A stretch of 64,000 bases of DNA from Halorubrum trapanicum (lineage in GTDB: Archaea > Halobacteriota > Halobacteria > Halobacteriales > Haloferacaceae): the NCBI RefSeq assembly GCF_002355655.1, contig NZ_AP017569.1, positions 2,480,001 to 2,544,000 on the forward strand. The letters run 5' to 3'. The number at the start of each line of letters is the position of its first letter. Positions within the stretch are counted from its first letter, which is position 1. The translations under genes and the position numbers were made by a program. Of this stretch, positions 1-64,000 are shown piece after piece. Under the pieces are notes generated by a model. That model was not told where the DNA came from and did not search any database. It saw nothing but the letters and a program-made list of their open reading frames with translations.

Positions 1-185
1 CGGTTGAGGGGCCGTCGCCGTCGACCGAGACCGACGGCGTCGGAGCGAGCGAATCCGCCGTTTCACCGCTTGATTCGGGGGATTCGGTTCGGTCCGGCGC
101 TCGGCCGCCTCGGTCACTCATCTACCGGTATCCTCCGGGGAGAGGTAAAAGAAAGTTCGCATCCGAAGGTCGCTGCGGACGACTC

Positions 186-491
186 TTACGCTTCACCCCC
201 AGCTTGCCACGCGCGGCGTGCTTCGAGCGCGCGACGCGCGGTCTCGGTGAGCCGGTACTCGTTGGTTCGCCTGTCGCGTGCCTGCTTGGCGACGAGGTCG
301 CGCTCGACGAGCCTGTCGAGGTTCTGGTAGAGACGGCTGTGGTTGATCGCCTCGCCGTAGTAGTCGGCGAGGTCTGTCTTCAGGGCCGTCCCCTTGCGGG
401 CGTTCTCGTGGGAGAGCGCCCAGAGGAGGTCGCGCTGGAACGCGGTGAGGTCGGCGAGCGCATTGCGGTCAGGCGCGCACTCCGCGCTCAT
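186..491 (-). CDS. PadR-like winged-helix transcriptional regulator
   Basis: A 101-aa protein with a single winged-helix fold. Residues about 15-60 give the helix-turn-helix, including an N-H-S-R-L-Y-Q-N-L recognition helix, and about 60-85 the wing with R-R-T-N-E-Y. The length and the 'nLdrLverdLv' pattern match the small PadR-type regulators common in haloarchaeal plasmids and proviruses. Its ATG overlaps the stop of an upstream 51-aa zinc-finger ORF as ATGA, so the two are probably translated together. Family assignment is fairly secure. The regulated gene is unknown, but its place at the island edge suggests control of a mobile element. Confidence 0.8.
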   Translation of the reverse strand: MSAECAPDRNALADLTAFQRDLLWALSHENARKGTALKTDLADYYGEAINHSRLYQNLDRLVERDLVAKQARDRRTNEYRLTETARRALEARRAWQAGGEA

Positions 492-643
492 GCGTCATCC
501 TCCGCGCAGGAGTAGCAGACGGGCACGCCGCGTGCGGCGTCGAAGCCGTCTGCCGGCGCTGGACAGCGCGCGCAGTCGGTGGGTTCGCTCGATTCGCCGG
601 TCGTCGCGCAGGGCTTAAGCCCCGCTGTTGTCATCGTTGGCAT
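488..643 (-). CDS. 51-aa zinc-finger microprotein
   Basis: This short ORF starts at ATG 643, with an alternative ATG at 634, and ends in TGA overlapping the next gene's ATG by four bases. It has Cys24-x2-Cys27 and Cys43-x2-Cys46, a spacing typical of a zinc ribbon, plus Cys12. Haloarchaea encode many such small two-CxxC proteins. I infer a real gene from the paired CxxC motifs and the ATGA coupling to the PadR-like gene. Its function is unknown; it could be a partner or modulator of the regulator. Confidence 0.6.
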   Translation of the reverse strand: MPTMTTAGLKPCATTGESSEPTDCARCPAPADGFDAARGVPVCYSCAEDDA

Positions 644-835
644 GGTTCTGTGTCACGGCACAGAACCCAACCCGGTCGGGTGTGCCACCACCGCGGCCGG
701 GATTCCTACATTTCATCGCGAGCCGAGGGTTCGTCACTCGGGCTCCGTGAGCGACACTATATTTTCTTGGTACATTAATATACCGAACGCTTATCAGCGC
801 TCTTTTGGTTCTTAGAGAATCCTACCGAGCGTAAT

Positions 836-1192
836 ATGGACAAAGGCGTGGCAATTCACCATATGAGATATGCTGGCGGATGGATGACTGCGGCAGACGA
901 CCGTATCTTGGAATATCTATCTGAGAACGAAACTGGTTCGCCCGCCAAAATGAAGAGAGAAGGACCGATCCGTTATTCTCGACAGCAGATCAATCGCCGG
1001 TGTAAGCGACTGGCCGAAGAAGGCCTCGTACGACATCTAGGAAACGGAGTCTACATTATCACCGACGACGGTGAGGCGTACCTCGACGGTCGGCTTGATA
1101 CTGAGAATTGGACCTACATCGACGACGACAGCGAGGCCGTCGAGGCGCAGGACTCGTCGAACGGCGAAGCCTCGAACGGAGGGGCGACCTGA
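836..1192 (+). CDS. PhiH1-repressor-like winged-helix protein
   Basis: A 118-aa protein whose core (about residues 15-80) reads W-M-T-A-A-D-D-R-I-L-E-Y-L, then an R-Q-Q-I-N-R-R-C recognition helix and a wing ending in Y-I-I-T-D-D-G. This is the fold of the phage PhiH repressor-like family of haloarchaea. The tail is acidic and Ser-rich. The first ATG (836) is used here; an internal ATG at 863 would remove nine non-conserved residues. The stop is followed at once by the ATG of a second winged-helix gene, so the two form an operon. The AT-rich upstream stretch at about 760-790 is a plausible promoter. Confidence 0.75.
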   Translation: MDKGVAIHHMRYAGGWMTAADDRILEYLSENETGSPAKMKREGPIRYSRQQINRRCKRLAEEGLVRHLGNGVYIITDDGEAYLDGRLDTENWTYIDDDSEAVEAQDSSNGEASNGGAT

Positions 1193-1528
1193 ATGCGCGA
1201 CTCCGCCCCGTGGATGGGCAGTCTCGACGAGCGAATTTTAGAGCGGCTCGCTGAGGACGGTGACGCCGACGCATGGGAGATCGCGTTCGATATTCGCGGG
1301 CGTGTCAGTCAGAGCCGGGTGAGTGATCGGTGCGAGGTTCTGGCGGATGCCGAGCTCGTCGAACAGCACGAGCGCGAGATCGTCGACGGGCGATATGAGG
1401 TCTATTGGTCGATTACGACGTGGGGTGAGCTGTTCTTGGGTGAGGATGTCGACCCGAGTCTCGACGTCCCGGTGCCGAGTCCGCGGCCGCCGCACGCTAC
1501 GCGGCCGAGTGAGTGGGCGGGGTTCTGA
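1193..1528 (+). CDS. Second PhiH1-repressor-like winged-helix protein
   Basis: A 111-aa protein starting on the base after the preceding stop codon. Residues about 8-75 repeat the W-M-x-x-x-D-E-R-I-L-E-x-L opening and a Q-S-R-V-S-D-R-C recognition helix, so it resembles its upstream neighbour. The Pro/Arg-rich tail (about 80-111) looks unstructured. Paired winged-helix repressors of this kind are frequent in haloarchaeal proviruses and integrated elements, which fits the island setting. The target operators cannot be named from sequence. Confidence 0.75.
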   Translation: MRDSAPWMGSLDERILERLAEDGDADAWEIAFDIRGRVSQSRVSDRCEVLADAELVEQHEREIVDGRYEVYWSITTWGELFLGEDVDPSLDVPVPSPRPPHATRPSEWAGF

Positions 1529-1605
1529 GATGTGTCCTGAAACAGTACAATGAATTCGATAGACGAGCTTAAGATTAATTTACTTGTTTGTGGTTGTGTA
1601 TCTCA

Positions 1606-2256
1606 ATGACAGAATTAGCTCAATTCAGTGTCACCCCTATTATAGAGGATCCCCAGTTAGACCGTGGGGAGGATTTGTATCTTAGTATCTATTTCTCCGG
1701 GAATGGGGAAATAGATCATAATAAACTTCATATTCAGTTCCCACTTGACGATGTATTCAAACAAGGTGGAAGTGAATTTGTTGAAACGGTGGAAGACAAC
1801 TACAACATCAACGTGAACAGGGAAAGTGCTTCAGATGTTGGATACTCTATTCGATTGAGTGACGCTCATTTTGAATATGATGAGTCATCAGATTCACCGG
1901 AGGAATTTGGAAGAATTGGCGGTGAGAGGAATCATGGATACAACCCGCCACTGTTAGTGAGATTAAAAACCAAGGACGATGCTAGGCCTGGTGATTATAC
2001 AATTCCAATTACTTTCACATACCAAGATACAGAAGGAAATATTGGACAAGATTACAAGGAATCCTCATTTCATGTAAAATCTTGGCAAGAAGAAAACAGC
2101 GCGATGTTAAAAATAATCGCCGGCTTGGCAGCTATATTTACAGTATTGTCTATTATCATAGGTCCAATATTGGATGGGATAGCGTTTCTTTATCAATTGA
2201 TCGACTTTGCTATATCATTCTATAGCGGCATTCTTGACCAATTCCACTTGTTCTAG
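1606..2256 (+). CDS. Unknown protein, beta-rich ectodomain with C-terminal membrane anchor
   Basis: I do not recognise this 216-aa protein. Residues 1-165 look beta-rich, with alternating hydrophobics and a late 'GDYTIPITFTY' strand pair of Ig/NEW3-like character. Residues about 168-210 are strongly hydrophobic and give one or two membrane segments. I chose ATG 1606 over an in-frame TTG at 1588. Codon use is AT-rich, unlike the chromosome beyond 10.8 kb. Its last 42 bases overlap the convergent gene 2215-2715. It may belong functionally with the opposing four-gene operon, but that is inference from position only. Confidence 0.6.
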   Translation: MTELAQFSVTPIIEDPQLDRGEDLYLSIYFSGNGEIDHNKLHIQFPLDDVFKQGGSEFVETVEDNYNINVNRESASDVGYSIRLSDAHFEYDESSDSPEEFGRIGGERNHGYNPPLLVRLKTKDDARPGDYTIPITFTYQDTEGNIGQDYKESSFHVKSWQEENSAMLKIIAGLAAIFTVLSIIIGPILDGIAFLYQLIDFAISFYSGILDQFHLF

Positions 2257-2715
2257 CACTTCCTCAGCCCTGAGATCAAATATTGTGAGTAAATACCGAT
2301 CTTCTGGCAGGTAGTCGGTATCAGCCTTAATTTCTAACAGTCCATCATCTGACAGAGATTCGTTGGTACGTAGGTTTAGAACTCTTGAACTGGGGTCAAA
2401 ATCTGAATGTTCAGTACCTCTAACACCTGGATACAGAGGTCCTACTGATTCGAAATAGATTGGTAAATTTCCACAGGCATTTGGAACGACAAATACGATC
2501 TTCGCACGGCCTATAAGTCCGCTCTCTTCAGAATATATACGGACTGGATCCCTATCAGATTCATCTTCATTCGTTTCTTCCCCATTTATCAAGGGATCAA
2601 TCCCTATACTAATCCCGTTTCCGAATCCCCCGTTTCCGGCTCCGTCATTGCCCTCTCCCCAGCCACCGTCGGTAATCGCTGGTGTCCTTACTGAAATGGA
2701 TTTGACAGGACCCAT
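2215..2715 (-). CDS. Unknown protein, Gly-rich N-terminus (operon gene 4)
   Basis: A 166-aa protein of no recognised family. Residues about 16-40 are a Gly/Asn-rich low-complexity stretch. Residues 60-166 contain predicted beta strands, an Asn-Ala-Cys-Gly segment, and a C-terminal 'RYLLTIFDLRAEEVLEQVEL' piece. Its ATG shares one base with the stop of the preceding gene (TAATG), so translation is probably coupled. The 3' end overlaps the convergent gene 1606-2256 by 42 bp. It is the last gene of the four-gene minus-strand operon. Confidence 0.55.
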   Translation of the reverse strand: MGPVKSISVRTPAITDGGWGEGNDGAGNGGFGNGISIGIDPLINGEETNEDESDRDPVRIYSEESGLIGRAKIVFVVPNACGNLPIYFESVGPLYPGVRGTEHSDFDPSSRVLNLRTNESLSDDGLLEIKADTDYLPEDRYLLTIFDLRAEEVLEQVELVKNAAIE

Positions 2716-3365
2716 TATTTACTGATAACCTCCCTCTCAAATATCTGGGTAATATACTCAGTATCGTCATTAATTTCCCCATCTTCTGCCTGATTCTGTA
2801 TGTCAAGCGAGTCATCGGCATATGTGACCAATATATTCTGTTTGTTTCTTTCAAATATAATATCTGCCCGCTCTACGATATACTTCCCAGCTATATCTGC
2901 GAGATCAAGGCCATCAATCTCGCTATGCGAACGTAACTGCCCCTTATACAGAATCTCAACTTCCAGAATCTCATCTGCTTCTTTTATAAAATCCCATATA
3001 GCTTGTCTAGTGGGAAACAAACCGGGATAGATTTCGACATTTTCCGGTAGAATTTTCCCTAGTTTTTGTATGATCTCTCCACTAGATGGTGTATCTGACT
3101 CGGTACTCACTAGTATGATGCCAGACCCGCTTCGATAGGAGAGTTCTCCAGAGTATACCCTCTTCACGGACTTATCAAAGGGATTCGTCGTTTCGTATTT
3201 GAATTGAGCTTCGAGAATTCGCTGATCACTATATGGATATTCTTCGATTAAGGGTTCAACATCGATTACCTCAACCGAGGTAATCGATAGTTGTCCGCTC
3301 GACAAGCCCGGTAGGGATGACTCCCACTGAGAGATATCCGAGCTAGCTTTACGGACACTGACCAT
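2715..3365 (-). CDS. Unknown 216-aa protein (operon gene 3)
   Basis: No family recognised. The protein is soluble and acidic, without signal peptide or membrane segment. A 'GSGIILVSTES' strand near residue 80 and a later 'KYIVERADIIFERNKQNILV' region suggest alternating strands and helices. It lies 45 nt downstream of the 339-aa gene and overlaps the 166-aa gene by one base. AT-rich codon use matches the rest of this block and differs from the core chromosome. It is a real gene by length, coding texture and operon packing. Confidence 0.55.
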   Translation of the reverse strand: MVSVRKASSDISQWESSLPGLSSGQLSITSVEVIDVEPLIEEYPYSDQRILEAQFKYETTNPFDKSVKRVYSGELSYRSGSGIILVSTESDTPSSGEIIQKLGKILPENVEIYPGLFPTRQAIWDFIKEADEILEVEILYKGQLRSHSEIDGLDLADIAGKYIVERADIIFERNKQNILVTYADDSLDIQNQAEDGEINDDTEYITQIFEREVISK

Positions 3366-3410
3366 ATCTACGTATTACAGTAGGGATATATGGGTCTTTT
3401 TACCTCACCA

Positions 3411-4430
3411 TCATATTCCGACGTTCCACTCAGACGGCGGTTCATCACGCAAGTTCGCAAAGCGACGCAGTAGTGTATCCGGGATCGTATCGATCCTCAC
3501 TCCTTGGTTGATACACTCTTCGTAGATACCTTCGAAAAACTCGAAGGGAGGATACTTGTCCACAGGATCGAGGGACTCCCAGTGTTCATACAGCTCAACT
3601 AATTCCTTGACGAATTTTATCGCGAGGGCTATGCGAAGCGTATCGTTCGTGGTCTCACTGATCGCTCCCTTCGACGCCTTCACGTGTATCTTCGTTTTTT
3701 CTATTTTAGCGGCTATCTGTACCCCGTCCATCGTAAAGAAGCCCTCAAGCATCGAGACGCTCTTCTGCCGGAGGATTCCAATAAGAAGAGGGGTTGACTG
3801 TCCCAAATTTTGTGAATCGCTAACGATGTTGCTGCGACCAAAGTAGTCCTCACGGCCTTTCGCTTCCGAGTCGGTCAACTTCCTGATTCCAAGCCCCGAA
3901 GCAAGATCGTCACCGGTGCGATATTTATAAAAGAGCCACAGCAGAAAGTCCGCGTCAAATTGAATTTCTCGAAGTAGGACTCCAGTAGAGAGGACTCGCT
4001 GTAGCCGTTCCTTTGCCGACTCCATTTCGCCCTTTTGGCCCCGCAACGCAATGAATTCCGGATGTACCCAGTACGCATCTACATTGTTGATAGTCGGTAT
4101 ATGAACTATTCTACGTTCGCCATCAACCTCAGCTTCTTTTTCGATGAAGTCTTCGTGCTGGTAGCGGATTCCGAGTAAGTTGTCGGCGATTGCTTCCAAT
4201 TCTTCGTCAACATCCTCGTCGTCGCGTATATAATCGCGAATGCTCAGTAGTTCAAATCCGTCTCCAGGTTGACTGAATGACCCGGGCTCAAACTCAGGTA
4301 GATCATCGTGGATCTCGGATTCGACAGTAGTCACCGAGTCGTCTGAATAGATGTTAGAGTCGTCTTCAAACTCTAGAACGGAATTGAATATCAGGTACCC
4401 GCTATAGCTAAATTCGTTTTCCTCTGGCAT
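3411..4430 (-). CDS. Unknown 339-aa protein (operon gene 2)
   Basis: The largest protein of the minus-strand operon; no family recognised. The first 90 residues are acidic and probably flexible. Residues 100-339 look mostly helical, with the aromatic-rich segments 'FLLWLFYKY' and 'ELYEHWESLDPVDKYPPFEFF'. I see no nuclease, ATPase, protease or membrane signature. It starts 52 nt after the 225-aa gene. If this operon is a defence module, this could be its main scaffold or effector, but nothing in the sequence proves a role. Confidence 0.55.
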   Translation of the reverse strand: MPEENEFSYSGYLIFNSVLEFEDDSNIYSDDSVTTVESEIHDDLPEFEPGSFSQPGDGFELLSIRDYIRDDEDVDEELEAIADNLLGIRYQHEDFIEKEAEVDGERRIVHIPTINNVDAYWVHPEFIALRGQKGEMESAKERLQRVLSTGVLLREIQFDADFLLWLFYKYRTGDDLASGLGIRKLTDSEAKGREDYFGRSNIVSDSQNLGQSTPLLIGILRQKSVSMLEGFFTMDGVQIAAKIEKTKIHVKASKGAISETTNDTLRIALAIKFVKELVELYEHWESLDPVDKYPPFEFFEGIYEECINQGVRIDTIPDTLLRRFANLRDEPPSEWNVGI

Positions 4431-4482
4431 GGATTATTATTCGAGTTGATGTGTCTGTATGGTATAAATTTTATCCATCTTA

Positions 4483-5160
4483 TTATTTGTTCAGGTGTAG
4501 AATCTCGTCAATAACGTACTCCGCGAAATCAGTTGATTCGTAATTACTCGGCTGGTATACGTCGATATATCCACTTTCAGTCAGACTCACTTTCACCTTC
4601 TCTTCTCCCCTCCGGTGGTTTACCCCTACTTGATTCTTATTCGAGGTTTTTAGCGTGTTTCCAATGTGAGCGTCGCTAAGTACATTTTCACCGTATACTA
4701 CGCCCTTTTCTGCTTCGCTACCAACTCCATAGAACCCGACCTGCCAAGGTGTACTCTCACTGTGTTCCGACAGGAACTCAGCCAAGTCGAACTCTGCCCT
4801 CTCAACGGACTCTAGTCCGACAATGTCTCTCAGCATGTCGAAGAGGAATACGCCGGAGCCACTGTCGACTACTACAAATTCTCCGGGTACAAAGACGAAC
4901 TCCGTATATTTCGTCTGACGTTGACCCTCTTCGACAACTGTGATCTCCCCTTGATCAGTAATTTGTACGGTTTCCTCTTGAACAATGGATTGAACAGCTG
5001 CGCGGCCAGTTTGGACTGTGAATCCACTCCCCACGTTATTGTGAGTTTGCGTTACTTCGATACACTCGGTTAGTGGTGTACCATCCTGCTCAACCGTTCG
5101 ATGGTAAGATTCCACCTGCCGCGGCTCACCCTCAACAATGCCGATTACTCCTGACTTCAT
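4483..5160 (-). CDS. Unknown 225-aa protein (operon gene 1)
   Basis: First gene of the four-gene minus-strand operon; no family recognised. The N-terminal half is beta-rich and threaded with Thr/Val/Gln. Near residue 95 it has a hydrophobic 'FVFVPGEFVVVDSG' pair of strands followed by 'GVFLFDMLRDIVG'. No membrane or catalytic motif is evident. Its start lies only 23 nt from a small ORF on the other strand, or 187 nt from the CoiA-like gene if that small ORF is not translated, so the two units are divergent. Confidence 0.55.
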   Translation of the reverse strand: MKSGVIGIVEGEPRQVESYHRTVEQDGTPLTECIEVTQTHNNVGSGFTVQTGRAAVQSIVQEETVQITDQGEITVVEEGQRQTKYTEFVFVPGEFVVVDSGSGVFLFDMLRDIVGLESVERAEFDLAEFLSEHSESTPWQVGFYGVGSEAEKGVVYGENVLSDAHIGNTLKTSNKNQVGVNHRRGEEKVKVSLTESGYIDVYQPSNYESTDFAEYVIDEILHLNK

Positions 5161-5183
5161 GATAGTTGGATAAAACGACCCGG

Positions 5184-5351
5184 ATGAAAAACTCTAGCTA
5201 TTCGGAAATAGGTCAGTACATTCTTCACAACTATCTACTCTGGGGAGGCACCTCGCTAAATCAAATTGAAAAACATCTTGCTCACTCGTTTCACTTTCAC
5301 CACACTTGTGATCAACTTATTTCGTCGGATTTCATAGATCCCGGTATATGA
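5184..5351 (+). CDS. Possible 55-aa coupled ORF upstream of CoiA-like gene
   Basis: This short ORF begins at ATG 5184 (a TTG at 5166 is in frame) and its TGA overlaps the ATG of the CoiA-like gene as ATGA. Residues 20-50 have a helix-rich pattern with several His residues (H-F-H-F-H-H) and could form a small winged-helix-like unit. The overlap is the main argument that it is translated. Against it, only 23 nt separate it from the divergent gene, which leaves little room for two promoters. Treat as tentative. Confidence 0.35.
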   Translation: MKNSSYSEIGQYILHNYLLWGGTSLNQIEKHLAHSFHFHHTCDQLISSDFIDPGI

Positions 5352-6715
5352 GTTTCATAGCCCTCCTTGACGGCGAAAAAGCGATTTCACCGTTCGAGGT
5401 TGATCAGCCAGATCCCAATCTCAACTGTGTTGAGTGCGAAGGGCCAATGTACGTCGTTGTTGAACACACACGGAACAACGGAGCGCTCGTCTCTCGCCAC
5501 TTCAGACATAATCCCGGCGTCGACGACAGCAACTGTAACCTCAGCGGCGAGAGCGACATCCACGAGAAACGAAAGACAATCGCGCTCTCAAAAGCGCTTG
5601 TTGAGTTCGAGGGGAACTGCGCTGAGTGGGGAGTTGAAGAGCAGATCGGGTCCAAGCGGGCAGACTCCTTTGTCCGGTTCGAGGAGCCGCATCCGAAGTA
5701 CGGTCACGGACTGGCAATCGAGTACCAACACAAGAACATCTCCAAGAACCGCGACGAGTCAACCCAGAACTACCTCGACGAGGGATTCACCACTGTCTGG
5801 CTCTGGGACGGTCAGTTCACGAGTGACGATGATGTCGATCTCTTCGAGGGCGAAGTCGTCCCCGTGTGGCCCACCGCAGTCCCAGACCGTTCTGAGTGGG
5901 GGCCGACAGACGAATTCGAGTTCGATATGTTCCCGCTCCGCTCATGGACCACTTCTGGCGAGGACAGTTCTCCGGGATTCAGCTCCTACTTGAAACCAGA
6001 TCGCATTACTCGCCATCGCCAAACGGCTCGGGACGTTTGGGACTTTGAGTTCCCTGATTCGCCTTCGATATTGGTTCGTCTCCCGGACGAGTGGTACGAC
6101 CGCTATATCCGCGAGCTTTGGGACACCGCACCGTGGGACCTCCGGTTCGACGATCCCGGCTCGTACGGCTTGGAGAGATGGATCGCTAGCGCAAGCGACG
6201 AGCAACCGGAAGTAGCAATTTCGGTGATTCTTCCTCCCGAGTATTATCAAGAATTGGCCACTGACCTCCGGCGTTCCGTTCCATGGGAGCAGTTCTTCTC
6301 CGGTACGGTTTTCGAGAACAACGACTCTCTCCGTCACCCCCGATCCGGTGTCACGGGTGCCGATTCGAGACCGGACGTTACAGGGTCGCTCCCATTTGTG
6401 GATTGGTTAATCGATACAAAGAGAGTGATCAGGCTGAAAGATCGGTCGAGCAGCTATCGTCTGGTTTCTCTCGATGACGCCGATCCCGACGACTACTATC
6501 GGTACCTTCTCCCTCACGAGTTGGCTCTCAAAACGGATTATGGAGGACCAGAACCTCCGCCGGGCACATTTGATGATGTTCAGTGTCGGAACTGTGGCAG
6601 GTACTGGTATGTTGGTGAAGAGCGGCTAGAGTGTCAAAAATGTGGCTCAGACGTTGATTGGGACTGGAACATGAGAACGGGCCGAATTGGTTCTGTGCCA
6701 GACTATGTAGAGTAG
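5348..6715 (+). CDS. CoiA-like nuclease with N- and C-terminal zinc sites
   Basis: A 455-aa protein with the layout of competence protein CoiA-like nucleases. An N-terminal zinc-finger-like part carries Cys27-x2-Cys30 and R-H-F-R-H at 50-54. A PD-(D/E)XK-type core follows, with His72-Glu73, Asp106 and Glu125-x-Gln127, the E-x-Q variant seen in CoiA. Residues 180-400 are not recognised. A zinc ribbon closes the protein (Cys413/416 and Cys429/432). Bacterial CoiA acts in DNA uptake, whereas archaeal relatives usually sit in mobile or defence loci. Here it lies between an unknown operon and a restriction-modification set, so an anti-element nuclease role is plausible. The nuclease call is good; its biology is inferred. 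Confidence 0.7.
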   Translation: MSFIALLDGEKAISPFEVDQPDPNLNCVECEGPMYVVVEHTRNNGALVSRHFRHNPGVDDSNCNLSGESDIHEKRKTIALSKALVEFEGNCAEWGVEEQIGSKRADSFVRFEEPHPKYGHGLAIEYQHKNISKNRDESTQNYLDEGFTTVWLWDGQFTSDDDVDLFEGEVVPVWPTAVPDRSEWGPTDEFEFDMFPLRSWTTSGEDSSPGFSSYLKPDRITRHRQTARDVWDFEFPDSPSILVRLPDEWYDRYIRELWDTAPWDLRFDDPGSYGLERWIASASDEQPEVAISVILPPEYYQELATDLRRSVPWEQFFSGTVFENNDSLRHPRSGVTGADSRPDVTGSLPFVDWLIDTKRVIRLKDRSSSYRLVSLDDADPDDYYRYLLPHELALKTDYGGPEPPPGTFDDVQCRNCGRYWYVGEERLECQKCGSDVDWDWNMRTGRIGSVPDYVE

Positions 6716-6718
6716 AAT

Positions 6719-6976
6719 CTATTCCTCGGTGAATTCCCACTCCAGCGTATCAGGGTCAACCCGCACTACACCGACCTTCGCCGTTTCATCCATCACAGCG
6801 ATATCGATTTGATCTCGAACGTGCGACTCGACGGAGAGCTCTTCGAGTCGCCACTCTTGCGTATCTAACTCCGGCGGAATATCGTCTCCAGACACGACGT
6901 TCACCGATCGAAGTGTCCCATACCGTTCTGACGTGACCTCCACTTCGACAGGGAATTCAACGAGGTCACCGCTCAT
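6719..6976 (-). CDS. Small acidic hypothetical protein, 85 aa
   Basis: An acidic 85-aa protein with alternating beta-type residues and no recognised domain. Its stop lies three bases from the stop of the convergent CoiA-like gene, and it diverges from the methyltransferase with a 140-nt gap. Codon use is intermediate between the AT-rich block and the methyltransferase. It could be a small partner or antitoxin-like protein, but no motif supports that. Confidence 0.5.
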   Translation of the reverse strand: MSGDLVEFPVEVEVTSERYGTLRSVNVVSGDDIPPELDTQEWRLEELSVESHVRDQIDIAVMDETAKVGVVRVDPDTLEWEFTEE

Positions 6977-7116
6977 ACGTCGACTTCACCGCCCCACGAT
7001 ATGAAATTTGCTCAGGAAGATCCGGCATCGTGACGAGCGTCTCCCGGACGAGTCGCCTCTCTAACGGTTCTCCCAGTACCAACGATTAAATACGGTTGAG
7101 CGGCACTCTCCGATAG

Positions 7117-8328
7117 ATGAGTCAGCAGGACCTGACCTACGTCGATCTGTTCGCGGGAGCGGGCGGACTCTCCGTCGGCCTCGAACGCGCCGGCTTCGAG
7201 CTCGTCCACGCCGTCGAGGTCGACGACGACGCCCGCGCCTCGTTCGCGAACAATCGCGAGGGTCTGGAGCCGGCGGAGCTGACGCAGGACATCCGCGAGG
7301 TCGACAACCAAGATGTCACCGAGGTCGTCGGCCGCGACACCGTCGACCTCGTCGCCGGCGGTCCGCCCTGTCAGGGATTCTCCGAGGTGGTCAGTCCCGA
7401 CGGGAGCGACGACCGGAACCACCTCTTCGTGAACTTCATCTCGTGGGTGAACGAGCTCGACCCGAAGGCGGCGCTGTTCGAGAACGTCCGTGGGATGCAA
7501 AACACCGCCGACGGGAAGTTTCTCGACGCCGTCGAGGAGTCGTTCGGCGAGATGGGCTACGATGTCAGCTACCGCGTCGTAAAGGCGTCCGACTTCGGCG
7601 TCCCGCAGCAGCGTCACCGCCTGCTGGTGCTCGCGACGAAGCGCTCGACGACCGAGTTCCCCTTCGACGGCTTCGAGTTAGACCCGATCGAGACCCCCGG
7701 CGTGATCGCCGGAATCGGCGACCTCCCCGAAGTCAGTCCCGGCGAGGAGAAGACCGAGTACGACGTCGAGCCGACGACGGTCATTCAGGATGACCTCCGC
7801 GGCGACAACACCGATCTCACCCACCACCAAGCCGCGAACCACACCGAGGACATGGTGGAGATGATTTCGCACATCTCTGACGGTGGAAACCGAACCGAGA
7901 TCCCGGACGAGCTCCAGCCGTCCTCGGGCTACCACAACTCTTACTCTCGACTCGATTCGCGGGAGCCGGCCGTCGCGATCACCTCGAACATGTCGAAGCC
8001 CTCCAGCGCCCGGTGTATCCACCCGTTCCAGCATCGCGGGCTCACGCCGCGCGAGGGGGCGCGCTTACAGACGTTCCCCGACTGGTACCGCTTCGACGGC
8101 GGCCTCGTCTCGGTCCGGAAGCAGATCGGGAACGCGGTGCCGCCGTACCTCGCGGAGTCCGTCGGCTACTACCTCAAGCAGAGCGTCTACAGCCAGACGC
8201 TGACCGACGAGGAGCGAGAGCGCATCTACAAGCTCCGCTGTGGTGGGATGGACCTCGCCGAGTTCGAGGAGGAGAAGTCAGATATCGGCGGCCACGCGCA
8301 GCAGGTCACGCTTGACTTCGCTGACTGA
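7117..8328 (+). CDS. dcm: DNA (cytosine-5) methyltransferase
   Basis: A 403-aa m5C methyltransferase that transfers a methyl group from S-adenosylmethionine to cytosine in DNA. All key motifs are visible: motif I D-L-F-A-G-A-G-G (10-17), motif IV G-G-P-P-C-Q-G-F-S with nucleophile Cys85, E-N-V (122-124), motif VIII Q-Q-R-H-R (164-168) and motif X G-N-A-V-P-P near 338. The target-recognition region is the variable stretch before motif IX, so specificity cannot be read. Two PD-(D/E)XK nuclease genes follow on the same strand after a 163-nt gap, which points to a type II restriction-modification system. Confidence 0.92.
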   Translation: MSQQDLTYVDLFAGAGGLSVGLERAGFELVHAVEVDDDARASFANNREGLEPAELTQDIREVDNQDVTEVVGRDTVDLVAGGPPCQGFSEVVSPDGSDDRNHLFVNFISWVNELDPKAALFENVRGMQNTADGKFLDAVEESFGEMGYDVSYRVVKASDFGVPQQRHRLLVLATKRSTTEFPFDGFELDPIETPGVIAGIGDLPEVSPGEEKTEYDVEPTTVIQDDLRGDNTDLTHHQAANHTEDMVEMISHISDGGNRTEIPDELQPSSGYHNSYSRLDSREPAVAITSNMSKPSSARCIHPFQHRGLTPREGARLQTFPDWYRFDGGLVSVRKQIGNAVPPYLAESVGYYLKQSVYSQTLTDEERERIYKLRCGGMDLAEFEEEKSDIGGHAQQVTLDFAD

Positions 8329-8491
8329 CAGGATTTGAATAGTTCTCTGGCAGATCCCAAAAACAACCTCGGAAGCGCCATCGGAATCAGTCCCAGTAGG
8401 GAACGTCTAGCGTGAGTTTTCCTCTGCGTAGTTTCTCCTTTTCCAATGCCAACATTTCTAAGCGTGTCTGTTAACTGGACAGTATACGCAG

Positions 8492-9682
8492 ATGAGTAGA
8501 TGGAGCGACGATCGTGCCGACCACGACGATGAAGCGATAGAGATGTTTTTACAGAGCCATTTCCCGGCCACCTATTTCGGGAATCAATCGGATCTGTCGG
8601 CATCCGACGGCTTTGACGATGGGATCTCAGACGCTGAGCGCAATGTGATTGATGCGCTCGTTTCTGAGGCGGGGACGCAGTTCGCATCTTCGAAAGGGAC
8701 GCTAGGGCTCGCGATCGACTTTGTTGTCCTCGCCGAAGAACTGGCAAAGTACGACGACTGGCTGGCCGGTTTCAACCCTGACATCACTGTCGACGACATC
8801 CTCGACCGCTACGAGAGCACGGCGAAGTCGTCGCTGACACTGAAACGCGGTGACACTCGGGAAGGGATCCGAGCGTTCCACAACGAGCTGATCGAACTGT
8901 TCCGGGAGGACCTGAACCGAACCAACTTCCCGAGTTCGCCGGGACACCACACCGGCGAGTGGGAGCGGTACGACGACATGCTCGAACTCGCGTTCCGGCT
9001 CTCCCGCGACGGTCGCTTCGTCGCCGCACAGGAACTCTTCGACCTCGGGCTAGAGCGGTTGGAATCGAGCGAGTACGAACGGCGTGACCCGCCGTTCGAA
9101 GAGCCGTTCCTGAAGGTACTCCGAGACTACACACGCAAGGCCCCAAATGAACAGGGCGGATCGGCGTACCAGGCTCTCTGTTACGGGTACGTCAAAGCGG
9201 AGTGGCCGCACTTGTCTCTCCGCGCGAGTAAGGTCCGAACCGGCTCCTCGCGTCAGCAGCGGTACGGCGACATTGACGGGTACCACGGTCCCGACCTCAT
9301 GATCTCGGTCGAGGTCAAGGACCGCGTTATCGATGAATCGAACGTCAGTGCCGAACTCGGCACGATGATGAAGGTCGCACAGAACACGACAGCGATCGCC
9401 ATCGCGATCTGTACAGAGGTGAGTCCGGAAGCCCGCGAAACGCTCGAAGAAGCGGATGTCCGGGTCCTGGATGACGAGGACATCAGCCGACAGCTTCGAT
9501 TCTGGGACTACCACAAGCAGAACCGAGCGCTTCACGGAATGGTTCACTTCTTCGCCAACATCGAGGAGAATCCAGACGGCGTTCAGCGACTCTTACGGTT
9601 CGTTGCGAGCATCGACCCGGACAACCGCGTCCTCGACCATCTCGCGGACTCGGACGTACAGATGGGGCTCGACGAAACATGA
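8492..9682 (+). CDS. Putative restriction endonuclease subunit A (PD-(D/E)XK)
   Basis: A 396-aa protein with a PD-(D/E)XK active site: Pro267-Asp268, then Glu274-Val-Lys276 (D-x5-E-x-K). Around 225-260 a basic segment (R-T-G-S-S-R-Q-Q-R) could contact DNA. The N-terminal 200 residues are helical and unassigned. Some features recall the SacI-type endonuclease family, but I cannot confirm this by eye. It follows the m5C methyltransferase, and its 3' end overlaps the next nuclease gene as ATGA. A restriction role for the module is likely. Confidence 0.7.
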   Translation: MSRWSDDRADHDDEAIEMFLQSHFPATYFGNQSDLSASDGFDDGISDAERNVIDALVSEAGTQFASSKGTLGLAIDFVVLAEELAKYDDWLAGFNPDITVDDILDRYESTAKSSLTLKRGDTREGIRAFHNELIELFREDLNRTNFPSSPGHHTGEWERYDDMLELAFRLSRDGRFVAAQELFDLGLERLESSEYERRDPPFEEPFLKVLRDYTRKAPNEQGGSAYQALCYGYVKAEWPHLSLRASKVRTGSSRQQRYGDIDGYHGPDLMISVEVKDRVIDESNVSAELGTMMKVAQNTTAIAIAICTEVSPEARETLEEADVRVLDDEDISRQLRFWDYHKQNRALHGMVHFFANIEENPDGVQRLLRFVASIDPDNRVLDHLADSDVQMGLDET

Positions 9683-10398
9683 AGCGGCCAGAGGTCCGAG
9701 AGCGCTTCGTCAACCGCGATGCGGAGCTCCCCTACGGACTCGAAGTCTCGCAGGTCGTGAGCGCGATCGAGAGCTTCTACGAGTACTGGCACGAGGTGAA
9801 TGAGTGGCACCTCGAACAAGGGTACGGACGGTTCCACGAGCAGTTCCGAGCGAACAACGCGATTGGTGGCTTCGTCAGTCACCGACTAACCACTCGTTTT
9901 GCGGAAGAGTCTCCGGACTTCGTCCTCAACCGTCTCGACGACGGATACCCGGACTTGCTCTACGATGGGACCGATCACGAATGGCCGGACAATTACGCAG
10001 TCAAGGATTCCGACAACGGTCCGGGCTTGGAAGTCAAAGCGTCGAAGGGGAACACGTTCTACGCACACCACAATGTCGAGGGGTGGCTCCTCGGAATCCA
10101 CTATCGGATAAACGCGCGGAGCAAGTCCGCCACGGACGACGCCCCCGCCCCGAACGAGACGCCGCCTATCGATGTCACACAGGTCCTGTGCGCGAGCATG
10201 GACCACGAGGACTGGGAGTACCGCGACGCCGAGGGCTCGAACCGGACGAACACCAGCGAGCTAAAGGCGAAAGTCGGGCTTCACGAGATGCGGAAGAACC
10301 CGATCATCGAGATGGAGTCTGCGATTACCGGAGTGGGAGATCTCCTTCGAGAGTACAAACAGGCCCACGCTGAGTTCGACCCAGACTACTCGGTATAA
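9679..10398 (+). CDS. Putative restriction endonuclease subunit B (PD-(D/E)XK)
   Basis: A 239-aa protein starting inside the end of the preceding nuclease gene (ATGA overlap), so the two are almost certainly co-translated. It has its own PD-(D/E)XK set: Pro91-Asp92 and Glu118-Val-Lys120 after a longer spacer, followed by A-S-K-G. No helicase or methylase domain is present. Two nuclease-fold proteins from overlapping genes suggest a heteromeric restriction enzyme, or a main endonuclease with a nicking or accessory partner. Which subunit recognises DNA is unknown. Confidence 0.65.
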   Translation: MKRPEVRERFVNRDAELPYGLEVSQVVSAIESFYEYWHEVNEWHLEQGYGRFHEQFRANNAIGGFVSHRLTTRFAEESPDFVLNRLDDGYPDLLYDGTDHEWPDNYAVKDSDNGPGLEVKASKGNTFYAHHNVEGWLLGIHYRINARSKSATDDAPAPNETPPIDVTQVLCASMDHEDWEYRDAEGSNRTNTSELKAKVGLHEMRKNPIIEMESAITGVGDLLREYKQAHAEFDPDYSV

Positions 10399-10489
10399 CC
10401 GAGTGGAAACGCTCAGAGCGCAGCAGTACGCGCTGTTAAAAGACGGATATCCTGCGGGCGATGCTACCAAAATTGCGAGGAATCAAAAG

Positions 10490-10621
10490 TGGGTTGGTGC
10501 GGATTTGAACCTCAGTCACTCCGCTCGCTAGCGCTCGCTCCGTTCCCTGCTTCAAATCCGCGGCACCATTTTGTCGACACGGACCGCTCGCTGTCGCTCG
10601 CGGTTGCGGTGTCGACAAAAA
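10490..10621. repeat. tRNA 3'-end fragments in alternating orientation (att-like scar)
   Basis: Positions 10490-10510 repeat the 3' end of the adjacent tRNA-Val (10622-10643) with one mismatch over about 21 bases. Positions 10551-10569 carry an inverted tRNA T-arm/acceptor-like piece. Positions 10571-10582 and 10610-10621 are near-perfect inverted copies of TTTTGTCGACAC. The fragments are separated by short GC-rich linkers rich in CGCTCGC. Duplicated tRNA 3' ends are the usual trace of integrase-mediated insertion, so this is a likely attachment-site scar bounding the island. No integrase is present in the window. Confidence 0.6.
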
Positions 10622-10696
10622 TGGGTTGGGGCGGATTTGAACCGCCGGCCTCCTCCATGTCAAGGAGGTGTCATAACCGGACTAGACTACCAACCC
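10622..10696 (-). tRNA. tRNA-Val (GAC)
   Basis: On the minus strand a complete 75-nt cloverleaf is readable. The acceptor stem GGGTTGG pairs with CCAACCC, followed by discriminator A. The anticodon stem CCTCC/GGAGG encloses loop TTGACAT with anticodon GAC, and the T-arm is GGCGG-TTCAAAT-CCGCC. CCA is not encoded and no intron is seen. The 3' end faces the accessory island, the usual geometry for integration into a tRNA gene. Confidence 0.95.
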
Positions 10697-10869
10697 GCAG
10701 GGGCTTACTGACGCGTCTCGTCGTATCCGGGGGACGTAATTGAACCTTTCGTTTCGGGGATCCGAGCGGGGTGAGTCACCACCCGCCGATCGGGCGACGG
10801 CGGGCCCCCGAAGCCGACGGCGCGCGAGGCTTTCGACCGTTTTTACCCGCTCGCCGACAGTCCGTTCGT

Positions 10870-12006
10870 ATGGTCGACCTCGCCGCCCGCACGGACAGGC
10901 TCGACGCGTACCTCGACGAGCGCGGGCTCGAAGCGGTCTGGTTCGCTCGCCCCAACGGCTTCGCGTGGCTCACCGGCGGCGACAACGTCGTCGACGCCGA
11001 CGCGCCGACCGGCGTCGCGGCCGCCGGCTACGACGGCGAACTCCGCGTCATCACCGACAACATCGAGGCGAACCGACTCGCCGACGAGGAGCTCCCGGAC
11101 GCGTTCGCGGTCGAGTCGGTCCCGTGGTACGCCGGCTCGCTCGCCGAGGCGGTCGCCGAGCGCTCGCCCGCCCCCGCGGCCGCCGACTTCGACGTCCCCG
11201 GATTCGAGGATGTCGACGGCAGCCGGCTCCGACAGCCGCTTACCGACGACGATGTCGAGCGCTACCGCGAGCTGGGCCGCGAGGTCGCGGCCGCCGTCGA
11301 GACCGTCTGCCGGAACCTCGAACCGGAGGACCCCGAGTACGAGGTCGCGGCGGGCATCGATATCTCGCTCGCCTCCCGCGACGTGGACACGCCGGTCGTG
11401 CTCGTCGGCGGCGCGGACCGGGCGCAGGCGTTCCGCCATTACACGCCGACTGACGCCGCCCTCGGCGACTACGCGCTCGTGTCGGTCACCGCCGAGCGCG
11501 CGGGGCTGTACGCCTCGATGACGCGCACCGTCGCGTTCGACGCCCCCGACTGGTTCGAGGAGCGCCACCGCGCCGCGGCGCGCGTCGAGGCGACCGCGGT
11601 CCGCGCCACCGAGGCCGCCGCGTCCGGAGCGCTCTCGCGGGACGGCGGTACCGAGGACGCCGCCCCCGACACCGCCGGCGACGTCTTCGAGGCCATCCAA
11701 GCGGCGTACGACGCGGTCGGCTTCGCGGACGAGTGGGAGAACCACCACCAGGGCGGCGCCGCCGGATTCGCCGGCCGGGAGTGGTTCGCGACCCCGGACG
11801 GCGACGAGGCGGTCCGGCGGCCGATGGGCTACGCGTGGAATCCGACGGTTCAGGGCACGAAAAGCGAAGACACCCACCTCGTCACGTCCGATCTGACCGA
11901 ACGGCTCACGAAGACGGGCCGATGGCCGACTCACGAGGTCGAACCGGTTGACGTCGCGGGGATCGAGGCCGAGCCCGTCGAGCTGGCGGCGCCGGTGATC
12001 CGGTAA
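10870..12006 (+). CDS. M24 (creatinase/prolidase-fold) family protein, ligands degenerate
   Basis: A 378-aa protein with the N-terminal creatinase-type domain and C-terminal pita-bread fold of M24 peptidases such as Xaa-Pro aminopeptidase. A central 'GLYASMTRT' segment aligns with the metal-binding strand that normally reads G-Y-x-S-D-x-T-R-T, but Ser replaces Asp here, and also at the upstream ligand. The N-H-H-Q-G-G histidine motif and a late S-E-D segment are retained. It may be a metal-free or non-peptidase member, as creatinase itself is. Start ATG 10870 is chosen because the upstream in-frame extension looks non-coding. Confidence 0.75.
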   Translation: MVDLAARTDRLDAYLDERGLEAVWFARPNGFAWLTGGDNVVDADAPTGVAAAGYDGELRVITDNIEANRLADEELPDAFAVESVPWYAGSLAEAVAERSPAPAAADFDVPGFEDVDGSRLRQPLTDDDVERYRELGREVAAAVETVCRNLEPEDPEYEVAAGIDISLASRDVDTPVVLVGGADRAQAFRHYTPTDAALGDYALVSVTAERAGLYASMTRTVAFDAPDWFEERHRAAARVEATAVRATEAAASGALSRDGGTEDAAPDTAGDVFEAIQAAYDAVGFADEWENHHQGGAAGFAGREWFATPDGDEAVRRPMGYAWNPTVQGTKSEDTHLVTSDLTERLTKTGRWPTHEVEPVDVAGIEAEPVELAAPVIR

Positions 12007-12074
12007 CGGGACGGACTCGGCGGAGGACGCGCCGCCGCCGCCCGAACGCCGCACCGCGCCGCGCGAACGCGGCG

Positions 12075-13466
12075 TCAGTAGACGTACTCGCTCTCGTCGA
12101 TGCCGACGTAGTCCTTCTTCACCCGGCGCTTGTTCCACTTGTAGCCGAGCATGAGCTTCAGCGACTCCCAGCCGGAGCGGTACGGCTGCGAGAGGAGGCT
12201 GTCGCCGGTCTCGGCGGCGAGCATCGCGTCGGCCGCGCCGATGACCCGGTTCCAGTCGTCGGGCTCGTACTCCGCGACCATGTCAGCCATCGTCACGTTG
12301 CGGACGACCTCGTCCCCGATCGCCTCCTTCCAGCGACGGTTGTACGCGGCCAGGTCACCCTCCGCGGCGAGTCCGCCGGCGATCGCGCCGGTGCGGACGG
12401 CGACGTGGTCGCCGCCCTCGTGGAACGCCGAGGTGGTGCCCATCGCGCCGCCCGCCACGGCGATGCCGGCGTCCACCGGCGAATCGATCGGCCGGGTCGA
12501 CGAGATCGGATACGTCTCCGTCCCGTTCCGCTTCCCGGCGTCCTCGACGAGCGGGAACTCCTCCTCGACGTCGTACTCGTCGCCGTACTGCCACTCCAAC
12601 AGCCGGCGGATGTACTCGCCGCCCTGCGGGATCGACTCGTCGTCCTCGCGGAGCAGCGCGTACTCCGAGGCGTCGACCTCGTCGATGTCGAGGTCGATCG
12701 GCATCGTCAGCCCGATCCGACAGACGCGGTCCGCGTTCGGGAAGATCCACGGGTACGCGGTCTCGCCCGGCATCACGCCCCACCAGAAGACGATGGCGTC
12801 GTTGACCGCCTCGAACACGTCCTCGGGGACGCGCCGGTACTCCTGGTAGGCGATGTGGTTCGCGGTGCGGGAGGCCAGCCGCTCGGAGGCCTGCGCGTCC
12901 GCGGGGAGGTACTCGTCGAGGACCCGGTTCGTCACGGTGCGCTGCGGGCCGTCGGCGAGGACGACGAAGTCGGCGCCGACGGTCCCCCCGTCGGCGAGTT
13001 CGAGCGTGTGACGCGGCTCGTCGTCGCCGCCCGGGGCCACCGAGAGGTCGGTGTCGACCCCGCGGACGGACGTCCCGACGCGGTACTCGGCGCCGGCGTC
13101 CTCTGCGCGCTCGCGGAGCCAGTCGTCGAAGCGCGCGCGCTGGAAGGTGTACCCGAACTTGTCGTACGAGGAGTCGATGCCGGTGGTGGTGAGCGTCGCG
13201 GCCTCGTCGGGGCCGCGGAACTCCGCGCGGTTCAGCTCGCGCTGGACGACCCCGTCGTCGAACTCGTCGGGGTGGATCCCCATGATGTCCACCCAGTAGT
13301 CCAGTATTCCGGCCGCGTCGGTCGAGTCCGGACCGAGGCCGTCGCGGTCGGCCCGCGGGACGCCCTTCTCGATGACCAGCGCGTCCGCCCCGCCGGTCGC
13401 CGCCGCGTGCGCCGCGGACGACCCGGCCGGCCCGCCGCCCACGATCGCGACGTCTACGCGTTCCAT
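12075..13466 (-). CDS. Geranylgeranyl-reductase family FAD-dependent oxidoreductase
   Basis: A 463-aa flavoprotein. Residues 5-30 form the FAD Rossmann motif G-G-G-P-A-G-S-S, with a second cofactor strand V-V-L-A-D-G-P in the middle. Length and pattern fit the geranylgeranyl reductase family, whose archaeal members saturate isoprenoid chains of membrane lipids or related prenyl compounds. Substrate cannot be fixed from sequence. ATG 13466 is used because the N-terminal extension from 13553 lacks any conserved feature. It is divergent from the NSS transporter. Confidence 0.85.
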   Translation of the reverse strand: MERVDVAIVGGGPAGSSAAHAAATGGADALVIEKGVPRADRDGLGPDSTDAAGILDYWVDIMGIHPDEFDDGVVQRELNRAEFRGPDEAATLTTTGIDSSYDKFGYTFQRARFDDWLRERAEDAGAEYRVGTSVRGVDTDLSVAPGGDDEPRHTLELADGGTVGADFVVLADGPQRTVTNRVLDEYLPADAQASERLASRTANHIAYQEYRRVPEDVFEAVNDAIVFWWGVMPGETAYPWIFPNADRVCRIGLTMPIDLDIDEVDASEYALLREDDESIPQGGEYIRRLLEWQYGDEYDVEEEFPLVEDAGKRNGTETYPISSTRPIDSPVDAGIAVAGGAMGTTSAFHEGGDHVAVRTGAIAGGLAAEGDLAAYNRRWKEAIGDEVVRNVTMADMVAEYEPDDWNRVIGAADAMLAAETGDSLLSQPYRSGWESLKLMLGYKWNKRRVKKDYVGIDESEYVY

Positions 13467-13658
13467 ACCCCGTGAGGTTGCCGTCCGGCTATTAAATTCA
13501 CGGTCCCGATGCGGACCGACATCGGGAATCGCCCCGAGGCTCCTCGGCGCCAACTCGTCTTCGGAATACTGGTGGACAATTGATCACGTTCGATGATTAC
13601 CGGAGAGAGTGGCGGAGAGACACGTTTTTACACGGTTGAGGATCTCTCTCCGACACCA

Positions 13659-15014
13659 ATGGCACGCGAGACATGGGCGACGCGGATGGGGTTCATCCTC
13701 GCCGCGGTCGGCAGCGCGGTCGGGCTCGGGAACGTCTGGCGGTTCCCGTTCATCACCGGCCAGTACGGCGGATCGTCGTTTCTGATCACCTATCTGGCGT
13801 TCGTCGCGCTGATCGGGTTCCCGGCGATCCTCGTCGAGTTCGTCATCGGCCGGCGGACCGACCGGAACCCCGTCGGCGCGCTGCGCGAGCTGGGCAGCGG
13901 CGTCTGGTCGTCCGCCGGGTGGCTGTTCGTCGTCACCGGGTTCATCATCCTCTCGTACTACAGCGTCGTCGCGGGCTGGTTCCTCCGCTACACGCTCATC
14001 GGGATCACGGAGGGGTTCACCGTCGCCGACCCGGCGGCCGCGGACGCGCTGTACGAGTCGGTGTCGACCGGCCTCGACACGCTCGTCTTCCACGCCCTGT
14101 TCATGCTGCTCGTCGTCGGTATCATCGCCGCGGGCGTCCGGCGCGGGATCGAACTGAGCGTGAAGGTGATGATCCCCGCCATCCTGGTCCTGCTCGTCGG
14201 CCTCGCTGCGTACGGCTTCACGCTCGACGGGGCGAGCGCGGCATACAGCTACTACCTCTCGCCCGACTTCGGCACGATCGCCGCGAACTGGACGGAGATC
14301 CTGCCGGCCGCGGCCGGGCAGGCGTTCTTCACTCTCTCGCTCGGGATGGGCGTGATGATCACCTACGCCTCCTACCTCGACGAGGACCGGAACCTCGCGG
14401 CCGACGCCGGGATCATCGCGACGCTCGACACGCTCGTCGCGGTCCTCGTCGGCTTCGTCGTCTTCCCCGTCCTCTTCTCGGTCGGCATCGAGCCGGGGAC
14501 CGGCGGTCCCGGCGCGATATTCGTCAGTCTCACCGCGGCGTTTGCGGGGATCCCCGGCGGCCGAATCCTCGGAACCGTCTTCTTCGGCATGGTCGGGATC
14601 GCCGCGCTCTCCTCGGCGATCAGCATCCTCGAAGTGCTCGTCTCCTACCTCATGGACGAGATCGGCGTCGCTCGCGTACCGGCCGCGGCCGCAGTGGGCG
14701 CCGCGGTGTTCCTGCTCGGGGTGCCGGTCACAATTGACACGATCTTCCTCGGGCTGTACGACGGGCTCGCGTACGGTATCCTGCTCGTCCTCGGCTCGCT
14801 GCTGCTCGCGCTGTTCGTCGGCTGGGTCATCCCCGATATCGGCCGCGAGGAGCTCCGGAAAGGAATCGCGGACGTCGGCGGCCTCGATGTCGCGTGGATC
14901 TGGGTCGTTCGGCTCCCGGTCGCTATCGTCATTCTCGTCTCGTTACTCCTCGGGGTCGCCGACTACGTCGAGTTCCTCACCGTCGACTTCGCAGGCTGGC
15001 TGGCGGCGCGGTAG
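13659..15014 (+). CDS. Neurotransmitter:sodium symporter (NSS) family transporter
   Basis: A 451-aa integral membrane protein with about eleven or twelve hydrophobic segments. The first helix has the NSS hallmark G-S-A-V-G-L-G-N-V-W-R-F-P, which builds the sodium and substrate sites, as in LeuT. It most likely imports an amino acid or related compound with sodium, which suits a halophile. ATG 13659 follows an AT-richer stretch (TTTTTACAC) suitable as a promoter. The substrate is not predictable here. Confidence 0.92.
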   Translation: MARETWATRMGFILAAVGSAVGLGNVWRFPFITGQYGGSSFLITYLAFVALIGFPAILVEFVIGRRTDRNPVGALRELGSGVWSSAGWLFVVTGFIILSYYSVVAGWFLRYTLIGITEGFTVADPAAADALYESVSTGLDTLVFHALFMLLVVGIIAAGVRRGIELSVKVMIPAILVLLVGLAAYGFTLDGASAAYSYYLSPDFGTIAANWTEILPAAAGQAFFTLSLGMGVMITYASYLDEDRNLAADAGIIATLDTLVAVLVGFVVFPVLFSVGIEPGTGGPGAIFVSLTAAFAGIPGGRILGTVFFGMVGIAALSSAISILEVLVSYLMDEIGVARVPAAAAVGAAVFLLGVPVTIDTIFLGLYDGLAYGILLVLGSLLLALFVGWVIPDIGREELRKGIADVGGLDVAWIWVVRLPVAIVILVSLLLGVADYVEFLTVDFAGWLAAR

Positions 15015-15056
15015 GAGCCGGCCGCGGCAACGCCTCGGCCGGAGCGGAAACGCGAC

Positions 15057-15218
15057 TCAAAGGAACTCGATGACGACGTCGGCGACGACGCCGACGGCGT
15101 CCGCGGCTGCCGACCTGACCCGACCGAGCGGCCCCGACTCGGCGTCGTCGTCCGCGTCGCTGTCGGGGTCTTCGGTCGGACCTCCGTCCGGGTCGCCGGG
15201 ATCGAGGCGGTCGGTCAT
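15057..15218 (-). CDS. Small acidic protein, 53 aa
   Basis: An ORF from ATG 15218 to TGA 15057. The first 28 residues are extremely Asp/Glu/Pro-rich; the rest (about 29-53) form an amphipathic or hydrophobic helix ending V-V-I-E-F-L. This layout, acidic disorder followed by a short helix, is common in haloarchaeal microproteins. It lies just downstream of the AIM24 gene on the same strand (22-nt gap) and may be co-transcribed. No function is known. Confidence 0.5.
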   Translation of the reverse strand: MTDRLDPGDPDGGPTEDPDSDADDDAESGPLGRVRSAAADAVGVVADVVIEFL

Positions 15219-15240
15219 CGTCCGTCGGGGCGGGACGGTC

Positions 15241-15897
15241 TCAGACGTGTTCCTCGCGCGGTTGGACCACGACGAAGCCGCCGGCGCCGTCGAATCGCAT
15301 CTGGTAGCGCTCGCCCGACTCCTGACCGATCATGTCCGAGAGGCTGCGGTTGACCTCCACGTCGGGCGAGGTGCCGCCCCACGCGACGGTCGCGCTCGGG
15401 TCGGTCGCCACCGGCGGTTCGAGGACGATCGGGTCGCCGTGAGTGGTGAGCGCGACGTAGCCGGGCCCTTCGAGATAGACGTTGCTGAAGCCGCCCGCGA
15501 GCGCGCCGGCGAGGCTGTCGATGGTGTTTATCTCGTAGGAGAGCGACTCCTCGAACGCGAGCACGTCCTCGCCGTTGACCGTGATCGACTCGCCGGCGCC
15601 GAGCTCGATCACCTGGACCTTCTTGCCGTCGTCGGCGAAGTAGACGTGGCCGTCGCCCTCGACGGCCATGATCGGCGTCCCCTCGCCGGTGGCGGCCTCC
15701 TTGAGGAAGCCGGTGATACCGCCCTCGGCGGAGGCCTTGCCGGTGAACGACACGTCGCCCGTGTACGCCACCATCGAGCCGGCCTTCGCCATCACGGTGC
15801 CGGCGACCTCGACGTCTAAGGTGTAGCTGTTCTCGCGCTGGAACGGTTCCGCGCTGTCGGTCGGTGCGTTCGCGGCGGTGAACTCGTCTAGGTTCAT
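15241..15897 (-). CDS. AIM24 family protein
   Basis: A 218-aa beta-rich protein of the AIM24/TIGR00266 family, recognised by the N-terminal 'VEVAGTVMAKAGSMVAYTGDV' region, the Gly-rich 'TGKASAEGGITGFLKEAATGEG' part and a C-terminal beta-helix-like core. Family members in prokaryotes have no firmly assigned role; the yeast namesake is mitochondrial. ATG 15897 is preferred to an upstream GTG/ATG extension lacking conservation. No signal peptide or membrane segment is seen. Confidence 0.85.
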   Translation of the reverse strand: MNLDEFTAANAPTDSAEPFQRENSYTLDVEVAGTVMAKAGSMVAYTGDVSFTGKASAEGGITGFLKEAATGEGTPIMAVEGDGHVYFADDGKKVQVIELGAGESITVNGEDVLAFEESLSYEINTIDSLAGALAGGFSNVYLEGPGYVALTTHGDPIVLEPPVATDPSATVAWGGTSPDVEVNRSLSDMIGQESGERYQMRFDGAGGFVVVQPREEHV

Positions 15898-16008
15898 GGT
15901 GCGGGGACCGAACCGTTCGGTTCGGTTGTCTCGAACTTCCACGGTATCGGTTAAGAATCTACGGGAGACTCGGGAACGTCCGACACCGATCGGCCGCGCC
16001 GTGGTCGG

Positions 16009-16674
16009 TCAGTACACGACTACGGAGAGGTACAGCTGGCCGATCCCCGCGACGATCATCACGGCGCCCGCGATCCGCTTCAGCAGTCCCGCGTGGGCCA
16101 TCACCCGGTTGGCGTTGCTGACGAGTCCGACGCCGGTCGCGACGGTAGTCGCGGCCATCAGGACGGCGACGGTGCCGGCGTAGACGGCGAGGACGAGCGC
16201 CGCCGTCTCCGACGGGAGCGCGATCGCGCGGGCGACGACGCCGAGGAACACCGGCGCGACGCAGCCCGCCCCGGCGAGCGCGTACCCCGCGCCGAAGACC
16301 CCGAAGCCGAGCACGCTCGACCGCCGCTCGGGCAGGGGAACCGATACCGACGGCATCCGGCCCGAGACCACGAGCAGCCCGAAGGCGATTAACAGCCCGC
16401 CGACGAGCGTCTCGAACACCGTGATGTTCGACAGCGTCGAGTAGCCGACTCGGACGGTCGCGCCCGCGAGCAGCGCGAACGTCGCCAGCACGCCGACCGC
16501 GGCCGCGACGCCGCGGGCCCCCGCGCCGAGTACCGACGCGGAGTCGGCGTCGACGGAGTTCACGTAGAAGCCGACGTACCCCGGGAGGAGCGGGTACGCG
16601 CACGGCGAGAAGAACGTCGTCACACCTGCGGTCACCGCGAACGGGATATTCGTGATCAGGGAAACATCGGTCAT
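16009..16674 (-). CDS. ccdA: Cytochrome c biogenesis protein CcdA
   Basis: A 221-aa membrane protein with six hydrophobic segments. The first helix holds the CcdA signature F-F-S-P-C-A-Y-P-L-L-P-G-Y, and a second conserved Cys lies in 'GAGCVAPVFLG', giving the redox pair that passes electrons from cytosolic thioredoxin to extracytoplasmic thioredoxin-like proteins. It follows a thioredoxin-fold gene and a SCO1-like gene in the same direction, a logical set for thiol reduction and copper/cytochrome assembly outside the membrane. ATG 16674 leaves a 19-nt gap from the upstream gene. Confidence 0.9.
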   Translation of the reverse strand: MTDVSLITNIPFAVTAGVTTFFSPCAYPLLPGYVGFYVNSVDADSASVLGAGARGVAAAVGVLATFALLAGATVRVGYSTLSNITVFETLVGGLLIAFGLLVVSGRMPSVSVPLPERRSSVLGFGVFGAGYALAGAGCVAPVFLGVVARAIALPSETAALVLAVYAGTVAVLMAATTVATGVGLVSNANRVMAHAGLLKRIAGAVMIVAGIGQLYLSVVVY

Positions 16675-16693
16675 CGGACGAGTCGCCCCGTCA

Positions 16694-17230
16694 TCAGTCG
16701 AGCGCCTGATCGATTCCAGCGACGATCTCATCGGCCGTGTGTGTCCCTGAATCTGCCCAGCGAATGCGCCCCGTCGCGTCTATAGCACGCGCGCTGGGGA
16801 ACCCGTCGACACCCAGCCGCGTGAATAGTTCGAGCGAGGTATCAGCCGCGATGAGCCAGTCGCCGTCGTGTTTCTGCCACCAGTCGACGATCGTCTCTTC
16901 ACTGACCACATCTCCAACATTCTGCGTCGTCACCGAGACGAACAGCACCTCGTCGCCGAGCCGGTCGTGTGCCTCGGCGAGGGCAGGCATCTGGTCGGCA
17001 CAGGGACCACACCACGTCGCGAAGAAGTCGACGAACGTCGGCCGATCGGGCGCCGGGATCGTCACCTCGCCGTCGCGGCTGCCCGGGGCGTCGACCGTGT
17101 CGAGCGTCACCGGTTCGACCGGCTCGGGGGCGTCGCCGAGCGCGTCCGGTACCCCGCCTGTCGCGACAGCGCCCGCTCCGCCGAGGACCCCGACGCTCGC
17201 GAGTCCGGCCAGCAGGTGTCGGCGCCTCAC
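16694..17230 (-). CDS. TlpA/ResA-like thioredoxin-fold protein, exported
   Basis: A 178-aa protein with an N-terminal R-R-R-H-L-L-A-G-L motif and hydrophobic stretch typical of a Tat signal, then a thioredoxin fold with active site W-C-G-P-C near residues 73-77 and cis-Pro region 'GVDGFPSARAI'. It probably works outside the membrane, reducing disulfides in apocytochromes or copper-binding SCO protein with electrons from CcdA. The start is GTG, overlapping the upstream SCO1-like stop as GTGA, so the two are coupled. Confidence 0.88.
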   Translation of the reverse strand: MRRRHLLAGLASVGVLGGAGAVATGGVPDALGDAPEPVEPVTLDTVDAPGSRDGEVTIPAPDRPTFVDFFATWCGPCADQMPALAEAHDRLGDEVLFVSVTTQNVGDVVSEETIVDWWQKHDGDWLIAADTSLELFTRLGVDGFPSARAIDATGRIRWADSGTHTADEIVAGIDQALD

Positions 17231-17985
17231 GCCGTGACCACCCGCTGAACGTCGTCGACGAGCCGTTCGATGTCGGTGGCCGGCCCCCTCGGGTACGCGC
17301 GCTCGACGATTCCCTGTTTGTTCGCGAGGATGATGAGCCCGTAGTGCGGGAACCGGTACTCAAGGTTCTCGATGTCGTCGGCCGGCTGCTTCTCGATCAC
17401 GAGCCCGAACTTCTCGTCGTGTATCTCCTGGGCCCGCTCGTAGGTCTCCGGGCGGAGGAAGTGCCAGTTGCCCGCGTCGAGGTCGACGCTCTGCTGGTCG
17501 GCGTACTCGCGGAGGGCCTCCTCGGTGTCGCGCTCGGGGTCGAACGTGGTGGGGAGGAACGCGACCTCGTCGCCGTACGGCTCCGGCCCGACGAACTCGC
17601 GAACCCGCAGCGGAAGGGACGGATATCCCGGGTTCCGTTCCGTCGGGTCGGCGGCGACCTCCTGCGCGCGCCGCAGCCGGAGGATGAGCGCCGGACAGAC
17701 GCCGTCCGGACAGTTGGTGTAAAACGAGGTCCACAGCACCGCGCGTTCGCCCTCGAACTCCGAGACGGTGATCTCCTCGCCCGCGATCGGGTCGGGGACG
17801 GTGAAGTCGGGCATCTCGTCGCCGTAGCTCGGGTGAGACGCCTCGCTCAGGTCGATCTCCGGCGGGCCGAGGATCGTTCCCTCGGCGCCGGACTCGCCGA
17901 GGACGCCGGCGCAGCCGGCCGTGGCGGTCGTTCCGGCGGCGGCTCCGGTGGCGGCGAGCGTGCGGAGGAAGCGGCGGCGGTCCAT
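17227..17985 (-). CDS. SCO1/SenC family copper-chaperone-like protein
   Basis: A 252-aa exported protein. It begins M-D-R-R-R-F-L-R-T-L, a Tat motif, followed by a lipobox-like A-G-C-A-G, so it is likely a Tat lipoprotein. The SCO domain shows 'LWTSFYTNCPDGVCPALI', with the C-P-D-G-V-C copper-binding pair, and a later H-Y-G-L-I-I-L-A near the expected conserved His. SCO proteins deliver copper to the CuA site of terminal oxidase. It leads a three-gene operon with the thioredoxin-like protein and CcdA. Confidence 0.88.
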   Translation of the reverse strand: MDRRRFLRTLAATGAAAGTTATAGCAGVLGESGAEGTILGPPEIDLSEASHPSYGDEMPDFTVPDPIAGEEITVSEFEGERAVLWTSFYTNCPDGVCPALILRLRRAQEVAADPTERNPGYPSLPLRVREFVGPEPYGDEVAFLPTTFDPERDTEEALREYADQQSVDLDAGNWHFLRPETYERAQEIHDEKFGLVIEKQPADDIENLEYRFPHYGLIILANKQGIVERAYPRGPATDIERLVDDVQRVVTA

Positions 17986-18193
17986 ATCGTTGTCCGACCT
18001 ACGTGGTCGCTCGTAAATGAACCCCGCGGCTGGTGGCGCGCAGTGAACACGACCGGGAGCGTTCGAACATCGACCGTAGCGGCCAGAGACGAGGCGGTAT
18101 TCGGGGTTTCTCGGATAGACGAACGTCCGGAACCTCCGTGGTACCGTGACCCTCGCAAGGGTTATCCCCGAACGGGCTGTACGTTTATTCGCA

Positions 18194-18400
18194 ATGGCAA
18201 ACGGTAAGGTTGATTTCTTCAACGACACTGGCGGCTACGGTTTCATCTCGACTGACGACGGCGACCTCGACGACGACGAAGACGTGTTCTTCCACATGGA
18301 AGACGTCGGCGGCCCGGACCTCGAGGAGGGTCAGGAAGTGGAATTCGACATCGAATCGTCCCCCAAGGGACCGCGCGCGACGAACCTCGTCCGCAACTAA
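18194..18400 (+). CDS. cspA: Cold-shock domain protein
   Basis: A 68-aa single cold-shock domain: G-K-V-D-F-F-N-D, RNP1-like G-Y-G-F-I-S and RNP2-like D-V-F-F-H. It should bind single-stranded RNA or DNA as an RNA chaperone. Haloarchaeal genomes carry several such acidic CspA proteins. A TTTATT box lies 11 nt before the ATG. A GCGGAC/GTCCGC inverted repeat at 18411-18427 follows the stop and may act in termination. Confidence 0.95.
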   Translation: MANGKVDFFNDTGGYGFISTDDGDLDDDEDVFFHMEDVGGPDLEEGQEVEFDIESSPKGPRATNLVRN

Positions 18401-18596
18401 TCTCTGAATCGCGGACGACGCGTCCGCACGCACTACCGGATTTCGGCCGTCGCTCGACGCGATCGACGCCTATCTCCGCTTCTTTCACACTTATCACACA
18501 CCGACGAGCGGCGGCCGTGCTCCCGCGGCCGACCGCCGTTCGCCGACGAGCGACGCGATCGACCCTTTAAATACGAGCGCGGGCGAAGCCTCTCCA

Positions 18597-19304
18597 GTGA
18601 GCGACCCGATTCCGACCGGCTGTCGCCCGGTCGACGAGCTGTTGGGCGGCGGCTTCGAGCGCGGCGTCGTCACGCAGGTGTACGGGCCGCCGGCGGCGGG
18701 GAAGACGAACCTCGCGCTCGCCGCGGCGGTCGAGGTCGCGGGCGGCGGCGACCGCGCGCTCTACATCGACACGGAGGGGCTCTCGATCGACCGGTTCGAG
18801 CAGATGGCCGAGGGGCGGCTCGACCGCGGCGACGCCGACGACTCCCTCGAAGCGCTCGCCTCGCGGCTCGTCATCTCGGAGGCGTACGACTTCGACGACC
18901 AGCGCGAGGCGGTCCGCGACGCGGAGGAACTCGCCGAGGAGGTCGAGCTGATCGTGTTAGACTCCGCGACGGGCTTCTACCGACTGGAGCGCGCCGGCGA
19001 CACCGAGGGCGGCGAGTCGCTCCGCAAGGTCGCCAAGCAGGTGACGCACCTGCTCTCTCTCGCCCGGCGCCACGACGTCGCCGTCGTGATCACGAACCAG
19101 GTGTTCACGGACCCCGAGGGCGACCGCGACCGCGCGCTCGGCGGCAACACCCTCAACCACTGGACCGGCGCGATCGTCCGCGTCGACCGGTTCCGCGGCG
19201 GGAACCGTCGGGCGACTCTGGAAAAACACCGCTCGAAGCCCGCGGGCGACACCGCGACGTTCCGGATCGTCGGCGACGGGCTCGCCGAGGGAAGCGACGC
19301 CTGA
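18597..19304 (+). CDS. radB: DNA repair and recombination protein RadB
   Basis: A 235-aa RecA-family ATPase lacking the N-terminal domain of RadA, as expected for archaeal RadB. Walker A is G-P-P-A-A-G-K-T (30-37) and Walker B E-L-I-V-L-D-S near residue 117. RadB assists RadA in homologous recombination in haloarchaea. Translation begins at GTG 18597. An AT-rich T-T-T-A-A-A-T-A box about 25 nt upstream suits a leaderless or short-leader transcript. Confidence 0.93.
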   Translation: MSDPIPTGCRPVDELLGGGFERGVVTQVYGPPAAGKTNLALAAAVEVAGGGDRALYIDTEGLSIDRFEQMAEGRLDRGDADDSLEALASRLVISEAYDFDDQREAVRDAEELAEEVELIVLDSATGFYRLERAGDTEGGESLRKVAKQVTHLLSLARRHDVAVVITNQVFTDPEGDRDRALGGNTLNHWTGAIVRVDRFRGGNRRATLEKHRSKPAGDTATFRIVGDGLAEGSDA

Positions 19305-19436
19305 ACGTCCCGGGGAACGGAGCGAAGCGGACGGTGAAGGGGGCGGAGACGAGGACCGAAATCCTTGCGGCGAAGCGAACGAGACCAGTCGAGTGCGAGG
19401 CGACGGTCGCGCCCGGTCCGGCGGGCGCCTACCGGC

Positions 19437-20576
19437 TCACAGCTCGCCGAGCTTGCGGAGGAGCTGGCCGCGGTACTCCTCGTCGGCGTTGACGCCCTTG
19501 ATCTCGAGGACGTTCCGCTCTAACTTGTCGAGCGCGACGTGGAAGGCGTGCTCGGCGCCGTACCCCTCGCCGGAGCCGCCGACCTGGCCCTCGTTGGTGC
19601 GGAGGCGGATCTGACACTGGATCAGGGGCGTGCCGCGGAGCTTCTCCTTGTGGGCGTGGAGCCGGACGTGCGCGTGGATGACGTGCATGTCCGCGTACTT
19701 GTCCGCGACCTGCTCGATGGACTCGACGATGTGCTCGCGGGAGGTCGTGTCCAGCAGGTCGACGTTGGTGATCTGGACGTCCATCGAGTCCTCCTCGGTG
19801 AACGTGAGCGCGCGCAGCACGTCGGTCTTCGTCACCATCCCGGCGACGGTGTCCGCACCCTCGGGGGTGACGACCAGACCGGACACCTCGTTGTCGAACA
19901 TGCGCCCGACGACCGTCTGGGCCGTCTCGTCGTGCGCTGCCGTGACGACGGGGCTCGACATGATGTCGTAGACGGGGATGTCGAGCATGCGGTCGATGTC
20001 GCCGGCGCGGTCGCCGCTGCCCTGCCGCTCCTGGTCGCGGACGACGAACTCCACGATGTCGTTCGTGGTGACGACGCCGACGAGGTCGCCGTCGTCGTCG
20101 AGCACGGGGAGGCGGGAGACGCCGTTCTCCCGGAGGCGGTTGATCGCGCGGCCGACGCTCTCCGTCTCGCCGATGCCGATCACGTCCTCGGTGGCGATCT
20201 GGCCGACGGTGATCGCGTCGAGGCTGTCGAGGACGGCCTCTAAGATCTGGTCGACCGTGACGATGCCGAAGAGCTTCTCGCCCTCGTAGACGGGGGCGAT
20301 CTTCACGTCGCCCTCGACGAGGAGCCGGGCGGTCTCGCGGACGTCCTCGTGGCGGTCGACGGAGGGCGCCGGCTTCATCACCGCCGACACCTTCGTGTCG
20401 TCCTCCATGCGCGAGCGCATGAGCTGCTTCTCGCCGACGACGCCGGCGTACTCGCCGTCCTCGACGACGACGATCCCTTTGGGGTTCTCTCGCTCGAAGA
20501 TAGAACGGACCTTGGCGAGCCGCTCGTCGACGTCGACCTCGACGTACTCCGGCACTGCGATATCAGAGATGTTCAT
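19437..20576 (-). CDS. Four CBS domains fused to an HPF/RaiA-like domain
   Basis: A 379-aa protein. Four CBS repeats run from about 1-265, each with the V-V-x-x-D/G-x-Y/D-x-G-V-V strand pattern; they usually bind adenine nucleotides. Residues about 275-379 resemble the ribosome-hibernation (HPF/RaiA/S30AE) fold, with 'ADMHVIHAHVRLHAHKE' and a helix 'AFHVALDKLERNVLEIKG'. I infer an energy-sensing ribosome-binding factor. The family is conserved in haloarchaea. ATG 20576 is used; upstream codons to 21050 lie over the divergent genes and are not coding. Confidence 0.85.
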   Translation of the reverse strand: MNISDIAVPEYVEVDVDERLAKVRSIFERENPKGIVVVEDGEYAGVVGEKQLMRSRMEDDTKVSAVMKPAPSVDRHEDVRETARLLVEGDVKIAPVYEGEKLFGIVTVDQILEAVLDSLDAITVGQIATEDVIGIGETESVGRAINRLRENGVSRLPVLDDDGDLVGVVTTNDIVEFVVRDQERQGSGDRAGDIDRMLDIPVYDIMSSPVVTAAHDETAQTVVGRMFDNEVSGLVVTPEGADTVAGMVTKTDVLRALTFTEEDSMDVQITNVDLLDTTSREHIVESIEQVADKYADMHVIHAHVRLHAHKEKLRGTPLIQCQIRLRTNEGQVGGSGEGYGAEHAFHVALDKLERNVLEIKGVNADEEYRGQLLRKLGEL

Positions 20577-20702
20577 GGTCCAGTCCGAACGTTCGACGGG
20601 CCGGGTATTGAAAGTGCGGGGGTCGTCGCGCCCGCCGGCGAGTCTCGTCCGACCGCCGAAATCCGCCTGAAGGTATTTGAGCGTCGCCGACGAAATCTGA
20701 GC

Positions 20703-20843
20703 GTGAAGCTCTCGACCGCGCTGATCGCCGTCGGCGTCGCGCTGATCGTGATCCCGCTCCCCGTTCCGATCCCCTTCGTCGGCGTGATCGCCGGCACGCT
20801 CGCGCTGCTGGCCGGGCTCTTCCTCCGGCTGTTCGGGGTGTGA
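20703..20843 (+). CDS. Small membrane protein, 46 aa
   Basis: Starting at GTG 20703, this ORF encodes two hydrophobic helices joined by I-P-L-P-V-P-I-P-F-V-G, leaving a short basic end (L-R-L-F-G-V). It sits between the divergent CBS-domain gene and the HAD hydrolase. The two-helix hairpin and proper codon bias for a GC-rich haloarchaeon support a real gene, although no function is known. Confidence 0.6.
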   Translation: MKLSTALIAVGVALIVIPLPVPIPFVGVIAGTLALLAGLFLRLFGV

Positions 20844-20877
20844 AACCTTTTTGCCCGTTACCGTCACAGAGGAAGGC

Positions 20878-21558
20878 GTGTACGACGCCGTCGTCCTCGA
20901 CAACGACGGGGTGTTGGTCGGGCGGACGCCGTTCGACACGCTCCGCGAGGCCGCCTGGGACGCGTTCGTGAGCCTCGGCGTCGAGGACCCGGACCTCGCC
21001 CACGTCGACGACGTCGCCGTCGGCGTCGACCCCGCGACCCTGACGGACATCTGCGAGCGCTACGGCGTCGATCCGACGGAGTTCTGGCGGGTCAGGGACG
21101 AGACCGCGGCCGCGGCGCAGATCGACGCCGCCCGGAAGGGCCAGAAGACGCCGTACGACGACGTCGACGCGTTGCGCGCGCTGGACGCCTCGCTCGGCGT
21201 CGTCTCGTCGAACCAGCAGGCGACCGTCGACGCGCTCCTCGACCACTTCGGGCTGGCGGGCCGCTTCGAGGTCGCGTACGGCCGCGAGCCCTCGGTGGCC
21301 AGCCTCTCGCGGAAGAAGCCCTCCCCGTACTACATCGAGCGCGCCCTCGAAGACCTCGGCGCCGAGACGGCGCTGTTCGTCGGGGACAACGAGTCGGACG
21401 TCCGCGCGGCCGACAACGCCGGCATCGACTCGGCGTTCATCCGCCGTCCCCACCGGCGGTCGACGGAGCTCTCCTGTCACCCGACCTACGAGATCGACGA
21501 CCTCCACGACCTCGTGAGCATCTGCGGGCGGGCCCCCGGGTCGGACGACTCGGCCTGA
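20878..21558 (+). CDS. HAD-superfamily hydrolase
   Basis: A 226-aa phosphatase-like protein. Motif I is D-N-D-G-V-L-V near residue 8, motif III includes K-K-P-S-P-Y-Y, and motif IV reads F-V-G-D-N-E-S-D-V-R-A-A. The second Asp of the catalytic D-x-D is present, so phosphohydrolase activity is expected on a small phosphorylated metabolite. GTG 20878 is the chosen start because motif I usually lies about eight residues from the N-terminus. Substrate unknown. Confidence 0.88.
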   Translation: MYDAVVLDNDGVLVGRTPFDTLREAAWDAFVSLGVEDPDLAHVDDVAVGVDPATLTDICERYGVDPTEFWRVRDETAAAAQIDAARKGQKTPYDDVDALRALDASLGVVSSNQQATVDALLDHFGLAGRFEVAYGREPSVASLSRKKPSPYYIERALEDLGAETALFVGDNESDVRAADNAGIDSAFIRRPHRRSTELSCHPTYEIDDLHDLVSICGRAPGSDDSA

Positions 21559-21627
21559 GGGCGCCCGCCGTCGCGGCCGACCGCGTCGACCGAAATTCTG
21601 AACTGCGGTGCCGCCGAGTCGACGGCC

Positions 21628-22389
21628 ATGTCCGAGCCCTCCGCTCCCGTCGACGCCCGCCCACACGTCGACGAGACCGCCCTCGACGCCGCTGTCTCGC
21701 GGTATCGACGCGCAGAACGGGCCGCCAGTTGGGCCCTCGCGCTGGTCGCCGTGGGCGCGTTCCTCGCCGCGGTCGCGGCGTTCTCGCTCTGGCGCGGCGC
21801 GGCGGTCGCCCTCGTCCTCGCCGTCGCGCTCCGCGCCCCGGTTCTCCGCCGGAGCGGGGCGACCCGGCTCCGGACGGACGCGAGCCCCGAGGCGGTGATC
21901 GAGGCGTTCGCGTCGGCGACGCCGCCGGTCCTCGCCTTCCAGTGGGGGGTCGCCGACGAGGTACGCCCGGCCTCCGGGGACTCTGGGACGGCGTACGAAC
22001 ACCCGTCCCTCCTCGGACTCCGTACCTACTCGCTGGCCGTCGAAACCGAGAGCGACGCACCGGTGGACGCCTCCGCGCCGACAGATTCGTCCGCGTCGAT
22101 CGACGCCTCCGCGCCGGCCGGCGCGAGCGCGGCCGACGGCGACCGGGCGGCGCGCTTCCTGATAGAGGGGGCGCTCGACGGTCGGCCGTGGGGCGCGTAC
22201 GCGGTCGCGGTCCGCGAGGCCGGCGAGGGGTCGCCGGGCCGGACGGTCGTCGACGTCGAACTGCGCTCGCGGCGGCGGTTCGGGCTCCGCAGCGTCCCGC
22301 AGGCGCTGGTCGCCGAGCGCTACTACGCCGACGTGATGGGGGCACAGGGGTACGAGACCGTCGCGCGGGAGGTCTCGCTGACGGTGTGA
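21628..22389 (+). CDS. Haloarchaeal two-TM protein of unknown function
   Basis: A 253-aa protein. Residues about 33-70 hold two closely spaced transmembrane helices around a short L-W-R-G loop. Residues 80-253 are soluble, with a low-complexity Asp/Ser/Ala insert (about 140-170). The C-terminal 'RTVVDVELRSRRRFGLRSVPQALVAE' part looks conserved and folded. It is convergent with the next gene with one base between stops. No enzyme motif is present. Confidence 0.7.
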   Translation: MSEPSAPVDARPHVDETALDAAVSRYRRAERAASWALALVAVGAFLAAVAAFSLWRGAAVALVLAVALRAPVLRRSGATRLRTDASPEAVIEAFASATPPVLAFQWGVADEVRPASGDSGTAYEHPSLLGLRTYSLAVETESDAPVDASAPTDSSASIDASAPAGASAADGDRAARFLIEGALDGRPWGAYAVAVREAGEGSPGRTVVDVELRSRRRFGLRSVPQALVAERYYADVMGAQGYETVAREVSLTV

Positions 22390-22390
22390 C

Positions 22391-22969
22391 TCACCGGACG
22401 AACTCCGTCTCCGGCGCGTCGACGACGGTGCGGGAGACGCGCTCGTCGTCGTCGATGCCGCGGAGATCGACCCCACGGAGCCGCAGCGCGACCGCCGCGT
22501 CCGCCCGCTCCTCGTCGTCGCGAGGCCGGAGAGCCTCCCGGTTTTCGTCGGCTTCGCCGTCCCCGTCCGCCTCCCCGTCGCCGTCGTACACGACCACCAG
22601 TTCCTCGGCCTCGAACGCGACGTGGTCGACGGCGTCGAGCGGGATCGCGACCCGTTGCCTGCGGGCGACCTCGACCGCGACCCCGCCGACCGCGGCGAGG
22701 AGACCGACGCCGGCGACGAGGATGTCACCGGCGCCGAGCGCGCCGACGTCGTTCCACAGCAGATTCGGGACCAGCCCGCCGAGCGCGAGCGCGGCGCCGA
22801 CGCCCGACCAGCCGACCTCGCGGAGCGTCGGCGGGATCCGTCCGGCCGCGAGCGCCCGCGGAACGCCGCGGAGGGCGTCGGCGACCCCGCGCCGGACCCG
22901 GATCTCGTCGGGGGCGACCCGGACCCGACCGCCGACCGTCGCGAACGACCACGCGCCGGTGCGGCTCAT
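22391..22969 (-). CDS. Membrane protein of unknown function, 192 aa
   Basis: The first 50 residues are soluble and basic; about 52-100 carry two hydrophobic helices. The C-terminal 90 residues resemble a PH-like beta domain, interrupted by an Asp/Glu-rich low-complexity insert (D-G-D-G-E-A-D repeated). It ends face to face with the preceding two-TM gene. No reaction can be assigned. Confidence 0.65.
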   Translation of the reverse strand: MSRTGAWSFATVGGRVRVAPDEIRVRRGVADALRGVPRALAAGRIPPTLREVGWSGVGAALALGGLVPNLLWNDVGALGAGDILVAGVGLLAAVGGVAVEVARRQRVAIPLDAVDHVAFEAEELVVVYDGDGEADGDGEADENREALRPRDDEERADAAVALRLRGVDLRGIDDDERVSRTVVDAPETEFVR

Positions 22970-23144
22970 CGGGGTCTCGCCGACTCCGGGCGGTCCGACG
23001 CGGAGGGATACCGAGCGGAACGTTTCGGCGCCATGGAGGGATATACGAGTTTTCGCCGCGAATCACTTAAATTCGCTCGCCGGGCGCGGCCGAGAGCGGC
23101 GGCGAAGCCGGGGGCTTTTGCCCGCCGGCGAGTCAGGGGGTATC

Positions 23145-23921
23145 ATGGACTTGCCGCCCGTCGGCCTCGGAACGATGGGGATCGACGACCCCGATCCGGT
23201 CGCGACCGCGCTCTCGGTCGGCTACCGCCACCTCGACACCGCCCGGATCTACGGCAACGAGGCGGTCGTCGGCGAGGGGATCGCCGCCGCGCTGGCCGGG
23301 GAGGAGCTCGACCGCGAGGACGTGACCGTCGCGACGAAGCTGTGGACCGACGACCTCGCCGCCGACGCGGTCGCGCCCGCCGCCCGCGAGAGCGCGGACC
23401 GACTAGGGGTCGACGCGCTCGACCTGCTGTACGTCCACCGGCCTCGGGGCGACTACGACCCCGAGGCGACGCTTCCCGCCCTCGACCGGCTGGTCGACGA
23501 GGGGCTCGTCGGCGGGGTCGGCGTCTCGAACTTCGAGCTCGCGGACCTCGACCGCGCGGTCGACGTCCTCGGGCGGCCGCCTGCGGCCCACCAGACGGAG
23601 CTTCATCCGCTCTTTTATAAATCGGAACTGCTCGATCACGCCCGCGAACACGGCTATCTGGTCGTCGCCTACTCGCCGCTGGCCGGCGGGCGAGTGCGCG
23701 ACGTGGATCCGGTCGTCGAGGTCGCAGACGCGCACGGGACGACGCCCGAGGCGGTCGCGATCGCGTGGGCGACCGCGAAGGAACCGGTTGTGACGATCCC
23801 GAAGGCGTCGACCGAGGAACACCTCCGAGCCAACCTCGCGGCGGCCGACCTCGAACTCACCGACGCGGAGGTCGCCGCGATCGACGCGGTCGAGCGCGAA
23901 GAAGAGCTGTTCCCGGAGTAG
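23145..23921 (+). CDS. Aldo/keto reductase
   Basis: A 258-aa NAD(P)H-dependent oxidoreductase of the AKR TIM-barrel type. The catalytic tetrad is visible: Asp in H-L-D-T-A-R-I-Y, Tyr in the same motif, Lys in V-A-T-K-L-W, and His in L-Y-V-H-R-P. The C-terminal I-P-K-A-S loop binds the cofactor phosphate. It reduces aldehydes or ketones; the substrate is not predictable. ATG 23145 is used; the long upstream reading frame overlaps other genes and is not coding. Confidence 0.92.
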   Translation: MDLPPVGLGTMGIDDPDPVATALSVGYRHLDTARIYGNEAVVGEGIAAALAGEELDREDVTVATKLWTDDLAADAVAPAARESADRLGVDALDLLYVHRPRGDYDPEATLPALDRLVDEGLVGGVGVSNFELADLDRAVDVLGRPPAAHQTELHPLFYKSELLDHAREHGYLVVAYSPLAGGRVRDVDPVVEVADAHGTTPEAVAIAWATAKEPVVTIPKASTEEHLRANLAAADLELTDAEVAAIDAVEREEELFPE

Positions 23922-24014
23922 ACGATCCGCATTCTTGGATCAGATTGGGAATAAACTGCGCTCGATCACCACGATCCCGCGTCATTTTTATCGCGGGGGC
24001 GACGACGGTCGCAC

Positions 24015-24908
24015 ATGACAGAGATCATCGACGGGGAGGCGGTCGCGGCCGACGTGCGGGACGCGGTCGCCGACGAGGTGGCGCGGCTGTCCGACGCCGG
24101 CGTCGAGCCGGGGCTCGCCACGGTGCTGATGAGCGACGACCCGGCCAGCGAGACGTACGTCTCGATGAAGCAGCGCGACTGCGAGGAGGTCGGCATCGAG
24201 AGCTTCCACGTCGAGATCGACGCCGACGCGCCCGCGAGCGAGCTGTACGAGACCATCGACGACCTCAACGACCGCGACGACGTCCACGGAATCCTCGTCC
24301 AGCTTCCCCTCCCGGACCACGTCGACAAGCGGACGGTCCTCCGGCGGATCGACCCCGAGAAGGACGTGGACGGCTTCCACCCGGAGAACGTCGGCCGCCT
24401 CGTCGCGGGCGACGCCCGATTTAAACCCTGTACGCCGCACGGCGTCCAGAAGCTCCTCGACGCCTACGACGTGGAGACCGAGGGCGCGGACGCCGTCGTT
24501 GTCGGCCGCTCCGACATCGTCGGCAAGCCGATGGCGAACCTCCTGATCCAGAAGTCGCCGACGGGGAACGCGACGACGACGGTCTGTCACTCCCGGACGG
24601 AGGACCTGGAGGCGAAGCTGGCGGGCGCCGATATTGTCGTTGCGGCTGCCGGCATCCCGGAGTTCGTCGACGGCTCGATGCTGAAGGCGGGCGCGACCGT
24701 GATCGACGTGGGGATAAATCGGGTGGACGCGGACACGGAGAAGGGGTACGAGCTGGTGGGCGACGTGGAGTACGAGTCGGCGAGCGAGGTCGCCGGGGCG
24801 ATTACGCCCGTGCCCGGTGGGGTCGGGCCGATGACGCGCGCGATGCTCCTTTATAATACGGTGAAGGCGGCCGGCCTCCAGCGCGACGTTGATGTTGAGT
24901 TGGACTGA
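24015..24908 (+). CDS. folD: FolD bifunctional methylene-H4folate dehydrogenase/cyclohydrolase
   Basis: A 297-aa enzyme converting 5,10-methylene-tetrahydrofolate to 10-formyl-tetrahydrofolate in two steps. Signatures present include S-E-T-Y-V-S-M-K with catalytic Lys52, V-Q-L-P-L-P, the cofactor site G-R-S-D-I-V-G-K-P, and the C-terminal P-V-P-G-G-V-G-P-M-T-R. It connects with one-carbon supply from the glycine cleavage genes at 50-53.5 kb. The ATG follows a T-T-T-T-T-A-T box. A repeat element begins about 40 nt downstream. Confidence 0.96.
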   Translation: MTEIIDGEAVAADVRDAVADEVARLSDAGVEPGLATVLMSDDPASETYVSMKQRDCEEVGIESFHVEIDADAPASELYETIDDLNDRDDVHGILVQLPLPDHVDKRTVLRRIDPEKDVDGFHPENVGRLVAGDARFKPCTPHGVQKLLDAYDVETEGADAVVVGRSDIVGKPMANLLIQKSPTGNATTTVCHSRTEDLEAKLAGADIVVAAAGIPEFVDGSMLKAGATVIDVGINRVDADTEKGYELVGDVEYESASEVAGAITPVPGGVGPMTRAMLLYNTVKAAGLQRDVDVELD

Positions 24909-24948
24909 GACCGAGAGACTGCGGACTCGACCGGTTCTCTCGGTTGCT

Positions 24949-25329
24949 TTTATAAATGGTTGAATGGTCCTTTATAAATAACCGATAGCGGATCGGCGAC
25001 GGACACCGCCAAAGCCCCAGCGGGCAGGGCGGCGCACGCTCGTTGCGCTCCTCGTCACTCACTTCGTTCGTTCCTGCGGTGTCGCCGGCGGCTTCGCCGC
25101 CGGCTTTCCGTGGCGCGTAGCGCCACGCTACTTACGTCCCCTGCGCCGCCCTGCCCGCTGCCCCTTTGAGTCCCACCCAGCACCGCACAGCGACCGCGCC
25201 TCACACCTCCCCAACCTCGTCAGTCGCCTCCGCTTCGCTCCGGCGACTGACTCCCTCGCGCGGTCGGTTCGCGCCGCTCCGCGGCGCTCACCGGCGCACG
25301 CCACCGCACCGCGCGCTTATTTATAAATG
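24949..25329 (+). repeat. Covarying-stem dispersed repeat, copy 1
   Basis: The whole 460-nt gap between folD and the 5'-nucleotidase gene is this element. Two TTTATAAAT boxes (about 24952 and 24971) open it and another (about 25320) closes it. Arms 25018-25036 and 25142-25160 are perfectly complementary over 19 bases, flanked by CAAAG-CCC and CCC-CTTTG that extend pairing past a CCC/CCC internal loop. The loop has a GCCGGCGGC/GCCGCCGGC hairpin and a GTGGCGC/GCGCCAC hairpin. A second hairpin (GTCAGTCGCC/GGCGACTGAC) lies further 3'. No protein is encoded. Confidence 0.7.
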
Positions 25330-25371
25330 ATCGCGTGTCGTTGCCGCGGTCGCGGCCGTGGTCGGACCGCG

Positions 25372-26793
25372 TCAGTCGTCGTCGGCCGCGGCGGCGCGGT
25401 TCCGGATCTCGATCCGGTCCTCGATTTCGGGGTCGATGCCGTGTTCGCGGGCGTACGCTGCCAGCACCTCGTACTGGATGTCGGCCTCGTCGATCCGGTG
25501 GCGCTGGGCGAGCGTCGGGTACTCGTGTTCGGAGTGGAGCAGGTACTCCGAGACCGCGACCGTGTAGCGCGCGTCGGGGTCGATGGGCTCGCCGCCGACG
25601 GCCGCCTCCAGGATCAGCTCGGCGTCGTCGTCCCAGACGACGCGCGCGTTCGAGACGTGGCCGTGCCACCAGTCGTCCTCGCCGAAGTCCACGTCGGGCG
25701 CGGCCATCTCGCGGAACACGTCGTGGAGCTCCGCGCCGGTGACCGAGGCGAGCGCGACGGGTTCCTCGAACGGGATCAGCGAGATCAGGTCGGCCTTCGT
25801 CACGTCGCCCGCCCACGGGTCGCCCTGCCGGAGCCCGCCCGCGTTCGACAGTCCGACGTCGGCGTCGTGGACCCATCGGAACGCGTCCGCGACGAAGTTG
25901 CCGACGCGGCACTCCCCGCCGTGGACCACGTCGCCCGACCGCTCGATCGGCTCCTCGACGACGTCGACGGTCTCGTCGAGGTCGGCCGCGGCCATCCGCT
26001 CCGCGAGCGCGTCCGCGAGGTCGGGCGCGGGGTCGGCCCCGTCGGGCTCGTGGAGCGTCGCCGCCGGGGGGTCGGCGTCGAGGTCGATCTCGGCCACCGT
26101 CTCCCCGTTGACCCCCGGCCGGACGAGGCGGGTGCCGTCGACGAGGTCGTTCCGGCGGCTGTGGACGTGCCCGCCGAGGACCGCGTCGACGTCGAGCTCG
26201 CGCGCGAGGTCGTCGTCGCCCGCCCCGAGGTGCGAGAGGACGACGACGTGATCGAGGGGGTCTGTACCCATGTCTTCCTCCCCGCGCTCGGCGACCGCGG
26301 TCCGCATCTCGACGAGCGCGTCGCGGGCGGCCGACATGGGGTCGTCGAAGGAGAGGTCGGCTGCCATCGGGTTCAGCGAGTCCGTCGCGGGGTCGGTGAC
26401 GCCGACGAACCCGACCGTCTCGCCGTCGACCTCGCGGGTCGCCCACGGGACGACGCCCTCGGCGCGGCCGAACGGCTCGCCGTCCTCGTCGCGGACGTTC
26501 GCGGAGACGAACGTCGCGGGGGAGTCGCCGACGAGGCCGCGGAGTGCGTCGGGCCCGTAGTCGAACTCGTGGTTGCCGAACGTGTCGAAGACGGTGTCGG
26601 TCGCCTCGTAGAAGTCGAGGACCTGCCTCCCGGTTGCGACCAGCGAAAGGACGCCCGGCGCGGTCGTGTCGCCCGTGCCGACGACCGCGGCGTCGGGGCC
26701 CGAGAGCGCCCGGATCCGGCCGGCGAGGCGGGCCGCTCGCTCGGGGGCGTCGAAGACGTTCTCGATGTCGGAGTAGTGAACGAGACGGACCAT
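25372..26793 (-). CDS. 5'-nucleotidase/metallophosphoesterase family protein
   Basis: A 473-aa protein with the UshA-like layout. The N-terminal calcineurin-type metallophosphoesterase (about 1-250) has H-Y-S-D-I-E-N, G-T-G-D-T, F-G-N-H-E-F-D, V-L-S-H-L-G and G-G-H-V-H-S. A C-terminal 5'-nucleotidase domain (about 280-473) follows. No signal peptide is visible, so it appears cytosolic. It probably hydrolyses nucleotides or another phosphoester. In the first motif Glu-Asn replaces the usual second ligand pattern (D-x-H), a mild departure worth noting. Confidence 0.88.
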   Translation of the reverse strand: MVRLVHYSDIENVFDAPERAARLAGRIRALSGPDAAVVGTGDTTAPGVLSLVATGRQVLDFYEATDTVFDTFGNHEFDYGPDALRGLVGDSPATFVSANVRDEDGEPFGRAEGVVPWATREVDGETVGFVGVTDPATDSLNPMAADLSFDDPMSAARDALVEMRTAVAERGEEDMGTDPLDHVVVLSHLGAGDDDLARELDVDAVLGGHVHSRRNDLVDGTRLVRPGVNGETVAEIDLDADPPAATLHEPDGADPAPDLADALAERMAAADLDETVDVVEEPIERSGDVVHGGECRVGNFVADAFRWVHDADVGLSNAGGLRQGDPWAGDVTKADLISLIPFEEPVALASVTGAELHDVFREMAAPDVDFGEDDWWHGHVSNARVVWDDDAELILEAAVGGEPIDPDARYTVAVSEYLLHSEHEYPTLAQRHRIDEADIQYEVLAAYAREHGIDPEIEDRIEIRNRAAAADDD

Positions 26794-26899
26794 TCGTTGA
26801 GCGAAGGGAGGGGCGAGCCGGGCTTAAAAAGCGCGGAGTCGGTCCGCCGCTGCGGTCTCTCGGTCGTTACCCCGTGATCCCCGCTCGCACACCCGCACG

Positions 26900-27033
26900 A
26901 CATTGAAAGCGCTTTTATGGATGTCCGGACTACGTCGCTTCACAGCCTCTGTGGGGTTGATGATGTGCCGTGCCGTTAGGGACCGACCACGGTACGGGCA
27001 CGCGAGCCCGCACGGAGGACAGGTGAACAACAT
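26900..27033 (+). promoter_or_regulatory. Structured leader upstream of L7Ae, possible autoregulatory site
   Basis: A TTTTATGG box at about 26914 is followed by roughly 100 nt of leader before the L7Ae ATG, long for a haloarchaeon. The leader has TTGATGA (26957-26963), a box C-like sequence, next to a 10-bp stem (26965-26974 with 26991-27001, one bulged G), and GAGCCC (27004-27009) that can pair with the upstream GGGTT. This resembles, but does not exactly match, a kink-turn. L7Ae binds kink-turns and can repress its own mRNA in archaea, so autoregulation is plausible. Confidence 0.4.
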
Positions 27034-27396
27034 ATGCCCGTTTACGTAGACTACGACACCCCGGCGGACCTCGCGGAGCGATCCCTCGAAGCGCTCGAGG
27101 TCGCCCGAGACACCGGCACAGTGAAGAAAGGAACCAACGAGACCACCAAGGCCGTCGAGCGCGGCAACGCCGATCTGGTCATCGTCGCCGAGGACGTCTC
27201 CCCCGAGGAGATCGTGATGCACCTCCCCGAGCTCGCCGAGGAGAAGGGGATCCCCGTCGCCTTCGTCGACACGCAGGACGAGGTCGGACAGGCCGCCGGC
27301 CTCGAGGTCGGCTCGGCCGCCGCCGCCGTCGTCGACGCCGGCGACGCCGCCGACGACGTCGAGGACATCGGCGAGAAGGTCGCGGAGCTCCGATAA
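27034..27396 (+). CDS. rpl7ae: Large-subunit ribosomal protein L7Ae
   Basis: A 120-aa RNA-binding protein with the L7Ae signature [12 protein letters not shown] (about 33-44) that contacts kink-turns. Archaeal L7Ae is part of the ribosome, of box C/D and H/ACA RNPs, and of RNase P. It heads the conserved cluster L7Ae-S28e-L24e-Ndk. The structured leader upstream may mediate feedback. Confidence 0.98.
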
Positions 27397-27402
27397 CCAC
27401 CC

Positions 27403-27627
27403 ATGAGCGCAGAAGAGGGCACCGGCGACTCGACGACCGCGGAGGTCATCGAGGTCGTCGGCAAGACCGGGATGCACGGCGAGGCCATGCAGGTCAAGTG
27501 CCGCATCCAGGAGGGATCGAACCAGGGCCGGATCATCACCCGGAACGTCCTGGGTCCCGTCCGCCTGGGCGACGTGCTCCAGCTGCGGGAGACCCAGCGC
27601 GACGCCGACTCCATCGGAGGCCGATAA
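27403..27627 (+). CDS. rps28e: Small-subunit ribosomal protein S28e
   Basis: A 74-aa OB-fold ribosomal protein with the conserved V-K-C-R-I, G-R-x-I-T-R-N-V-x-G-P-V-R and C-terminal L-R-E-T-x-R-D-A-x-x-I patterns. It starts seven bases after the L7Ae stop and is certainly co-transcribed. Confidence 0.98.
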
Positions 27628-27630
27628 CCA

Positions 27631-27825
27631 ATGGTCGAGACACGTACCTGCGACTACAGCGGTGAGGAGATCGAGCCCGGCACGGGCACGATGTTCGTCA
27701 AGAAGGACGGCACCGTCCTCCACTTCGTCGACTCGAAGGCGGAGAAGAACTACCTCCTCGGCCGCGAGGCGCGCGACGTCGAGTGGACCGAGGAGGGTCA
27801 CCGAGCGGGAGGCGACGAGCAGTGA
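27631..27825 (+). CDS. rpl24e: Large-subunit ribosomal protein L24e
   Basis: A 64-aa protein with the L24e pattern [11 protein letters not shown]-x-G-x-M-F-V-K-K-D-G and F-x-x-S-K-A-E-K-N. Many homologues carry four zinc-binding Cys; here only Cys7 remains, so zinc binding has probably been lost. Its TGA stop overlaps the GTG start of ndk (GTGA). Confidence 0.97.
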
Positions 27826-28301
27826 GCCACCACGACGAGCGCACCTTCGTGATGGTGAAGCCCGACGGCGTCCAGCGCGGTCTCATCGGCGAGATCGTCT
27901 CTCGCTTCGAGGACCGCGGGCTCAAGCTCGTCGCCGGGAAGTTCGTCCGGCTCGACGAGGAGCTCGCGAAAGAGCACTACGGCGAACACGAGGACAAACC
28001 GTTCTTCGACGGCCTGGTCGACTTCATCACCTCCGGCCCCGTCTTCGCGATGGTGTGGGAGGGCGCGGACGCGACCCGACAGGTCCGCGCGATGGTCGGC
28101 GAGACCGACCCGACGGAGTCGCCGCCAGGCACGATCCGCGGCGACTTCGGCCTCGACCTCGGCCACAACGTGATCCACGCGTCGGACCACGAGGACGAGG
28201 GCGCGAACGAGCGCGAGATCGACCTGTTCTTCGACGACGAGGAGCTCGTCGACTACGACCTCGACACCTCCGCGTGGGTGTACGAGGACGAAGACCACTG
28301 A
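27822..28301 (+). CDS. ndk: Nucleoside diphosphate kinase
   Basis: A 159-aa enzyme that balances nucleoside triphosphate pools by phosphotransfer through a histidine. The catalytic N-V-I-H-A-S-D motif contains His119, and K-P-D-G-V-Q-R-G lies near the N-terminus. Start GTG 27822 overlaps the L24e stop; upstream codons would lie inside rpl24e. Linkage of ndk to this ribosomal set is conserved in archaea. Confidence 0.97.
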
Positions 28302-28465
28302 CGCGGCCGCTCTCGGAGTTTCTCACTTTTGGCTGCCGCCGCCCGCCGAGCCATCGCTCGGCCGACACACCGCGTTTCCGGTGAATCCCGCGCGGTAACT
28401 CGCCGCTGTCTCTCGGTTTCCGTGTGGAACCTACTTATAAATCGATCAGGAACGCCCCCGCCCTC

Positions 28466-29746
28466 TCAGGTGTCGATCGCGATCGCGGTCCCGTCGTCCG
28501 CGACCACGATCACCTCGTCGCCGCCGTCGCCCGTGACGTCGGCGAACAGGGGGCCGCCGTAGGCGACGACGTCGCCGGCGTCGCCCCGGGCGATCACCTC
28601 GCCGCTCTGGGTCATCGCGAGCACCCCGCCGGCCCGGTTGACTACCACCGGCGCGCGCTCGCCGTTCCCGTCGACGTCGGCCATGCGCGGCTCGTTGATC
28701 CGGGTCGACGCGCCGTACTGCTGTTTCCAGATCACCTCGCCGTCGGTGAGATCGACGGCCCACACGCTCCCGAGGCCCCCGACGTACACCCGGCCGGGGT
28801 CGGCGTCCCCCACGGCGATCGGGCGGTCCTGTAGCTTGACCTCGTACCGGTCCGACCCGTCGCTCGCCTCGATGGCCTCGATGTTCCCGTTCGCGCCGCC
28901 GAGCGCCAGCACCGGCCCGTCGCGGCTGTCCGCCGCGCTCCAGCTCAGGGGATTCACGTTCGGCTCGGTCGTCCAGCGCGTGTCGCCGCTCCCGTCGAGC
29001 ATGTGGACCGTCGCGGGGTTCCCCGCGTCTGTCAGCACCGCCAGTCCGCCCCGCACGTCGGCGTCGGCGTCCGGCTCGACGACGAGCGGCCGGCGGTCGA
29101 TCGCTCCCGACAGCGAAGCCTCGGCGACCGAATCTCCCTCGCCGTCGACGACGCGAACGCCCCCGTCCGTCGTGACCGCGGCGACCTCCCGGCTCCCGTC
29201 GCCGGTGAGGTCGCCGATGGCCGGTCGGAGCCCGGAGGGGCCGCCGAGGTCGACCGCGAACCGCTCCGTCCCGTCGGCCGCGTCGACGACGACGAGCTCG
29301 CCCGACGCCGTCGTGAGCGCGACCACCGGGTCGCCGCCGAGCGTGCCCGCGGTGAGGCCGCTGACGGCGACCGGACTCTCGCCGGACCCGTCGGAGTCGT
29401 TCCCGTCGGCGTCCTCCCCGCCGTCACCGGTGCCGCCCCCGCCGCCTCGCTCGGCGTCCGGCCCGGAGATCGGAACCGTCCACGGGGTCTCGTCCGTCCC
29501 GGCGACCGTCGCGGTGACGACCCGCGACCCGTTCTCGACCGCGGGCCGGAGGAGAAGCGGGTCGCCGTCGACGGTCGCGATCACGGCGCCGCTGCCGTCG
29601 TCGCCCGCCGCCGGCTCGGACTCCCACACGACCGTTGTCTCCGTCGTGGCGTCGTCGACGCCGACGAACGCGAACAGCGCCACGCCGACGCCGGTCGCGC
29701 CGCCGGCCAGCAGTATCAGCGTCGCGAACAGGACGCGTCGGTCCAT
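28466..29746 (-). CDS. Membrane-anchored beta-propeller (PQQ/FG-GAP-like) protein
   Basis: A 426-aa protein. Residues 5-32 are one transmembrane or uncleaved signal segment; the rest is an extracytoplasmic beta-propeller with repeated D-x-x-G-D-G-x-x-E and V-x-V-D-A-A-D-G-T-E-R-F motifs, typical of FG-GAP or PQQ-like blades. An Asp/Gly/Ser-rich linker sits around 95-118. Such proteins bind ligands or scaffold at the cell surface. No enzymatic residues are evident. Confidence 0.8.
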   Translation of the reverse strand: MDRRVLFATLILLAGGATGVGVALFAFVGVDDATTETTVVWESEPAAGDDGSGAVIATVDGDPLLLRPAVENGSRVVTATVAGTDETPWTVPISGPDAERGGGGGTGDGGEDADGNDSDGSGESPVAVSGLTAGTLGGDPVVALTTASGELVVVDAADGTERFAVDLGGPSGLRPAIGDLTGDGSREVAAVTTDGGVRVVDGEGDSVAEASLSGAIDRRPLVVEPDADADVRGGLAVLTDAGNPATVHMLDGSGDTRWTTEPNVNPLSWSAADSRDGPVLALGGANGNIEAIEASDGSDRYEVKLQDRPIAVGDADPGRVYVGGLGSVWAVDLTDGEVIWKQQYGASTRINEPRMADVDGNGERAPVVVNRAGGVLAMTQSGEVIARGDAGDVVAYGGPLFADVTGDGGDEVIVVADDGTAIAIDT

Positions 29747-29858
29747 TTGAACCCCCTTCGGGCGTCGCCGTGAAACGGTTGTCGGATGCGGACCCGACGG
29801 TCGTCGGACGCGGCCCCTCCGGTCCGCGGCGGTCGGGAGACGCGTTCGGGGTCGACTG

Positions 29859-30647
29859 CTACGGCTTCAACAGCGTCGCCACGTGGTCGGCGTGCGCCTC
29901 GCCGACGAGGTCGCGCAGCGCCGCGGGGTCGCGCTCGCCGTCGGCGTTCACCAGGTGGACGGCCCCGTCGCGGTCGCCGTAGACCCCGTGGAGGTCGTAG
30001 ACGAACCCGTACACGGTCGCGTTCGCCGCCTCCTCGCTCTCGCGGGCGAACGCGACCTGCTCGTGGACGTTGTACTCGACGAGGCGGTCGCGGACCGAGG
30101 TATCGGCATGGCTGTCCGGATCCCTGTCGTCCGCGCCGTCGGCCGGGCCGCCGCCGTCCGTGCCGTCGCCGTTCGCGCCTTCACCGTTCGCGCCGTCGAC
30201 CGCCTCACCGACGACGGCCGGGTCGTTCAGCCCCGCCTCGACGATCGGTAACAGCGCCTCGACGTCGGCGCGGACGCCGGGCTCGGGCGGGAACTCGCCG
30301 GTTCGGGCCGCCGTGAGCGCGGCGTCGACGGCGCCACACCCGGTGTGGCCGACCACGGCGATCACCTCGGTTCGGGTGTGTCGGAGCGGGTACGCGACGC
30401 TCCCGTCGAGGACGCGCTCGCCGTCGACGAGGGCGCTCACGCTGTTGCCGATGGCGCCGGAGGTGAAGAGGAATCCCGGCTCGTCGACGGCGAACATCCC
30501 CTCTTGGGAGACGCGCGAGTCGGAACAGCAGACGGAGACCACTCCGGGGCGCTGCCCGTCGCGGTGGCGGTCGAAGGAGCCGGACGGGAGCGCGGCGACG
30601 TGATCGTCGTTGCGGTCGAGGAGGTCGACGAGTATCCGGCGGTGCAT
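29859..30647 (-). CDS. Beta-class carbonic anhydrase
   Basis: A 262-aa enzyme for CO2/bicarbonate exchange. Zinc ligands Cys41, His101 and Cys104 are visible in C-C-S-D-S-R and G-H-T-G-C-G-A, with the Asp43-Arg45 dyad. A Gly/Asp-rich insert (about 140-175) interrupts the fold and is probably a surface loop. The genome region also encodes the DabAB inorganic-carbon pump at 37-41 kb, so both may handle inorganic carbon. ATG 30647 is used. Confidence 0.92.
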   Translation of the reverse strand: MHRRILVDLLDRNDDHVAALPSGSFDRHRDGQRPGVVSVCCSDSRVSQEGMFAVDEPGFLFTSGAIGNSVSALVDGERVLDGSVAYPLRHTRTEVIAVVGHTGCGAVDAALTAARTGEFPPEPGVRADVEALLPIVEAGLNDPAVVGEAVDGANGEGANGDGTDGGGPADGADDRDPDSHADTSVRDRLVEYNVHEQVAFARESEEAANATVYGFVYDLHGVYGDRDGAVHLVNADGERDPAALRDLVGEAHADHVATLLKP

Positions 30648-30727
30648 ACCGTCTCGACCGTCTCCGGGCACAAAAAACGCCGTGCGCGGGGACCGAACGC
30701 GGTCGCAGCCCGAACGACGGGACGGCC

Positions 30728-30862
30728 TCAGGCGACGAGTCCGACCGCGGCGACCAGGAATCCGACGACGAACACCGCGATGAGCGCGACCGTCGCGATC
30801 ACGACCGCGGGCGCGAGCGCCTCCTCGTTGTCGTCGAGGGCGAAGTCTTCCATGTTCTGCAT
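30728..30862 (-). CDS. Small single-TM protein, 44 aa
   Basis: Starting at ATG 30862 (alternative 30853), the ORF has a short acidic N-terminus (M-E-D-F-A-L-D-D-N-E-E) and one membrane helix of about 25 residues to the end. Such acidic-head single-helix microproteins are common in haloarchaea. It lies between the substrate-binding lipoprotein and carbonic anhydrase genes on the same strand. Confidence 0.55.
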   Translation of the reverse strand: MQNMEDFALDDNEEALAPAVVIATVALIAVFVVGFLVAAVGLVA

Positions 30863-30931
30863 GTCCGAGCCCTCGTCACGGCGAGGTTTGAACGCTTCGA
30901 CCGAGGCCGCGCTACTCCCCGAACCGCTCCG

Positions 30932-32599
30932 TCACTGGTCGATCCACACGTTGTTGTAGTCGCTCACGACCCGCGGATTGTACTGCGAGCGCGGGTGCGC
31001 GACGAAGTCCTCGACGTAGTCGCGGACGCCGATGGAGACGCGCAGGCTGTAGCTGGGGAGGTGGACCCGGTCTTCCAGCAGCGTCGGGATGATCGACTCG
31101 TACAGCTCGCGCCGCTCGTCGATGTCGCTGGCGCGCCGGGCCTCGATGATCTCGTCCATCAGCTCGTCGTTCTCGTAGTAGGTCCCGTTGGTGGCGCCGA
31201 TCTGGCCGTCGTAGAACAGGTTGTACACGTACGAGTCCGGGTCGGGACCGCCGAGCCACCCCAGCGCGTACATGTTGTAGTCGTCCTCGTCCCCCGTGCT
31301 GTACGCGTCGAGGAAGGTACCCCAGTCGTAGCGGCGCACCTCCGCGTCGTAGCCGGCCTCGTTCAGACCGTTCGAGACCGAGATCCCGATCTGCTCCCGG
31401 AGGTCGTCCGGCGGCACGATGATCCGGAAGTTGTAGTCCTCCGGGACGCCCGCGTCGGCGAGCAGCTCGGCGGCGCGGTCGGGGTCGCGGTCGTGGGGAA
31501 CGTCCGCCCAGTCGTCCACCGGGAAGTCCCACGAGTCCGCGACCGGGAGCGGCACCGGTCCGTAGTTGCGCTCGCCGGCCGGTTCGACGAAGTTCGAGAC
31601 CGCCTGGTCCATCGAGACGGCGTAGTCGATCGCTTCGCGGACCTGCGGGTCCGCGGTCGGCCCCTCGTTACAGTTGAACGCGATGTAGTAGTAGGAGATA
31701 CCGGGCTCCGACTGGAGCGACATGTTCTCCGCGCTCTGGACCGTCTGCCAGGTCTGCGGCGTGATCCCGTCCGCGACGTCCGACTGACCGGTCTCCAGCG
31801 AGACGACGCGAGTCGTGCTCTCCGCGACCGGTTCGAACCGGAGCCGGTCCAGGTGCGGGAGCGGGTCGCCCCAGTAGTCGTCCCACTTCTCCAGGTCGAC
31901 GTAGTTGCCTTCCTTCCAATCGACGAACTCGAACGGTCCCGACCCGACCGGATCCTCGAGGTTGAACGCGTCCTTGTCCTCCTCGCGGACCGACTCGGGG
32001 ACCACGTTCCGCGTCAGCGCGAGCGTGTAGAAGGGACCGTACCCGTACTGGAGGTCGATCTGGACGGTCCGGTCGTCGACGACCTCGATCGTGTCGATCA
32101 TGTCGACGTCCGGCGCGTTGGCGGTCTCCTCCTCGACCGGCGCGAGCAGCGAGTACTTGACGTCCTCGGCTGTGACCGGGTCGCCGTTCTGGAACCGCGG
32201 CCCGTCGCGCAGCTCCACGACGTACCGCGTCCCGTCGCGCTCGACGGTCGGCTCCTCGCTGGCGAGGTGCGGGACCGGATTCGTCCGCTCGTCGTAGGCG
32301 TACAGCGGCTCGAACACCTGCGAACACACCTGCTGGGAGTAGATGTCGTTGACGACGATCGGGTCGAACTCGATCGGCGACACCTGCTGCGAGTACACCA
32401 GCTCGCCGCCGCTCACGGGCTCGTCTTCGTCCCCGCCACCGTCGTCGGTCGCGCTGCCGTCGCTTCCGCCGGTTCCGCTCCCGTCGGTTCCGTTTCCGTC
32501 GGAGCCGCGGCCGGCGCACCCGGCGATGGCCCCCGCCGTCACCCCCGCCGCGACGCCGCGGAGCACCCGCCGCCGCGACCTGTCGAGTTCACCTGACAT
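30932..32599 (-). CDS. ABC transporter substrate-binding protein (peptide/nickel family 5)
   Basis: A 555-aa family-5 solute-binding protein. The N-terminus has a Tat motif (R-S-R-R-R-V-L-R-G) and lipobox A-G-C-A-G, then a Gly/Ser/Asp-rich linker (about 28-65) that lifts the domain off the membrane. The body has the S-Q-Q-V-S-P-I-E-F-D-P opening and N-G-D-P-V-T-A-E-D-V-K-Y-S-L of oligopeptide-binding proteins. The permease and ATPase genes are not next to it, so it is an orphan here. ATG 32599 lies opposite phoU. Confidence 0.92.
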   Translation of the reverse strand: MSGELDRSRRRVLRGVAAGVTAGAIAGCAGRGSDGNGTDGSGTGGSDGSATDDGGGDEDEPVSGGELVYSQQVSPIEFDPIVVNDIYSQQVCSQVFEPLYAYDERTNPVPHLASEEPTVERDGTRYVVELRDGPRFQNGDPVTAEDVKYSLLAPVEEETANAPDVDMIDTIEVVDDRTVQIDLQYGYGPFYTLALTRNVVPESVREEDKDAFNLEDPVGSGPFEFVDWKEGNYVDLEKWDDYWGDPLPHLDRLRFEPVAESTTRVVSLETGQSDVADGITPQTWQTVQSAENMSLQSEPGISYYYIAFNCNEGPTADPQVREAIDYAVSMDQAVSNFVEPAGERNYGPVPLPVADSWDFPVDDWADVPHDRDPDRAAELLADAGVPEDYNFRIIVPPDDLREQIGISVSNGLNEAGYDAEVRRYDWGTFLDAYSTGDEDDYNMYALGWLGGPDPDSYVYNLFYDGQIGATNGTYYENDELMDEIIEARRASDIDERRELYESIIPTLLEDRVHLPSYSLRVSIGVRDYVEDFVAHPRSQYNPRVVSDYNNVWIDQ

Positions 32600-32739
32600 G
32601 GCCTGCCGTTTCGCCCCGATATATAAATCAGCGCACACACGGGCAGCGTTCGACCCTACGCCGGACAACCGGAGACAATCGCCGCTACTTCGCCGTCGCC
32701 GACGTGTTTTTGTGCGTCGGGCGAGGCGGATACGCCAAG

Positions 32740-33414
32740 ATGCCACGCGAACAGTACCAGACGAAACTGGAGGACCTCCGCGACGACGTCCTCTACATGA
32801 GCGAGGTGGTCGCCGAGCGGCTCCGCATGGGGCTCGACGCTCTCGAACGACAGGACGAGGAGTTAGGCGAGGAAGTGATCACCGGCGACGCCGAGATCAA
32901 CGACCTGTACCTCGAACTGGAGGGCCAGTGTACGGACCTCATCGCGCTCCAGCAGCCGGTCGCCGGGGACCTGCGGTTCATCGCGGCGTCGTTCAAGATC
33001 ATCACCGACCTCGAACGGATCGGGGACCTCGCGACGAACCTCGGAGAGTACGCCAAACAGGCCGACCGCGAGGTCTTCCCCGACGTCGACGTCCAGCGTA
33101 TCGGCGACGACACGCTCGCGATGCTCCAGGAGGCGATGGACGCGTACGCGGAGTCGGACCCCGAGCGCTGTTACGCCGTCGCCGAGTCGGACGACGACCT
33201 CGACGCCGCCTGCGAGGCCGCGAGCGAGCTCGTCGTGCGCGACCTCATCGAGCGCGACGAGCTCCGCGAGGAGGAGGACGTGGAGGCGACGATGCGGAAC
33301 GTCTCGCGGCTCCTCCTCACGATCCGCGACCTCGAACGCGTCGGCGACCACGCGGTCAACATCGCGGCCCGGTCGCTGTACATGATCGAGAACGACGACG
33401 AGCTGCTGTACTGA
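32740..33414 (+). CDS. phoU: PhoU-family protein
   Basis: A 224-aa helical protein made of two three-helix PhoU repeats. Characteristic metal-binding motifs are present, including D-L-E-R-I-G-D-L-A-T-N (about 95) and D-L-E-R-V-G-D-H-A-V-N-I (about 205). PhoU modulates phosphate uptake by the Pst system and phosphate signalling; no pst gene is in the window. ATG 32740 follows a promoter region shared with the divergent binding protein. Confidence 0.92.
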   Translation: MPREQYQTKLEDLRDDVLYMSEVVAERLRMGLDALERQDEELGEEVITGDAEINDLYLELEGQCTDLIALQQPVAGDLRFIAASFKIITDLERIGDLATNLGEYAKQADREVFPDVDVQRIGDDTLAMLQEAMDAYAESDPERCYAVAESDDDLDAACEAASELVVRDLIERDELREEEDVEATMRNVSRLLLTIRDLERVGDHAVNIAARSLYMIENDDELLY

Positions 33415-33531
33415 TCGGGGTCTGTACCGACCGGGGAGGATGGCTCACCCCGCCTGCGGGTCGCGCGGGACCTGTCACCGAGCGAGACGCTGTCCCCGTG
33501 TTATATTCCCCTGACCGCCGACGACGTACAC

Positions 33532-33876
33532 ATGGTTCTCGGAGCAATCGTCTCGTTCGTCGTCGCGCTGTTGGTCGGTGGACTGGGGATCTACGTCAGC
33601 GGGCGCGTCGTCGCGGGCGTCGACGACTATTCGCACGCGGTGGTCACGGCGCTGTTCGGCGCCCTCGCTTGGGCGATCGGATCGCTGATCCCGGTGATCG
33701 GGTCGGTGATCGCGCTGGTCGCGTGGGTGTGGGTCATAAAGTGGCGCTACCCCGGCGGCTGGACGGACGCGGCGATCATGGGGCTCGTCGCGTGGGCGGC
33801 CGCCCTGGTCGTCATCGCCGTCCTGAACGGTCTCCTCGGGCTCGACATCAGCGCGTTCGGCGTCCCCGGGGTCTGA
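33532..33876 (+). CDS. Small integral membrane protein
   Basis: A 114-aa protein with three or four hydrophobic helices (about 3-25, 35-70, 83-103) and few loops. No signature residues are recognised. It is convergent with the sensor kinase, with 38 nt between the ends. Confidence 0.7.
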   Translation: MVLGAIVSFVVALLVGGLGIYVSGRVVAGVDDYSHAVVTALFGALAWAIGSLIPVIGSVIALVAWVWVIKWRYPGGWTDAAIMGLVAWAAALVVIAVLNGLLGLDISAFGVPGV

Positions 33877-33914
33877 GCGTCGGGTTCCGCTCCGTTCGCA
33901 TCGATCCGCGCGGA

Positions 33915-35321
33915 TCAGGTCGCGATCTCGAACCGAGCGCCGCCGGCCGCCTCGTCGGCGACGCGGACCTCCCAGCCGTGCGCGTCGACGATCCGCTCGA
34001 CGATCGCCAGCCCGAAGCCGCTGCCGTCCTCCCGGGTCGTGTGGCCTTTCTCGAAGGCGCGCTCGCGCTCCGCGGGCGGAATTCCGGGGCCGTCGTCCTC
34101 GATGAACACGCCGCGGCCGTCGGGCAACACGCCGGCGGTGAGCGTGACGTCGCTGCCGCCGTGCTCGACGGCGTTGCGGATGATGTTCTCGAACGCCTGC
34201 GTGAGCCGCGCGGAGTCGCACGACAGCGGGACGGTGCCGGTGATCCGCAGCGTGCTCTCCGGCGCCCGGACGTTCTCGTAGCTCTTCTCGACGACCTCCC
34301 CGAACGGGACCTCCCGCCGATCGCCGAGCGTCTGTCCCTCCTTCGCGAGCGCCAGTAGCTCGTCGATGAGCGCGTCCATCCGCGCGACGGCGTCGAGCGC
34401 CGTGTCGACGCGCTCGTTCTCGACCTCCGACGCCGCCATGCTGAGGTTCCCGGCCGCAACGTTCAGCGGGTTCCGAAGGTCGTGCGAGACGGTCGCGGTA
34501 AACTCCTCCAACTGGTCGACCGTCTCGGTCAGCTCCCGCTCGTACAGCTTCCGGTCCGTGATATCGCGCGTCAGCCCGACGAGCGAGGTGACGTCGCCGT
34601 CCTCGTCGGTGATGGGCTTGCACCGCGACTCGACCCAGAGCCGCACCGCGTCCGACTTCTCGACCCGGTACTCGACGACCTGCGACGTCCCCTTCGAACA
34701 CGACGCCATCGCCTGCCGGACGCGGTCGGCGTCGTCCTCGTGGACCCGGTCGAGGAACGTCGTCGGGTCCTCGCGGAGCTCCGCCGGCGACTGGCCGAAT
34801 ATCGCCTCGTGGCCGTCGTTGATGAAGCGCAGCTCGTCCCACGTCGGCGAGAAGACCCACCACACTTGGTCGGTCACGGCCGCGATCTCGCGGAGCCGCC
34901 TGTTCGTCCGGTCTCGCTCCCGCTGTGCCCGCCGGTGTTCGACGTAGGTGACGATCTTGCGCGCGAGCAGCGGCGCCTGGTTCTCGATGGTGTCTTGGAT
35001 CACGTAGTCGGTGACTCCGGCCTCGATGCTCTCGCTCGCGACGGTCTCGGTCCCGGTGTTCGTGAACAGCAGGAAGGGAAGGTCCGGCCGCTCCTCGCGG
35101 ACCCGCTTCAGAAACTCGACGCCCGTCACCTCGGGCATGTGGTGATCGCAGAGCACGCAGTCGATCGACGCTTCCGCCAGCAGCCGCTCCCCCTCGGCGG
35201 CGGAGTCCGCGGTCTCGATCCGGAGCCGGTCGCACTCGTCGCGTAGCCGCGTGGAAACCAGCTCTCGAAGCTGGTCGTCGTCGTTGACGTACAGCAGATC
35301 GATCGGAGGGCCGGGGTTCAT
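33915..35321 (-). CDS. Receiver-PAS-histidine kinase
   Basis: A 468-aa soluble signalling protein. An N-terminal receiver domain (about 8-125) has phospho-acceptor Asp59 in L-C-D-H-H-M-P. A PAS domain follows (about 148-262). Then comes HisKA with His280 in V-S-H-D-L-R-N-P, and HATPase_c with N379/N383, D410-G-P-G-I and G-S-G-F-G-L. No membrane segment is seen, so it senses a cytosolic cue. This layout is typical of haloarchaeal hybrid kinases. No output regulator is adjacent. Confidence 0.93.
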   Translation of the reverse strand: MNPGPPIDLLYVNDDDQLRELVSTRLRDECDRLRIETADSAAEGERLLAEASIDCVLCDHHMPEVTGVEFLKRVREERPDLPFLLFTNTGTETVASESIEAGVTDYVIQDTIENQAPLLARKIVTYVEHRRAQRERDRTNRRLREIAAVTDQVWWVFSPTWDELRFINDGHEAIFGQSPAELREDPTTFLDRVHEDDADRVRQAMASCSKGTSQVVEYRVEKSDAVRLWVESRCKPITDEDGDVTSLVGLTRDITDRKLYERELTETVDQLEEFTATVSHDLRNPLNVAAGNLSMAASEVENERVDTALDAVARMDALIDELLALAKEGQTLGDRREVPFGEVVEKSYENVRAPESTLRITGTVPLSCDSARLTQAFENIIRNAVEHGGSDVTLTAGVLPDGRGVFIEDDGPGIPPAERERAFEKGHTTREDGSGFGLAIVERIVDAHGWEVRVADEAAGGARFEIAT

Positions 35322-35449
35322 GGCCCCGCTATCGGCGGCGATCAAAAAGTCGTTCCCCCACAAAAATCACGTCTGATACCTCGCGGCCGGGCCCGCGACC
35401 CGCCGGATCCAATCGGCGGCGGCGGCCGCCGTTCGGGCCTCGGCGCGCA

Positions 35450-36328
35450 TCAGGCCGCGACCCACCACGCCACGGCGACCGCGACGCCGCCGAGGGTTGA
35501 GCTCAGGACGGCGTGTCGGCGGAGCCGGTCCCGGAGTTGGTGGCCGTCGGCGTCGTGGTCCGCGGCGTCGACCGGGCACGTCTCGCTCCCGGTGGTACAC
35601 TCCGGCAGCAGATCGACGGCGACGTGAAGGAACACGCCGGCGGCGATGCCGAAAAGGAGCCCGCGAGGTCCGCTCTCCGGCGAAAGCCCGGCGATGCCGA
35701 CCGGGAGGGCCACGATGCCGACCGCCGCGGCGGGCAACGACAGGGTGACGACGGACTGCCCCCGCTCGGCGAGGCGACGGGCCGCGGCGTACCCGGCGGG
35801 CGCTTTGTGCGAGACGAGCGCGACCCCGAGGACGGAGGTGAGCGAGGGCATCGCCGTGTATATCGCGCCGATGATCGCACCGGCCGAGAGCGCGTGAACC
35901 GTCAGCTCGGCCGTCGTTCGATCGACGGGTAGCTCCAGATGGGTGAACCGGTGGCCGACCGTGTGACCGGCGTACCCGCCCAGGAAGCCGACCGCTATGC
36001 CGAGGCTGCCGAGTCGACCGTGCTGGCCGAGCGCCTGTGGGATCAGGAAGAGCGCGGCGCTGGTCACCATCGCGCCGCTGGCCAGCCCGTACCCCCAGAC
36101 CGGCTCCAAGGGGTGGCTGCTCCGCACCGCACGCGCTCCGAGCGGTGCGCCGACCGCCATCGCCGCGAACGCGGTCCAAGAGACCGCCACGAGCTTCCAA
36201 TTAACCCCGTCGGCTATCGCCGCCACCGACAGGAGTACCAGTGCTGTCGGTCCGGCCGCTCCGACGGCTCGTTCCCGGCCGGCCGTCGATCGATCCGTCG
36301 CAGCTTGGGAGAGATGTTCTCCGGTCAC
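35450..36328 (-). CDS. ZIP-family metal transporter
   Basis: A 292-aa membrane protein with about eight hydrophobic helices. ZIP metal-site residues are visible: His145 in V-H-A-L-S-A-G-A, His174-Lys in V-S-H-K-A-P-A, and H-V-A-V-D-L-L-P-E (His235, Glu243). It probably imports zinc, manganese or iron. A His/Asp/Glu-rich loop (about 244-270) may sense metal. The AT-rich upstream region holds a dyad that could be a metal-repressor operator. Confidence 0.88.
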   Translation of the reverse strand: MTGEHLSQAATDRSTAGRERAVGAAGPTALVLLSVAAIADGVNWKLVAVSWTAFAAMAVGAPLGARAVRSSHPLEPVWGYGLASGAMVTSAALFLIPQALGQHGRLGSLGIAVGFLGGYAGHTVGHRFTHLELPVDRTTAELTVHALSAGAIIGAIYTAMPSLTSVLGVALVSHKAPAGYAAARRLAERGQSVVTLSLPAAAVGIVALPVGIAGLSPESGPRGLLFGIAAGVFLHVAVDLLPECTTGSETCPVDAADHDADGHQLRDRLRRHAVLSSTLGGVAVAVAWWVAA

Positions 36329-36331
36329 TAT

Positions 36332-36370
36332 TGTACAGTAATAACTAAACTGTCCGAATTAATAAAAACT
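36332..36370 (-). promoter_or_regulatory. ZIP gene promoter with inverted repeat
   Basis: On the minus strand a TTTTTATTAATT box (about 36370-36357) is followed by CGGACAGT (36356-36349) and, after nine bases, ACTGTACA (36339-36332), an inverted repeat with six of eight positions matching. It lies between box and start codon, where a repressor would block transcription. A DtxR/SirR-type metal regulator is a reasonable guess, not shown by sequence. Confidence 0.35.
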
Positions 36371-36590
36371 TCGGGCACGTCTTCGGACCGGACGTGGACC
36401 TACGGCTACGAACCACGAAACCGGCCGTATCGGGGATTTAAACGGCAGGTTCTGCTGAAATCCCTTCGGAAGTGCTACACCCTGACCGGGCGTGGTCGGT
36501 ACAGACGTACCGACGAGCGATTACGGGAGTAAGTGTAGTACATCGTGAGTGAGGTCGTTTATAAACCAGAGTGCGGTGTTGCTGTCGGCT

Positions 36591-37133
36591 GTTTATAAGT
36601 GATCGACGCTACTGCGGCGAGTGCCTCCAAAGCCCCAGCCGTCGAGGCGGGCGGACACTCGCTGTGCTCCTCGTCACTCGCGTCGCTCGTTCCTGCGGTG
36701 TCGCCGGCGGCTTCGCCGCCGGCTTTCCGTGGCGCGTAGCGCCACGCTACTTACGTCGCCTCCGCCCGCCTCGACGGCTGCCCCTTTGAGTCCCACCCCG
36801 CACCGCTCAGCACCACCGGAAGACGGTCCTGCTCGCTCACTCCGTTCGCTGCGCGGGCTGCGACTTCCGTACTCCCGCTCGCTCCCTCCGGTCGCTCACG
36901 GGACCGCAGCCTCACGCCTCCCCAGCCTCGCGGTTCGCGCTCTCCGAGCGCTCACCGCGTCCAGCGAGGGACCGAAGGTCCCTCTGGTAGCCGGCGCGTA
37001 GCGCCGGCGACCTCGCGGGCTGGCTCGCGGCCTCCGCTTCGCTCCGGCCGCTCGCAGGCGCAGCGAGGCGCGACGCGCCTCTGGCAGACGGCGGCGCAGC
37101 CGGCGGCGACGCCACCGCCGGCTATTTATAAAC
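36591..37133 (+). repeat. Covarying-stem dispersed repeat, copy 2 (long form)
   Basis: It starts at TTTATAAGT (36592) and ends near TTTATAAAC (37124). Arms 36636-36655 and 36761-36780 are perfectly complementary over 20 bases, flanked by CAAAG-CCC and CCC-CTTTG. The loop contains the same two hairpins as copy 1. After the shared GAGTCCCACCCCGCACCG segment it has an extra block also found in copy 4 (about 36823-36905), and further unique hairpins to 37120. The neighbouring stretches 36371-36590 and 37134-37351 are AT-richer and hold no recognisable gene; 36371-36590 has a solitary TTTATAAAC at about 36558. Confidence 0.7.
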
Positions 37134-37351
37134 GGCGTCGGCGCCGCTGGCGACTATTTAAATATCGAATCGCTGCTACCGATCTGCGGAACTCACTCCC
37201 GAAACCGACCAAGAAGCACCATTCAGCGACCGGGTGTTTCATTCCAAGTTATATTTGAAGAACAGGGTTTCAACAGGGCCAAACGGCTCTAAAGTGTCGG
37301 AATCGGCGCGGGGGGTACCGGCGACGCACCCCCATTGAACGGGCTGTGACC

Positions 37352-39838
37352 TCAGTCGTCCGCCACGGCGGGGACCGTGCGCGGCTCCGCGTGCGCTTCG
37401 GCCGCCTCGGGCGTCGGCGCCCACGCCAGTTCCCCCTCGTAGTGGAAGGCGCGGTGGTCACGCGTCGGGTCGACCACCGTCAGCGAGAGCCAGTCGTTGT
37501 CCAAGAGCCCGGTCACCGCCTCGTTGTCGGCCAAGACCTCGGTGACGCGGTCGACCGGCGCGTGGACGACCGTGGAGAGGCGGAGCGGCTGGTGGTACGG
37601 GGTGTCGGCGTCGGCCATGAGCGACTGGAGCGGGAGGCCGGTCATCAGGTCGCCGCCGTTGCCCTGGTAGACGCCGACGTTGCCGACCGGATTCTGTGTC
37701 ACCTTCGACCCACTGCCGTACGCCGCGTTGTCGACGGTCGAGAAGTAGTACTGCGCGTTGATCCACTGCGTGACGACCATCGGGCCGGTCAGGATCGCTT
37801 CGAGCGCGTCGCCGTCCGGGTCCGTCTCCCAGTCGTACGAGTGGAGGAAGGCGCGCCCGTCGAGGTCGAGGTCGCTCGTCAGCTCGCGGGGACCGACGAC
37901 GAAGCCGGCGTTGCCCGCCAACCCCCACTCGGGGCGCGTCTCGGCCCAGTCGCCGGCGCGGCGCTCCGCCTCGCGGACGGCCGACCCTCCGGCCTCCTCC
38001 CCGGTGCGCTCGGCGGCGGCGCGCTCGCGGGCGGCGTCGAGGTCCGAACGCAGCCGTTCGAGGTCCGCGGCGTGCGACTCCGGCACGTCGCCGTCGTACA
38101 GCTCGATCTCGTCGGTCGTGGTGTTGTGTTCGGCGGCGAGGAAGACGGTGTCGTCGGGCACGTCGATCCCGCGCTCGCGCAGCCCCGCCTTCACCGCGGG
38201 GTCGTTACAGATCGCGGCGAGGGCGCGCGCGTTCGGGCCGCCCGGGTTGCCGGCGCAGGCACCGCAGTCGAGGCTGGAGTCGTAGGGGTTGTTCGCCGTC
38301 TCCGCCGCGTGGCCCGTGAAGACGACCAGGCGACCGAACGCCTCCCAGCCCATCAGCTCGAACGCGGTCGCGGCGTACTCGACCCGCTCGTCGCGGGTGA
38401 GCCCAGTCGGAAGCCCCCCGCCGGAGTCGTCGTGCTCGTGGACGCCCGGCTCGCAGAACTCGTGGTCCCCCGGCACCGCGTCGTCGGCGCCGTCGAGCAG
38501 GTCGCGCACCCGGCCGGGGACGAGCGTGCGCGCGGCGAGCGCGAGCCCGTACCCGCTCCCGGCGCCCTCGACGAAGCTGAACGCGGTGGCGGGATTCGAC
38601 CGCAGCGTCTCGACCACCTCGCCGGCGGCCTCGCGGAGGTTCCCCAAGCGGTCGCGGCTCGCCCGCGCGTCGTCTTCGGCCGGAACCTCAGAGACGCGGT
38701 GTTGCGGGTCGACGATCGGCGGACAGGCGTCGACGGACACGTCGGCGTCGTACCCGGTGTACTCCATCGGGACGCCGAAGAAGCCGGCGTACCCGTGCGT
38801 CTCGTAGTCGCCGGTCGCCTCGACGTGCCGGCGGATCACCTCCGAGCGCGTGTCGATACAGAAGACCAGCTGGGCGGCCGGGCGCCCCGACGCCCCGCCG
38901 TCGGCGCGGGCCCCGGGCTCCCCGTCGCGCACCTCCTCCCCGTCGCGCGCCTCGCTCTCGGCGGCGACCCGCTCGACGAGCCCGTCGCGGTAGGTGGCCT
39001 CCCACGCGCTCAGGAACGCGTCGGCGATCTCGTCGCTCGCGTCGACCGCCGGACCGTCGGACCCCTCCGGCGGCGAGACGTCGACGCCGAGGGAGTCCGC
39101 CAGCGCCAGCCGGGCCGCGAGGTACCCCTCCGGCGTGATCGGGTGCGCGGACTGCCACGCGCCGCCGTCCTCGGCGCGCCGCTTGAGCAGCCCGGTCCAC
39201 CCGGGGAGCGCGGCGAACTGCGCCTCGAAGACCGACTTCCACCGGTCACGGGGGTACGGCTCCAGCGCGGCCTCGATCGCTTCGGTCGCCGACGCCGGCA
39301 GGTCGGCGACGAGCCCCTCGTCCGGGACCTCGTCGTCGTAGGCGGCGACCGACCGGAACGCGTCGTAGAACCCCGCCTCGCGGTTCGGCATCGCCCACTC
39401 CGCCTGCCCCTCGTCGAGGAACGCCGACAGCCACTTCGTCAGCACGCGGTCGACGCGCTCGGCGTCGGAGTCCGCCGCCTCCGCGTCGTCGGAACCGCTC
39501 GATTCCGCCGTCTCCTCGGCGTTCTCCAGCCGCTCCAGCAGGGCTTCGGGGTCGCCATCGTAACCCCGGTCGGTCAGTTCCGCGTCGAGCAGGTCGGGGT
39601 CGATACGTCCCTCGTCGAGGGCCGCCCGGAACGTCTCCGCGCGCGGGTAGCCGCGCCCGCCGAGGAGGTCCGCCGCCCGGCTCACGGCCTCGTCGAACGG
39701 CCGGTCTTCGAAGCCGGCGAGGGGATTCGCGGTCACGAACGAGTGGACCGGCCAGACCGAGCCGACCGCGGTCGCTGCCGCGTCGATCTCCGATTCGATG
39801 CCGTCAGCGTCGTCGTCGATACCGATTTCAGTTGTCAT
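37352..39838 (-). CDS. dabA: DabA, inorganic carbon pump subunit (DUF2309)
   Basis: An 828-aa protein of the DabA/YbcC (DUF2309) family, the carbonic-anhydrase-like subunit of an energy-coupled inorganic carbon accumulation complex. Residues 28-45 have S-V-W-P-V-H-S-F-V-T-A-N-P. Predicted zinc site: Cys327-x-Asp329 in F-C-I-D-T-R-S-E, His510 and Cys525, with the same 15-residue His-Cys spacing as characterised DabA. Acidic insertions (about 108-128, 256-315) suit a halophile. Its start overlaps the end of dabB by 11 bases, so the pair is translated together. Confidence 0.93.
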   Translation of the reverse strand: MTTEIGIDDDADGIESEIDAAATAVGSVWPVHSFVTANPLAGFEDRPFDEAVSRAADLLGGRGYPRAETFRAALDEGRIDPDLLDAELTDRGYDGDPEALLERLENAEETAESSGSDDAEAADSDAERVDRVLTKWLSAFLDEGQAEWAMPNREAGFYDAFRSVAAYDDEVPDEGLVADLPASATEAIEAALEPYPRDRWKSVFEAQFAALPGWTGLLKRRAEDGGAWQSAHPITPEGYLAARLALADSLGVDVSPPEGSDGPAVDASDEIADAFLSAWEATYRDGLVERVAAESEARDGEEVRDGEPGARADGGASGRPAAQLVFCIDTRSEVIRRHVEATGDYETHGYAGFFGVPMEYTGYDADVSVDACPPIVDPQHRVSEVPAEDDARASRDRLGNLREAAGEVVETLRSNPATAFSFVEGAGSGYGLALAARTLVPGRVRDLLDGADDAVPGDHEFCEPGVHEHDDSGGGLPTGLTRDERVEYAATAFELMGWEAFGRLVVFTGHAAETANNPYDSSLDCGACAGNPGGPNARALAAICNDPAVKAGLRERGIDVPDDTVFLAAEHNTTTDEIELYDGDVPESHAADLERLRSDLDAARERAAAERTGEEAGGSAVREAERRAGDWAETRPEWGLAGNAGFVVGPRELTSDLDLDGRAFLHSYDWETDPDGDALEAILTGPMVVTQWINAQYYFSTVDNAAYGSGSKVTQNPVGNVGVYQGNGGDLMTGLPLQSLMADADTPYHQPLRLSTVVHAPVDRVTEVLADNEAVTGLLDNDWLSLTVVDPTRDHRAFHYEGELAWAPTPEAAEAHAEPRTVPAVADD

Positions 39839-41315
39839 CGTACTCCTCCGTGGCGGTCAGGACGGTGTCCGGTGCGGGTTGGCCCGCGTTCAGCAGCGCG
39901 ACGTAGAGGCGCTCGCTCCGCTCGTGGGCGCCGGTCTCGACCGCGACGTACGCCGCGAGGAAGGCGACGGCGACGAGCGCGTGGAGCGCGGTCAGCTCGG
40001 TCGGGGCGGAGACCAGCGGCAGCCCGGCGAGCAGCCCCGAGACGGCCCGGTACGCGAGCGCGTACACGGCGATGGCGGGGAGCGCGACCAGCGGGACCGC
40101 CGCGTAGCGGGCCGCCGTCGAGAGGGCGGTCCGCCGGACGGCGCTCCGGGCCGCGTGGAGCGTCGTGAGCGTCACGAACCCCGCGAGCAGCAGCCCGCTG
40201 TCGACGCTCGTCCCCTTTCCCGTCAGGAGCGCGAACGTCGCGCCGCCCGCGAGCCCGGTCACCAGCACGACGACCGCGCCGGCGACGCCCGTTCCGGCGG
40301 ACTCGGGGCCGGACTCCGTCGGGGCGACGCGCTCGACCTCGTCGCCCGCGCTCAGGAAGTGGTACGCCTTGTAGAAGCCGTGTAAGACGAGGTGCGTGAC
40401 GGCGGCGCCGAAGAAGCCGAGCCCGGCTTGGACGATCATGAATCCCATCTGGCCGACCGTCGAGCAGCCGAGTTCGCCCTTGACGTCCGACCGGACGGTC
40501 TTGAGCAGTTTCCCGGCCAGCGCGCTCGCGGCGCCGACGACCACGATACCGAGCATGAGCCACGTCTCGACGGTCACGACGGGCGCGAAGCGGGTCAGCA
40601 GTATCCCGCCCGCGTTGACGAACCCGGCGTGCATCAGCGCCGAGGCCGGCGTAGGGGCCGTCATCGAGGAGAGCAGCCAGCCGTGGAACGGGACCAGCGC
40701 CGACTGGATCATCGCTGCGAGGACGAGCGCGGCGCCCGCGACGAGCCACGCGGGGCCGCCGAGTGAGTCGGCGCTCGCGGCGATCCCCGAAATCGTCGTC
40801 GCACCGGTCGCCCACCACAGCGCCGTCACGGCGACGCCGAGCAGCGCGCTGCTGGCGAGGAAGTATTTACGGGCGACGCCCGCGGCGGCCCGGGCCTGCG
40901 GCCAGCCGTCGACGGTTCCGATGAGCCGCGCCATCAGGAGCCCCATCGCCAGCCAAAAGCACCAGAACAGCGCGACGTGGTCGGCCGCGACGAGCGCCAT
41001 CACGGCGAGCGTGAACGCGGAGACCCCGAGGAAGAAGTCGGTCTCGTGGGCGCTCCCCGCCATGTAGCGGCGCGAGTAGCTGTGGACGATCCCGCTGAAG
41101 AACGTCACGACGACCCACAGCAGGACGGTGAGCCCGTCGACGGCGACCGCGCCGGGAACCTCCCACGGCCCGCCGAGTCGGACTCGGGCGACGAGCGCGG
41201 CGACGCTCGCGGCGAACAGCGTCCACGCGAGCCGCGTTAGTGCGACGGGGACGACCGACGACTCGGCCGTCTCCCGGAGCGCTCCGCCCGTCGGTTTCGA
41301 GGTGCGTCCTGACAT
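39828..41315 (-). CDS. dabB: DabB, membrane ion-translocating subunit (NuoL-like)
   Basis: A 495-aa membrane protein of the proton-conducting NuoL/MrpA family with about 13 helices. Signature segments include 'PFHGWLLSSMTAPTPASALMHAG' and H-G-F-Y-K-A-Y-H-F. In the DAC complex DabB couples cation flow to CO2 hydration by DabA. dabB comes first, then dabA. ATG 41315 is used because the upstream extension is not conserved. The AT-rich region before it holds a possible Lrp-type operator, and an Lrp-like gene lies upstream on the same strand. Confidence 0.92.
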   Translation of the reverse strand: MSGRTSKPTGGALRETAESSVVPVALTRLAWTLFAASVAALVARVRLGGPWEVPGAVAVDGLTVLLWVVVTFFSGIVHSYSRRYMAGSAHETDFFLGVSAFTLAVMALVAADHVALFWCFWLAMGLLMARLIGTVDGWPQARAAAGVARKYFLASSALLGVAVTALWWATGATTISGIAASADSLGGPAWLVAGAALVLAAMIQSALVPFHGWLLSSMTAPTPASALMHAGFVNAGGILLTRFAPVVTVETWLMLGIVVVGAASALAGKLLKTVRSDVKGELGCSTVGQMGFMIVQAGLGFFGAAVTHLVLHGFYKAYHFLSAGDEVERVAPTESGPESAGTGVAGAVVVLVTGLAGGATFALLTGKGTSVDSGLLLAGFVTLTTLHAARSAVRRTALSTAARYAAVPLVALPAIAVYALAYRAVSGLLAGLPLVSAPTELTALHALVAVAFLAAYVAVETGAHERSERLYVALLNAGQPAPDTVLTATEEYDDN

Positions 41316-41432
41316 CGTTCGACTCGTCACGCGACCGCCTCCGGCGTCCGGAGGGAGTCCGGATCCGATTTCGGTCGCATCTATCCGTCTTCGAGAACAC
41401 AACGCCTATTAAAACTGCCTGTATTCACAAAC

Positions 41433-41459
41433 TGTTCGAATAACCTGTATTATAGAACA
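41433..41459. promoter_or_regulatory. Dyad upstream of dabBA
   Basis: TGTTC (41433-41437) and GAACA (41455-41459) form an inverted repeat with a 17-nt AT-rich spacer, in the only AT-rich part of the 291-nt gap between dabB and the Lrp-like gene. TATTAAAA at about 41407-41414 is a possible TATA element for dabBA. An AsnC/Lrp-type protein might bind here. The rest of the gap (41460-41606) shows no further structure. Confidence 0.3.
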
Positions 41460-41606
41460 TTATGTTTTCTCTTCCTTCGATCGATCGTCCGACCGGCGAC
41501 CGGCCTCCACGTCGCGTGTGCCGTCGGCCGATGGTCTCCGCGTCGCCGTACACTCGGCTGATCGGCGTCGGCTGCGCGGGGGCCCCGTCTCAGCCCGGAG
41601 CGGTCG

Positions 41607-42089
41607 TCATCCGCCGTCGCCGTTCCGCTCCGAGTCGAACCGGCCGAAGGGCGTCGTCTCGTGGGTCCGCACGAGGACCTCGTCGGCGACGGTGACGCCC
41701 ATGTCGAGGAGTTCTTGGGCCACCGGCGTGATGTCGTCGTCCGACTCGCCGACGACGGTCACGAGGAGGTTCTGCTCGCCGGTCACCAGCTCTTGGACCG
41801 ACACGACGCCGTCGATGTCGAGGATGTCCGGAATGAGTTCGCCCCGTTCCGGTATCGAGGCGGTGCAGTACAGCAGCATCCGGAGCGGATACCCAGACCG
41901 CTGGTAGTCGACGCTGGCGCTGTACCCCTTGATCACGCCGTCGGACTCCAGCCGCCGGATGCGCTTGCGGACGGTGCTGTCCGAGGTGCCGGTCCGCTCC
42001 GCGATGTCCCCGGACGACGTGTTCCGCGCGTCTTCCTGTAGCGCGTACAGGATCGCCCTGTCGACGTCGTCGATCGCGCCGTTGTCCAT
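41607..42089 (-). CDS. Lrp/AsnC-family transcriptional regulator
   Basis: A 160-aa protein with an N-terminal helix-turn-helix (about 8-55: D-R-A-I-L-Y-A-L-Q-E-D-A-R and S-D-S-T-V-R-K-R-I-R-R-L-E) and a C-terminal RAM-like alpha/beta domain (about 65-150). Lrp-type proteins respond to small ligands such as amino acids. It lies upstream of dabBA in the same direction, so control of the carbon pump is a fair inference. Confidence 0.9.
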   Translation of the reverse strand: MDNGAIDDVDRAILYALQEDARNTSSGDIAERTGTSDSTVRKRIRRLESDGVIKGYSASVDYQRSGYPLRMLLYCTASIPERGELIPDILDIDGVVSVQELVTGEQNLLVTVVGESDDDITPVAQELLDMGVTVADEVLVRTHETTPFGRFDSERNGDGG

Positions 42090-42206
42090 GCCTCGTCGAT
42101 ACGCGCGTGTCGTTTTTATACGTTGTCGAGGCCGCCGCGTCCGCGTTTTCGGCCGCGGTCGTCCCGATCCCGACGCCTACATACGACGCCCGCCAGTGGG
42201 TCGGAT

Positions 42207-42605
42207 ATGGGAACGTACACCGCGGCGATCGACGTGCGGTTCCGCGACATCGACGCGATGGGCCACGTCAACAACGCCGTCTACGCGACGTACGTCGAGC
42301 AGGCGCGGACGCGGTACTTCCGCGACGTCCTCGACGCCGACCTCGCGCGCGTCTCGACGGTGCTGGCGTCGATCTCGATCGACTTCCGGCGGCCGATCGA
42401 GCTGTCCGACGGCGAGGTCACCGTCACCGTCGACGTGGCCGACCTCGGGCGGTCGAGCGCGACGATGACGCACGAGGTCCGGGTCGGCGACGCGGTCGCC
42501 GCGGAGGCCGAGGCGACGCTCGTCTCCCTCGACCCGGAGACCGGGGAACCGGCGCCGCTGCCCGAGGAACACCGGGCCGAGATGGAGTCGTATCACGACC
42601 TGTGA
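42207..42605 (+). CDS. Hot-dog-fold acyl-CoA thioesterase
   Basis: A 132-aa 4-hydroxybenzoyl-CoA thioesterase/YbgC-like protein, with R-F-R-D-I-D-A-M-G-H-V-N-N-A-V-Y containing the catalytic Asp and the H-V-N-N helix. It hydrolyses acyl-CoA thioesters; chain preference is unknown. ATG 42207 immediately precedes the conserved fold. Confidence 0.9.
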   Translation: MGTYTAAIDVRFRDIDAMGHVNNAVYATYVEQARTRYFRDVLDADLARVSTVLASISIDFRRPIELSDGEVTVTVDVADLGRSSATMTHEVRVGDAVAAEAEATLVSLDPETGEPAPLPEEHRAEMESYHDL

Positions 42606-42689
42606 GGCCGTCGAGGGGGACGACCGGACCCGGTCGGTCGGGCCGCACCGGACGCACACCTTCTTGACGGCGCGGACGGATCGATCGGT

Positions 42690-42929
42690 ATGAGCGTTCG
42701 ACTCTACGCCCTCGACGGGTGTCCGTGGTGCGAGAAGGCGGCCGACGCCCTGAACGACGCGGGCGTCGACTACGAGACGGAGTGGGTGGAGGCTCTCCAC
42801 TCTCGGCGGAACGAAGTGAAGCGCGTCAGCGGCCAGCGCGGCGTCCCCGTCCTCGTCGACGAGGAGCGCGGCGTGACGATGGCCGAGAGCGCGAACATCG
42901 TGGAGTACGTCGAGAGGACTCTCCAATGA
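42690..42929 (+). CDS. Glutaredoxin-like protein
   Basis: A 79-aa thioredoxin-fold protein with redox site C-P-W-C (11-14), the cis-Pro segment R-G-V-P-V-L-V-D and an S-A-N-I-V-E-Y helix. It probably acts as a cytosolic thiol reductant, perhaps with gamma-glutamylcysteine, the main haloarchaeal thiol. Its TGA overlaps the ATG of the cobalamin adenosyltransferase gene (ATGA). Confidence 0.92.
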   Translation: MSVRLYALDGCPWCEKAADALNDAGVDYETEWVEALHSRRNEVKRVSGQRGVPVLVDEERGVTMAESANIVEYVERTLQ

Positions 42930-43459
42930 GCATCTACACCGGCCGCGGCGACGAGGGCGAGACCGACCTCCGGGACATGAGCCGGGTGTCGAAGTCGAGC
43001 CACCGCATCGAGGCGTACGGCTCCGTCGACGAGGCGAACGCCCTCCTCGGCACGGTCCGTCCGACGGGCCACGACGACGTCGACGATCTGCTGGAGACGG
43101 TCCAGAACCACCTCCACATCGTCCAGGCCGACCTCGCCAACCCCGACCCCGATCCGGACGACCCGCAGGTGGAGAGCCGCCACACCGAGGAGCTGGAGGA
43201 GCAAATCGACGCGTTCGACGAGGAGCTGGAGCCGCTCACGTCGTTCGTCCTGCCCGGCGGCGGCGATGCCGGGGCGGCGCTCCACCACGCGCGCGCCGTG
43301 GCCCGACGCGCGGAGCGGCGCGTCGTCGACCTCGCGCGCTCGGAGCCGATAAACGAGGCCGTCGTCACCTACCTCAACCGCCTCTCCGACCTCCTCTTCA
43401 CCCTCGGTCGGGTCGTCAACGCGCGCGACGGCGAGCCCGAGGAGTCGCCCTCGTACTGA
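42926..43459 (+). CDS. Cob(I)yrinic acid/cobalamin adenosyltransferase (PduO type)
   Basis: A 177-aa four-helix protein. The ATP-binding N-terminus I-Y-T-G-R-G-D-E-G-E-T, the E-A-Y-G-S-V-D-E-A-N motif and the C-terminal R-x-x-A-R-R-A-E-R-R-V and N-R-L-S-D-L-L-F define PduO/MMAB-type adenosyltransferases, which make adenosylcobalamin. Start ATG 42926 overlaps the glutaredoxin stop. Confidence 0.94.
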   Translation: MSIYTGRGDEGETDLRDMSRVSKSSHRIEAYGSVDEANALLGTVRPTGHDDVDDLLETVQNHLHIVQADLANPDPDPDDPQVESRHTEELEEQIDAFDEELEPLTSFVLPGGGDAGAALHHARAVARRAERRVVDLARSEPINEAVVTYLNRLSDLLFTLGRVVNARDGEPEESPSY

Positions 43460-43537
43460 GCCCGCTTCGTTCCGACCGCGGGGTCGACACGAGTCCCGAG
43501 CGCGCGACTTTTCCCCGTCCCGCGCGTGGAGCAGAGT

Positions 43538-43864
43538 ATGACGCTCGACAGCTACGCGGCGGCGGTCTCCGGTCTCGACCCGGGACCCGGCGAGGTCGAG
43601 ACCGCGGAGATCCTGGTCACCGACGACGTGCTCGTGAAGGCGTTCGTCCTCGGCCCTGACGCGTCGGTCGATCCCCACGAACACGCCGACGCCACCAACG
43701 TGTTCCACGTGTTGGAGGGGGAGCCGACCGTGGTCCGCGACGGCGAGGAGGCGGCGCTCGCGGCGCCCGCGGTGGTGCCGAACGAGCGCGGCGCGGTCCA
43801 CGGCGCCCGCAACGACACCGACGACCGGGCCGTGCTCACGGCCAGCATCGCACCCCTCCCCTGA
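43538..43864 (+). CDS. Cupin-domain protein
   Basis: A 108-aa single-cupin protein. Cupin motif 1 is visible as H-E-H-x10-E (P-H-E-H-A-D-A-T-N-V-F-H-V-L-E-G-E), and motif 2 near residue 85 with a His in G-A-V-H-G-A. It likely binds a metal ion. Its stop overlaps the next gene's ATG by one base (TGATG), so both may be co-translated. Confidence 0.88.
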   Translation: MTLDSYAAAVSGLDPGPGEVETAEILVTDDVLVKAFVLGPDASVDPHEHADATNVFHVLEGEPTVVRDGEEAALAAPAVVPNERGAVHGARNDTDDRAVLTASIAPLP

Positions 43865-44286
43865 TGGACGGCGAAATCGACCCCGCGGAGCTGTCGGCGC
43901 TGCTCGATGAGCGCGACGGCTCCGGGGACGATGTCGACGGCGCCGACGGCCTCGCCGAGGAATCCGAATCGCTCCGCGTCGTCGACATCCGCGACCGGCG
44001 CGCGTTCGACCGCGGCCACCTCCCCGACAGCGAGTGTATCCCCTTCCCGGAGCTGACGAGTCGTATCGCGGAGTTAGAGGGGGCAGAGCGGATCGTTACC
44101 GTCTGTCCGCACGGCGTCGCCAGCCAGCAGGCGGCCCAGCTGATCGGCAGCTACGAGGGCACGCAGGACGCGCGCGTCGAGAGCCTTCGCGGCGGCATCG
44201 AGGCGTGGGAGCGGGAGGTCGGCGAGCTGACCGAATCGGAGAAACCCGACGCCGACCCGGACGAAGGCCCCGAATCGCCGTTCTGA
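43864..44286 (+). CDS. Rhodanese-like domain protein
   Basis: A 140-aa protein with one rhodanese fold: D-I-R-D-R-R-A-F-D-R-G-H-L, and active-site loop C-P-H-G-V-A-S, whose Cys would carry persulfide sulfur. N- and C-terminal ends are acidic. The overlap with the cupin gene suggests a shared function in sulfur or thiol chemistry. Confidence 0.9.
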   Translation: MDGEIDPAELSALLDERDGSGDDVDGADGLAEESESLRVVDIRDRRAFDRGHLPDSECIPFPELTSRIAELEGAERIVTVCPHGVASQQAAQLIGSYEGTQDARVESLRGGIEAWEREVGELTESEKPDADPDEGPESPF

Positions 44287-44311
44287 GACGAGGCTTCCTT
44301 TTAAATCGGGC

Positions 44312-45220
44312 TCAGATCGCGCGGACGCGGACCCGCCAGAAGTCGCGGAACGCGTCGTCGAGCGCCCCCTCCGGCTTCCCGGTGGCGTCCGAGACGTCGG
44401 TGACGTCGGCGCGGTCGCGCACCCGCCCGAGGACGCTGCGCTCGCCGACGGCGATCACGCGGTCGAGGTCCTCCGCGTCTGCGACCGCGGCGAGCGCCTC
44501 GTTCGCCCGGTCGAGGTGGTCGTCGATCTGTCCCTCGCGGCGGCGCTCGAATCGGCCCTGCGAGAAGCCGCCCTTCGAGTGCGCCTCCTTCACGTCGCTG
44601 GTGAACCCCTCGAACGCGACCCGCTCCGCGCCCTCGTAGGTGCCGACGGCGAAGACGTCGGAACGGACCAGCGCGAACGCGAACCGACCGGTCGGGCGGA
44701 ACCACGCGTCATCGAGCCGGAACCGGTCGCTCCACCGGTCGAACGGCTCGGGCTCGACCGGCGGCGTCAGCGCCGCGCTCACCGCGCCGGTGTCGTCGGC
44801 GAGGACGACCGCGGGCGCGGCGCGCCGGACCAGCTCCGTGCGGTCGCCGAACCAGTCCGAGACGGTCGCTGGCACCGAGTCCGCGTCGGGGACGTACGCC
44901 GTGAGCAGCCCCTCGGGGTCGTCGCTCTCGACGGCGCGGAAGCGGTCGAGCGCGTCGGTCAGCCCCGGACCGCGGAGGTCGCTCACGCGCCGAAACTCGA
45001 CGGACGCCTCGCTGCCCTCGGCGCGCTCCAACCGCTCCTCCAAGGATTCGATCCGGTGTTCGAGCTCGTTGACGCGCTCCTCGGCGCGCTGTCGGTCGGC
45101 GACCGCGTCGGAGCGCCGCTCCTCTTCGGCCTCGGCGCGGCGTTCGAGGTGGCGCTTCTCCTCTTCCAGCTCCTCGATGCGTTCCTTCAGCTCGGCGCGC
45201 CCGAGCAGCCTGTCGATCAT
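44312..45220 (-). CDS. Vms1/VLRF1-like release-factor-type protein with coiled coil
   Basis: A 302-aa protein. Residues 8-75 form a Glu/Arg-rich coiled coil. From about 100-240 it resembles the eRF1-like VLRF1 domain of Vms1/ANKZF1, with G-F-S-Q-G-R-F-E-R (218-226), where Gln221 corresponds to the catalytic Gln of the G-x-x-Q motif. In eukaryotes Vms1 releases peptidyl-tRNA from stalled 60S subunits. A comparable rescue role is inferred here. The zinc finger and VCP-binding parts of eukaryotic Vms1 are absent. Confidence 0.75.
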   Translation of the reverse strand: MIDRLLGRAELKERIEELEEEKRHLERRAEAEEERRSDAVADRQRAEERVNELEHRIESLEERLERAEGSEASVEFRRVSDLRGPGLTDALDRFRAVESDDPEGLLTAYVPDADSVPATVSDWFGDRTELVRRAAPAVVLADDTGAVSAALTPPVEPEPFDRWSDRFRLDDAWFRPTGRFAFALVRSDVFAVGTYEGAERVAFEGFTSDVKEAHSKGGFSQGRFERRREGQIDDHLDRANEALAAVADAEDLDRVIAVGERSVLGRVRDRADVTDVSDATGKPEGALDDAFRDFWRVRVRAI

Positions 45221-45282
45221 ACCGAATCCGCGACCCCCTGCGACCTAAAAGGTGCGTCTGCGGCGGCGACGTGGTCGAATCT

Positions 45283-45600
45283 GTTTATAAATGGTTGCTG
45301 TGCGGTGGCGCGCGCCTCCGAGCGGCCGCCGAAGGCGGCCGTGAGGAACACGCGCGAGGGAGTCGGTCGCCGAGCGAAGCGACGGCGACCGACGAGGCTG
45401 GGGAGGTGTGAGGTGCTGTGCGGAGCGGTGCGGGGCGGGACTCAAAGGGGCAGTCGCGAGGCGGGCGCAGGCGACGCAAGCACCGCAACGAAGGAGCGAG
45501 CAGCGCGAGCGACTGAGTGAGGAGCACAGCGAGCGTGCGCCCGCCTCGCGACTGGGGCTTTGGAGGTGTTCACGGCCGCTCTGCTGTTGGCTATTTATAA
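45283..45600 (-). repeat. Covarying-stem dispersed repeat, copy 3
   Basis: Read on the minus strand, it opens with TTATAAATA (45600-45592) and closes with TTTATAAAC near 45285. Arms 45536-45554 and 45451-45469 are perfectly complementary over 19 bases with a C-A-G-T-C start distinct from the other copies, again flanked by CAAAG-CCC and CCC-CTTTG. The 3' hairpin is GTCGGTCGCC/GGCGACCGAC, differing from copy 1 at one base pair with both partners changed. No gene is present from 45221 to 45708. Confidence 0.7.
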
Positions 45601-45602
45601 GT

Positions 45603-45660
45603 GAGCGGCTGGGGCTTCGGCGGTGTTCGCCGCTGACTCACCGACAACCATTTATAAATA
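45603..45660 (-). repeat. Truncated repeat copy 5
   Basis: On the minus strand a TTTATAAAT box (45659-45651) is followed by the conserved leader and CGAAGCCCCAGCCGC, then the element stops and copy 3 begins three bases on. It keeps the promoter-like part and the first stem nucleotides but lacks the second arm. Confidence 0.55.
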
Positions 45661-45708
45661 ATCGGTCACGGAGACGAAACCACCGAAAACAGGGGAAATC
45701 ACGTAGTA

Positions 45709-46053
45709 CTACGCGTTCACGTTTGGCTCCCATCCCTCCCAGCGCAACAGCTTCTCCGCCCGATCCGCGTCCGCCAACAGCACGTTCCGGCGGTCCGGGA
45801 GCGTCTCGTCGGCGAGTTCCTGGGGAATCGCGAGCGTGCCGCTGGGTACGTCGTCGTCGCCGCCGACCGGGATGTGGCCGCTGTCGACCTTCATCACGAG
45901 CGGGGCGTCGAGTCGCTCGACCCCTTCGCCGTCCGCGTACAGCTGCTCGTTGACGCGTTCGTGGTCCGCCCGCTGGATGACGGCGCGCTCGCCGTCGCGG
46001 GGTTCCACGTACAGTTCCCCCAGGTAGTAGCCGCTCGAGAATCGCTCGAACAT
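45709..46053 (-). CDS. Conserved haloarchaeal protein of unknown function, 114 aa
   Basis: A 114-aa soluble, acidic protein starting M-F-E-R-F-S-S-G-Y-Y-L-G-x-L-Y-V-E-P, an opening I associate with a family found across haloarchaea (possibly DUF5802, not certain). The C-terminus has W-E-G-W-E-P. ATG 46053 is preferred to an upstream extension. No catalytic residues are evident. Confidence 0.7.
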   Translation of the reverse strand: MFERFSSGYYLGELYVEPRDGERAVIQRADHERVNEQLYADGEGVERLDAPLVMKVDSGHIPVGGDDDVPSGTLAIPQELADETLPDRRNVLLADADRAEKLLRWEGWEPNVNA

Positions 46054-46202
46054 TCTATGCGTGGTATCCTCTACCACGACTGTACATAAGTGTTTCTCGG
46101 ACGGGATTAACCCTGATAATCGGGGTGAGATGTAGGCCCCATGGAACATCCATTGGACGTCGCGTTCAATATTTTATCCGAATCAGCCGGGGGAACGAAT
46201 CT

Positions 46203-46621
46203 GCTTATAAATCGCAGATCGACACGGACACGCCCGAAGCCCCAGCCGCGAGGCGGGCGCACGCTCGCTGTCGTTCGAGACGCCGAAGGCGTCTCGTGAT
46301 GACGAAACGGCGGAGCCGTTTCGAACCACGCTCCTCACTCGGTCGCTAACGCTCCCTCGTTGTGGTGCTTACGTCGCCTGCGCCCGCCTCGCGGCTGCCC
46401 CTTCGAATCCCGCCCCGCACAGCACCGCAACCGCCGGAAGACGGTCCTGCTCACTTCGCTGCGCGGGCTGCGACTTCCGTGCTCCCGCTCGCTCCCGCTG
46501 GTCGCTCGCGGGACCGCACCTCACGCCTCCCCAGCCTCGCGGCTCCCTACGGTCGCCGCGTCCCTCGCGCGTGCTGTCTCGCGTCCTTCGGGCGCTCGCA
46601 GGCACGCGCCACCGCACCGCG
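46203..46621 (+). repeat. Covarying-stem dispersed repeat, copy 4
   Basis: It opens with GCTTATAAAT (46203-46212). Arms 46243-46261 and 46379-46397 are perfectly complementary over 19 bases. The outer pairing is CGAAG/CTTCG instead of CAAAG/CTTTG, a compensated change. The loop hairpins are GAGACGCC/GGCGTCTC and GAAACGGC/GCCGTTTC, different in sequence from copies 1 and 2. Downstream it shares an extra block with copy 2 and ends with GCCACCGCACCGC. No closing TATA-like box is seen. No gene lies between 46054 and 46742. Confidence 0.7.
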
Positions 46622-46742
46622 GATCGGTCGTCGCTTTCCCCGTATTGGGCTGATCTCGGTTCGGCGCGAGAGCCGTTCGCCGACGCCCTCGTGTGGGACC
46701 GATGCCGCGTGGTCGCCGTCGCCGTCCGCCCGCCATCTGACC

Positions 46743-47663
46743 TCAGTCGCCGTCGCTCCGACGCGCCACCTCGTGGCGCCCGAACCCGTACCGGAGCCGG
46801 TTCGCGAGCCGCCGCGAGAAGCGCCCCTCGTTGCGCGAGTCGAACCGCTCCGCGAGCGCCTGATAGATGATGGGGACGGGAACCTCCTGTTCGAGCGCCT
46901 CCTGGACCGTCCACGTGCCCGTCGACCCGCCCGCGACGTGGTCCGCCACGTCGCCGAGATCGTTGCCCTCCTCGCGGAACGCCTCCTCGCAGAGCTCCAG
47001 CAGCCACGACCGGATCACGGCGCCGTTGTTCCACGTCCGCGCCACGGACTCCATGTCGAGGTCGTAGCGGCCGTCGGTGAGCAGTTCGAACCCCTCGCCG
47101 TACGCCTGCATCAGCGCGTACTCGACGCCGTTGTGGACCATCTTCACGTAGTGGCCCGCGCCCGACTCGCCCATGCGGTCGTGGCCGTCCGGGCCGGTCG
47201 CCACCGCGTCGAACACCGGCACGAGCGCCTCGTAGGCCCACGCGGGGCCGCCGACCATCAGCGAGAAGCCCGCCTCCGCGCTCGCTGGCCCGCCGGAGGT
47301 CCCGCAGTCGAGGTAGGCGGCGTCCGTCGCCTCGGCCCGCCGGACCGACTCCTCGAAGTGGGAGTTGCCGCCGTCGACGACGACGTCGTCGCCGTCGAGG
47401 TGCGGCTCCAGGTCCGCGAGCGTGGCGTCGACCGCGTCGCCCGCGGGCACCATCAGCCAGATGCGCTTGCCGTCGGCCTCTCCGGAACCCTCCAGCCGGT
47501 CGCACAGGTCCGCGACCGAGTCGGCCGGCTCCGCGCCGTTCTCCGCCGCCTCCGCGGTCGCCTCCGCCGAGAGGTCGAACGCGACCACGTCGTGGCCCGC
47601 TTCCAGCGACCGGTTCGCGACGATCTGCCCCATCCGCCCGAGTCCGATGACGCCGAGTTCCAT
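46743..47663 (-). CDS. gnd: 6-phosphogluconate dehydrogenase, decarboxylating
   Basis: A 306-aa enzyme of the short 6PGDH type, which oxidises and decarboxylates 6-phosphogluconate to ribulose 5-phosphate. Visible are the Rossmann motif G-L-G-R-M-G (7-12), D-G-G-N-S, the C-G-T-S-G-G-P segment and K-M-V-H-N-G-V-E with catalytic Lys. In haloarchaea the oxidative pentose-phosphate branch supplies ribose, and this is its key enzyme. Confidence 0.94.
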   Translation of the reverse strand: MELGVIGLGRMGQIVANRSLEAGHDVVAFDLSAEATAEAAENGAEPADSVADLCDRLEGSGEADGKRIWLMVPAGDAVDATLADLEPHLDGDDVVVDGGNSHFEESVRRAEATDAAYLDCGTSGGPASAEAGFSLMVGGPAWAYEALVPVFDAVATGPDGHDRMGESGAGHYVKMVHNGVEYALMQAYGEGFELLTDGRYDLDMESVARTWNNGAVIRSWLLELCEEAFREEGNDLGDVADHVAGGSTGTWTVQEALEQEVPVPIIYQALAERFDSRNEGRFSRRLANRLRYGFGRHEVARRSDGD

Positions 47664-47758
47664 GCGCGAGGGGTGGCGACCCCCCGCCGTAGTGGTTCCG
47701 GTTCGACGACTCGGTCGCCAACTCGGCCGCGTCGGCGGTCGCCCGGCGCCGTCGTCGC

Positions 47759-48991
47759 CTACTCGCCTGCCGCTGCCTCGACCTCCCGCTCGCCGAGGTG
47801 CGCGCGGAGCGCGTCCACGTCCTTGTTGCCCGCGCCGGTGTTCAACAGGACGACCGTGTCGTCCGGGCCGAACTCGCCGGACTCCGCGAGCGCGAACGCG
47901 CCCGAGACCGCGGCCGCGCAGGTGGCGCCCACCTCCAGCCCCTCGCTCCGCGCGACCTCGATCGCGGCGTCGAGGATCTCGCGGTCCGTCGTCGCCACCG
48001 CGCCGCCGTCGGACTCGCGGACCGCCTCCAGGATGAGGTGGCTCGCGCCCGGGTCCGGGATCGCGATCCCGTTACACGCGGTGTCGACCTCGTCGTCCGC
48101 GAGCGGCTCGTGGCGGTCCGCGCCCGACTCGTAGGCGCGGACGACCGGCGCGCAGCCCGCCGCCTGTGCGGCGTACATCGGGACCGGCTCGTCGGTCCAC
48201 CCCAGCTCCCTCGCCTCCCGGGCGGCCTTGTGCATCCCGACGAGGCCGACGCCGCCGCCGGTCGGGTAGACGACGCCGTCGGGCGCCTCCCAGTCGAGCT
48301 GCGCCAGTAGCTCCAGCGCCATCGTCTTCTTCCCCTCGTGGCGGTACGGCGTGACGAACGTCTTCGTCGAGTACCACTCCGGGTGCTCCTCGATCGCCTC
48401 GGCGTACGCCTTCCCGGCGTCGCCGATCTGCGAGTTGCCGTCGACCGGGTCGGTGACCGTCAGGTCCGCGCCGTGGACCTCCGTCATCGCCTTCTGGGTG
48501 AACCCCGCCCGCGAGGGGAGGAACACGTGCGCGTCCAAGTCCGCGCGGGCCGCGTACGCCGCGGCGGCCTGCCCCGCGTTGCCGGCGCTGTTCAGCGCCA
48601 CCTCGCTCGCGCCGTGCTCGCGCGCGGCCGTCATCGCGGCCGCCTGCCCGCGGTCCTTGAACGTCCCCGTGGGGTTCGCCCCCTCGTCTTTCAGCAGGAC
48701 GCGGCCGACGCCCATCGCGTCCGCCAGCGACGGACACTCGACGAGCGGCGTGGCCCCCTCGCCGAGCGACACCGCGGTCTCGGCCGGGAACGGGAGCAGT
48801 TCGTCGTACCGCCACATCGAGCCGTCCGGGCGCGCGTCGAGCGTTTCCGGGGTCAGGTCGATCCGGTCGTAGTCGTAGTCGGGGTCGAGGATGCCACCGC
48901 AGTCGGGACAGCGGTGCGTCGCCGCCGCCGCGTCGAACGTCTCCCCGCAGTCGACGCAGGTCAGGCCGACGAACGCGTCTGTCGTCTCCAT
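47759..48991 (-). CDS. thrC: Threonine synthase
   Basis: A 410-aa PLP enzyme. N-terminal zinc ribbon Cys12/Cys15 and Cys28/Cys31 precedes the catalytic domain. PLP Lys112 lies in N-P-T-G-T-F-K-D-R-G, and the phosphate loop is near S-A-G-N-A-G-Q. It converts O-phosphohomoserine to threonine. The zinc ribbon is common in archaeal threonine synthases. It is divergent from the HTH_10 regulator. Confidence 0.94.
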   Translation of the reverse strand: METTDAFVGLTCVDCGETFDAAAATHRCPDCGGILDPDYDYDRIDLTPETLDARPDGSMWRYDELLPFPAETAVSLGEGATPLVECPSLADAMGVGRVLLKDEGANPTGTFKDRGQAAAMTAAREHGASEVALNSAGNAGQAAAAYAARADLDAHVFLPSRAGFTQKAMTEVHGADLTVTDPVDGNSQIGDAGKAYAEAIEEHPEWYSTKTFVTPYRHEGKKTMALELLAQLDWEAPDGVVYPTGGGVGLVGMHKAAREARELGWTDEPVPMYAAQAAGCAPVVRAYESGADRHEPLADDEVDTACNGIAIPDPGASHLILEAVRESDGGAVATTDREILDAAIEVARSEGLEVGATCAAAVSGAFALAESGEFGPDDTVVLLNTGAGNKDVDALRAHLGEREVEAAAGE

Positions 48992-49222
48992 GCGACCGCG
49001 CTCGCGCGCCGGGGACTTCGGTGCTGCGGTCGCGGCGGGCGACGAGCGATTCGGTGCTGCGGTCGCCCCCCGCGCCGATTCGTTCGGCGTCGCGACCGTG
49101 GCGGGTACTTAGGTTCGAAACGTATGAAGGGGTACGCCGAGGGGGCCCGCCGTCGTATCACCGCACGGGATGCTCGTTTCAGCGACCGCGTCCGATCCGC
49201 CGGGGGAACCGAGGTGGGACCG

Positions 49223-50101
49223 ATGAGCCGAACCGACCTGCGGTTGGACCTCCCGACGGGATCGTGGCTCGGGGACGTCTCCCGGCGCGTCCCCGCGGCG
49301 ACGCTCCGGGTCGCGGAGACGATCGCGGTCGACGGTTCGGCGGCGAGCGCCGACGGTTCGGGTGTCGCCGACGGCGACGTCCAGCGGCCGACCGACGGGG
49401 ATCCGGAGGTGGCCGCGACCGTCCGCGTCGGCGGCACCGACCGGGACCGGGTCGAGACGGCGCTGCGAGACCACGAGCGCGTCTCGCGCGCGACGGCGGT
49501 CGAGCGCCGCGGCGACGTCCGCACGCTCCGGGTGGTCGGCCGCGCCCCCGCGTACCTCCCCGCGGCGCGCGCGGTCGGCCTCCCGCTCGCGTCGACGGTA
49601 GAGGTCGTCGACGGCCGCGCGACGGTGACCGTCCTCGGGGACCGCGACCGGATCGAGGCGTTCGGCCGGCGGCTCGCGGGCGACGGGATAACGGTCGGCG
49701 TCGCCGCCACCGGGGGTGACGGCCCGGGTCGCACGCTCACGGAGGCGCAGCGTGACCTCGTCTTCGACGCGGTCCGAGCGGGGTACTACGACACCCCGCG
49801 CCGGTGTACGCTCACGGAGCTGGCCGAGGCGAACGGGATCGCGAAGTCGACGTGTAGCGAGACGCTCCACCGCGCCGAGGGACGGGTGATGCGCCGGTTC
49901 GTCGACGGCGAGGGGCCGTTCTCGGAGTCGGACGCCGAGGGCGCCGCGAGCGGCGAGACCGGACCCCCTGAGACGGCGGCGTTCGACGACGAGGAGTTCG
50001 ACGGCGGGGAACGCGACGACGCCGAGCGCGACGCCGAGGAGTTCGAGGCGAGCGATCCCGAGGGCGAGGAGCCGGCGCGGTCCGCGGCCACCGAGCCCTG
50101 A
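49223..50101 (+). CDS. HTH_10 (bacterio-opsin-activator type) transcriptional regulator
   Basis: A 292-aa regulator. Residues about 1-160 form an unassigned alpha/beta sensory region. Residues about 175-230 carry the HTH_10 domain (L-T-E-A-Q-R-D-L-V-F-D-A-V-R-A-G-Y-Y-D-T-P-R-R and I-A-K-S-T-C-S-E-T-L-H-R-A-E). An acidic tail follows. This family regulates many haloarchaeal genes. ATG 49223 is used; an ATG at 49124 would add 33 less haloarchaeal-looking residues. Confidence 0.85.
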   Translation: MSRTDLRLDLPTGSWLGDVSRRVPAATLRVAETIAVDGSAASADGSGVADGDVQRPTDGDPEVAATVRVGGTDRDRVETALRDHERVSRATAVERRGDVRTLRVVGRAPAYLPAARAVGLPLASTVEVVDGRATVTVLGDRDRIEAFGRRLAGDGITVGVAATGGDGPGRTLTEAQRDLVFDAVRAGYYDTPRRCTLTELAEANGIAKSTCSETLHRAEGRVMRRFVDGEGPFSESDAEGAASGETGPPETAAFDDEEFDGGERDDAERDAEEFEASDPEGEEPARSAATEP

Positions 50102-50130
50102 CGCGGCCGGGATCCGCTCTCAGGCCCCCG

Positions 50131-51561
50131 CTACTCCCCGTCGAGGGCCTGCCACGAGAGCCGCGGGTTCCGCGCGGCGCCGACCTGGTCGATCCGCGCG
50201 GCCGCGGTCCGGTTCGGCGCGGCGTCGAGCGCCTCGTCGGTGTCGGCGTACGCGAGGTTGAACGCCTCCGCGAGGTCGTCGAGGGAGGACTTCCCTTCGA
50301 TCTCCGTCGGCTCCGTCAGCATCGCCTCCGGCACCATCTCCGGCCACTTCGTCGTCGGCGGGTGGACGCCGAAGTCGAGCATGCGCTTGGCGACGTCGGC
50401 CGCGTCGCGGTCGCCCGCGGTCGCGGCGAACTCGTGGTGGAAGGGACCGAACGGCACGTCGAGGTCGATCCGCTCGGCGAGGTAGTTCGCGTTGAGGACG
50501 GCCTTCGCGGCGGCGTCGGCCAGCCCCTCGTCGCCGAGGCGGGCGACGTACGCGTACGCCTTGATCAGCACGAGCCAGTTGCCGACGAACCCGTGGACCT
50601 TCCCGATCGTGTGCTCGGGTTCGAAGCGCTCGTACCCCGACCCCTTCTCGGTCTCCCGGACCCGGGGCGTCGGGAGGAACGGCGCCAGCTCGTCGACGAC
50701 GCCGACCGGGCCGGCGCCCGGGCCGCCGCCGCCGTGCGGGGTCGCGAACGTCTTGTGGACGTTGTAGTGCATCACGTCGAACCCCATGTCGCCCGGGCGG
50801 CCGCGGCCGAGCAGCGCGTTGAGGTTCGCGCCGTCGTAGTAGAGGAGTCCGCCCGCGTCGTGGACGATGTCGGCGATCTCCGTAATGTCGCGCTCGAAGA
50901 GCCCGACGGTGTTCGGGTTCGTGAGCATGAGGGCGGCGGTGTCGTCGCCGACGGCCGCCTCCAGCGCCTCTAAGTCGACGCGCCCGTCCTCGCCCGAGGG
51001 GAGTTCGACGACGTCGTAGCCCGCGGTCGCGGCGGTCGCGAAGTTCGTCCCGTGCGCCGACGCCGGGATCACCACCTCCGAGCGGTCGTTGCCGCGGTGT
51101 GCGTGGTACGCCTTCGCGACGAGGATGCCCGTGAGCTCGCCGGCGGCGCCCGCGGGCGGCTGGAGCGTGACGGCGTCCATCCCGCCGATGTCCGCGAGGG
51201 CCTCCTGGAGCCGGTGCTGGAGCTCCAGGTTCCCCTGCGCCGAGCGCGCGGAGCGGTCGGGGTGGATCGCCGCGTTCGGGTCCGCCGCCACGTCCTCGGT
51301 GAACTTGGGGTTGTACTTCATCGTGCAGCTCCCCAGCGGGTACGGCCCCGAGTCGATCGCCCAGTTCATCTGCGAGAGCCGGGTGTAGTGGCGCGCCGTC
51401 TCCGGCTCCGAGGGGTTCGGCAGCGTCAGCTCCTCGCGGGTGAGGTCGTCGGGCAGCGGCGAGTCCGCGCGCACGTCGACGGTCTCTTGGCCCTTCTCCG
51501 AGAGCAGCGGCTCCCGGACGCCCTCTCCCTCTCGCTCGTAGTTCGCTTGGTCGTGAATCAT
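50131..51561 (-). CDS. gcvPB: Glycine dehydrogenase (decarboxylating) subunit 2
   Basis: A 476-aa PLP-binding half of the glycine cleavage P-protein. PLP Lys270 is in Y-N-V-H-K-T-F-A-T-P-H-G-G-G-G-P. With subunit 1 it decarboxylates glycine and passes aminomethyl to the lipoyl group of GcvH. It starts one base after the gcvPA stop, so the two are co-transcribed. Confidence 0.96.
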   Translation of the reverse strand: MIHDQANYEREGEGVREPLLSEKGQETVDVRADSPLPDDLTREELTLPNPSEPETARHYTRLSQMNWAIDSGPYPLGSCTMKYNPKFTEDVAADPNAAIHPDRSARSAQGNLELQHRLQEALADIGGMDAVTLQPPAGAAGELTGILVAKAYHAHRGNDRSEVVIPASAHGTNFATAATAGYDVVELPSGEDGRVDLEALEAAVGDDTAALMLTNPNTVGLFERDITEIADIVHDAGGLLYYDGANLNALLGRGRPGDMGFDVMHYNVHKTFATPHGGGGPGAGPVGVVDELAPFLPTPRVRETEKGSGYERFEPEHTIGKVHGFVGNWLVLIKAYAYVARLGDEGLADAAAKAVLNANYLAERIDLDVPFGPFHHEFAATAGDRDAADVAKRMLDFGVHPPTTKWPEMVPEAMLTEPTEIEGKSSLDDLAEAFNLAYADTDEALDAAPNRTAAARIDQVGAARNPRLSWQALDGE

Positions 51562-51562
51562 C

Positions 51563-52939
51563 TCACAGCACCTCCTCGAAGGCCGCGACGAGGCCGTCCG
51601 TCCGTCCGGCGTTCAGGTCAGTGACGCACACCTGAAGCAGGTGGTCGTCGATCGCGTGGACCGCGAACCCCTCGCCTTCGAGGTCGGTCGCGATCGCCTC
51701 GGCCGGCTGGTCGACGCGCACCGCGAACTCCCGGAAGTGGTGGCGGTCGTGGACGGGCGCGGCCGCGCCGGACAGCTCGTCGATCCGCGCCGCCAGCGCC
51801 TCGGCCTCGCGGACGCAGTCGTTCGCGAGGTCGACGAGCCCGTCGGGCCCGAGCGTCGCCGCGTGGATCGCCGCGCGGAGCGCGACCCACGCCTGGTTCG
51901 TACAGATGTTCGAGGTGGCCCGCTCCTTGCGGATGTGCTGTTCGCGGGTCTGGAGCGTCAGCGTGTACGCGCGGGTGCCGCCGGCGTCGGCGCCTCCGGC
52001 GCCTCCGTCTCGCGCCCCCTCCGGCGGCGCGCGCTCCTCGCTCGCGCCGACGAGCCGGCCGGGGACCTGCCGCAGGAACTCGTCGCTACAGGCGAATATC
52101 CCCAGTCCCATCCCGTAGGCGGTCGGCAGGCCGAGCGAGCCGGCCTCGCCGACGACCACGTCGGCGCCGACCGCGGCGGGCGATTCGAGGACCGACAGCG
52201 CGACGACGTCCGACCCGAGGACGAACAGCGCGTCCGTCTCGTCGGCGAGGTCGCCGATCGCGGCCAGCCGCTCCTCGATACAGCCGCGGACGGTCGGGCT
52301 CTCGGCGTACACCATAGCGACGTCGTCGCCCGCGCGGTCGGCGAGGGCGTCGACGTCGGCGGTCCCGTCGGTCATCGGGTACGTCTCGACGGTCAGGTCG
52401 GCGCCGTCGCAGTAGTTCTCCAGCACCGCCCGCTTCCCCTCGCGCAGCTGTTCCGGGACGAGGACGGTGTCGCCCGCGGTCGACCGCACGCGGTCGGCGA
52501 GCGTCGCGGCCTCGCCGAGGGCGGTCGCGGCGTCGTACATCGAGCAGTTCGCGACGTCGAGGCCGGTCAGCTCGACCAGCATCGACTGGTACTCGAAGAG
52601 CGCTTGGAGGAACCCCTGCGACACTTCCGGCTGGTACTGGGTGTAACTCGTGAGGAACTCCGCGCGGTCCGCGAGGTGGTCGACGACGCTCGGCACGTAG
52701 TGGCCGTAGTGGCCCCGGCCGAGGAACTCCGTCAGGTCGTCGTTGCGCGCGAAGACCCGCGCGCACTCGTCGCGGATCTCGCGCTCGGTGCGCGCGTCGA
52801 TGCCGAACTCGCCGTCGAAGGCGACCGCCTCGGGGATGTCGAACAGCGCCTCCTCGTCGTCGACGCCGATCGCCGCCAGCATCGCCGCGGTCTCGTCGTC
52901 GGTGTGGGGCGCGTACGGCGTGCCGTTCGCCCGGCTCAT
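51563..52939 (-). CDS. gcvPA: Glycine dehydrogenase (decarboxylating) subunit 1
   Basis: A 458-aa subunit with the P-protein subunit-1 signature: opening '[18 protein letters not shown]', then [12 protein letters not shown] and [14 protein letters not shown]. It lies between gcvH and gcvPB in the same direction. A Gly/Ala-rich insert (about 305-325) is a lineage feature. Confidence 0.96.
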
Positions 52940-52987
52940 CGCTGCGCCTCGCCTCGTCCGCGGTCGGTCGACCGCTCGTCTGTGGCC

Positions 52988-53046
52988 CGTCGGTTCGCGG
53001 CTCGTCGATTCGCGGCTCGTCGGTTCGCTGCTCGTCGGTTCGCGGG
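52988..53046. repeat. 15-bp tandem repeat between gcvH and gcvPA
   Basis: Four tandem copies of a 15-bp unit, CGTCGGTTCGCGGCT with single-base variants, the last shortened by one base. The array fills part of the 200-nt gap between the gcvH stop and the gcvPA start. Its effect, if any, on operon expression is unknown. Confidence 0.8.
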
Positions 53047-53140
53047 TGAAGCGGCGTCGGAAGGTGGCGTGGTCATTGTCGTGTGTCGGGTGGATGTGTC
53101 GTCCGGGGCTCGCGGCCCGCTTTCGGCGTCGGTCCGGCTG

Positions 53141-53524
53141 TCACGCGATCTGGTCGTCGTACGCGTCGGCGTCGAGCAGCCCCTCGGCGTCGCCGCCGTC
53201 GACGGGCTCGACCTCGAGCATCCAGCCGTCGCCGTACGGGTCCTCGTTGACGAGCTCCGGGCGGTCGAACAGCTCCTCGTTGACCGCGACGACCTCGCCC
53301 GAGACGGGCGCGTACAGGTCTGAGACGGCCTTGATCGACTCGACGACGCCGAACGACTCGCCGGCCGCGACCTCGTCGCCGACCTCGGGGAGCTCGACGA
53401 ACACCACGTCGCCCAGTTCGTCCTGCGCGAAGTCGGAGACGCCGATCCGAACGGTGTCGCCGCCGGTCGTCGCCCACTCGTGCGATTCCAGGTACCGTCT
53501 GTCGTCGGGAACGTCGAAGCTCAT
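53141..53524 (-). CDS. gcvH: Glycine cleavage system H protein
   Basis: A 127-aa lipoyl-carrier. The lipoylated residue is Lys65 in [10 protein letters not shown], and the N-terminus has Y-x-x-S-H-E-W-A. It shuttles the aminomethyl group from GcvPA/PB to the T-protein. gcvT is usually upstream in haloarchaea but not here; the upstream gene is FEN1. Confidence 0.97.
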
Positions 53525-53688
53525 TGGTCAGGGTCGCCGCGGGCCGCTCGGGATCCGGCCCGCGACACGTGTGAATCACCCTTCTGACGACGAGGAAATA
53601 AAAGGTGTGTTCGCGGCGGTCGCGGCGGCGGACGACCGTCGGACTCCGACTCGGCTCGCCCCGCCGGACCGCCGCTCGACGCCTCCCC

Positions 53689-54666
53689 TCAGGTCCACCG
53701 ATCCAGCCCGGTCTGGACCTGCGACTCCGCGATGCGCTCGAACCCGCGCTCGACCTCGTCGGCGTCGACGCCCCACTCGTCGACGACGTACGCGCGGGCG
53801 GCCTCGACGTCGGGGTTCACGTCGGCGTCGACCGCGACGTCCGCTGCCGGCGGGTCCATGAACAGCTCGCGGACCGCCTCGGCGTTCGGGATCTCGGCGT
53901 CGCGCGCCTCCAGGACTCCCCACAGGTCGCCGTGCGCTTTCACCGCTTTCACCGCGGTCTTCGGCCCGACCCCGCGGACGCCCTCGTTGAAGTCGGTGCC
54001 GCAGAGCATCGCCACGTCGACGAGCCCCTGCCGGTCGAGGTCGAGGTCGTCGAGCGTCGCGGCCAGGTCCATCAGCTCCGGGTCGCCCTTGCTCGTCAGC
54101 TGGCGGAGCGTCGTCGGCGCGCCGAACAGCAGGGTGTCGTAGTCCTCGCTGCCCGCGTGGTCGACGATCCCGGTCGCGGCCATGTGCGCGCACTGCGCCT
54201 CCCCCTCGGCGGGCGCTTCGACGATCGGCACGTCGAGCAGTTCCAGCAGCTCGCGGGTCGTCTCCTGGATCGTGTCGGTGAGCCGCTGCGTGCGCGCCTC
54301 CAGCCGCGCGGCCTCGACGGCGTCGCCGCGCTCCTCGGCGGCGGCCCGTCGCTCCTCGGCCTCCTCGCGCTTCTCGCGGCGCTCGGCCACCTCGTCGGCC
54401 TTCAGGTCGGTGACGGCGCCGTCGAACACCATCACCGGGATCAGGTCGTGCTCGAAGAACTTCGGGAGCCCCTGGACGACCCCGATCAGGTTCGCGACCT
54501 CGACGCCGTCGGCGGTGGTGTACGTCTCGTCGCTCGTCCACTTGACCGTCGTCGTGAGGTAGCGGTACAGCCAGTTGTGCGCGTCGACGGCGACGACGCT
54601 CCCCTCCAACTCCGCGAAGGCGACGTCGCGGATCGACGCGAGGTCGCGCAGGTCGGCGTTTCCCAT
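53689..54666 (-). CDS. fen: Flap endonuclease 1
   Basis: A 325-aa structure-specific nuclease that trims Okazaki fragment flaps. XPG-N motif: [12 protein letters not shown] and V-F-D-G-A-V; XPG-I motif: [11 protein letters not shown]; then C-G-T-D-F-N-E-G-V and the H2TH G-V-G-P-K-T-A. The C-terminus Q-T-G-L-D-R-W is a PCNA-binding box. ATG 54666 is used; the upstream extension is not conserved. Confidence 0.95.
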
Positions 54667-54814
54667 TACCGGTGGGTGGGGCGCGCCGCTCTTAAACGCT
54701 GACGGGTCCGCCGTCACCGGCCCGCGCCGGCCGGTCGGTCCGTCGGCCGCCGCGCTCCCCCTGCCGACTTCTGGGCCGTTTATGTGCGTCACGCGCGTAC
54801 GTATCCGCGTCTGA

Positions 54815-55471
54815 ATGGTCTCTCCGTTCGAGGTGTTGGAGGTCGACGAGGACGCCGACGACGAGGCGGTCGAACGGGCCTACCGCGAGCGCGTCAAGCG
54901 CGCGCACCCCGACCAGGGCGGTTCGATCGAGGAGTTCCAGCTCGTCCGCCGCGCCTACCGGGAGCTGTCCGAGCGCGACGGGAACGGCGACGGGAGCGAC
55001 GACGGAGTCGACCCCGCGGACGTCGACCTCTCGGAGGGGGACGACGCGCGCGAGCCGAAGTCGACCCGCGTCGAGTTCCTCGACTACGAGGCCGTCGTCG
55101 ACTACGGCTGGTCGCTCGACGACGACGAGCTGTTCCGAAAGGCCGGTCAGGCCGACCTCGGCCCCGACGCCCACGGCCGCCTGCTCGTCCACCCCGACGA
55201 GAGCCTGCTGGAGGCGGCCGAGCGAAGCGGCTTCGCGTGGCCCTTCTCCTGTCGCGGCGGCGCCTGCGCGAACTGCGCCGTGTACCTCGCGGAGGGCGAG
55301 CTCTCGCAGCCGACCGACCACATCATGCCCGACGACCTCGCCGAGCGCGGCTTCCGGCTCTCCTGTAACGGCTACCCGTTGACCGACGAGCTGTCCGTCG
55401 TGTTCAACGTGAAACAGCGACCGGAGCTCGACGACCTCATCCTCCCGCCCGGGCCGTTTACCCGGCGGTGA
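54815..55471 (+). CDS. J-domain fused to halophilic [2Fe-2S] ferredoxin
   Basis: A 218-aa fusion. Residues 3-55 are a J-domain with His31-Pro-Asp33, the DnaK-stimulating motif. An acidic linker (56-85) leads to a halobacterial ferredoxin (86-218) with its lineage-specific [13 protein letters not shown] insertion and cluster Cys146, Cys151, Cys154 and Cys184. It probably carries electrons, with the J-domain recruiting Hsp70 for cluster assembly or delivery; that link is inferred. Confidence 0.88.
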
Positions 55472-55570
55472 TCGGCGAATCGCGCCGAGCGCCGCTGACC
55501 GGGTCGAAACCGACCGTCCGCGAAAAGATCCTTCGAACGGCTTCGCACCGCGATCGGCGACGGCCGCCGA

Positions 55571-57772
55571 TCAGAACGCCTCGGCGACGGCCGCGACGAC
55601 GGCGTCCTCGACGGCGTCGCGCTCGCCCGAGAGGAACTCGATCTTCCCCTCGCGGACGCCCGCGGTGGCGACGTCCGCGTTCGGCGCGAGCTCGGCCGCG
55701 CGCTCGGCCACGTCGCGGACGGAGACGTCCGCGGTCGTCCGGACGTACAGCTCGTCGGTGCCGACGCCGACCGTCGCGAACGGCTCGCCGTCCGCGCGGC
55801 GCCGGTGGAGGTCGTCGAGGAGGAGCGGCGTCGGCGGGAAGTCGTACCGGTGGGTGTAGCCGTCGGTGTCGAGCAGCGCGAACTCGACGCCGTCGACCGC
55901 CTCGGTCACGACGTTCGCGTCCGCGGTCTCGATCTCGGTCTCTAACTTCTCGCGGAACTGCTCGGAGACGTGCGCCGCGAGGTTGCCGCCGTCCGAGAAC
56001 AACAGATCCGCGATCAGCTCGCGCTTGTCCTGATACGACTGGTAGTACGCCTCAAGGGCGACCGCCTCGCGGAGCTCCGCGACGCGCTCGGCGTCGTAGC
56101 CCGCGTCGCGCGCGAGATCGACGTACCGCTCGGGGGCGTCCGCCCAGTAGCTCACGGCCGGCAGGTGCCGCAGGTCCGCGCGGACCTCGCCGTTGATCGC
56201 GGACGCCAGCGAGGCGACGAGCGCGCCCGTCGAGAGCGTCTCGTCGCCGCCGACGTCGGCCAGCTCCGGCGAGACGAGCGTGTCGACCGCGTCCCGCGTC
56301 TCGGGGTCGGCGACCGCGGCGTCGACGACGACCGCGTCGACCCCGTACACCGACAGCAGGTCGATGCCGTCCGCCGACTCGGTCGTCGAGCCCGTCCCGA
56401 CGAGCAGGAACAGCGGGAGCTTCTCGTCGTGGCGGTCGCGGTCCTGGAGCATCCGGGTCGCGTCGTTGGTGGCCGCGTCCATCCCGTACACCGGCTCGTC
56501 GAGCGGGCGGCGGGTGAAGTAGTGGTACTCGGCGTCGCTCTTCGAATGTTCGTCGCGGATCAGCGGGAGGACGGCGCGCTCGACCGCGGCGCCCGCGACG
56601 TAGCCGTCGGCGGTCGCCGGGTGGCGGACGACGATCGGCCGCGATTCGAGAATCGCGCGCCGGACCGCCTCGGCAGCGTCGAGGAGGCCGTCCGCGAGCT
56701 CGGCGACCGTCTCGTCGCCGGCCAGCGGCTGGAGCCCCTCGGGGCGCGCCTCGTCGGTGAGCGCCTCGGCGATGCGGCGGCGGACCGCCTCGGCCGCCTC
56801 GCCGTCGAGGAGGACGAGCGCCTCGGACTCGACCTGAACGTCGCCGCGGTGGCTCTCGACCTCGCCGTCGACCCGCACCGCGTCGCCGACCTCGACGCCC
56901 GGGTGCGCCCGGACGCCCGGATCGACGAACGCGGCCACGTCGACGGCGCCCGTCTCGTCGCTGACCTCGAACACCGTCGGGCCGCCGGTCTGACGGACGC
57001 CGACGACCTCGCCCTCGATCCGGACCGACTCGCCGACCGCGTCTTCGAGCGTCTCGACGGACACGCGCTCGGGTTCCGCGTCGGGCTCGGCGTCCGCAGA
57101 GGCGTCGGGCTCGGCGTCCGCAGAGGCGTCGGCTTCGCCGGTCGGTTTGACCTCGCCGGACATCGTCTCACCACTCGGATCGGGGTCGGCGTCGGACTCG
57201 ACGACGTCGTCGCCGACAGGCGCTTCGGCTTCGACGGCGTCGGCGGCCGGCTCCTCGTTCTCGTCTTCCGCGGAGGCTTCGTCGGTCGATTCTTCGGGTT
57301 CGGTGCTGCCCTCGTCCGTCGTCCCCACGTCTGTCGTCTCCACGTCTGTCGTCTCCTCGGGCTCGTCGTCGCCGTCGTCGCCCGGCTCCTCTTTGGGGAG
57401 GTGTTCCCCGGAGGACTCCTGGACGAGGACGCCGCGGAACTCGCGGTCGGCCTGTCGGATCGACCAGCCGAGGTCGACGTTGCCGTTGTCGCGGACGCCC
57501 TTCACCTGGACGAACACGTCGTCGCCCGGCTCCCAGTCGAGGCTGTCGAGGCGGCGGTCCAGTTCGGAGCGGTGGAGCAGTCCGGTGACGCCCGGCGCGA
57601 GGTCGACGAACACGCCGAACTCTGCGTACCCGTCGACGACGCCTCGGTAGAACCGGCTCGGAACCAGATCGTCGGGAGAGTCGCCGCGGAAATCGAACAC
57701 GACGTCTTCTTGGTGCGAGTCGCAGACGCGACCGCCCCCGACGTCGGTGCCACAGATGATACAGGATCCCAT
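55571..57772 (-). CDS. RecJ/Cdc45-like protein with S1 and OB domains, degenerate catalytic site
   Basis: A 733-aa multi-domain protein. Zinc site Cys4/Cys7/Cys17/His20; S1 domain (about 38-100); a long acidic linker with E-T-T-D-V and A-S-A-D-A-E-P-D repeats (about 110-225); an OB-fold nucleic-acid-binding domain (about 228-310); then a DHH-phosphoesterase-like region (about 350-733). Where active RecJ has D-A-D-G and D-H-H, this has R-H-P-A-T-A-D-G-Y and V-V-V-D-A-A-V, so nuclease activity is doubtful. It may be a structural, Cdc45-like homologue. Confidence 0.8.
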   Translation of the reverse strand: MGSCIICGTDVGGGRVCDSHQEDVVFDFRGDSPDDLVPSRFYRGVVDGYAEFGVFVDLAPGVTGLLHRSELDRRLDSLDWEPGDDVFVQVKGVRDNGNVDLGWSIRQADREFRGVLVQESSGEHLPKEEPGDDGDDEPEETTDVETTDVGTTDEGSTEPEESTDEASAEDENEEPAADAVEAEAPVGDDVVESDADPDPSGETMSGEVKPTGEADASADAEPDASADAEPDAEPERVSVETLEDAVGESVRIEGEVVGVRQTGGPTVFEVSDETGAVDVAAFVDPGVRAHPGVEVGDAVRVDGEVESHRGDVQVESEALVLLDGEAAEAVRRRIAEALTDEARPEGLQPLAGDETVAELADGLLDAAEAVRRAILESRPIVVRHPATADGYVAGAAVERAVLPLIRDEHSKSDAEYHYFTRRPLDEPVYGMDAATNDATRMLQDRDRHDEKLPLFLLVGTGSTTESADGIDLLSVYGVDAVVVDAAVADPETRDAVDTLVSPELADVGGDETLSTGALVASLASAINGEVRADLRHLPAVSYWADAPERYVDLARDAGYDAERVAELREAVALEAYYQSYQDKRELIADLLFSDGGNLAAHVSEQFREKLETEIETADANVVTEAVDGVEFALLDTDGYTHRYDFPPTPLLLDDLHRRRADGEPFATVGVGTDELYVRTTADVSVRDVAERAAELAPNADVATAGVREGKIEFLSGERDAVEDAVVAAVAEAF

Positions 57773-57842
57773 TTGAGTACACCGAGAGTCTCGGGCCTAA
57801 AACGGTTGTCGAAAGCCCGCTAGCCGACTCGACGAGAACGCG

Positions 57843-57946
57843 GCGAACGCTCGGCCGTCACGCTGCGAACGCTCGGCCGTCACGCTGCGAACGCTCGGCC
57901 GTCACGCTGCGAACGCTCGGCCGTCACGCTGCGAACGCTCGGCGCG
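57843..57946. repeat. 22-bp tandem repeat array
   Basis: Four identical tandem copies of a 22-bp unit beginning GCGAACGCTCGGCCGTCACG (57843-57930), and a fifth degraded copy to 57946. The array lies between the stop of the YIP1-like gene and the start of the RecJ-like gene, i.e. upstream of the latter. It could bind a regulator or simply be slippage-prone. Confidence 0.9.
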
Positions 57947-58555
57947 TCACGCGCTCAACAGCGTCCGCGCCGCGGCCACGACGCGGTAGCCCACGCCGTA
58001 GCCGAGCGCGGCGGGGGGGAGCGCGGCCGCGACCGTCCGGAACGGTCCCAGCCCGTGGACCGCGCGGAACCCGACGAACAGCAGCACCGCGGCGTACGCA
58101 CCACAGAGGACGCGGAGCTCTGGAATCGCCGGTCCGCCGAGCGCCATCGGCGAGCTCGCGTACGCGACGACCTGAACCGTCTCGCTCACGCCGCCGCGGT
58201 CGCGGAGCGCCAGCCCGCCGTCGAACTCGACGCTCGCGGCCACGACCGAGACGGTCGCGACCGCGGCGGTCAGGTGGAGGCCGACCGGCGCCGCCAGCGC
58301 GACCACGACGAGGAACACTACGACCTCGGACAACACTCGCGAGGAGGGGACGACGACGGGCATCGCCGCGGGGTCGGAGGCGATCCAGCCGAGCGTGAAC
58401 GCCGCGGCGACCGCGACCGCGAACGTCAGCGCGGGCGCCTGGTCGCCGGGCGCGATCCCGTTCGCGAACGCCCGCCGCGGCCGGACGAGCACCTCGACCC
58501 ACGTGCGCGCAATGCCGCGGAGCCCGCGCGGTCGACCGCCCGCCGAATCGCTCAT
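57947..58555 (-). CDS. YIP1-family membrane protein
   Basis: A 202-aa membrane protein with about five hydrophobic helices and the typical YIP1 arrangement: a short N-terminal amphipathic segment (T-W-V-E-V-L-V-R-P-R-R-A-F) before the first helix, and Y-A-S-S-P-M-A-L-G in the third. Prokaryotic YIP1 proteins have no settled function. ATG 58555 is used over an upstream GTG. Confidence 0.8.
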   Translation of the reverse strand: MSDSAGGRPRGLRGIARTWVEVLVRPRRAFANGIAPGDQAPALTFAVAVAAAFTLGWIASDPAAMPVVVPSSRVLSEVVVFLVVVALAAPVGLHLTAAVATVSVVAASVEFDGGLALRDRGGVSETVQVVAYASSPMALGGPAIPELRVLCGAYAAVLLFVGFRAVHGLGPFRTVAAALPPAALGYGVGYRVVAAARTLLSA

Positions 58556-58718
58556 CCGAGACGTCACAACCGGAGTTCGACCGCGCGGAATAACCCGTTT
58601 CCGGTTCGCTTCGCCCCGCGAGATTCGGTCCGGTCGCTCGGCCCCAGCCCCTCAAACTTATCATCGCTGATACGCGGCGCGCAAACCCTTATATCGACCC
58701 CGGCTGAGTGTCGCTCGA

Positions 58719-59186
58719 ATGGTCGCGTTCCGAGACGACGAGCGAGGGTTCACCCCGCTGGCGGGGACGGGGCTGCTCGTCGGGGTCGTCGTGCTGCTGC
58801 TCGCGCTCGTCGGCGCGGCGGTGTTCGGGCTCATCGACGGCGTCGCCCCCCCGGACGCCGAGTTCGAGGGGCAGATAGAAGACGGCGAACTCGTCGTCGT
58901 GGCGCTCGGACCCGAGCCGGTTCCCGCCGAGGAGCTGTACGTCCGCGGCGAGGACCCGGACGGGAACGTCCAGTTCGGCGCGTGGCCGGGCGACGGCGTC
59001 GTCAGACCGGGCGATCAGGTCGTCGTGCCCAACGCCACCGGCAACGAGAACTTCGAGGTCGTCTGGGAGCCGGTGGCGTTCGACACCCGCGAGACGCTCG
59101 GCAGCTACGACGGCGAGGATTCCGCGATCCGGGAGTGGGGCGGGGAGAGCGGCGGCGGCACCCCGGGCGGCGCCGTCGGCGTCTGA
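58719..59186 (+). CDS. Type IV pilin-like protein
   Basis: A 155-aa protein. The N-terminus R-G-F-T-P-L-A-G-T-G-L-L-V-G is a variant of the haloarchaeal pilin cleavage and helix motif (usually R-A-V-S-P-V-I-G), followed by a 25-residue hydrophobic helix. The rest is a small extracellular beta domain (about 45-140) and a Gly-rich end. It may be a minor pilin or a secreted pilin-like protein. No pil genes are adjacent. Confidence 0.7.
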   Translation: MVAFRDDERGFTPLAGTGLLVGVVVLLLALVGAAVFGLIDGVAPPDAEFEGQIEDGELVVVALGPEPVPAEELYVRGEDPDGNVQFGAWPGDGVVRPGDQVVVPNATGNENFEVVWEPVAFDTRETLGSYDGEDSAIREWGGESGGGTPGGAVGV

Positions 59187-59250
59187 GGCCGGTCCGGGCG
59201 GCGGTCGAGGAACACGGCCGCTCACCCGACCGCGGTCTCCCCGCGAGCCC

Positions 59251-60375
59251 TCACTCGACGGCGACCCACTCGCCGCGCTCGTCGGCGCGCTCGATCGCCG
59301 CGAGCGTCTTCTGAACCTCGTACCCGTCCTCGAACGACGGCTCGAACGAACGCCCCTCGGCGACCGCCGAGAGGAACTCGTAGTCCTCGTGGACGAACGT
59401 GTGTTCCCACCCGATCACGTGTCCGGGGGGCCACCACCGGTCGACGTACGGGTCCGACTCCTCGGTCACCAACACCGTCTCGTAGCCGCGGTTCCCCTCC
59501 CGGAGGACCTCCAGTTCGTTGAGCCGCTCCAAGGAGAACTTCAGGCTCCCCTTCGTCCCGTGAACCGCGACCGTGTGGTCGTTCTTGTGCCCCTCGGCGA
59601 CGCGGCTAGCCTCGAAGCTTCCGGTCGCCCCCGACCCGTAGGCGACCTGCGCGCTGTACGCGTCGTCGACCGTCACGTCGCGGTACTCCTCGATTTTCCC
59701 CTCGTCGTCGTAGACGGGCCGCTCGTCGACGAACGTCGTCAACTGCCCGGAGACGCGGTCGATCCCGCCGACCGCGTCGCCGACGAGGAAGTTCGCGAGG
59801 TCGACCGTGTGGGCGCCGAGGTCGCCCAGCGCGCCCGATCCGGCCATCTCGGCGTCCATCCGCCACGCCCACGGCGCCTCGGGGTCGACGAGCCAGTCCT
59901 GGAGGTACCGCCCGCGGACCTGTCGGATATCCCCCAGTCCCCCGTCCTCGATCAGCCCCTTCGCGTAGCGGATCGCGGGGACGAACCGGTAGTTGAAGGC
60001 GGTGCCCGCGGGCACGGTCGCCGCGGCCGCGGCGTCGCGCATCGCCGCCGCCTCCTCCAGCGTGGGCGCGAGCGGCTTCTCACAGAGGACCGGGATCCCG
60101 GCTTCGAGGGCCGCGATCGACGGCTCCGCGTGGACGTGGTTCGGCCCGAGGTTGTAGAAGACGTCCACCTCGTCGAGCGCCGCCTCCCAGTCGGTCGCGG
60201 TGTGCGAGAAGCCGAACCGCTCGGCCGCGTCCGCGAGGGCCGCCTCGTCGCGCCCGACGAGCGTGTGGCGCTCGATCTCGGGCGCGTCCGGGAAGAACAT
60301 CGGGAGCCGCGCCATCGCGTTCGCGTGCGCCCTGCCCATGAATCGATACCCCAGCACGCCGATATTAAGCGTCAT
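59251..60375 (-). CDS. GFO/IDH/MocA-family sugar oxidoreductase
   Basis: A 374-aa NAD(P)-dependent dehydrogenase. Rossmann motif G-V-L-G-Y-R-F-M-G-R (6-15) and the E-K-P-L-A-P motif (about 95), with a C-terminal substrate domain holding G-D-L-G-A-H-T-V-D. These enzymes oxidise sugars or inositol. A sugar-isomerase gene nearby (61241-62209) on the same strand suggests a shared sugar pathway. Confidence 0.9.
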   Translation of the reverse strand: MTLNIGVLGYRFMGRAHANAMARLPMFFPDAPEIERHTLVGRDEAALADAAERFGFSHTATDWEAALDEVDVFYNLGPNHVHAEPSIAALEAGIPVLCEKPLAPTLEEAAAMRDAAAAATVPAGTAFNYRFVPAIRYAKGLIEDGGLGDIRQVRGRYLQDWLVDPEAPWAWRMDAEMAGSGALGDLGAHTVDLANFLVGDAVGGIDRVSGQLTTFVDERPVYDDEGKIEEYRDVTVDDAYSAQVAYGSGATGSFEASRVAEGHKNDHTVAVHGTKGSLKFSLERLNELEVLREGNRGYETVLVTEESDPYVDRWWPPGHVIGWEHTFVHEDYEFLSAVAEGRSFEPSFEDGYEVQKTLAAIERADERGEWVAVE

Positions 60376-60429
60376 GCGTCCCGTTTCTGCGGGCACCGGT
60401 TTAGCTGTTCTCACGACCGCCGAAACGAA

Positions 60430-60446
60430 TGTGATCATTGTTCACA
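60430..60446. promoter_or_regulatory. TGTGA-N7-TCACA dyad between divergent genes
   Basis: A perfect inverted repeat, TGTGA and TCACA separated by seven bases, in the 88-nt region between the divergent sugar oxidoreductase and TrkA-N genes. It is in position to be an operator for both. The resemblance to bacterial CRP sites is coincidental in an archaeon; the binding protein is unknown. Confidence 0.35.
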
Positions 60447-60463
60447 CGCAGCGTGATGTTCAT

Positions 60464-61231
60464 ATGTCATCGCGCGAACGCACAGCCGTGTCAGTCACCG
60501 GACGCACGGTCAGGGAATCGTTGGCGTGGCGAGCATTCAGGCCGATCACCGCCCTCCTGTTGGTCGTCGCCAGCGGAATCGCGGGGTTCGTCTCGCTCGC
60601 TGGCATCGGTCCGATCGAGGCGGCGTTCTGGCTGATCGACCCGGCGAGTATCAGCGTCCACTATCAGGCCCGCGCCGGCGACGGTCGGCAGGTGAAGGCG
60701 TTCGCCACCGTCGTCTTCGTGTCGCTGGTCCTCGCGGGGGGGTGGATCGGCGAGACGGTCCTGACGGCAGCGTTCGGTGGCCGGATGCGAGAGGGAATAG
60801 AACGCATGCAGACCAAACGAGCCATCGACGAACTCGACGACCACGTGATCATCTGCGGCTACGGCCTGTTCGGTCGGACCGTCGCCAGACGGCTTCGCGA
60901 ACAGGGGCGACCGGTCGTCGCCATCGAGCGCGACAGGGACACCTTCGGACGCATCGACACGGAGTCGGTGTTCGCCGTCGAGGGCGACGCGAGGGACGAG
61001 TCCGTGCTCCACGAGGCGGCGATCCGCGACGCCGACGCCGTGGTCGCCGCCATCGACGACTCGAACGCCAACATCCAGATCGCCATCACGGCGAGCGGCA
61101 TCGCCCCCGACGTGCGGCTCGTCGTCCGCGTCGGCGACGACGACTACACCTCGGTCGCGCGTCGGGCCGGTGCCGACGAGGTGGTCATTCCGGAGGTGTT
61201 GAGCGGCGAGGACGTGAGCGACTCGCTGTGA
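60464..61231 (+). CDS. Two-TM protein with TrkA-N (RCK) domain, channel-like
   Basis: A 255-aa protein with two transmembrane helices (about 25-48 and 73-95), then a RCK/TrkA-N NAD-binding domain (about 118-255) with I-C-G-Y-G-L-F-G-R-T and V-V-A-I-E-R-D. The layout matches MthK-type potassium channels, but no T-V-G-Y-G selectivity filter is present in the loop, so ion conduction as a potassium channel is uncertain. ATG 60464 is used. Confidence 0.8.
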   Translation: MSSRERTAVSVTGRTVRESLAWRAFRPITALLLVVASGIAGFVSLAGIGPIEAAFWLIDPASISVHYQARAGDGRQVKAFATVVFVSLVLAGGWIGETVLTAAFGGRMREGIERMQTKRAIDELDDHVIICGYGLFGRTVARRLREQGRPVVAIERDRDTFGRIDTESVFAVEGDARDESVLHEAAIRDADAVVAAIDDSNANIQIAITASGIAPDVRLVVRVGDDDYTSVARRAGADEVVIPEVLSGEDVSDSL

Positions 61232-61240
61232 CCGAGAGTA

Positions 61241-62209
61241 CTACGCCCAGTAGGCGTCGCCCGGCTCCGTCTCGAAGACGGCGCGGTCGAGCACGTCGAC
61301 GGCCTTCTCTAACCCCTCCCGCGAGGAGGTGAGCGAGTCCTCGTGTTCGATCGACAGCGCGCCCTCGTAGCCGACCATCCGGAGCGTCGAGACCACGTCC
61401 TTCCAGTGGTCCTCGCCGTGGCCGTAGCCGATCGAGCGGAACAGCCACGAGCGGTCGGCCTCCTCGGCGTAACCCGTCGTGTCGAGGACGCCCTTCACGC
61501 GGGCCTTCGCGTCGTACACCTTGGTGTCCTTCGCGTGGACGTGGTGGATCGCGTCGCGCTCGCCGAGGAATCGGATCGCCTCCGTCACGTCGATCCCCTG
61601 CCAGTAGAGGTGCGAAGGGTCGAAGTTGGCGCCGATCCGGTCGCTCGTCGCCTCCCGCAGCGCGAGCATCCCGGTCGGCTCGTACACCAGCATGTTCGGG
61701 TGCATCTCGATGGCGACGTCGACGCCGTGGTGGTCGGCGTGCTTCGACAGGTCGCTCCAGTAGGGGATCGCCACCTCGTCCCACTGGTAGTCCAGCGCGT
61801 CGGCGTGCTCGGTCGGCCACGGCGCAGTGACCCAGTTCGGCGTCGAGTCGCCGGGCGCCCCGGCGGGGAGCCCGGAGAAGCAGGTCACCGTGTCGACGCC
61901 CAAGTGGTCGGCCAGCTCTATCGCATCGCGCAGTTCTCGGTCGGCCGCCGCGGCCCGCTCCTCGTCGGGATGAAGCGGGTTGTTGTGCGTCGCCAGCGCG
62001 GAGATCCGGAGGTCGTGACCGTCGAGCAGCGCCCGGAGGTCCTCTCGCGCCGTCTCGTCGTCGAGGAGCGTCTCGCGGTCGACGTGGTCCTCGCCGGGCC
62101 AGCCGCCGACGCCGAGTTCGACGGCGTCGACGCCGATCCCGTCGAGGTACGCGGCCGCGTCGTCGAGCGGTTCGTCGCCCAAGGGAACAGTTAGCACGCC
62201 GATGTCCAT
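61241..62209 (-). CDS. Sugar phosphate isomerase/epimerase family protein
   Basis: A 322-aa TIM-barrel protein of the AP-endonuclease-2/xylose-isomerase superfamily. Likely metal-binding segments are I-E-M-H-P-N, N-F-D-P-S-H-L, H-V-H-A-K-D-T and S-I-E-H-E-D. It probably epimerises or isomerises a sugar or inositol derivative, fitting the nearby oxidoreductase. It is convergent with the TrkA-N gene. Confidence 0.88.
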   Translation of the reverse strand: MDIGVLTVPLGDEPLDDAAAYLDGIGVDAVELGVGGWPGEDHVDRETLLDDETAREDLRALLDGHDLRISALATHNNPLHPDEERAAAADRELRDAIELADHLGVDTVTCFSGLPAGAPGDSTPNWVTAPWPTEHADALDYQWDEVAIPYWSDLSKHADHHGVDVAIEMHPNMLVYEPTGMLALREATSDRIGANFDPSHLYWQGIDVTEAIRFLGERDAIHHVHAKDTKVYDAKARVKGVLDTTGYAEEADRSWLFRSIGYGHGEDHWKDVVSTLRMVGYEGALSIEHEDSLTSSREGLEKAVDVLDRAVFETEPGDAYWA

Positions 62210-62386
62210 GCGCGGGGCTACAGCGACGCTCCGGATAAGCCTTCAGGAAGCGTCGGCGTCGACGCCGGTCGAATCGCCCGCGGATCCGAGGCGCTGGTCC
62301 GCGGCCGCGCGTTCCCGCCGCGAGCCGGGCCGCTCCGCGCCACGAACCGCATGAGGTTTTAACGGGTGGAACGCGTACGACGTGGT

Positions 62387-63286
62387 ATGGGAATCCTCTC
62401 GCGCGCCTCCTACGTCGTCCGCTCGAAGGTGAACGCCCTCCTGAATCGAGCGGAGGACCCGACTGAGTCGCTCGACTACTCGTACGAACAGATGCGCGAC
62501 GAGCTCCAGGACGTCAAGCAGGGGATCGCCGACCTGACGACCCAGAAGAAGCGCCTGGAGATCCAGAAGCGCAAGCTCGAAGAGAACGTCGAGAAGCACA
62601 ACCGCCAGGCCCGCGAGGCGGTCCAGCAGGACCGCGACGACCTCGCGCGGAAGGCCTTAGAGAAGAAGAAGTCGAAGATGACCCAGATCGAGGAGCTGGA
62701 GGGGCAGATCGCCGAGCTGAACAACACGCAGGAGCAGCTCGTCGAGAAGAAGAACAAGCTCCAAAACCGCATCGAGGAGTTCCGCACGAAGAAGGAGACG
62801 ATGAAGGCCCGCTACGAGGCGGCCGAGGCGTCCACTCGCGTCTCGGAGGCGATGACCGGCGTCGGCGACGAGATGGAGGACGTGAGCCGCTCGATCGAGC
62901 GCGCCGAGGAGCAGACCGAGGAGATGGAGGCGCGCTCGGAGGCGATGGACGAGCTGGAGGACTCCGGCGCCTTCGAGGACGCGCTCTCCGACAAGGACAA
63001 CATCGACCGCGAACTGGAGAGCCTCTCGACGGACAGCGAGGTCGACGCCGAGCTGGAGACGCTGAAGGGCGAGCTCGGGAAAGGCGAGTCGACCGACGAC
63101 GGCGACGCCGCCGTCAGCGACGAGGAGGTCGACGCCGAACTGGAGGACATCGAGTCGGAGATCGACTCGGACGACCTCGAAGCCGACCTCGATGGTGACG
63201 GCGGTTCCGGGGACGCCGACCTCGACGAGGAGCTCGACGTCGAGCTCGAGGAGTCGGAGTCCGACGCGGACGAACAGCGGAAGTAA
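62387..63286 (+). CDS. PspA/IM30-family membrane-stress protein
   Basis: A 299-aa coiled-coil protein. Residues 1-220 are the PspA domain (G-I-L-S-R-A-S-Y-V-V-R-S-K-V-N-A-L-L-N-R-A-E-D-P). The C-terminal 80 residues are a very acidic tail typical of haloarchaea. PspA/ESCRT-III-like proteins remodel or protect membranes. Its stop codon is 12 nt from the stop of the convergent tnpB, so an insertion element ends right next to it. Confidence 0.9.
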   Translation: MGILSRASYVVRSKVNALLNRAEDPTESLDYSYEQMRDELQDVKQGIADLTTQKKRLEIQKRKLEENVEKHNRQAREAVQQDRDDLARKALEKKKSKMTQIEELEGQIAELNNTQEQLVEKKNKLQNRIEEFRTKKETMKARYEAAEASTRVSEAMTGVGDEMEDVSRSIERAEEQTEEMEARSEAMDELEDSGAFEDALSDKDNIDRELESLSTDSEVDAELETLKGELGKGESTDDGDAAVSDEEVDAELEDIESEIDSDDLEADLDGDGGSGDADLDEELDVELEESESDADEQRK

Positions 63287-63345
63287 ACTACCCTACCCTA
63301 CTCGCTCACGGCGCTGCCGTTCGCTTCGTTGAGGGTAGGGCTTTC
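63287..63345 (-). ncRNA. Possible omega-RNA/right-end region of the IS element
   Basis: The last part of tnpB and the bases just beyond contain GAGGGTAGGG (63331-63340) and CCCTACCC (63291-63298), which pair as a hairpin around the tnpB stop. In IS1341-type tnpB genes a sense-overlapping RNA from the 3' end serves as guide scaffold and ends at the element's right end. If that end is here, the guide segment would extend into the pspA 3' end. The exact right-end coordinate is inferred. Confidence 0.35.
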
Positions 63346-64000
63346 GCGTGGACTCCCGTTCTGGCCATCGCTGGCAGGCTCGTAATCGCCGTTCACGTTC
63401 AACGTCCCGCGATTCAAGCGCACGTTTACGGGTGCGCCTCCACCCGACGACGTTTGCGCCGAGCGGAGATGCTTCAGACCGATATTCTTCGCCGCGTTGT
63501 AGTCGGCGTTCACTTCGTAACCGCACTTCTGGCAGCAGAACCGCGCTTGTGTCTCGCGGTTTTCTCGGAGTGTCGTCCCGCACTTGGAACACCGCTGGGA
63601 GGTGTAGGCGGGACTCACCTGCTCGACGGAGATGCCGACGACTTCGGCTTTGTACTCGACGTACTCGAACACACGTTGGAACGCCCATGCGTGGAACTTC
63701 TTGGCGTTCGGCATCCGCTCACGAATTCCGGTCAGGTTCTCGAACGCGATCACGTCACAGTCGTGTTCGACGGCTTCTGCGACGAGTTCTTTCGAGACGG
63801 TGTGTAAGAACTGGTCATAGCGCCCCGTCTCGGTACGTCCAACCGACTGGATGGTTTCGTGGGCGGCCCGGGTTCCACGTCGTTGGAGCGACCCGCGCCG
63901 CTTCTCGAACTCGCGGTGCCAGTGGTTCAGCTCTGCCCCGTTCCAGAACGTGCCCGTGGAGGTGACGGCGACGTTTTCGATGCCGAGGTCAACGCCGAGG
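63298..64000 (-). CDS. tnpB: TnpB (IS1341/IS605 OrfB type) RNA-guided nuclease, 3' part
   Basis: The 5' part lies beyond the window. The visible RuvC motifs are intact: Asp in G-V-D-L-G-I-E-N (codons just inside 63999), Glu in I-A-F-E-N-L-T-G, and Asp in N-A-D-Y-N-A-A-K. A zinc ribbon has C-S-K-C-G and C-C-Q-K-C-G-Y. TnpB is an RNA-guided DNA endonuclease of IS200/IS605 elements. The gene reads through without frameshift, so it may be active. No tnpA is visible. Confidence 0.93.

Follow-up and report, generated by a model that had tools for sequence, protein, structure and literature searches.

Could a haloarchaeal relative of the bacterial competence protein CoiA serve in defense, or does it take part in DNA exchange? 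Both roles had been proposed in an initial annotation for the gene at 5348–6715 (+ strand) of the window, by which we mean the whole 64,000-nucleotide stretch of Halorubrum trapanicum DNA that was analyzed. The gene begins with ATG and encodes 455 aa. Because the gene upstream of it (4483–5160) is divergent and the gene downstream (6719–6976) is convergent, it looks like a single-gene unit. A homologue in a second genome is 66% identical over residues 15–455 of the window protein, and 11 positions are invariant in the family alignment, so 5348–6715 is no chance ORF.

The residues from which the annotation had recognized a CoiA-type core with E-x-Q and an N-terminal Cys/His motif are all present in this ORF. 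The N-terminal knuckle, CxxC..HFxH..C, spans residues 27–63 (5426–5536, +), consists of C27, C30, H51, H54, and C63, and may bind zinc. The PD-(D/E)XK-type core, assigned from the core model and the motif residues, covers residues 68–171 (5549–5860, +) and carries D106 (codon 5663–5665), E125 (codon 5720–5722), and Q127 (codon 5726–5728), all on the + strand, together with K133. Approximately 225 residues and a four-Cys ribbon follow the core. Self-alignment of the protein revealed an internal repeat (LPxEWYD..LW..PW), with copy 1 at residues 241–264 (6068–6139, +) and copy 2 at residues 291–314 (6218–6289, +). The zinc-ribbon-like motif, also named in the annotation, is found at residues 413–432 (6584–6643, +) as C413/C416/C429/C432. 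Cys residues were confirmed at positions 27, 30, 63, 91, 413, 416, 429, and 432.

Does the core have the fold of a PD-(D/E)XK nuclease? An AF2 model of residues 1–185, computed with eight sequences (pLDDT 76.8, pTM 0.72), places helices at residues 68–86 and 135–144 and strands at 91–100, 103–115, 119–127, and 147–153. This predicted alpha-beta3-alpha-beta order is that of the PD-(D/E)XK superfamily, with D106 on strand 2 and E125-x-Q127 on strand 3, residues that are kept in 67, 67, and 66 of 67 family members, respectively. When the core was compared with known structures using VIA-align, the top match was 1wdj (Z 8.0, rmsd 3.1, 96 aligned), followed by 6okh (7.5), 3dnx (7.3), 9y1l (7.0), and 3ot2 (6.9); Hjc (6.7) and TnsA (6.3) ranked lower. 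These scores are in the middling range by the tool's own scale, and other kinds of chain came close behind, for example an ATP-synthase chain at Z 6.5. We take the top rows to be members of the PD-(D/E)XK superfamily, in part from their titles and from PMC1189080 and in part by assumption. Foldseek gave no match for the core at E ≤ 0.001 (the best, BpuSI, was at 0.039), and a sequence search of the PDB returned MHC chains and other unconvincing rows only. The predicted structure thus agrees with a PD-(D/E)XK nuclease, so that the outcome named in the annotation as refuting its reading, a predicted structure without this fold, did not occur. Because the structural scores are only middling, our assignment of this predicted fold draws jointly on the topology, on where the motif sits, and on the CoiA profiles.

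The relationship to CoiA itself, as first proposed, gained support from the profiles of the family. For the window protein, CoiA_nuc scored 15.5 bits against the Pfam cut-off of 20.3, DUF7830 scored 16.6 bits against 27.5, and CoiA_N was not listed at E ≤ 10. Among 65 members, CoiA_N matched 17 at E ≤ 0.01 (best 1.1e-06) and CoiA_nuc matched 7 at the same threshold (best 7.3e-07). Because CoiA_nuc exceeded its cut-off in only 1 of 97 haloarchaeal genomes (26.3 bits), the family is mostly invisible to this profile. According to an excerpt of a 2005 paper (PMC1189080), CoiA has an EXQ site and belongs to the PD-(D/E)XK superfamily, 1wdj being named there as a fold-recognition template.

How widespread is the family? 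A protein-query search found matches in 106 of 391 haloarchaeal genomes and 51 of 86 genera, a count that includes the own genome and a few weak or partial matches (e.g., G037, G118, and G135). Among the near genomes, 16 of 59 had a match, which in G032 and G037 was limited to the ribbon. Matches were also found in 60 of 72,556 plasmid records, each of them haloarchaeal by name; the 60 best plasmid places are annotated as hypothetical protein (53) or CoiA protein (5) or are unannotated (2). For the family set, 120 members, including the window protein and some named-plasmid copies of sampled genomes, were taken from 109 fetched stretches and thinned to 67 non-redundant rows for conservation counts. 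C27, C30, H51, F52, H54, C63, E68, S69, D106, E125, and K133 are kept in all 67 members and H72, E97, Q127, and W151 in 66; in a 65-member alignment, window included, the invariant positions are C27, C30, H51, F52, H54, E68, S69, D106, G121, E125, and K133. A C-terminal extension, which the annotation had regarded as an addition special to this protein, turned out to be the rule, with 110 of the 120 members being 321–458 aa long. Some members are short, and seven listed places in the haloarchaeal genome search contain an internal stop, both being common traits of accessory genes. In a hand-compiled count restricted to assemblies with no more than six contigs and made without G037, G059, G112, G146, G229, G314, and G335, 41 of 53 members lie on contigs <1 Mb, and the other 12, the window's included, on chromosome-size contigs. 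The family is widespread, little described, and often plasmid-borne in haloarchaea.

A viral origin was also considered and rejected: tblastn gave no match among the 50,697 phage records of INPHARED, and five pattern scans of IMG/VR, a type of scan that detects only some of the relatives, gave no confirmed relative. The matches in PHROGs were weak, were to nameless families, and involved no more than 5 of 65 members. Sampling of archaeal viruses is sparse.

What distinguishes the C-terminal regions? By similarity, the 67 rows form five classes of 21, 21, 10, 7, and 3 rows plus five single proteins. In a pattern search, the CxxC...CxxC ribbon was found in 8 of the 67 (10 of 110 before thinning), the window protein included, and all 8 belong to its own class, class C (8 of 10 rows); no such ribbon occurs in class B, although Cys pairs of other kinds are numerous there. 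Three of the eight (L025, L100, and L103) carry a ribbon of different sequence. The internal repeat of the window protein reached a self-alignment z of 5.0, above all 60 shuffles, and z was at least 5 in five of the ten class-C rows (the window protein, L025, L100, L103, and L117) and below 5 in L019, L020, L052, L053, and L102. Another repeat, with a spacing of ~80 residues, had z of at least 4 in 9 of the 21 class-A rows. Compared with its nearest relative, the window protein is 71% identical in the N-terminal part versus 61% in the C-terminal part. The full-length model is poor outside the core, with pLDDT <50 for residues 173–407, and this predicted C-terminal structure is unreliable, which counts against the defense reading. 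Elsewhere, a DUF5906 protein of another genome (L015:1–1698), which we take to be primase-like, has at its C terminus a ribbon that shares 48% identity with that of the window nuclease.

Could these regions be swappable modules? This idea was rejected using a quick tree of the N-terminal domain for the 67 rows, with some long branches, on which the five classes (62 rows, the five singles being uncounted) require 5 class changes compared with a minimum of 4 and a shuffled mean of 32.9. Since the classes follow the N-terminal tree, the C-terminal modules have not often been swapped, and the C-terminal types are old lineages.

Does the locus itself point to a function? Downstream of the nuclease gene, an 85-aa ORF (6719–6976, −; also in Halorubrum tebenquichense, G028, and G371) is followed by restriction–modification (R-M) genes, namely a C5-cytosine DNA methyltransferase (7117–8328, +; PF00145 5e-66, MTase_II 1.6e-104) and a type II restriction enzyme (8492–9682, +; PADLOC REase_II PDLC03399 2.1e-32). 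A 239-aa ORF with no family above curated cut-off (9679–10398, +) overlaps the end of the restriction gene. In H. tebenquichense (G021), the order is the nuclease (66%), an extra 143-aa gene, the 85-aa ORF (56%), the methylase (88%), a McrB/McrC-like pair, and the restriction enzyme (83%). The McrB/McrC-like pair (L052:4263–7141), which runs in the opposite direction, separates the methylase gene from the restriction gene, whereas these two genes adjoin each other in the window. The GC content is 0.40–0.64 at ~0.5–10.5 kb, compared with 0.66–0.76 rightward and 0.66–0.78 in the 40 kb leftward. The right edge of this low-GC region is a tRNA-Val (gac) gene (10622–10696, −), and its 3′ part recurs as a partial copy (21 of 22 bases; 10490–10511, +) ~110 bp from the intact tRNA. 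We infer that the low-GC region integrated at tRNA-Val.

A collinear chromosome comparison showed that the 5.5-kb segment at 1196–6730 is replaced by 41 bp in a close relative (G028), the chromosome of which is collinear at 90–96% and lacks the nuclease. Similarly, G371 has the 85-aa ORF and the R-M genes, with 561 bp in place of 1196–6730. The restriction enzyme was matched in 22 of 391 genomes, and the nuclease lies beside it in 2 of these 22. These results indicate that the nuclease comes and goes at the locus and that the R-M genes are not dependent on it; this independence of the R-M cassette counts against a defense role. Could the nuclease itself, acting like TnsA or a homing enzyme, be what mobilizes the 5.5-kb segment? 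The clean presence and absence of 1196–6730 would fit, and TnsA and the homing enzyme I-Bth0305I are both among the fold matches (Z 6.3 each), but these matches are tied with many other chains and no target duplication was noticed when the junction was read by eye. We regard such a role as very improbable. The same segment contains four tightly packed genes (2215–5160, −) with no Pfam family above cut-off. Relatives of the 339-aa protein encoded at 3411–4430 were found in 23 of 242 haloarchaeal genomes, and only in the window does this protein lie beside the nuclease.

Is the nuclease linked to defense genes across the family? The neighborhood test covered 52 members, 48 contigs, and 80 genomes, with places compiled by hand, related replicons counted separately, contigs lacking a match mostly left out (these add to neither side), and one of three members on G075:C3 omitted. 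GmrSD_N was found within 10 kb of 16 of the 52 members, compared with an expectation of 3.5 for these contigs (none of 5000 random draws reached 16), and within 3 kb of 13, compared with 1.1 expected. Thirteen of the 16 links come from two sets of related neighborhoods (7 and 6 contigs), which weakens the case for defense. Among the matches listed, N6_Mtase occurred within 10 kb of 8 of the 52 members versus 3.5 expected (p 0.014) and within 3 kb of none versus 1.1 expected, the latter again speaking against defense. Other examples include a Halobacterium hubeiense plasmid in which the nuclease lies just upstream of Hachiman HamA, plasmids with McrC or Piwi-domain genes, and a member adjoining a DUF262 gene.

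For the direct neighbors, genes were predicted with a simple gene caller, so that small or AT-rich genes may be missing, and 126 of 128 neighbors were surveyed (two of ~50 residues were excluded). The Pfam families seen most often were Helicase_C (6), DEAD (5), ResIII (5), ParA-like (4), Cdc6 (4), integrase (4), and HNH (3), and GmrSD_N and HSDR_N had 2 each among the 25 commonest of 104 families. Helicase, ParA-like, Cdc6, or integrase neighbors are at least as frequent as restriction genes, a further point against defense. A fixed partner gene was sought but not found, which likewise counts against defense; the top neighbor clusters (ParA-like, Orc1/Cdc6-like, integrase, and helicase) are at varying positions. 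Seven stretches (L135:7935–10312, L058, L076, L120, L136, L140, and L142) contain a tandem pair of different CoiA-like genes, in the same orientation and <200 bp apart, and in L143, the two are 1.9 kb apart; the tandem arrangement suggests a two-nuclease unit. A helicase-like protein of ~1600 aa with PbeA similarity (L082:8538–13328, also L086) is present in eight fetched stretches, and in five of these its gene immediately precedes the nuclease gene, in the same orientation.

Could the nuclease instead serve the plasmids that carry it? It might cut rival or incompatible plasmids or process replication or partition intermediates of its own replicon, as would suit the preponderance of small contigs, the ParA-like and Cdc6 neighbors (raw counts), and an Orc1/Cdc6-like gene that is the divergent neighbor in 9 stretches, related plasmids among them. 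The members on chromosome-size contigs, the window's included, argue against this role, which we consider unlikely while giving it some weight. Less likely still is a CoiA-like recombination factor that processes DNA from mating, cell fusion, or uptake. The relationship to CoiA at the domain level would favor it, and pneumococcal CoiA has been implicated in recombination (Desai and Morrison 2007, as cited in an excerpt of PMC7938551). On the other hand, the family is accessory and patchy, with the internal stops noted above, and, among the same 25 commonest families, no recombination or uptake gene was found except site-specific integrases. A competence or recombination role is unsupported.

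We favor a stand-alone defense-type DNA nuclease on mobile or accessory DNA, to which we give about an even chance. This reading draws on the kept motif, the predicted nuclease topology, the patchy presence, the small replicons, the lack of a confirmed match in viral collections, the context of R-M, McrBC (in a second species), GmrSD, N6_Mtase, and HamA genes, and the precedent of a CoiA-domain protein recovered in an anti-phage selection in E. coli, as described in part of PMC9519451 (2022). It is the most likely reading but a circumstantial one, so that, of the two roles first proposed, defense gained support from context only and DNA exchange gained none. On the opposite side, PADLOC-DB 2.0.0 gave no model for the window protein at E ≤ 1 and none for any of 65 members at E ≤ 1e-3 (the best, at E 0.0087, was unconvincing), and our literature search found no experiment on the haloarchaeal CoiA-like family. 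Among the open-access papers searched, none was found that joins CoiA with haloarchaea, nor was there one among the titles and abstract openings of the best matches.

How might such a nuclease work? The analysis itself establishes the gene, its family, the invariant motif, the predicted core topology, the internal repeat, the plasmid and defense-gene context, and the presence and absence of the gene, and from these we deduce nuclease activity, metal and zinc binding, a target, and a defense role. The PD-(D/E)XK core (D106, E125, Q127, and K133), probably with a divalent metal, would cut DNA, and the N-terminal Cys/His knuckle, fused to this core, may provide a zinc site that either supports the structure or contacts DNA. 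The C-terminal part would recognize something about plasmid or viral DNA that enters the cell, or about the replication complex of that DNA, and bring the core there. In the window protein, the putative recognition part would consist of the two related repeats and the zinc ribbon, and in other classes, of other repeats or Cys-rich parts. More tentatively, and with the chances against it, the family could constitute a haloarchaea-wide immune family of single-gene CoiA-fold nucleases, with lineage-specific, partly repeat-built C-termini that each sense a different replicon mark, carried by plasmids against rival plasmids and viruses; we found no description of it as a defense system.

Most descriptions of haloarchaeal immunity concern CRISPR, BREX-like, and R-M systems. 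A nuclease family matched in about one-quarter of the sampled haloarchaeal genomes, absent from PADLOC and for the most part scoring under the Pfam cut-off, would give this immunity one more component. The family also provides a concrete test case: is immunity, in addition to competence, a function of CoiA-type domains?

Among known systems, the COG4636/DUF820-type nucleases (TT1808, 1wdj) provide the closest structural match to the window core, from the same template that was named for CoiA in 2005 in the excerpt above. The identity between 1wdj and the window core is 10%. We presume that 1wdj has neither a zinc knuckle nor a long C-terminal part. The E. coli CoiA-domain anti-phage system, compared by its description in part of PMC9519451 only, shares the CoiA domain and an accessory defense context with the window family, whereas none of the 65 window-family members matches a PADLOC model at the threshold given above. 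Compared with the CoiA family, the window family has other C-terminal regions, is haloarchaeal, and is often on plasmids, and the window protein scores under the Pfam cut-off, but an N-terminal Cys/His domain and a PD-EXQ nuclease core like those of CoiA are matched by profile in 17 and 7 of the 65 members, respectively.
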